Shown: positions 1 to 20,106 of the stretch, in pieces
Numbering within the stretch: position 1 is the stretch's first letter
How the letters are laid out: each line of letters starts with the position of its first letter
DNA from: a virus
DNA: 20,106 bases
Direction: 5' to 3' (one strand)
IMG/VR virus record: IMGVR_UViG_3300022894_000006
Span: 1-20,106 of that record
Notes under the pieces: generated by a model
What the model was told of the DNA's origin: nothing
The model's input: the letters and a program-made list of their open reading frames with translations, nothing else
The model's database searches: none
Position numbers and translations under genes: made by a program

Positions 1-390
1 GGCCAGCTCCAAGGCCTCGGTGATGCGGGTGACTCGAACAGTGTCGAGGCCACCGATTGCAGTCACCGGCGTGGCGCCGGAGTAGCCGTGGAACGACAGC
101 GTCCTGGTCGACGCGGCGACGAGCGCCAGGGCCTGAGGCTCGTCGAAGTTCGTGCTGGTGATGTGCAGGTCGGTGTTGCCGCTGCTCTTGATGCCAGCGA
201 AGACGTAGCAGTTCATCGCGCCGGCGGCGACCGCGGCGGCGACCTCTCCCGAGCCGGCCTCGATGCCACCGCCGTGGATGGCGATCGAGGCGCCCTTGGC
301 GCCCGGGAACAGGGTGACGGCGCGGGTGTAGTCCACGCCTTCGGTCTCGGCCGCGGCCAGGGCGGCGTAGTTGGCGTACAGATCGGCCAC
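1..390 (-). CDS. Poly-gamma-glutamate hydrolase-like protein (partial, cut by left edge)
   Basis: The 130 visible codons begin at a GTG (388-390) preceded by AAGGAGG, 17 bases after the distal tail gene stops. The protein resembles the phage poly-gamma-glutamate hydrolase family (PghP-like, Gamma_PGA_hydro), zinc-dependent enzymes that cut gamma-glutamyl bonds in poly-gamma-glutamate capsule. Family hallmarks appear in order: IHGGGIEAGSGEVA (about residues 38-51), LHITSTNFDEP (75-85) and LSFHGYSG (98-105), followed by an IGG motif (112-114). The His and Glu in the first block and the His in the third are the likely metal or catalytic residues. Its place right after the distal tail gene suggests a virion-borne tail-tip enzyme that clears surface polymer, but this is inference; known phage enzymes of this family are thought to be soluble. 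The C-terminus, and any fusion to a tail domain, lies outside the window. The family call is strong; the substrate is not proven. Confidence 0.85.
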   Translation of the reverse strand, partial: MADLYANYAALAAAETEGVDYTRAVTLFPGAKGASIAIHGGGIEAGSGEVAAAVAAGAMNCYVFAGIKSSGNTDLHITSTNFDEPQALALVAASTRTLSFHGYSGATPVTAIGGLDTVRVTRITEALELA

Positions 391-407
391 GGTCTATGCC
401 TCCTTGA

Positions 408-1421
408 TCAGGCGGTCTCGTGGCGCGGCGTGAAGGTCATCGCGATCTGCGTGCCTTCGCCGGCGCCGTCGACCTGGAACCTGATCTGGTTCTCGCCGTC
501 GGTCAGCGGCCACAGGTAGGCGCCGCCGGCCACGTTGAACCAGTCGACGTACTCGGACAGGTTGGCGTCGCCAGGGCCGCGCACGGACGGACGGCTGGTG
601 GTGATGTGGATCGTCTGGCCGGCGGTCAGCGTGTATTCGACCGCGAAGCGCAGGCCGAGCGTGAGGTTCTCCGCCTCGACCCGAGTCATCGGTCCGGTGA
701 TCACCCAGGTCGGCCAGGCGTCGACCTCGCCGGGGTTGAGGATGCTGGTCTCGGCGGGGTCGCCGCCTCCGCCTTCGCCGATGACCTGCGAGCTGGTCAG
801 GAACATGAACGGCGTGTAGAAGGTGGCCGGCGCCTCGGGGTCGCCCGGGTCGGTCGGGCCGACGAAGGAGCGCTCCGCGAGGATGCTGCGGTCGCTGGCC
901 CAGTAGCCGTCCGGGCAGTAGAGCTGCAGGACGTGCTTGGACCACAGGTGCCCGTGCTCGGCCTCGCCCTCGAAGCCCTGCTCGTAGTAGCAGGCGATGA
1001 GCCGGTACCGGCCGTCCGGCCTTTCGATCTTGATGTACCCCGGCGCCTTGCGCTGGGTCGTCATCGTGAACGCCCGGGTGATCCGGCGGCTGCGCTCGAC
1101 GTACTGCAGGTGGTCTTCGCCCCAGACGTAGACCGGCCACTGCATCCGCCGGGGCTTGGTCCGGATGAACCGGACCTGCTCGCCACCGCGGCTCAACTCG
1201 TCCGTGACGATCTCGATCGGCACGGCGCCCCAGCCGGCCGGGCCGTTCATGGTGAACCAGCCGATCTGCTCGTCGGTCATGCTGAGCGGCCACTCCACGC
1301 CGGTCGGATCGATCCAGGACGCCGTGAGCGTGCCGACGTCCTCGCGATACGCGACCGAGGGTGGGGTGATGATCTCTGGTTCGGGTGGGAGTACCAGCAG
1401 GCCGCCAGCAAGGATCGCCAT
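408..1421 (-). CDS. Distal tail protein (Dit-like, siphovirus tail family)
   Basis: This 337-residue protein directly follows the tape measure gene, the usual place for the distal tail (Dit) protein that forms the hub between tail tube and tip. The sequence resembles actinophage phage-tail family proteins: an N-terminal beta-rich part with a WPLS segment (about residues 44-47), a central segment with the CYYEQGFEGEAEHG stretch, and a C-terminal beta-sandwich-like part ending in a hydrophilic tail. I see no signal peptide or membrane segment. The ATG at 1419-1421 has a purine-rich AGGGGTGAGG ribosome binding site. A strong hairpin lies between this gene and the tape measure stop. A tail-tip enzyme gene follows after 17 bases. 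The assignment rests on position, length and general resemblance; a minor tail protein of another class is possible. Confidence 0.75.
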   Translation of the reverse strand: MAILAGGLLVLPPEPEIITPPSVAYREDVGTLTASWIDPTGVEWPLSMTDEQIGWFTMNGPAGWGAVPIEIVTDELSRGGEQVRFIRTKPRRMQWPVYVWGEDHLQYVERSRRITRAFTMTTQRKAPGYIKIERPDGRYRLIACYYEQGFEGEAEHGHLWSKHVLQLYCPDGYWASDRSILAERSFVGPTDPGDPEAPATFYTPFMFLTSSQVIGEGGGGDPAETSILNPGEVDAWPTWVITGPMTRVEAENLTLGLRFAVEYTLTAGQTIHITTSRPSVRGPGDANLSEYVDWFNVAGGAYLWPLTDGENQIRFQVDGAGEGTQIAMTFTPRHETA

Positions 1422-1446
1422 GCCTCACCCCTCTCTCGGGCTGTAG

Positions 1447-1483
1447 CCGCGGCCGGAGCGCTACGCGCAGACTCCGGCCGCGG
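1447..1483 (-). terminator. 12-bp hairpin between tape measure and distal tail genes
   Basis: CCGCGGCCGGAG (1447-1458) and its exact reverse complement (1472-1483) flank a 13-base loop. The hairpin starts 3 bases after the tape measure stop codon (1486-1488). No U-run follows, so it could be an actinobacterial-type terminator, a partial terminator or an RNA-stabilising end. The stem is seen directly; its role is inferred. Confidence 0.6.
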
Positions 1484-1485
1484 GC

Positions 1486-4400
1486 TTACCAGTTGGGACG
1501 GGTGACGCGATCGAGCGTGTCGCGGCGGGACTGGATGGACTGGAGCCGGTCGGCCGTCAGCGTCGAGTTGGCGAAGTCGAAGTTGTAGGCGTCTCCGCGC
1601 CCACCGCTTCGCCCGCCGACCGCTGCCTGGGCCACCTTGCTGATGCTGTTCCACTGCTCGTTGGTGAGCACCGCGTCGGGCTGACGGCGGCCGTGGAAGA
1701 CCGACATCTGCTGGCCCGGCATCTCCCGGGTGTCCGGGAGCCATCCACCCTGGTCGTAGGCCCAGTGGACGTGGTTGTAGTGCATCGCCTTGGTGATGCC
1801 GCGGAAGACGTGCGGTCGGCCGTTCCAGATCTGCCTCGCCCCCTTGGGCGAGAAGATCAGCTCCCGGCTGTTCGGGTAGTTCTTGTGGATCCACTCGAAC
1901 ACGTCGGACCGCGGCGGGAGGTCGGTTGCCCGGTTCTTGCCGTGGTACGACGGGTTGCCGGTCGCCGTGATGGCGCCGGGCCGGAAGCCGGAGATCAGCG
2001 GCAGGCCCGGGAAGGCCATGCGCAGGATCCTCATCATGCCGGCCGAGCCGCCCAGGCCGCCGGCGGAGCCGGGGGTTCCGGCAACGCCTTCGTCCTGGCC
2101 GCCCAGGAACAGGCCCTTCACCTTGTCGGTGAGCGATCCGAGCAGGGTCTTCGGCAGGCCGAGAGCCGCCTTCACGAACGTGGTGTCCTTGCCGGGCACC
2201 AGGTTGATCAGCTTGTCGGCGAGCTTCTTCAGGAATCCGGCCGGGTCGCTCGCGAGGTCCTTGAACCCCTCGAACACGTCCGTGGCCTTGTCCTTCAGGC
2301 CCTTCCAGAGGTCGCTGCCCTTGCCTCTGGCCTTGTCCCACCAGTCGCCGGGGCCTTCGCCCGCGCCGCCGGGGATGACGCCGCCGCGGGCGTAGCCACC
2401 GAGGAACTGGTTGACCGCTGCCTTGCCGCCGCGCCGCGCTGCCGCGTTGGCCTCGTCGAGCCACGGGCGGACCAGCGCGGTGACCTCGGGCCGGAGGATG
2501 CCTTCTCCGCCGGAGAGCCCGATGACGCCGCCGGTCGGCGAGATGAACGTGTGGTTGTCGACTCCGGGGCTGTAGCCGGGGAGCACGTCCATGACACCGC
2601 CCGTGGCCCAGCCGCCCGAGGGCGGCGGGATCTGGACGTTCTTGGGCTCGACGTCGAACATCTCGGCGAGCTTGTTGTAGCCCTTCAGGATGCCCTGGTT
2701 GAGCAGGGTCTCGACGATGAACTTGATCGGCTTTCGGGTCTGTTCCTTCAGCCAGTTCCAGTACTCGCCCAGGCGCTTGATCGCCGAATCCCACTGAGGC
2801 CGCACGTACTTTTCGATGATGCCACCCAGCCACTTAAAGAATGGCGTTATGGCGTCGATGAATGGCTTGATGAAAATTCGATAGAAGGTCGTGAATGTTA
2901 CGCCCAGAACCTTCATGGCGATTTGCGCGACACCGAAGGCGACCTTGAAGGCAGCCGCCCAGATGTTCGTGACGATCTCCATGCTGCGGAAGATCGGCTT
3001 GATCACGTTCTCGTACAGGAACTTGATCACCGGGACCAGGACCTTGGTGATCACGAAGCTCATCTGCTGGAACGCGGGAGCCCACACCCACTTCCAGAGG
3101 AAGAGGACGGCCTTTCCTACCGCCACCAAGATCATGCCGATGACCTCGAAGATCGGCTTGAAGATGGCCCACAGGCGCTGCGCTACCTCCCAGATTCCGC
3201 GCATGGCGGGAAGGAAGGCGTTGTAATACAAATTAAGCGCAGAAGCTGCGAGGCTGGCCAGAATGGGCTGAACCTGAACCCAGACCATCTTCAGGATTTC
3301 GATGAACTGCTGCCACAGATTCACAAAGAACTCACGCAGCGGTGCGACCTTCTGGAATAGCAAGGTGATACCGACAACGGCAGCAGCGACCGCAGCAATC
3401 ACGCCGGCGACCACGAAGGCTGTGGTGCTGATCGCGGCGACCGAGGTTGCCGCGCTCAGGATCCCCAGACCTGCGGCCAGGCCGGCGATACCGGCGACCA
3501 GTGCGATCAGGACGTCCTCGGGCAGCGACGACAGGAAGCTGACGAAGCCGTCGAGGATGGTCAGGACGACCGGACCGAGCGGTGCCATGGCCTCGATCAG
3601 CTTGGTCCCGAAGATGATCAGCTGACCGAAGAAGTCGACGACCAGCGGACCGTTGTCCCGGATGTACTGCAGGAAGTTCTGGAATCCGGCGTTCTGGTCC
3701 AGCGTGGTGGCCCAGTCCTTGAACGCCTCGGACATCTCGACCACGCCGCCAGTGATGTCTTCGGAGAAGGGCGTGAAGCCCAGGAACAGGCCGATGAAAC
3801 CCTGGAGCAGGTTGGTGGTGATCGTGTAGAGGTCTTCCAGCGACGGCACGGCGGTGTCATCGATGTACTGGAAGAACTTCTGGAAGACCGGGTCCTTCAG
3901 CGAGTCGGCGAACCGGATGAACAGCTGGCCCAGCTTGTTACCCACGCGGCGCACGAAGTCCGTGAACGCCGGCAGGTAGGGCAGCACGGACTCGATCGCG
4001 GTCTGCAGCCCGGACAGCATGCCGTCTGCGGCGGCGGCCCGCAGGTCGTAGAAGTCGTCGCGCAGGCCGAAGATGAACTTGGCGAAGCGCTGGGCCGTCG
4101 GAGACAGCTTGCCCATCGCGGTGTTCACCTTGTCGAGCGCGGCGCCGCCGGCATCTCCGGCGCTGGCGTACGCGCCGGCCAGCGCCCGCTGGGCGGACAC
4201 CAGGCCCTGCTGGGCACCGGCCAGGGCGAACGCAGCCTGGCGCTGCTGAGCGTCGCGGTCGCGCCGCTCGTTGGACAGCCGCTCCTCGGCATCGGAGATC
4301 GCCTGCTGGCTGCGCTCCTGCTGCTCCTGCTGATTTCGGATGGAATCAGCGATGGCCTGGTTGCCGTCGATGAGGGCCTGCTGCTGGTCCTTCTGCGCTT

Positions 4401-6342
4401 CGATCAGGTCGCGCTTGGCGTCGGCGACCTTCTCGTCCGCATCTCGGACCCGCTCCTGGGCGTCAACGATCTCCCGGGAGCCCTCCAGCCCCTTCTCGGT
4501 GTAGTCGTCGTACTTTTCAGCCAGCTCCTGCTGAGTGTTGCCCAGGTCGACGAGCTGCAGCTTGCGCCGCTCGTAGTTGATCTGGGCCTGCTTGCGCTCT
4601 GCCTCGGTCGCCCGGGGGTTCGCGATCAGCTTGTCCAGCTCTTCCTTGGCCTCAGCGATGTCGAGAAGGGCCTGCTGCTGATCGAGCGAGTTCCGCTCGA
4701 TCGCCACAGTCACGTCCTCATACGCGTGCTGGGCGTCGCGATACGCGCGCGTCAGATCCTCGCGAGCGCGCTGGGCGTCGGTCTCATCCCGGGCCAGCGA
4801 CCGTTGCGCGTCCTGGACGCGCTGAGCCGCTTCGACCGCGTCGCGCGCGGCCTTGCGGCGGGCCTCGGCCACCTTGCGGGCAGATTCCTCGGCATCGCGA
4901 TCGGCTTCGACCCGAGCCCGCGCCAGGTCACGCTCGGCCTTGGCCACGGACTGAGCCGCCCGGATGGCGGCGTCGCGGTTGCTGGCGATGGTGTTGGCCA
5001 GCGAACGCCGCGCCGACGCGACGCCGTCGATGGCGTTGAGTACCTGGTTCTCGCTGTTGACCAGGGACTTGTTGGTCTTCGACTGGTCGTCGGCCGCGTC
5101 GCCAAGAGCCTTGACAGCGTCACCGACGCCGCCGAAGCCGAGCACCATGACACCGATGCCGGCGCCCGCCCCGAGCGCCGCCGTGCCGAGCGCGCCGATC
5201 GCCGCGGTGGCAGCGGCAGCGGCCGGCACGATCACCGAGCCGAGGCTTGCGCCCAGGGCGATCAGGTTGCCGAGCCGGGAGAAGTTGACCTGCAGCGACT
5301 CGCCGAACGAGACCAGGCGCGCCCGCGCGGAGTCGGTGTCGACGTTGACTTCGACCTCGGCATCGTCCCCGTCGATCCGGTTGAGCAGCACGAGCACGCC
5401 ACCCAGCTGGGTGGCCGCGGCGGCGGCGTCGGTCCGGACGTCGATGTCGACGCTGAAGTCATGGGCGATGGCCTTGAGCCGGGCGAACTGCGCCTCGACG
5501 TTGTTCGCGAAGTCCTCGACGTCGATGTTGACGCCAATCTCCAGGTCACCCAGGGACTTGATCTGCTGGCGGATCCGCTGGATCTCGCCGTAAATGTTCT
5601 TGTCGTTCAGATGGATCGGCAGGTCCTGGATGGAGCCGGCGGCCTCACGCGCGCCCGCGGCGGCCTTGCCCGCGGTGCTTCCGCGGAACACCCGGGCAGC
5701 TTCCTCCTGGGCGGCCTTGCGCTGGGCCTCGACGATCTTCTGCTGCTCGGCCTGCTCCTTGCGCAGCTGGACGATGCGCGCGGCGTCCCGGCGGATCTGC
5801 TCCTTGTGCGCTTCCTCGCGGGCCTTCTCCAGCTCGCGCTCGGCAGACTCCTGCTCCCGCAGTGTGTCGCTGGCCAGCTTCGAGAGGGCCTTCTGCCGGG
5901 CTGCAGCGACCTGGATGAGGATGCCTGCCCGCTGCTTGGCGGCGCGCTCGGTCCTCTTGGTCTCCTCGCTCTGCGCGCGATCGAACGCCTTGAGGTCGTC
6001 CTCAGCCAGCTTCTGCCGGATCTTGCCCAGGCCGGCGTACAGGTCGCCCTGCTTCTTGACGGTCTGCTGAGTCCGTCTGACCTGGTCGTTCTCGGACCGC
6101 TCCAGCAGCTTGGCGATGGCCTGCGCGCGAGCTGTGGCCAGGTCGGCCGCGGCCTTGGTGGTGTCCTTCTCGACGTCCTTGCTGGCCTTGGTCAGCGCGT
6201 CGGACAGAGCCTTCGGGATCTGCTTGTCCAGCTCGACCCCGAAGGACCGGGCCATCTTCCGCAGGTCGTTCGCGATGTTCTTCTCGATGTCGCGGAACGA
6301 TGGAATGACCTGCAAATACGCGGTGCCAGCGTTGTACGCCAC
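1486..6342 (-). CDS. Tape measure protein with C-terminal M15-like peptidase domain
   Basis: At 1618 residues this is the largest gene and follows the frameshifted chaperone pair, as tape measure genes do. It sets tail length and acts during DNA ejection. Residues about 60-215 and 430-700 are charged, heptad-rich and probably coiled coil. Hydrophobic Ala/Gly-rich stretches lie at about 358-410 and 940-995. Near the C-terminus SYHGKNRATDL (1465-1475) and HYNHVHW (1521-1527) match the SxHxxxxAxD and HxH zinc-site pattern of M15 D,D-peptidases; likely ligands are His1467, Asp1474 and His1524 or His1526. Such domains in tape measure proteins help breach peptidoglycan. The start is GTG at 6340-6342; the N-terminus reads AYLQVIPSF, typical of these proteins. 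The start codon lies inside a strong hairpin. By the usual 0.15 nm per residue, the tail would be about 240 nm (inference). Part of the gene (about 2820-3420) is less GC-rich than the rest. Confidence 0.95.
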   Translation of the reverse strand: MAYNAGTAYLQVIPSFRDIEKNIANDLRKMARSFGVELDKQIPKALSDALTKASKDVEKDTTKAAADLATARAQAIAKLLERSENDQVRRTQQTVKKQGDLYAGLGKIRQKLAEDDLKAFDRAQSEETKRTERAAKQRAGILIQVAAARQKALSKLASDTLREQESAERELEKAREEAHKEQIRRDAARIVQLRKEQAEQQKIVEAQRKAAQEEAARVFRGSTAGKAAAGAREAAGSIQDLPIHLNDKNIYGEIQRIRQQIKSLGDLEIGVNIDVEDFANNVEAQFARLKAIAHDFSVDIDVRTDAAAAATQLGGVLVLLNRIDGDDAEVEVNVDTDSARARLVSFGESLQVNFSRLGNLIALGASLGSVIVPAAAAATAAIGALGTAALGAGAGIGVMVLGFGGVGDAVKALGDAADDQSKTNKSLVNSENQVLNAIDGVASARRSLANTIASNRDAAIRAAQSVAKAERDLARARVEADRDAEESARKVAEARRKAARDAVEAAQRVQDAQRSLARDETDAQRAREDLTRAYRDAQHAYEDVTVAIERNSLDQQQALLDIAEAKEELDKLIANPRATEAERKQAQINYERRKLQLVDLGNTQQELAEKYDDYTEKGLEGSREIVDAQERVRDADEKVADAKRDLIEAQKDQQQALIDGNQAIADSIRNQQEQQERSQQAISDAEERLSNERRDRDAQQRQAAFALAGAQQGLVSAQRALAGAYASAGDAGGAALDKVNTAMGKLSPTAQRFAKFIFGLRDDFYDLRAAAADGMLSGLQTAIESVLPYLPAFTDFVRRVGNKLGQLFIRFADSLKDPVFQKFFQYIDDTAVPSLEDLYTITTNLLQGFIGLFLGFTPFSEDITGGVVEMSEAFKDWATTLDQNAGFQNFLQYIRDNGPLVVDFFGQLIIFGTKLIEAMAPLGPVVLTILDGFVSFLSSLPEDVLIALVAGIAGLAAGLGILSAATSVAAISTTAFVVAGVIAAVAAAVVGITLLFQKVAPLREFFVNLWQQFIEILKMVWVQVQPILASLAASALNLYYNAFLPAMRGIWEVAQRLWAIFKPIFEVIGMILVAVGKAVLFLWKWVWAPAFQQMSFVITKVLVPVIKFLYENVIKPIFRSMEIVTNIWAAAFKVAFGVAQIAMKVLGVTFTTFYRIFIKPFIDAITPFFKWLGGIIEKYVRPQWDSAIKRLGEYWNWLKEQTRKPIKFIVETLLNQGILKGYNKLAEMFDVEPKNVQIPPPSGGWATGGVMDVLPGYSPGVDNHTFISPTGGVIGLSGGEGILRPEVTALVRPWLDEANAAARRGGKAAVNQFLGGYARGGVIPGGAGEGPGDWWDKARGKGSDLWKGLKDKATDVFEGFKDLASDPAGFLKKLADKLINLVPGKDTTFVKAALGLPKTLLGSLTDKVKGLFLGGQDEGVAGTPGSAGGLGGSAGMMRILRMAFPGLPLISGFRPGAITATGNPSYHGKNRATDLPPRSDVFEWIHKNYPNSRELIFSPKGARQIWNGRPHVFRGITKAMHYNHVHWAYDQGGWLPDTREMPGQQMSVFHGRRQPDAVLTNEQWNSISKVAQAAVGGRSGGRGDAYNFDFANSTLTADRLQSIQSRRDTLDRVTRPNW

Positions 6343-6383
6343 GGGCCACCCCTTTCAGCAGCAGGAAGAGGTGGCCGTGACGT
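6336..6383 (-). promoter_or_regulatory. Hairpin closing over the tape measure start codon
   Basis: In the minus-strand RNA, bases 6383-6370 pair with 6350-6336: 14 base pairs including one G-U wobble, with one bulged C at 6343 and a 19-base loop (6369-6351). The 5' arm begins with the last base of the G-T stop codon (6383-6385). The 3' arm contains the GTG start of the tape measure gene (6342-6340) and part of its GGGG ribosome binding site. A ribosome ending at the G-T stop would cover most of the 5' arm and could release the start. The pairing is read from the sequence; translational coupling is inference. Confidence 0.6.
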
Positions 6384-7398
6384 CATCGTGGTTCGCCGGT
6401 GATCGGACCTGTCGGCGGCGGCGCGCCGCGCCTGCGCGGGGCCTTGAGCCTGAACGGGTCCTCGCCGGGCTGGAGCACGGTCTTGCCCTGGGCCTTGACC
6501 ACAGGCTTGCCGCCCGGGGGCGGGCCGAGGCTGATCCGCTTGGTAGTGCCGTCGGGCTGCTGAATCAGCACCCGAGACACAACCTTCCGGTGGTGCTCCA
6601 TGCGTCGCTTGTCGCGCATCCGGTCGATGGCCGTACGCGGGCGGGGCTGGGGCTTGATCTTCGGCGGCTTCCCGCCGTTCGCCGCTACCGTCGCCTGCAT
6701 CAGCTCGCCCAGCCGGTCGATGATGTCGGTCATCTTCTCGACCTCGGTGGACCATTCGGAGATCCGCGGGCCGCGCGGCGCCCGCTTCTTGCCGTCGTCC
6801 TTCTGGTCCAGGATCTGACGGGCCAGCTCGTCGTCCTCGCTCATGGCTTCCATGTAGGCGGACGCGCGAGGGAGCCAGTCGATCAGGGTCAGGAGGTCAC
6901 GCCAGCGTCGTTCGCGCCACATACGCCCGACGTCGCGTCCGGGGTAGTGGCGAGCGAAGTCAGCCTTGAGCGGCTCTGCATAGCGCGCTAGGAGCGAGCA
7001 GAGCCTTCGGCTTCCCCCGCCGTGGGCAGCCCGAAGTGCTGCTGCCAGCGCTTGAGGAGGGCCTCCAGCTTGCGCATGGAGAGCTTCTTCTCCAGGAAGA
7101 TGGGCCGCTGCTCCTCCGGCATGATGATGTGGATCATCAGTCGCGGGTTCTCCTGGGCGACCATCAGGTCCTGCCAGTCGAGATCCTGCGGGTCGAGCAG
7201 CTCGAAGGTCGCGCCCTGGTAGTCGAAGATGAACGGCTCGGCCGTCTTCTCGTTCTCCAGGTCGTCGAGGCTGAAGAGCGCCTTGGGCTTCGGGGGCAGC
7301 TCGGGCTGCACGTAGACGGGCGGCGGCGCGGCCGGCGGCGGGCCGGCCGGCGGGGTCCAGGCGGCAGGGGTCGGGTTCAGCGGGTCGGGACTGGTCAT
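6383..7398 (-). CDS. Tail assembly chaperone G-T fusion made by -1 frameshift
   Basis: The second chaperone frame is open from about 7018 down to the TGA at 6383-6385 and sits -1 relative to the first chaperone frame. Its start looks protein-like well before any Met: SRRLCSLLARYAEPLKADF, then MWRERRWRDLLTLIDWLPR, a pattern typical of gpT-type chaperone C-terminal regions. Frameshifting at GGGGGAA (7018-7012) would join 129 N-terminal codons to 209 more, giving about 338 residues. The C-terminal part is basic and proline-rich (around KPPKIKPQPRPR). In lambda, G and G-T coat the tape measure protein and recruit tail tube subunits. The tape measure gene follows after 40 bases, with its start held in a hairpin. 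An internal Met (6920-6922) could start a separate product, but no good ribosome binding site is apparent, and the family precedent favours frameshifting. Confidence 0.85.
6972..7018 (-). promoter_or_regulatory. -1 programmed frameshift signal: slippery GGGGGAA plus hairpin
   Basis: The heptamer GGGGGAA lies at 7018-7012 (zero-frame codons GGG and GAA). Six bases downstream an 8-bp perfect stem forms between GGCTCTGC (7005-6998) and GCAGAGCC (6979-6972), with an 18-base loop that holds the G stop codon (6990-6988). Spacing and stem fit stimulated -1 slippage. The P-site codon re-pairs perfectly; the A-site shift GAA to GGA has one mismatch, so the site is not a fully canonical XXXYYYZ. Confidence 0.75.
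6988..7398 (-). CDS. Tail assembly chaperone G (short product)
   Basis: This 136-residue protein starts at ATG 7396-7398, with AAGGAG upstream. Residues 1-38 are proline/alanine-rich and look disordered. The folded part begins near ALFSLDDLENE and contains TFELLDPQDLDWQDLMVAQENPR and a C-terminal helical stretch (SMRKLEALLKRWQQHFGLP), the usual pattern of actinophage gpG-like chaperones. It is the abundant product of the frameshift pair and works with the longer G-T form in assembling the tail tube around the tape measure protein. It lies between the major tail region and the tape measure gene, exactly where this pair is expected. A strong hairpin separates it from the 94-residue gene upstream, perhaps letting its expression differ from that of the major tail protein. 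Confidence 0.9.
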   Translation of the reverse strand: MTSPDPLNPTPAAWTPPAGPPPAAPPPVYVQPELPPKPKALFSLDDLENEKTAEPFIFDYQGATFELLDPQDLDWQDLMVAQENPRLMIHIIMPEEQRPIFLEKKLSMRKLEALLKRWQQHFGLPTAGEAEGSARS

Positions 7399-7438
7399 AG
7401 CCGGGTGGGCTCCTTGCGTGGATTCGGATCTGGAAGGC

Positions 7439-7463
7439 GGGGCGGGACTCCGGGTCCCGCCCC
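7439..7463 (-). terminator. 10-bp hairpin after the 94-residue gene
   Basis: GGGGCGGGAC (7439-7448) and GTCCCGCCCC (7454-7463) form a perfect 10-bp stem with a 5-base loop, 5 bases past the stop codon at 7469-7471. A weak pyrimidine run follows on the minus strand. It could be an intrinsic or partial terminator, or a 3'-end stabiliser, upstream of the chaperone genes. Confidence 0.6.
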
Positions 7464-7468
7464 GGGCT

Positions 7469-7753
7469 TCAGGACTTCGGCGTGCCGGTGGTGCTGGAGG
7501 TCGTGGTCTTGGTCGACGTCTCGCCGGCGCCGACAGACGCGGCGGCGGCATGCGCCGTGACCGCGGAGGCCGAGAGCTTGGAGACGTCGTCGGACTTCTT
7601 CGGGTTGGTCACGCGCTTACCGGCCGTGCTGTCCTTGCGGACCCAGCCGGTGCCCTTGAACTGCACGTGGTCCGCCGGCGTGGCTGCGGCGCGCTCGATG
7701 ATCTCGCCATCGCGACCGAGCTTGACGTAGACGACCTGTTCGTTCTCAGCCAT
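7469..7753 (-). CDS. Small tail-region protein of unknown function
   Basis: This 94-residue protein starts at ATG 7751-7753 with AGGAAGGA upstream. I do not recognise the family. The N-terminal half is folded-looking (VVYVKLGRDGEIIER, then HVQFKGTGWVRKD), and the last 20 residues are a Ser/Thr-rich low-complexity tail. It lies between the major tail protein and the tail assembly chaperones, with hairpins on both sides, so it is probably a late virion or assembly protein. A tail tube accessory protein is possible but not shown. The strong ribosome binding site and isolated position argue that it is a real gene. Confidence 0.75.
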   Translation of the reverse strand: MAENEQVVYVKLGRDGEIIERAAATPADHVQFKGTGWVRKDSTAGKRVTNPKKSDDVSKLSASAVTAHAAAASVGAGETSTKTTTSSTTGTPKS

Positions 7754-7792
7754 GTCATTCCTTCCTGGGAGGGCAGGCGAGGCAGGTTAGAA

Positions 7793-7829
7793 GTCGGGGC
7801 GGCGTGCCCACCCAAGCCGCCGCCCCGAC
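7793..7829 (-). terminator. 12-bp hairpin downstream of the major tail protein
   Basis: GTCGGGGCGGCG (7793-7804) and its exact reverse complement (7818-7829) form a 12-bp stem with a 13-base loop, the same geometry as the hairpin at 1447-1483. On the minus strand it is followed by TTCTAACC, a weak U-rich tail. It is the best terminator candidate after the major tail gene; read-through must occur if the tape measure genes share the transcript. Confidence 0.65.
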
Positions 7830-7842
7830 CCTTGCGTCTGAC

Positions 7843-7867
7843 CCTACGCAGCGTGACGCCACGTAGG
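7843..7867 (-). other. Second hairpin downstream of the major tail protein
   Basis: CCTACG (7843-7848) pairs with CGTAGG (7862-7867) across a 13-base interval, and further imperfect pairing extends outward between GCGTCTG (7834-7840) and CAGACACGC (7870-7878). It lies between the major tail stop (7886-7888) and the stronger hairpin at 7793-7829, making a tandem pair. The function is unknown. Confidence 0.4.
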
Positions 7868-7885
7868 TCCAGACACGCTCTGTTA

Positions 7886-8542
7886 CTAGGTGGCGATGTC
7901 GATGCCCATCTTGACGAGCAGGGCCTTCCAGCCCGGTCCACCGAACAGCCACTCATGACTCGTGCCGGCCGTGCTGTCCTCGTAACCAGTGAAGGTGAGA
8001 GGATACTGCACGGGATCGTCACCGTCCGTGTAGACCTGCTCGCCACGCTCAGTAATCTTCGCGCGGGGCATGTAGCGACCCAGGTAGATCTCGCCCTCTT
8101 CGATCTCATCGACGAAGAGGCCCAGGACGCGGTAGTGGTAGTTCGCGGCCCGGGTGGGCTTGGCGATCCGGACCTCGCCCGTGACCGCGGTGGCCTCCAG
8201 GCCGGTCGTGTCGACGCCGATGTAGAGACCCAGCGTCAGCAGCTTCGTCTCCAGGGCGGTGCAGCCCATGGTGATGACGTCGCTGGTGATGTCGGAGCGG
8301 ACCGGCTCCTGGGAGCCGAACGCGTTGACGTCGGACTGCTCGGTCTCGCGGCCCCACGAGGAGCCGTCGGTGGAGGTCCAGCCCAGGTCTTCCCAGCCGG
8401 AGGGCAGGGTGACCAGGTCCGAGCCGGAGCCGGTGGTCAGCGAGGCGAGGTTGACGGTGGACAGTGGCGCGATGAAGATCGAGCCGTCGCGAGCCTTCCG
8501 AATCAGCTCGTTCTGCTTATCGCGCAGAGTCGAATACGGCAT
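7886..8542 (-). CDS. Major tail protein (tail tube subunit)
   Basis: This 218-residue protein has the length and position of a siphovirus major tail (tube) protein: after the tail terminator and before the chaperones. The ATG at 8540-8542 is preceded by AAGGAAGGG, an efficient ribosome binding site. The N-terminus (SIFIAPLSTVNLASLTTG) and the C-terminal half (YLGRYMPRAKITERG, PLTFTGYEDSTAGTSHEWLFGGPGW) resemble actinophage tail tube proteins, in which a beta-sandwich forms hexameric rings. The longer open frame upstream to 8827 lies within the tail terminator gene and lacks a matching start, so I chose this Met. Two mutually exclusive hairpins lie just upstream, and tandem hairpins follow the stop, as fits a very highly expressed gene with its own control. 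Confidence 0.88.
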   Translation of the reverse strand: MPYSTLRDKQNELIRKARDGSIFIAPLSTVNLASLTTGSGSDLVTLPSGWEDLGWTSTDGSSWGRETEQSDVNAFGSQEPVRSDITSDVITMGCTALETKLLTLGLYIGVDTTGLEATAVTGEVRIAKPTRAANYHYRVLGLFVDEIEEGEIYLGRYMPRAKITERGEQVYTDGDDPVQYPLTFTGYEDSTAGTSHEWLFGGPGWKALLVKMGIDIAT

Positions 8543-8560
8543 GTGCCCTTCCTTCCAGAT

Positions 8561-8593
8561 CGGGGCATGACGATGAGCCCCGTCAAGCGGGGC
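8561..8593 (-). promoter_or_regulatory. Three-arm alternative hairpin upstream of the major tail gene
   Basis: CGGGGC at 8561-8566, GCCCCG at 8577-8582 and CGGGGC at 8588-8593 allow the middle arm to pair with either neighbour, but not both: loop 5 bases with the upstream RNA arm, or 10 bases with the downstream arm. The downstream arm ends a few bases before the major tail ribosome binding site. The pairings are seen in the sequence; switching is inference. Confidence 0.35.
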
Positions 8594-8615
8594 GGGCAGG
8601 GTGGGCGGTTCTCCC

Positions 8616-9029
8616 TTACGACGGCACGGTCTGCCGGCGGAAGACAACGGTGTAGCGGGCCTCGAACCGGTTGATGTTCGGAGCCCACGGCGGCATCTCC
8701 TCGGGAGCCGAGGTGCACTCGACGCGGTCGACGACCGCTGAGCCGAGCCGCAATCTCTCGGTGGTGAGCTTCTGCCGGATGCGCTCTGACAGCACTTCCG
8801 CAGCTGAGAGGCTGTCGCTGAGTACATCCACGTGCACGAATGCGTAGTCGCTTACTTCGTCGCTGGGTCCGCCGTGACGGGTGACCCGGATGAACGGCAT
8901 GACGCCGGTCAGAGTCGACGGGAATCTGGTTCCGACGCGCGAGCCGGCGGTCACCGCGGGGGCCAGCGGTTCCAGGAGCTTCGCGACGGTCTTGGGTGCG
9001 TCGGGGAATCGACGCCATGGCTGGCTCAT
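8616..9029 (-). CDS. Tail terminator protein
   Basis: This 137-residue protein starts at ATG 9027-9029, overlapping the stop of the upstream tail completion gene by the ATGA arrangement, so the two are translationally coupled. Length, position directly before the major tail gene, and the pattern HVDVLSDSLSAAEVLSERIRQKL followed by a C-terminal RFEARYTVVFRR strand match siphovirus tail terminator proteins (functional analogues of lambda gpU), which cap the tail tube and join it to the head. The RFEARYTVVFR ending, with ASxxxA-like helices before it, is common in actinophage members. A longer reading frame extends upstream but only as the shadow of the coupled gene. Confidence is high on role by synteny, moderate on precise family. 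Confidence 0.8.
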   Translation of the reverse strand: MSQPWRRFPDAPKTVAKLLEPLAPAVTAGSRVGTRFPSTLTGVMPFIRVTRHGGPSDEVSDYAFVHVDVLSDSLSAAEVLSERIRQKLTTERLRLGSAVVDRVECTSAPEEMPPWAPNINRFEARYTVVFRRQTVPS

Positions 9030-9385
9030 GCGAGCTTGCCCTGCAGCTCGATGTTGCGCAGGGTCCGCGTGAGGATGCGGTACTCCTCGCTGTTGCTGGA
9101 GCCAACCTCGACGAGCACAGCCAGCCGGCTCTGGTTGATCAGCGCGGCAGCGACACGCTCCATCGGCTCGCCCCGGCGGCGGCGCGGGATGTCGGGGATG
9201 ACCTCGACGTCGACCTCGAACTGCAGCTCGTAGCCCTCGAAGCCGCTGGGTGAAGTCGACTCCGCGAATGCCTTGGCGCTGTTCGCTATCTGGGTGACCG
9301 CGCGGCGCAGATGGAAGCCGGTCGCGACCTCTCGCATGCCGTCCTTGTCGGGGTCGTACCTCACGTTCACTACCCAACCAGCCAT
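9026..9385 (-). CDS. Tail completion / head-tail joining protein (HK97 gp10-like)
   Basis: This 119-residue protein begins at ATG 9383-9385 with GGGAGGTG as ribosome binding site. It ends in an ATGA overlap with the tail terminator gene. The pattern, with a helical VTQIANSAKAFAESTSP segment followed by beta strands (GYELQFEVDVEV) and a late AALINQSRLAVLVEVG segment, resembles HK97 gp10-like neck proteins of actinophages. Position between head closure and tail terminator agrees. Its upstream neighbour on the minus strand is the head closure gene, but a plus-strand cassette of about 1.1 kb separates them, and the -10 box of that cassette lies 16 bases from this start codon. A longer frame to 9727 is only antisense to the cassette. 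Confidence 0.65.
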   Translation of the reverse strand: MAGWVVNVRYDPDKDGMREVATGFHLRRAVTQIANSAKAFAESTSPSGFEGYELQFEVDVEVIPDIPRRRRGEPMERVAAALINQSRLAVLVEVGSSNSEEYRILTRTLRNIELQGKLA

Positions 9386-9397
9386 GTCACACCTCCC

Positions 9398-9412
9398 TGT
9401 TAGGCTCTCGCC
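9398..9412 (+). promoter_or_regulatory. Extended -10 promoter for the 9413 cassette, apparently leaderless
   Basis: TGT-TAGGCT (9398-9406) is an extended -10 box (TGN plus TANNNT). The ATG at 9413 starts exactly 6 bases after the box, which is where transcription should begin, and no ribosome binding site precedes it. No clear -35 box is visible. The same spacing is found at 18129-18134 and 19504-19509. Confidence 0.6.
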
Positions 9413-9910
9413 ATGAGTGACGTAAAGCTGGGAACGGCGGAGTGGATCCTGCGGCAGCTGGAGGAGCGGGAAGCCTGGGCACGCGAGGCGTCCCGGGAGG
9501 GATCTCACTACCTGCACGACGGCGCGCACTGGCAGTGGGTAGCCGGGGACTACTGGGAGCCCGTCGATCCGGATGTCACCGACCCGGACTTCGAGGCCAA
9601 CGGCCTGACCTCCGTGGAGGAGTTCCCCACGGGCGGGACCAACATCATGGGGCACAACGGCATCAAGCAGACGATGTCGATGCACTTCCTCTATACCGAA
9701 GGCGTGTCCACCGGGGCCGCCGGCCACATCATCCGCAACGACCCGGCCTTCGTGCTGCGTGCCTGTGCGGTGCAGCGGCTCCTGGTTCAGCGGTGCGTAC
9801 GCGAGCTGAACCAGCGCGGAGGCGGCGCTGAGGACGGGCTGGTGGATTGCCTGGCCTGGGACATCCTGACGATGCTGGCGCAGCAGTTCGAGCGCCGGCC
9901 GGGGGCGTAA
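9413..9910 (+). CDS. DUF6221 family protein
   Basis: This 165-residue plus-strand protein starts at ATG 9413. The N-terminal WILRQLEEREAWAREAS helix and C-terminal AGHIIRNDPAFVLRACAVQRLLVQRC followed by LAWDILTMLAQQFERRPG match the DUF6221 family, common in actinobacteria and their phages and of unknown function. The 9398-9406 promoter likely gives a leaderless transcript. The stop overlaps the next start (TAATG), so three small genes form a coupled operon inside the structural region on the opposite strand. It lies between head closure and tail completion genes but is unlikely to be structural; a moron or host-interaction role is inferred. The segment between about residues 60 and 95 is longer than I expect for the family core and is not recognised. 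Confidence 0.8.
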   Translation: MSDVKLGTAEWILRQLEEREAWAREASREGSHYLHDGAHWQWVAGDYWEPVDPDVTDPDFEANGLTSVEEFPTGGTNIMGHNGIKQTMSMHFLYTEGVSTGAAGHIIRNDPAFVLRACAVQRLLVQRCVRELNQRGGGAEDGLVDCLAWDILTMLAQQFERRPGA

Positions 9911-10278
9911 TGGGCGCCGACGATGACGAGATTGACGCCTTCCACGATCCGATGCTGGCGGCGCTGAAGGTCTCCGCTTCCCCGGTGGATGGCGGGTGGC
10001 TCGGCATGATGCACCGCAAGGGGACCGAGGACTACCTGCCGTACGCCACCTGGTGCTACCGCCGTGGCGAGCAGGAGCTGGACGCCATTCCGTACGGCGT
10101 CGGCAACGAGTGCTACTGGCTGGACGCCTATGCCGAGGACCCGAATGGCTACGCCCGGCCGTACGAGCGACGTACCTTCGCCGCCAGCCAGCCGGCGGTC
10201 GCCCAGGCCGGCGCCGCGGCCTGGCTGGCCAGCGACATCCGCGGTGACGTGCAGGTCGAGAACTGGGAGATTCCGTGA
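9910..10278 (+). CDS. Cassette protein of unknown function
   Basis: This 122-residue protein starts at ATG 9910-9912, overlapping the stop of the DUF6221 gene by one base (TAATG), and ends in a GTGA overlap with the next gene. An alternative start further upstream (9847) would lie inside the DUF6221 gene and is less likely. I do not recognise the family. The sequence is acidic at the N-terminus, rich in Tyr and Trp (GTEDYLPYATWCYRRGEQE, CYWLDAYAEDPNGYARPYERR), and has no membrane segment or signal peptide. The tight coupling suggests it acts with its two neighbours. Confidence 0.75.
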   Translation: MGADDDEIDAFHDPMLAALKVSASPVDGGWLGMMHRKGTEDYLPYATWCYRRGEQELDAIPYGVGNECYWLDAYAEDPNGYARPYERRTFAASQPAVAQAGAAAWLASDIRGDVQVENWEIP

Positions 10279-10463
10279 CGGCGACGACCGGTCACTGCAG
10301 GCACTGCGAGAAGCCGATCGTCTTCGGCAAGTACTACGTCGGCAGCAGCCCCGGGGCGCCGATCGAGGTCTGGTATCACCCGCCGGGGGCGCGGACCTGC
10401 TTGACGAAGCCGGCCAAGTGGCGCGGTCGATGGCCGATGGCTGAACCGAAGGAGCAGGCGTGA
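10275..10463 (+). CDS. Small putative zinc-binding cassette protein
   Basis: This 62-residue protein starts at GTG 10275, four bases overlapping the previous stop (GTGA). HCRHCEKPI near the N-terminus (a CxxC pair at residues 8 and 11), then WYHPPGARTC (His and Cys near residues 35 and 42), suggest a small zinc-binding fold. No specific function can be assigned. Its stop overlaps a further ATG (TGATG at 10462-10465), and that frame runs antisense through the head closure gene; see findings. It closes the plus-strand cassette, 47 bases from the convergent head closure stop. Confidence 0.75.
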   Translation: MTATTGHCRHCEKPIVFGKYYVGSSPGAPIEVWYHPPGARTCLTKPAKWRGRWPMAEPKEQA

Positions 10464-10510
10464 TGCTGAACCAGCACCCGTACGAGCTGCCCTGCCGCAA
10501 GCGGAAGGTG

Positions 10511-10831
10511 TCAGCCGGTCACGATCCGGACGGGGATCTCGGTGCCCTCGTTCAACCACACCCGGGGTCGTTCGACGACCTCGTACAGCTCGCCGCGGAT
10601 GACGATCTGGTCGAGGGCGGTGATCGCGGGCGCGTCGGGCTGGGCGAAAACTGTCCCGTCTGCGGAGACCTGGGATGCGTGTACTTCCACCTCCCGGCCT
10701 GGGCCAGGGGCGAAGAGACAGTTCTCGACAAGCACGTCCCGGCCGCTGCCTGGGATCACATCGCCAAAGTTGTCGCGGCGTGGCGGGTAGCGGAAAATGA
10801 CGGCCTCTGAGTTGCTGGACCCGAACGCCAT
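10511..10831 (-). CDS. Head closure (head-tail stopper) protein
   Basis: This 106-residue protein starts at ATG 10829-10831, 5 bases after the stop of the adaptor gene. The beta-rich pattern, with RYPPRRDNFGDVIPGSGRDV early and then VIRGELYEVVERPRVWL followed by a GTEIPVRIVTG ending, resembles small actinophage head-tail connector proteins that close the portal channel after DNA packaging. The order adaptor, closure, tail completion, terminator is canonical if the intervening plus-strand cassette is ignored. It converges with that cassette. Confidence 0.75.
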   Translation of the reverse strand: MAFGSSNSEAVIFRYPPRRDNFGDVIPGSGRDVLVENCLFAPGPGREVEVHASQVSADGTVFAQPDAPAITALDQIVIRGELYEVVERPRVWLNEGTEIPVRIVTG

Positions 10832-10836
10832 CTAGA

Positions 10837-11568
10837 TCACCACCCGCTCGGGAAGGTTCCGCCGCGCGGCCAGCGACGTCCCTGTCGGCTGGTAGCCGGC
10901 GGGACCAGCCCACCGGTGATGCGTGCAGTTCCGATCTTGCCGCGCTTACCGGCGGTGCCCGAGCCGAGCCCGGCCTCGCCGAGCAGTGCCCGGTCGGCGT
11001 CGGACAGCTGGAGCATGCCGCTGGCGGCCTCGGGGTCGTAGGCCCGGGAGAACGGACCAGTCGTTTCGGAGCGCAGGCCGGCGGGGTTCCGCATCACCTG
11101 CGCGGTCATGTTGATCACGACCAGGCCGACGGTGTCCCGGGATACGGTGCCGCCCGCGATCTTCGCGTCCACGTTCGAGAACGAGTCGCGGATCAGCTTG
11201 CTGGCCCGGCGCAGCAGCGCGCGTGCGGTCGCCTGGCGGCTGGACGAGAGGACGCCGTACAGCTCCTCGTACTCCGCCAGCGTCGCCAGCGGCGGCGGCT
11301 GGTTGAGCACCTCGAAGCGCTCGTAGTACGACTCGACACTGGTGGCCGTGCCTGACGAGGTGAAGCGCGCTTCCCAGAAGCCGGCGGTCGGGCCGGTCAC
11401 GACGACCGGGTACTTGCCGGTCCCGTCGCCGCCCTCGTCGAGGGTCTCCGCGACGGGCACCTCGTCGTAGAGCACGGTCTCGGTGTCCCGGTTGATCCAG
11501 GTCAAGGTGACTGTCGCGCCGGGTGCGGTGGCGTATGTCAGCAGGATCGCGTCGCCGACCTCGCTCAT
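10837..11568 (-). CDS. Head-tail adaptor with N-terminal Ig-like domain
   Basis: This 243-residue protein starts at ATG 11566-11568, overlapping the repeat protein stop (ATGA). Residues about 96-190 (LATLAEYEELYGVLSSSRQATARALLRRASKLIRDSF, then VVINMTAQVMRNPAGLRSETTGPFS) match gp15/Gp19-like adaptors that dock under the portal. Residues 1-90 are extra: a beta-rich region with WINRDTETVLYDEVPV and a GFWEARFTSSGTATSVESYYERFEV ending, like an immunoglobulin or BppU-type beta-sandwich. Usual adaptors of this class are near 100-150 residues, so this is a fused, probably surface-exposed domain. The C-terminal 50 residues are Gly/Arg-rich. The adaptor call is solid by synteny and motif; the Ig-like call is pattern-based. 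Confidence 0.75.
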   Translation of the reverse strand: MSEVGDAILLTYATAPGATVTLTWINRDTETVLYDEVPVAETLDEGGDGTGKYPVVVTGPTAGFWEARFTSSGTATSVESYYERFEVLNQPPPLATLAEYEELYGVLSSSRQATARALLRRASKLIRDSFSNVDAKIAGGTVSRDTVGLVVINMTAQVMRNPAGLRSETTGPFSRAYDPEAASGMLQLSDADRALLGEAGLGSGTAGKRGKIGTARITGGLVPPATSRQGRRWPRGGTFPSGW

Positions 11569-14135
11569 GCTGCTCCCCTCGTCGTGCGGGCGATACTGGC
11601 GATCGGACCTTGCCGGGTGATGCTGCCGCTCTCGTCCTTGCGAGCCAGGGCGTCGAGCTTGCGGCCTGGGGTGACCGTGTGCGGGTACGCGTAGAGCGCC
11701 GGGAAGAGCACCGCGTCGGCGACCAGCTGGCTGATTGCGCTGAGCTGGACCTGGTTGAACGAGTTGCCGTCCGTCGCGACGTGCAGCTCCGACATGCCGG
11801 TCAGGACCACTGCGCCGGCCAGGGCCTGATCGACAGCCAGCAGCAGGTCGGAGGCGGCGAGCAGCTCAGTCTGGGTTTGGATCGACCGGATCGCGTTCAC
11901 GGTCAGCGTGCTGTCGGCAGCAAGCTGGGCGGCAGCCTCGCGCAGGACGACTCCGGCGACCGCCAGACTCGTGCCTGCAGACAGGATGACACCAGCGGCT
12001 GACGATTTCACGGCGTCTGCCGTGAAGCCCGACGCGGCCTGCAGCACTGTGGCGCCGGACTGGATGGCGCCAGCCTGGATGGTCAGCTGGCTGGCGGCCG
12101 AGAGCAGTGCGGCTGCGGGCCGGGTGACGACGGCTGCCGTCGTCAGGGAGCTGGCCGCGGACAGCACGGTGGCCGCATTCGCGATCCGGATCCCGTTGGC
12201 CGTCAGGGCAGAGGCTGCAGTCAGCGCGGTGGCTGCTACGGCACTGTGCTGCCCATCAGCGGTGAGCGCTGACGACGCTGTCAGCGCGGCGCCGCTCCCG
12301 GCCGCTGTAGTGGCGGCGGCGGCGAGTTCTGAGGCTGCGGCCAGGACGGCCGCGCCGGGGGTGACGCGGATCGCCTGAGCGGCAAGGCTGGACGCGGCCG
12401 AGAGTGCCGCGGCTGACACCGCGGTCCGCAACGCGTTGGTGGCGAGCGTGGAGGCGGCCGAGAGCGTCGCTGCGCCAGCTGTGTCTCTCACCCCGGCTGA
12501 CGCCAGGGCTGACGCTGCAGAGAGCGCCACGGCCGCCTGAGCGGTCAGCAGCGCGGTTGCAGACAGCGAGCTGGCTGCCGACAGCGCCGTGGCGCCGGGG
12601 GTGGCCCGGGTGCCACTGGCGGTCACCGAGCTGGCCGCGGACAGTGCCGTGGCTGCGGGCAGGGCCAGCTGGCCGGCGGCGGTCAGCGAGCTGGCCGCCG
12701 ACAGTGTGCTGGCGCCAGCCTTCGTCGTGATAGCCCCGGCGGTCAGGCTGGAGCCGGACGAGAGCGTTGCTGCCGCGCCCAGCTCCGCAAGGCCGGCTGC
12801 TGTCAGCGATGACGCGGCCGAGAGGTCGGCCGCGCCCGCGAACACGGTCGGCGCCACGTTGAAGTAGTCGAACTCGGCGTAGTTCGCGGTGCCGTCGTTG
12901 CGGTGGCCTTCGAGCAGCACCCGGGCGGTGCGCGCATCTGTGACCCACGCCGGAGCCGTCATGGTCCGGCGCGTGGTCCAGGTGATGCAGTCCGGGCTGG
13001 TCTCCCAGAGCAGATTGCCGGTGTCCAGCCGCATGCGCCACCAGGCGTGTGCGACCGGGTCGTACGTCAGGTTCGTCGAGGACGCGTCGGCGAAGTTCGA
13101 GCGCTGCATCAGCTGCAGCTGGTCGGTCGCCAGGTTGTAGTAGAAGCCGGCGTCCGTGCCGTTCGCGTTGATCGACGCCTGCAGCCAGGCTGCGGTGTAT
13201 CCGCTCGTCGCCCCGTTGGGGGCTGGCATGTAGGCCCGGAGGAAGAACGAGTCGAAGACGTAGGAGCTGATCGTCTGGTAGCCGGAGAAGGCCGTCGAGA
13301 CATCTACCCGCGCTCGGCCGCCGGTCTCGCTGACCGTGCCGAAGTTGCCGCCCCAGGGCGGGTTGTCGATGCTGTTGTTGTCGAAGTTGTCGGTGATGGT
13401 CGACAGGTTCGCCGGCGTCCGCTCGCGCAGTCGGATCAGCGCGAAGGGACCGCTGCTCGTCGCCGACCAGGTCATGCCGACGGTGGTGGCCGCGGTGGTG
13501 CCGGGGTTGGTGACGTTGGCGTCCCAGGAGAAGACCGACCCCTGGTTGCCCGAGCTATTCCCGACGCGGGACCGTGCGGTCACCGTCGAGAAGGTCGTCC
13601 CGCTCTGGGTGATGACGTGGGCGCTGGCCGCCGCGGTGTTGTCGGTCTCCGCGGAGAAGCCGACGTGCACCAGGTCGTTCGTGGTCAGGCCGTTGGACCA
13701 GGTACCGGATGCGGCTGAGGGGTTCGCCGCCGCGGTGGTGTCGCTGGCGGTCACCGCGATCGGCGTGGCCCAGGCGCCGGTCCCGGAGGTGTAGACGTCC
13801 ATGCAGCCGTGGACCGCGGACCCGCCGGTCGAGGCGATGGTGATGCTGCCGGTCTCGGTGCCGTCGAGGATCCGGTAGTACTTGCAGATCCGAGTCGGGC
13901 CGGTGTCGGCGGCGTTGGTGCCGGTACCGCCGGTGACATCGGTGATCCGGGTCCAGGCCTTGCTCGCGCCGTCCGTCAGGGTGCTGGGGAGGGTCGCAGT
14001 GCTGGGCTTGGTTGCGACGGTCAGGATCGCCATGCGGTTCACGGCGACGCCGACGTAGGCGACGGTCGTGGACGTGGTGCCCCGAGCTGCCGCTGTCGTG
14101 GAGACGCCCGTCCCCGCTGCAAAGCTGATCGCCAC
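11565..14135 (-). CDS. Large fibre-like virion protein with lectin-like domain and 20-residue repeats
   Basis: This 856-residue protein starts at GTG 14133-14135 with GGAGG upstream. Three regions are visible. Residues 1-235 form a Ser/Thr/Gly-rich beta domain like those of phage fibres. Residues about 245-430 look like a concanavalin A/LamG-type jelly roll (SYVFDSFFLRAYMPA, GFYYNLATDQLQLMQRS, AWWRMRLDTGNLLWETSPD, EFDYFNVAP), which in other proteins binds sugars. Residues 434-811 hold about nineteen 20-residue repeats with the core LSAASSLTA. The last 45 residues are basic. The gene lies between capsid genes and head-tail adaptor, not with tail-tip genes, so it may be a head-attached or neck-attached appendage. 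It follows a small fibre-like gene. Role and location are inference; no catalytic motif is seen. Confidence 0.8.
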   Translation of the reverse strand: MAISFAAGTGVSTTAAARGTTSTTVAYVGVAVNRMAILTVATKPSTATLPSTLTDGASKAWTRITDVTGGTGTNAADTGPTRICKYYRILDGTETGSITIASTGGSAVHGCMDVYTSGTGAWATPIAVTASDTTAAANPSAASGTWSNGLTTNDLVHVGFSAETDNTAAASAHVITQSGTTFSTVTARSRVGNSSGNQGSVFSWDANVTNPGTTAATTVGMTWSATSSGPFALIRLRERTPANLSTITDNFDNNSIDNPPWGGNFGTVSETGGRARVDVSTAFSGYQTISSYVFDSFFLRAYMPAPNGATSGYTAAWLQASINANGTDAGFYYNLATDQLQLMQRSNFADASSTNLTYDPVAHAWWRMRLDTGNLLWETSPDCITWTTRRTMTAPAWVTDARTARVLLEGHRNDGTANYAEFDYFNVAPTVFAGAADLSAASSLTAAGLAELGAAATLSSGSSLTAGAITTKAGASTLSAASSLTAAGQLALPAATALSAASSVTASGTRATPGATALSAASSLSATALLTAQAAVALSAASALASAGVRDTAGAATLSAASTLATNALRTAVSAAALSAASSLAAQAIRVTPGAAVLAAASELAAAATTAAGSGAALTASSALTADGQHSAVAATALTAASALTANGIRIANAATVLSAASSLTTAAVVTRPAAALLSAASQLTIQAGAIQSGATVLQAASGFTADAVKSSAAGVILSAGTSLAVAGVVLREAAAQLAADSTLTVNAIRSIQTQTELLAASDLLLAVDQALAGAVVLTGMSELHVATDGNSFNQVQLSAISQLVADAVLFPALYAYPHTVTPGRKLDALARKDESGSITRQGPIASIARTTRGAA
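11703..12836 (-). repeat. Degenerate tandem 60-bp repeats coding about nineteen 20-residue units
   Basis: The tract codes for units with the core LSAASSLTA followed by a variable segment and a Gly/Ala-Ala-Thr step. Central units are closest to the consensus; the last four or five drift (for example LAADSTLTV, LLAASDLLL). That gradient is typical of unequal exchange, with conserved central and eroded end units. In the protein the period of 20 suggests a beta-solenoid or similar fibrous rod. Confidence 0.75.
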
Positions 14136-14199
14136 GGTAGCCCTCCATCCTGGGCGGCCGGAGGACTACCGCAGCCTGGGTTCGATCATGCCGGGCTGG

Positions 14200-14586
14200 C
14201 TAGATCAACGACGCGGAGATGCTCGACGCGGCGAAGGACAGCGTGTCCCCTGCGCCGGTCGTCCGCGGCGTGGTGAGCGCGCCGACCCAGGCCCGGCGCG
14301 GCGAGCCGGCCGAGTCATAGATCTCGACGCCGGTGACAGTGACCGCCGGCATGGCCGTGAAGGCCACGGTGCCGGAGTTGACGGCGACGCCCGCGGAGGC
14401 CGCGGCCATCACCAGGCCCTGCCGGGCGTAGCTGCCGCCGACGACCTCGGTACCCGCGGCGGTGTTGCTGCCGTTGGCGGTCATCAGGGCGAGCTTCATC
14501 GGCGTGGTCGGGGCCGTGTAGGCCGCCGTGCCGAAGGACGCGTCAACGAGCCGGCTGGATTCGGCGAGGACGAGGTTGTTGGCCAT
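14200..14586 (-). CDS. Small phage fibre-like structural protein
   Basis: This 128-residue protein starts at ATG 14584-14586, one base after the previous stop, with AAGGAG just upstream. The pattern LGTAAYTAPTTPMKLALMTANG, then GTEVVGGSYARQGLVMA and VTVTGVEIYDSAG, is a widespread actinophage family usually annotated as tail fibre or minor structural protein. Here it precedes the large repeat fibre and lies beside the capsid genes, so it may be a base, adaptor or decoration for that appendage rather than a tail-tip fibre. Confidence 0.75.
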   Translation of the reverse strand: MANNLVLAESSRLVDASFGTAAYTAPTTPMKLALMTANGSNTAAGTEVVGGSYARQGLVMAAASAGVAVNSGTVAFTAMPAVTVTGVEIYDSAGSPRRAWVGALTTPRTTGAGDTLSFAASSISASLI

Positions 14587-14587
14587 G

Positions 14588-14860
14588 TCAGCCGTTCTCC
14601 TTCCGGACCTGGGCGTCAGACGGCGGGGTGTATCCCGGCAGCTTCGCGTTCGGGCCGGTCTTCAGCAGGTGGTCGCGGAGCTGGTCGCCCTTCGCCCCCT
14701 TGGCCGCGGCGATCTGCTGCTCGCAGACCTCACAGCCGGTTGCGATCACGTGGCAGTCCATGTGCCATGTGACCTCGGATTCGTCGCCCATGTAGACCAC
14801 GTGGCGCGGGTGGTCATCGGTCTTCGTGCACCCGATGCAGGTGCGCGTGGGGTTGGTCAT
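14588..14860 (-). CDS. Small Cys/His-rich protein, putative zinc-binding
   Basis: This 90-residue protein starts at ATG 14858-14860. Its N-terminal half has CIGCTKTDDHPRH, a WHMDCH segment and CEVCEQQ, giving two CxxC pairs plus a Cys and several His, suggesting one or two zinc sites. The C-terminal half is polar (QLRDHLLKTGPNAKLPG). I do not recognise a family. It lies within the head gene run between a Pro-rich small protein and a fibre-like protein, with a hairpin upstream, so it is expressed late with them. Similar small proteins are common in actinophage head regions, but a function is unknown. Confidence 0.7.
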   Translation of the reverse strand: MTNPTRTCIGCTKTDDHPRHVVYMGDESEVTWHMDCHVIATGCEVCEQQIAAAKGAKGDQLRDHLLKTGPNAKLPGYTPPSDAQVRKENG

Positions 14861-14892
14861 GAGGTCCTCGTTTCAGGCTGGGTCGAGAAGCA

Positions 14893-14931
14893 CCGTCCCG
14901 GACAGCGGATGGGGGCCGCCGCCCGGGACGG
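14893..14931 (-). terminator. Two-stage GC-rich hairpin after the Pro/Glu-rich gene
   Basis: CCGTCCCGG (14893-14901) pairs with CCGGGACGG (14923-14931), and an inner GCGG/CCGC stem (14905-14908 with 14916-14919) may stack within it. It begins 6 bases past the stop codon at 14937-14939. No U-run follows. The role could be terminator or transcript processing. Confidence 0.5.
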
Positions 14932-14936
14932 GCCGA

Positions 14937-15380
14937 TCAGATGACCTTGGCCTCTTCGCAGGCCTCGATGATCTCCTCGCGGCCGGCGTTCGCGGGGTAA
15001 CTCACCTTGTGGTAGTCCGCGAACGCGCGCCACGCGGCAGCGCCCGAGCCAGCGCCGGACCGAGGCGGCACAGGTACCGGCTCAGCCTTGGGCTCGACGG
15101 GCGTCTCCGGCTCCTCGACGGGCTCGGGGGCAGCGGGCGCCTCCGGCTCGACGGGGGCCGGCGGCTCGGCTGGCTCCTGGGCCGGGGGAGCGCTGGGCTC
15201 CTCCGGCTTCGGAGCGTCCGAGCCCTGGGGCGACGCGGGCTCGGCCGGAGCCTCGTCCTCGTCGCCCCACACAGCAGGGTTGGTGATCCGCGCGACGAGG
15301 TGATCCGGCGGCGGGTTGATGTAACCCGGGCCGTACACGCCGCCGTCCATGACCACCACCGCGGTCAGCTCACGACCCAT
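14937..15380 (-). CDS. Pro/Glu-rich protein between capsid and connector genes
   Basis: This 147-residue protein starts at ATG 15378-15380, 3 bases past the major capsid stop, with no clear ribosome binding site, so reinitiation is likely. Residues 1-40 look folded (LTAVVVMDGGVYGPGYINPP); about 41-105 are a disordered Pro/Ala/Glu linker with PEEPS, PAPVEPEAP and similar runs; the last 40 (AAWRAFADYHKVSYPANAGREEIIEACEE) resemble the small helical SAP/HeH-like domains at the ends of some actinophage head proteins. This layout is common in proteins downstream of actinophage capsid genes. No exact function is known. Confidence 0.7.
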   Translation of the reverse strand: MGRELTAVVVMDGGVYGPGYINPPPDHLVARITNPAVWGDEDEAPAEPASPQGSDAPKPEEPSAPPAQEPAEPPAPVEPEAPAAPEPVEEPETPVEPKAEPVPVPPRSGAGSGAAAWRAFADYHKVSYPANAGREEIIEACEEAKVI

Positions 15381-15383
15381 GAT

Positions 15384-16421
15384 CTAGAAGATCGTCGCGG
15401 TGAGCAGCTTCTCCGGCGCGGCCAGGACCGGCATGCCGATCGCTGCCACGTGGGTCCAGGTGCGGACCGGGTCGCCGGAGCGGGTGACCGTGCCGACCAG
15501 GCCGGGGGCCTGGGCGAAGGTCAGCTGCGGGTTGTTCATCCCGACCAGCTCCAGGGCCTCCGCGGTGATGCCCCAGAACGTGTTGCCCAGGGACGCCGGG
15601 TTGGCCGGGAGGTAGATCATCTTGTTGACCGGGATGACCCGGGTCGAGACGTCCGCGTAGGTGAAGACCTGCGTGTTGTACTCGACCAGCTGCGGGAGGT
15701 CGTTCGCGTCGAGCAGACCCGCGAGCTGCGCCCGCGTGATGACTGCCGGCGTGCCGCCCAGGGTCGCGAAGTTCGACCGCACCGACTCGTTGCGGAGCAT
15801 GTGGCCGATCGCCTGACGCGAGGTCAGGGCGAAGGCCGGGGGCTCGCCGGCGTCGTCGGTGTAGAGGTCGGCCCAGTCACGCATGTCCTCCAGCGGGTCG
15901 CTGGTCGCGTGGTCGCTCCAGAGGACCGGAGCGGTGGGCAGGTGGGAGCCGGCGACGCCGAAGTCCGCCTCGATGCCCTTCAGGCCGTTCTCCCCCGAGA
16001 GGGTGAACTTGCCGGTCGTCAGGACCTGGCCACGGGCCAGCTCCATCCGAGCCAGCACGGCCTGGGTGTTGATCTGGGCGTCGTTGTAGAGCGCCTGGAT
16101 CAGGGCTGCGGTGTTGTCACCGCCGGAACGGAGCATTTCCAGCCGAAGTCGCTCCTCTTCGCCCACAAGGGTCTTCTGACCCAAAGGGGGCAAAGCGACG
16201 CGCTGCCGCTGGAAGTTGTCCCGCTGGCCGATCGGCGTCTCGGCGTCGTAGGCGCGGAACATCGCAGCGCGGTTGCGCCGGAAGGCCGTGGTGAACGCGG
16301 CCTCGATGTCCTGGATGTTGCGGTCCGGCAGCCACGTGTTCAGCGTGAAGGTGGCCGGAGCCGGCAGCTCCCGGATGAATCCGGTGAGAACCGCGGGCTC
16401 GATCAGGTCGAAGTTCAGCAT
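15384..16421 (-). CDS. Major capsid protein (lambda gpE family)
   Basis: This 345-residue protein starts at ATG 16419-16421 and follows the decoration protein by 14 bases. Length and sequence match the major capsid protein E family: PATFTLNTWLPDR near residues 22-34, then VALPPLGQKTLVGEEERLR, an ARMELARGQVLTTGKFTL helix-strand, a LWSDHATSDPLEDMRDWADL segment and FWGITAEALELVG near the C-terminus. It forms the HK97-fold shell of the head. A lambda-type decoration protein and a separate scaffold lie directly upstream, making a D-E module with an independent scaffolding gene. The ribosome binding site is modest (GGGGA). No protease gene is seen in the window. Confidence 0.95.
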   Translation of the reverse strand: MLNFDLIEPAVLTGFIRELPAPATFTLNTWLPDRNIQDIEAAFTTAFRRNRAAMFRAYDAETPIGQRDNFQRQRVALPPLGQKTLVGEEERLRLEMLRSGGDNTAALIQALYNDAQINTQAVLARMELARGQVLTTGKFTLSGENGLKGIEADFGVAGSHLPTAPVLWSDHATSDPLEDMRDWADLYTDDAGEPPAFALTSRQAIGHMLRNESVRSNFATLGGTPAVITRAQLAGLLDANDLPQLVEYNTQVFTYADVSTRVIPVNKMIYLPANPASLGNTFWGITAEALELVGMNNPQLTFAQAPGLVGTVTRSGDPVRTWTHVAAIGMPVLAAPEKLLTATIF

Positions 16422-16435
16422 GAGTCAGTCCCCGA

Positions 16436-16846
16436 TCAGGCGATGTAGATGATGCGACCGGCGACATCCGTCTGGCCGTTGGTGTCGACACCGTGACCAG
16501 TCGGAAGCTTGGACAGACGCACCTTGCCGTGGCTCAGCAGAGCCGCACCGATGTAGTCGGCGCCGCCCTTGAGGGACTTGGTGGTCATGAGGTGGCCAGA
16601 CATGGTCTGACGGCCGTCGGATGCGGCGTTGTCGTACGGGCCGTACATGCCCTGGGTCGCGCCGTTCGCGGTGATCTGAGCGATGGCGACACCGGACGGG
16701 ATGTAGCCGTCGGTGTAGAACGGCTTGCCCGAGAACAGGTCGGTCACGAGGGTGATGGTGTCGGTGGACTCGACACCGTGACGGCTACCCAGCCAGGAGA
16801 AGTTCTCCGGCGCGTAGGGGCCGTCCGTCCGGACACTGAGGTCCAT
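16436..16846 (-). CDS. Head decoration protein (lambda gpD-like)
   Basis: This 136-residue protein starts at ATG 16844-16846 with AAGGAG upstream. It has the family signature GYIPSGVAIAQITANGATQGMYGPYD followed by ASDGRQTMSGHLM, as in lambda D-type proteins that bind as trimers on the expanded capsid and stabilise it. It lies between the scaffold and the major capsid gene. A longer open frame runs upstream through the scaffold gene in another frame, but the ribosome binding site and family N-terminus fix this start. The C-terminal end (TDVAGRIIYIA) is as expected. Confidence 0.93.
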   Translation of the reverse strand: MDLSVRTDGPYAPENFSWLGSRHGVESTDTITLVTDLFSGKPFYTDGYIPSGVAIAQITANGATQGMYGPYDNAASDGRQTMSGHLMTTKSLKGGADYIGAALLSHGKVRLSKLPTGHGVDTNGQTDVAGRIIYIA

Positions 16847-16870
16847 GAGGTGCTCCTTCGATGAAATGGC

Positions 16871-16891
16871 GCCCGTCGCCGAAGCGAGGGC
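16871..16891 (-). terminator. cUUCGg-tetraloop hairpin at the end of the scaffold gene
   Basis: On the minus strand GCCC-TCGC (16891-16884), a TTCG loop (16883-16880), GCGA (16879-16876), a bulged C and GGGC (16874-16871) form an 8-bp stem with a very stable C(UUCG)G tetraloop. It starts at the last base of the scaffold stop codon (16891-16893). It separates scaffold from decoration and capsid genes. Confidence 0.55.
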
Positions 16892-18024
16892 TAGAAGTTG
16901 CCAGCCAGGAAGTTCTGTGCCTGCTGGCGGCCGAGCGCGAGCTTGTCGAGCGGGGCCGCGGGCTGGTTGCCCTGACCGAGGTCCGGCCGCGGCAGACCCG
17001 TTGCGGGCTGTGCGGGCTGACCGGGGACGGGGAGACCGGTGGGCAGTGCTCCCGGGGTGGCGGGTGCGGCGGGCGCCGTGGCGGCAGGAACCGCGGTGGC
17101 CGGAGTGGCCGGGGCCTGGGCGGGGGCGACGGTGTCGACGAACGCGGTCACCTTGGCGGCGTCCACGCTGCGTCCGTCTGCGCTCAGGAAGTGCTGGTGG
17201 TTCAGGTTGGCGGCGAGAGCCTCCACCTGGTGCGGCTGCAGGCGGGTACCGAGACCCGCGCGCACGTGCGCATCGACGAGCACGACCGCCGCCTGGGCGG
17301 AGGCCTGCCCGTACCCCTCGGCGCGAGCGGCGGCGATGCGCTGCTCGACGTCGGTGGCGTTCGCGGCCGACAGCTTGTCGAACTCCTCGGCCTTGGTCTT
17401 CAGGGCGTCGTAGTCGCTGCGGCCCTTGGCTCGGGCCTCCCACTGGCGCGAGTACCACTTGTAGTACTTCGCCTGCTCGGCGTCGGTCATCTCCGCGAGC
17501 GGCTTGCCCTCGGGGTAGTCCTTGCCGTTGCCGTCGCTGATGCCGTCCGGCTCGCCGGCGGCCGGCGGCTGGGCGGTTGCGGGCGGTGTGACGGGGGCCG
17601 TGGGTGCGGTCCCGGGCTGGGCCAGTGCGGTCGCGACTGGAGCGGTCAGGCCGGGAACGGCCGCCGGCATGGCGCCGGGGATCGTCGTCGGCAGGACCGG
17701 CTGGGGGTAGGGGGTCGTGGCCACCGGCTGCACCGCGGGTGCAGGCTGCCCCTGAGCGGTCATCTGCGCGGCGAGGAACGCCGCGAACTGGGCCGGGTCG
17801 ACGGCCTGCGGCGCCGGGAGAACGCTGCCACCGGCCTGGGGGAGCGCGGGGACGCCCTGGTTGGTCAGCGCGAACTGCGGCTGCGGCAGGACGCCGGCCG
17901 TCATCGTGCCGGTCGGGAGCTGCTGGCCTCCGGGCTGCGCCGTGGCGGGCAGCGGGGGCAGAGCGTTGCCGTTCGGGGTGATGAGGCCGGGGATGTGCGG
18001 GGTGGCAGTGCTTTCGGTGGACAT
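16891..18024 (-). CDS. Capsid scaffolding protein
   Basis: This 377-residue protein starts at ATG 18022-18024 with GGGAGAG upstream. Residues 1-160 are Pro/Gln/Ala-rich low complexity. Residues about 160-300 are charged and helical (GISDGNGKDYPEGKPLAEMTD, then EQAKYYKWYSRQWEARAKG and KTKAEEFDKLSAANATDVEQR), typical of actinophage scaffolds; the rest (about 240-300) has QHFLSADGRSVDAAKVTAFVDTV, a common C-terminal motif in these proteins, followed by another Ala/Pro-rich tail. It chaperones assembly of the procapsid and is lost before packaging. Position directly upstream of decoration and capsid genes agrees. Confidence 0.82.
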   Translation of the reverse strand: MSTESTATPHIPGLITPNGNALPPLPATAQPGGQQLPTGTMTAGVLPQPQFALTNQGVPALPQAGGSVLPAPQAVDPAQFAAFLAAQMTAQGQPAPAVQPVATTPYPQPVLPTTIPGAMPAAVPGLTAPVATALAQPGTAPTAPVTPPATAQPPAAGEPDGISDGNGKDYPEGKPLAEMTDAEQAKYYKWYSRQWEARAKGRSDYDALKTKAEEFDKLSAANATDVEQRIAAARAEGYGQASAQAAVVLVDAHVRAGLGTRLQPHQVEALAANLNHQHFLSADGRSVDAAKVTAFVDTVAPAQAPATPATAVPAATAPAAPATPGALPTGLPVPGQPAQPATGLPRPDLGQGNQPAAPLDKLALGRQQAQNFLAGNF

Positions 18025-18030
18025 GACTCT

Positions 18031-18065
18031 CCCATGGCGGGTTGTACGGATGCGCCCATGGCGGG
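18031..18065. repeat. Direct repeat CCCATGGCGGG upstream of the scaffold gene
   Basis: CCCATGGCGGG occurs at 18031-18041 and again at 18055-18065, 24 bases apart, between the scaffold start and the plus-strand promoter. It could be a protein-binding site or the trace of an insertion; no role is shown. Confidence 0.5.
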
Positions 18066-18070
18066 CGTGA

Positions 18071-18087
18071 CCCCACCGGTGGTGGGG
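18071..18087 (-). terminator. 7-bp hairpin upstream of the scaffold gene
   Basis: CCCCACC (18071-18077) and GGTGGGG (18081-18087) form a perfect 7-bp stem with a 3-base loop, between the plus-strand cassette and the scaffold gene. Transcription coming from the MuF gene must cross it. The role is unproven. Confidence 0.45.
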
Positions 18088-18125
18088 AAGATGTGGTTAA
18101 GCCCAGGCGGGCGTCGCGGTAGTAC

Positions 18126-18140
18126 TGCTACGCTGCCGAC
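18126..18140 (+). promoter_or_regulatory. Extended -10 promoter for the 18141 gene, apparently leaderless
   Basis: TGC-TACGCT (18126-18134) is an extended -10 box followed after exactly 6 bases by the ATG at 18141. No ribosome binding site precedes the ATG. It shares CTGN-TANGCT and the 6-base spacing with the 9398-9406 box. Confidence 0.6.
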
Positions 18141-18347
18141 ATGAAGATCGACGAGGGTCAACACCTGCCGCTCGACTACCGGCCGGCGGGCGAGCCGCGC
18201 TGGACCGTGCCGGCCGATGTCTGTGACACCTGCTCGGACTTCCCGCAGGGCCAGCTCGTGCCGGTGTCGTTCTGCCCGACCGCGAGCCTGCGGACCCAGG
18301 AGCTGTACGACTTCCTGAGTGGCGGGCCGCGACCGGACTGGGCCTAG
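18141..18347 (+). CDS. Small Cys-containing plus-strand protein of unknown function
   Basis: This 68-residue protein starts at ATG 18141, probably on a leaderless transcript. It contains CDTCSDFP and a later SFCP, so three Cys with a CxxC pair, possibly a metal site with another ligand. No family is recognised. It lies alone between the scaffold and MuF genes, opposite to them, and its TAG stop directly abuts the MuF TAG in a perfect palindrome. It looks like a single-gene moron. Confidence 0.75.
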   Translation: MKIDEGQHLPLDYRPAGEPRWTVPADVCDTCSDFPQGQLVPVSFCPTASLRTQELYDFLSGGPRPDWA

Positions 18348-18354
18348 CTAGGCC
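18341..18354. other. 14-bp palindrome forming both convergent stop codons
   Basis: GGCCTAGCTAGGCC is a perfect palindrome whose two halves hold the plus-strand TAG (18345-18347) and the minus-strand TAG (18348-18350). It may act as a compact junction between convergent genes; as RNA the hairpin would be short. Confidence 0.6.
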
Positions 18355-19475
18355 GCCGGGATCCGGGCGTTGACCTCGCGGATCTTCTGCCGGTGCCACT
18401 TCTCCGCTTCGGAGGTGTCGATGCCGGCGGTCTTCTGGTTGAGCAGTCGCTCCAGGTCTTCCTGCAGCGTCTCCAGCTGAGCCAGTGCGCGCTCGGCGGG
18501 GTCATCGCTCTTGGTCTTCGAGACCTCTCGCGGGCCACGGAATCGCTGGGTGGGATTGACCAGCCAGGGACCCAGCTCTCCGTGCTCTACGACCTCGACG
18601 CGGATCAGCTTCAGGGCGTCGCGGCCGGTGCCGCCGGCCTGCTTGTAGATCCGGTCCAGGTCTTCGCGGTTCAGCCGGAAGCCAGGGTCGTCTTCGGCGC
18701 CGACCGCGACGACCGTGCAGCGGCAGCGCGCGTGGATCGGCATCAGGTCTTCGTCGCGGTAGACGACGTCGGCCGCGATGACACAGAGGCCGCACGGCGG
18801 CTTGCCGGAATCAAGCTCTGGGTGCAGCACCCGGCGGTATCCGCGGGTGCCGCTCGGCTTGCGCTCGCTCATGAATCGCTGCGACTGCGCGCGGTCGGCG
18901 AGCATGACATCGGTGTCGGCGACGATCCGGGCGCGCTGCTGCACGTAACGCCGGGCGCCGGCGTCGTCCATCAGTCCGGACGAGACCCGGTAGCGGTACG
19001 CGTCGGCGAACCGCCCGTAGACCTTCCCGGGCTCGACGCTCGTGATCGCGTTCTTCGCGCGCTCGATGTTCGCCAGCTCCTGCTTGGTCAGCGCGGGGCC
19101 GGCGCCTTCGTCTGAGGTCTTCGCGTGCGCCAGCGTCTCGACCATCTCCGGCGGCAACTCGCGGCGCAGCTTCGAGACGTCGACCGCGCCGACCGGGCGG
19201 ACCCGGCGGCCGGTGACGATCGAGGTGCTCTGGGCCATGTAGCCGTCGGTCACCTGTGCCATCCGGCGCTGCTGCGACTGCACGATCTTGACGGCGGCCT
19301 CGACGGCCTTGGTCGTCTGGTCCGGGTCCCAGTAGTCGCGCACCGCGGCGAAGGCTCGGGCCACCGCGTCGGCGGCGGTGTTCGAGAGTTGATCGCGGAC
19401 GGCGGCTTGTGCCCGAATGAGCGCCTTGAGCTGCTTCATCTCGGTCGCGGTGAGCTTGCCCGAATCGGTAGGCAC
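18348..19475 (-). CDS. MuF-like minor capsid / head morphogenesis protein
   Basis: This 375-residue protein has the MuF-type C-terminal motif: GKPPCGLCVIAADVVYRDEDLMPIHARCRCTVV (two Cys in CxxC, His and CRC), present in phage head proteins that are packaged with the portal and often carry enzymes or toxins. Residues 1-200 are helical (for example MKQLKALIRAQAAVRDQLSNTAADAVARAF), with VSSGLMDDAGARRYVQQRARIVADTDVMLADR before the motif. The last 100 residues are charged and include a helical segment (AERALAQLETLQEDLERLL). No extra toxin domain is seen. The start GTG (19473-19475) has only a weak ribosome binding site; Met at residue 13 is an alternative. The portal gene is expected upstream but a plus-strand cassette intervenes. 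Confidence 0.85.
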   Translation of the reverse strand: MPTDSGKLTATEMKQLKALIRAQAAVRDQLSNTAADAVARAFAAVRDYWDPDQTTKAVEAAVKIVQSQQRRMAQVTDGYMAQSTSIVTGRRVRPVGAVDVSKLRRELPPEMVETLAHAKTSDEGAGPALTKQELANIERAKNAITSVEPGKVYGRFADAYRYRVSSGLMDDAGARRYVQQRARIVADTDVMLADRAQSQRFMSERKPSGTRGYRRVLHPELDSGKPPCGLCVIAADVVYRDEDLMPIHARCRCTVVAVGAEDDPGFRLNREDLDRIYKQAGGTGRDALKLIRVEVVEHGELGPWLVNPTQRFRGPREVSKTKSDDPAERALAQLETLQEDLERLLNQKTAGIDTSEAEKWHRQKIREVNARIPAA

Positions 19476-19503
19476 TTCGTCACCGCCTGTCGTGATACTG
19501 GGC

Positions 19504-19515
19504 TATGGTGCTCGT
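19504..19515 (+). promoter_or_regulatory. -10 promoter for the right-edge cassette, apparently leaderless
   Basis: TATGGT (19504-19509) is followed after exactly 6 bases by ATG 19516. Unlike the other two boxes it lacks the TGN extension, and no clear -35 box is visible. The identical spacing supports leaderless transcription of the cassette. Confidence 0.5.
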
Positions 19516-19563
19516 ATGTCTGACGATTACTGCCGCGGCCTGCCGCAGGAGGAGAGAGCGTGA
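19516..19563 (+). CDS. 15-residue leader ORF coupled to the next gene
   Basis: ATG 19516 opens a 15-codon frame (MSDDYCRGLPQEERA) that begins at the predicted transcription start. It ends at TGA 19561-19563, overlapping the next gene's GTG (GTGA). The ribosome binding site of the next gene (AGGAGG, 19547-19552) lies inside it. A leaderless small ORF that feeds ribosomes to the next gene is plausible, but it could be only a 5' leader. Confidence 0.4.
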   Translation: MSDDYCRGLPQEERA

Positions 19564-19985
19564 ACCAGCCGAACTTCCCGACCGAAACTCGCCCCGCCCT
19601 GGCTGGCCCCAGCGAGGAACAGCTCGTGTTGCTCGGCACCGATCCGGCGTCGCTGGCTATGCGCGACGCCCTGATGCAGGTCACTCATCACCTGTACCGA
19701 ACGACGCTGCGAGTGCAGCTGACGACCAGCTACTACGAGCGGATGAGCAACCCGCAGCCTGGCGACTTCGTCATGGAGAGCAGCCGCGGCTGGTGGGCCT
19801 CCAGCCCGGAGACGCGGATGCGGTCGTTCGGCGTGCTGCTCGGAGTACGCAACGAGCTGGGCAACGACCGGAAGAGTCGAGCGGTCACATACGTCCAGTA
19901 CGGCCCTCACCCCGGCCAGTCGTGCCGCTGGGAGGAAGGCATCTTCGTACTGGTCCCGACCGACTTCAACACGTTCGAGGTCTGA
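19560..19985 (+). CDS. Plus-strand cassette protein of unknown function
   Basis: This 141-residue protein starts at GTG 19560, 7 bases after AGGAGG (19547-19552) and overlapping the leader ORF stop. I do not recognise the family. The central region has a NPQPGDFVMESS segment followed by MRSFGVLLGVR and a C-terminal EEGIFVLVPTDF strand, beta-rich and soluble in appearance; similar GDxVxExS-type sequences occur in actinophage hypothetical proteins. No signal peptide or membrane segment. It lies upstream of the MuF gene on the opposite strand and is coupled to the next gene by TGATG. Confidence 0.75.
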   Translation: MNQPNFPTETRPALAGPSEEQLVLLGTDPASLAMRDALMQVTHHLYRTTLRVQLTTSYYERMSNPQPGDFVMESSRGWWASSPETRMRSFGVLLGVRNELGNDRKSRAVTYVQYGPHPGQSCRWEEGIFVLVPTDFNTFEV

Positions 19986-20106
19986 TGATCTGTTGGTACT
20001 GCCACGCCCCGGCCACCGACACTCACGAGATTCACTCTTTCGAGGGAATCCTGCGCGTGGTCCCGGTCGGCTGGGGCAAGGGCACGAAGCTGGCTGGTCC
20101 GCACCA
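19985..20106 (+). CDS. Small Cys/His-rich cassette protein (partial, cut by right edge)
   Basis: ATG 19985-19987 overlaps the previous stop (TGATG). Forty codons are visible before the window ends. The start MICWYCHAPATDTHEIH has a CxxC pair plus three His, suggesting a zinc-binding N-terminus; GILRVVPVGWGKGTK follows. The family is not recognised, and the C-terminus is outside the window. Confidence 0.6.
   Translation, partial: MICWYCHAPATDTHEIHSFEGILRVVPVGWGKGTKLAGPH

Follow-up and report, generated by a model that had tools for sequence, protein, structure and literature searches.

A poly-gamma-glutamate hydrolase domain fused N-terminally to a Gp37-type tail hub in a soil actinobacterial phage population

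Known gamma-PGA hydrolases and tail hubs

The closest described enzymes are PghP of Bacillus phage phiNIT1 (PDB 3a9l; MEROPS M86.001) and PghL/YndL of B. subtilis, which is of prophage origin (6hri, 5onj). Both are stand-alone proteins of about 210 aa, and PghP of phiNIT1 is apparently a soluble, non-virion protein freed at lysis (PMC6966330). In the survey of Mamberti et al. (2015), phage PghP was found in Bacillus and Staphylococcus phages only, no prophage link of PghP was seen outside Bacillales, and pgsB accompanied only 13% of the pghP cases outside Bacillales (PMC4497714). The domain described here comes from a linear public virus record of 20,106 bases, the whole of which is called the window below. 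It shares with PghP and PghL the full-length Pfam family, the zinc ligands and the catalytic glutamate. Unlike them, it is fused to a tail hub and belongs to an actinobacterial phage.

The hub itself resembles Gp37-type actinophage tail proteins (PF14594) such as gp19 of Streptomyces phage Kromp and gp17 of Microbacterium phage Dismas, which belong to the same family and take the same place after the distal tail protein (Dit). Kromp gp19 is hub only (385 aa), whereas the protein of the window population adds a PghP domain and a middle stretch. No PghP was seen in the 217 isolated phages matching the hub. The PghP-GDPD protein of Staphylococcus phage vB_ScaM-V1SC04 (L267:4034-5893) also has an N-terminal PghP on a larger protein of the tail/baseplate region, but it differs in phage group (Twortvirinae), partner domain (GDPD) and PghP lineage. 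This fusion is annotated solely as a glycerophosphoryl diester phosphodiesterase, with its PghP part unremarked. Capsule depolymerase tailspikes are typically polysaccharide-specific beta-helix trimers. By analogy they would work alike, as virion-bound enzymes stripping a surface polymer, but the window protein is predicted to be a carboxypeptidase-like zinc peptidase on a tail hub.

The PghP domain and the full-length hub protein

The window has a GC content of 68.5%. Its minus strand shows a siphophage order of head maturation protease, decoration protein, major capsid protein, tail tube, tape measure, Dit and PghP gene, the last of which is cut off at the left edge of the record. The isolated phages nearest in capsid and Dit infect Arthrobacter and Streptomyces, and the source is a soil actinobacterial phage. 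The frame containing the major tail (tube) protein lies at 7886..8731 on the minus strand (PF25681, E 3e-18; phrog_476); its real start is probably more internal. The tape measure protein (1618 aa; phrog_4197 and others, E 2e-68) occupies 1486..6342 and the Dit (337 aa; PF22768, E 8e-6; phrog_106, phrog_33) 408..1421, both on the minus strand.

Two other features of the window were recorded. Between the head and tail genes, a frame of 856 aa (11565-14135, minus strand) is rich in imperfect repeats of the type ALSAASSLTAAG, and its sole match is phrog_14065, a family without assigned function. The C-terminal part of the tape measure (1603-2085, minus strand) contains the motifs YHGKNRATDLPP and HYNHVHW, which are metallopeptidase-like (M15/M23-like). 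A metallopeptidase within the tape measure was considered and rejected, with no Pfam, profile or PDB support.

The PghP ORF runs from 390 to 1 on the minus strand. It encodes 130 aa, starts with GTG 17 bases after the Dit stop and runs off the left edge. A strong ribosome-binding site, AAGGAGG (399..405, minus strand), lies 8 bases upstream of the GTG. An earlier note, made from the letters of the window, had called 1-390 a PghP-like gene directly following the distal tail gene. The identity of the Dit and the short gap bear out its position, and all three motifs that it quoted are present. The profile search agrees: PF05908 matches the ORF with E 4e-38 and 131 bits (cut-off 22) over profile positions 1-123 of 191. 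PHROG 4175 matches with E 5e-25. The solved enzymes 21dc, YndL/PghL (5onl, 6hri) and PghP (3a9l) match with E 5e-25 to 2e-18, well above chance.

Alignment with relatives places the zinc ligand equivalents at H39 (codon 274..276; PghL H41, PghP H40), E44 (codon 259..261; PghL E46, PghP E45) and H101 (codon 88..90; PghL H102, PghP H103), and the activity-critical histidine equivalent at H76 (codon 163..165; PghL H77, PghP H78), all on the minus strand. The catalytic glutamate (PghL E165) corresponds to E162, which lies past the window edge and is present in sibling contigs. All five residues are invariant across 12 relatives, so the metal ligands have not been lost. The roles of the PghL zinc ligands, H77 and catalytic glutamate are taken from PMC6506827. 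Judged by sequence, the PghP domain is an intact-looking zinc enzyme of the poly-gamma-glutamate hydrolase family (PF05908 / MEROPS M86).

The window is the entire public record, and the remainder of the gene was therefore taken from two sibling contigs. Over 6,390 bases, L002 and the window share 99.94% identity; for L003 the figure is 98.6% over 854 bases, which assigns both contigs to the same phage population. Each contains a single unbroken frame of 959 aa (L002:6001-8880, L003:466-3345), and the full gene is thus much longer than the 130 aa visible in the window. The protein consists of PghP (5-197), a middle stretch (about 206-530) and a Sipho_Gp37 tail hub (554-933). In L002, PF05908 covers the whole domain (1-191/191) with 194.5 bits (cut-off 22), and PF14594 (Siphovirus ReqiPepy6 Gp37-like tail protein) is complete at 554-933 with 119.3 bits (cut-off 26.2). 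The fused tail domain that the earlier note had proposed to seek past the left edge is found in the siblings. In the window phage the hub would lie outside the window, as predicted from the 99.94% identity over 6,390 bases. The hub gene follows the tape measure and Dit with tight spacing. Inspection of the domain border by eye showed no ribosome-binding site paired with a start codon. Because the frame is unbroken and has no internal start at this border, the hydrolase belongs to the tail hub and is not a separate gene.

The middle stretch ends proline-rich. This region (L002 aa 206-530, L002:6616-7590) had no Pfam match at 0.1 and no credible match in the PDB (best E 0.38). It was absent from the isolated phages searched, and its relatives in IMG/VR were confined to two phage populations. 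Against 325 actinobacterial genomes it gave chance-level matches, the top two of which overlap unrelated-looking ORFs. Its motifs had suggested a TIM-barrel glycoside hydrolase, a candidate that no test supported. The structure of the 959-aa protein predicted from the single sequence (mean pLDDT 31.6) and that of the middle region from three sequences (pLDDT 33.6) were useless. For modelling the full length, a 34-row alignment was set aside, since hub fragments were misaligned onto the PghP part.

A syntenic sister phage (L061/L062) is 70% identical to the window population in the tape measure, 76% in Dit and 67% in the hub protein. The hub protein of the sister has 760 aa and consists of the middle stretch and the hub without PghP. 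The two DNAs match up to and including CGAGACCGCCTGATCA at the Dit stop, beyond which they diverge; the proteins rejoin at KVGVTL/RVGVTL. Since PghP is missing from an otherwise equivalent hub protein in the sister, the domain is an add-on module. The simplest reading of these sequences is that N-terminal modules were gained (or lost) stepwise on one hub.

No integrase was found in four related contigs; all four are fragments, and this absence is therefore uninformative. A gene on L272 (2966-4036, minus strand), from the sibling phage L003, codes for a protein of 357 aa that seems to carry a signal peptide. The protein contains a Neprosin domain (PF03080), and peptidases of this family are unusual in phages.

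Spread of PghP among phages and prophages

A search of 50,697 phage records (E 0.01) found no PghP-type domain in isolated actinophages. The matches came from phages of Bacillus, Staphylococcus and Listeria, plus one labelled merely "Phage". Actinobacterial prophages and soil virus contigs do carry PghP-type domains, many of them N-terminal on tail proteins. These fusions are of several types. One consists of proteins of about 406 aa with a common C-terminal tail module, encoded directly after a phrog_5313 gene. Others involve a phrog_837 minor tail protein, phrog_2840 minor tail proteins close to a baseplate wedge gene, a spike protein, and, in Dactylosporangium roseum (L095), the Dit protein after the tape measure.

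We built a tree of 84 PghP domains, in which the window's domain was represented by L002/L003. Its group comprises 25 rows (support 100/96), which are tail fusions of actinophages and stand-alone relatives, and PghP is attached there to three different tail proteins. Outside the group lie the fusions to Dit, phrog_2840, spike and GDPD, with some placements on long branches. From their position elsewhere in the tree, we conclude that PghP probably became joined to tail proteins on several occasions. A direct origin of the window PghP from Bacillus phages was rejected, because the tree places the domain in an actinobacterial clade.

The stand-alone PghP genes of Streptomyces (L073/L175, L176 and L178) nest among or near the tail fusions, and all their hosts are CapC-positive. 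Some retain a short C-terminal stretch that resembles the tail module (e.g. STIPVSR). These genes appear to be prophage remnants or domesticated copies. In several Bacillus and Staphylococcus phages, PghP proteins (H4/H91, H31, H33, H92, H118) are labelled "replication protein", which looks like a copied misannotation.

Gamma-PGA genes of the hosts and proposed function of the fusion

Among hosts of an intact PghP tail fusion, 8 of the 9 searchable genomes carry PgsC or PgsB (G001, G002, G003, G005, G006, G007, G289 and G439). The negative host is S. odonnellii (G004), a draft genome without pgsC. In an evenly drawn sample of 393 Streptomyces genomes, CapC (PF14102) scored above its cut-off in 106 (27%). 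All six hosts of a tail-derived PghP in this sample, three with intact and three with apparently truncated fusions, were CapC-positive (Fisher p 3.5e-4, ignoring host kinship); the three intact fusions alone gave p 0.019. Hosts of the distant PghP type were depleted in CapC (5/56; two-sided p 0.0014), the division into tail-derived and other PghP being defined post hoc with the hits already known. With all 13 high-scoring PghP hosts pooled, 10 were CapC-positive (p 1.9e-4). In Micromonosporaceae, PgsB scored above its cut-off in 21 of 171 genomes (12%) and in both tail-fusion hosts (p 0.014, ignoring host kinship). All these co-occurrence statistics are uncorrected for host phylogeny and describe the hosts of a few related prophages rather than the host of the window phage itself.

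The host loci examined (L203-L210, from G001, G005, G289, G003, G002, G006, G007 and G010) resemble complete pgsABC-type operons with CapA (PF09587), a HAMP-domain protein, PgsB, PgsC and an NlpC/P60-like protein. Profiles were run on G289 and partly on G001 and G007, and the remaining loci were assigned by sequence likeness. PgsB matches TIGR04012 with 382 bits (cut-off 223), and the PgsC hits score under the NCBIfam equivalog cut-off. A literature search returned no report of gamma-PGA made by these actinobacterial operons.

We consider it likely that the Gp37-type tail hub with its N-terminal, zinc-dependent PghP-type hydrolase is a virion-bound gamma-PGA depolymerase aimed at host gamma-PGA. 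The PghP domain is both fused to and encoded among virion structural genes. As the N-terminus of a Gp37-type hub protein, it is by default expected to be attached to the virion. Once the protein is assembled into the virion, the hub would display the domain at the tail tip beside Dit. The domain, if catalytically active as its residues suggest, would cleave gamma-PGA, its predicted substrate, on or around a host cell that would itself make this polymer. The tail would thereby cross the gamma-PGA layer to reach the receptor and the cell wall. Because close relatives lie in prophages of hosts with gamma-PGA genes, such phages probably cut the host coat with PghP.

Another use of the same activity would be to remove gamma-PGA of other soil bacteria such as Bacillus, or to act in a biofilm matrix, rather than on the coat of the phage's own host. 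Mamberti et al. suggest that organisms not producing gamma-PGA apply PghP to the polymer in their environment (PMC4497714), and the depletion of the distant Streptomyces PghPs in pgsC-positive genomes (5/56) agrees with such a role. The tail-fused clade, however, trends in the opposite direction, with 8/9 hosts positive for pgsB or pgsC, and for the window protein we regard this use as improbable.

Tail-tip hubs frequently bear cell-wall hydrolases, and the gamma-glutamyl bond of the cell wall is a D-Glu gamma bond. The earlier note had left the target open between a host surface polymer and this bond. A tail-associated lysin cutting the gamma-glutamyl bonds of peptidoglycan stem peptides (D-iGlu-gamma-diamino acid) would suit both the hub location and the bond chemistry. 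PghP-type enzymes, however, cut gamma-DL-PGA and spare the all-D gamma-PGA capsule of B. anthracis (PMC6506827). The bond in the stem peptide involves D-Glu, and cell-wall bonds are therefore disfavoured. Such a lysin would also leave the pgsB/pgsC association without explanation, and we rate it slightly lower again than environmental use. The surface polymer, in the form of host-made gamma-PGA, is favoured by the co-occurrence of pgsB/pgsC in related prophage hosts.

It is very unlikely that PghP is split from the hub or produced on its own and then set free at lysis, as the apparently non-structural phage PghP characterised so far is at burst (PMC6966330): such an enzyme fits poorly with PghP and hub sharing one continuous 959-aa frame in both siblings, with a domain border that has no start and ribosome-binding site, and with the fusion of PghP to unrelated tail proteins in other phages.

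The virion-bound depolymerase that we favour combines a known enzyme family with a new architecture, on the tail hub of actinobacterial phages, and we found no description of it in the literature for this phage group. The occurrence of PghP within tail-tip proteins of actinobacterial phages and prophages contrasts with the soluble PghP of phiNIT1 (PMC6966330) and with the 2015 survey, in which Bacillus and Staphylococcus were the only phage sources (PMC4497714). More tentatively, it may be that in some streptomycetes and Micromonosporaceae the product of a native pgsABC-type operon, gamma-PGA, forms the outer layer which phages have to recognise and cut. PghP would then be a swappable enzymatic head on the tail-tip proteins of several actinophage lineages, and the pgsB status of a host would predict which strains can be infected. 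Since prophages with a tail-tip PghP occur in hosts with gamma-PGA synthase genes, the little-studied Streptomyces operon becomes a testable candidate for making a surface polymer that controls infection. The tail fusions also point to a source of virion-bound gamma-PGA depolymerases.
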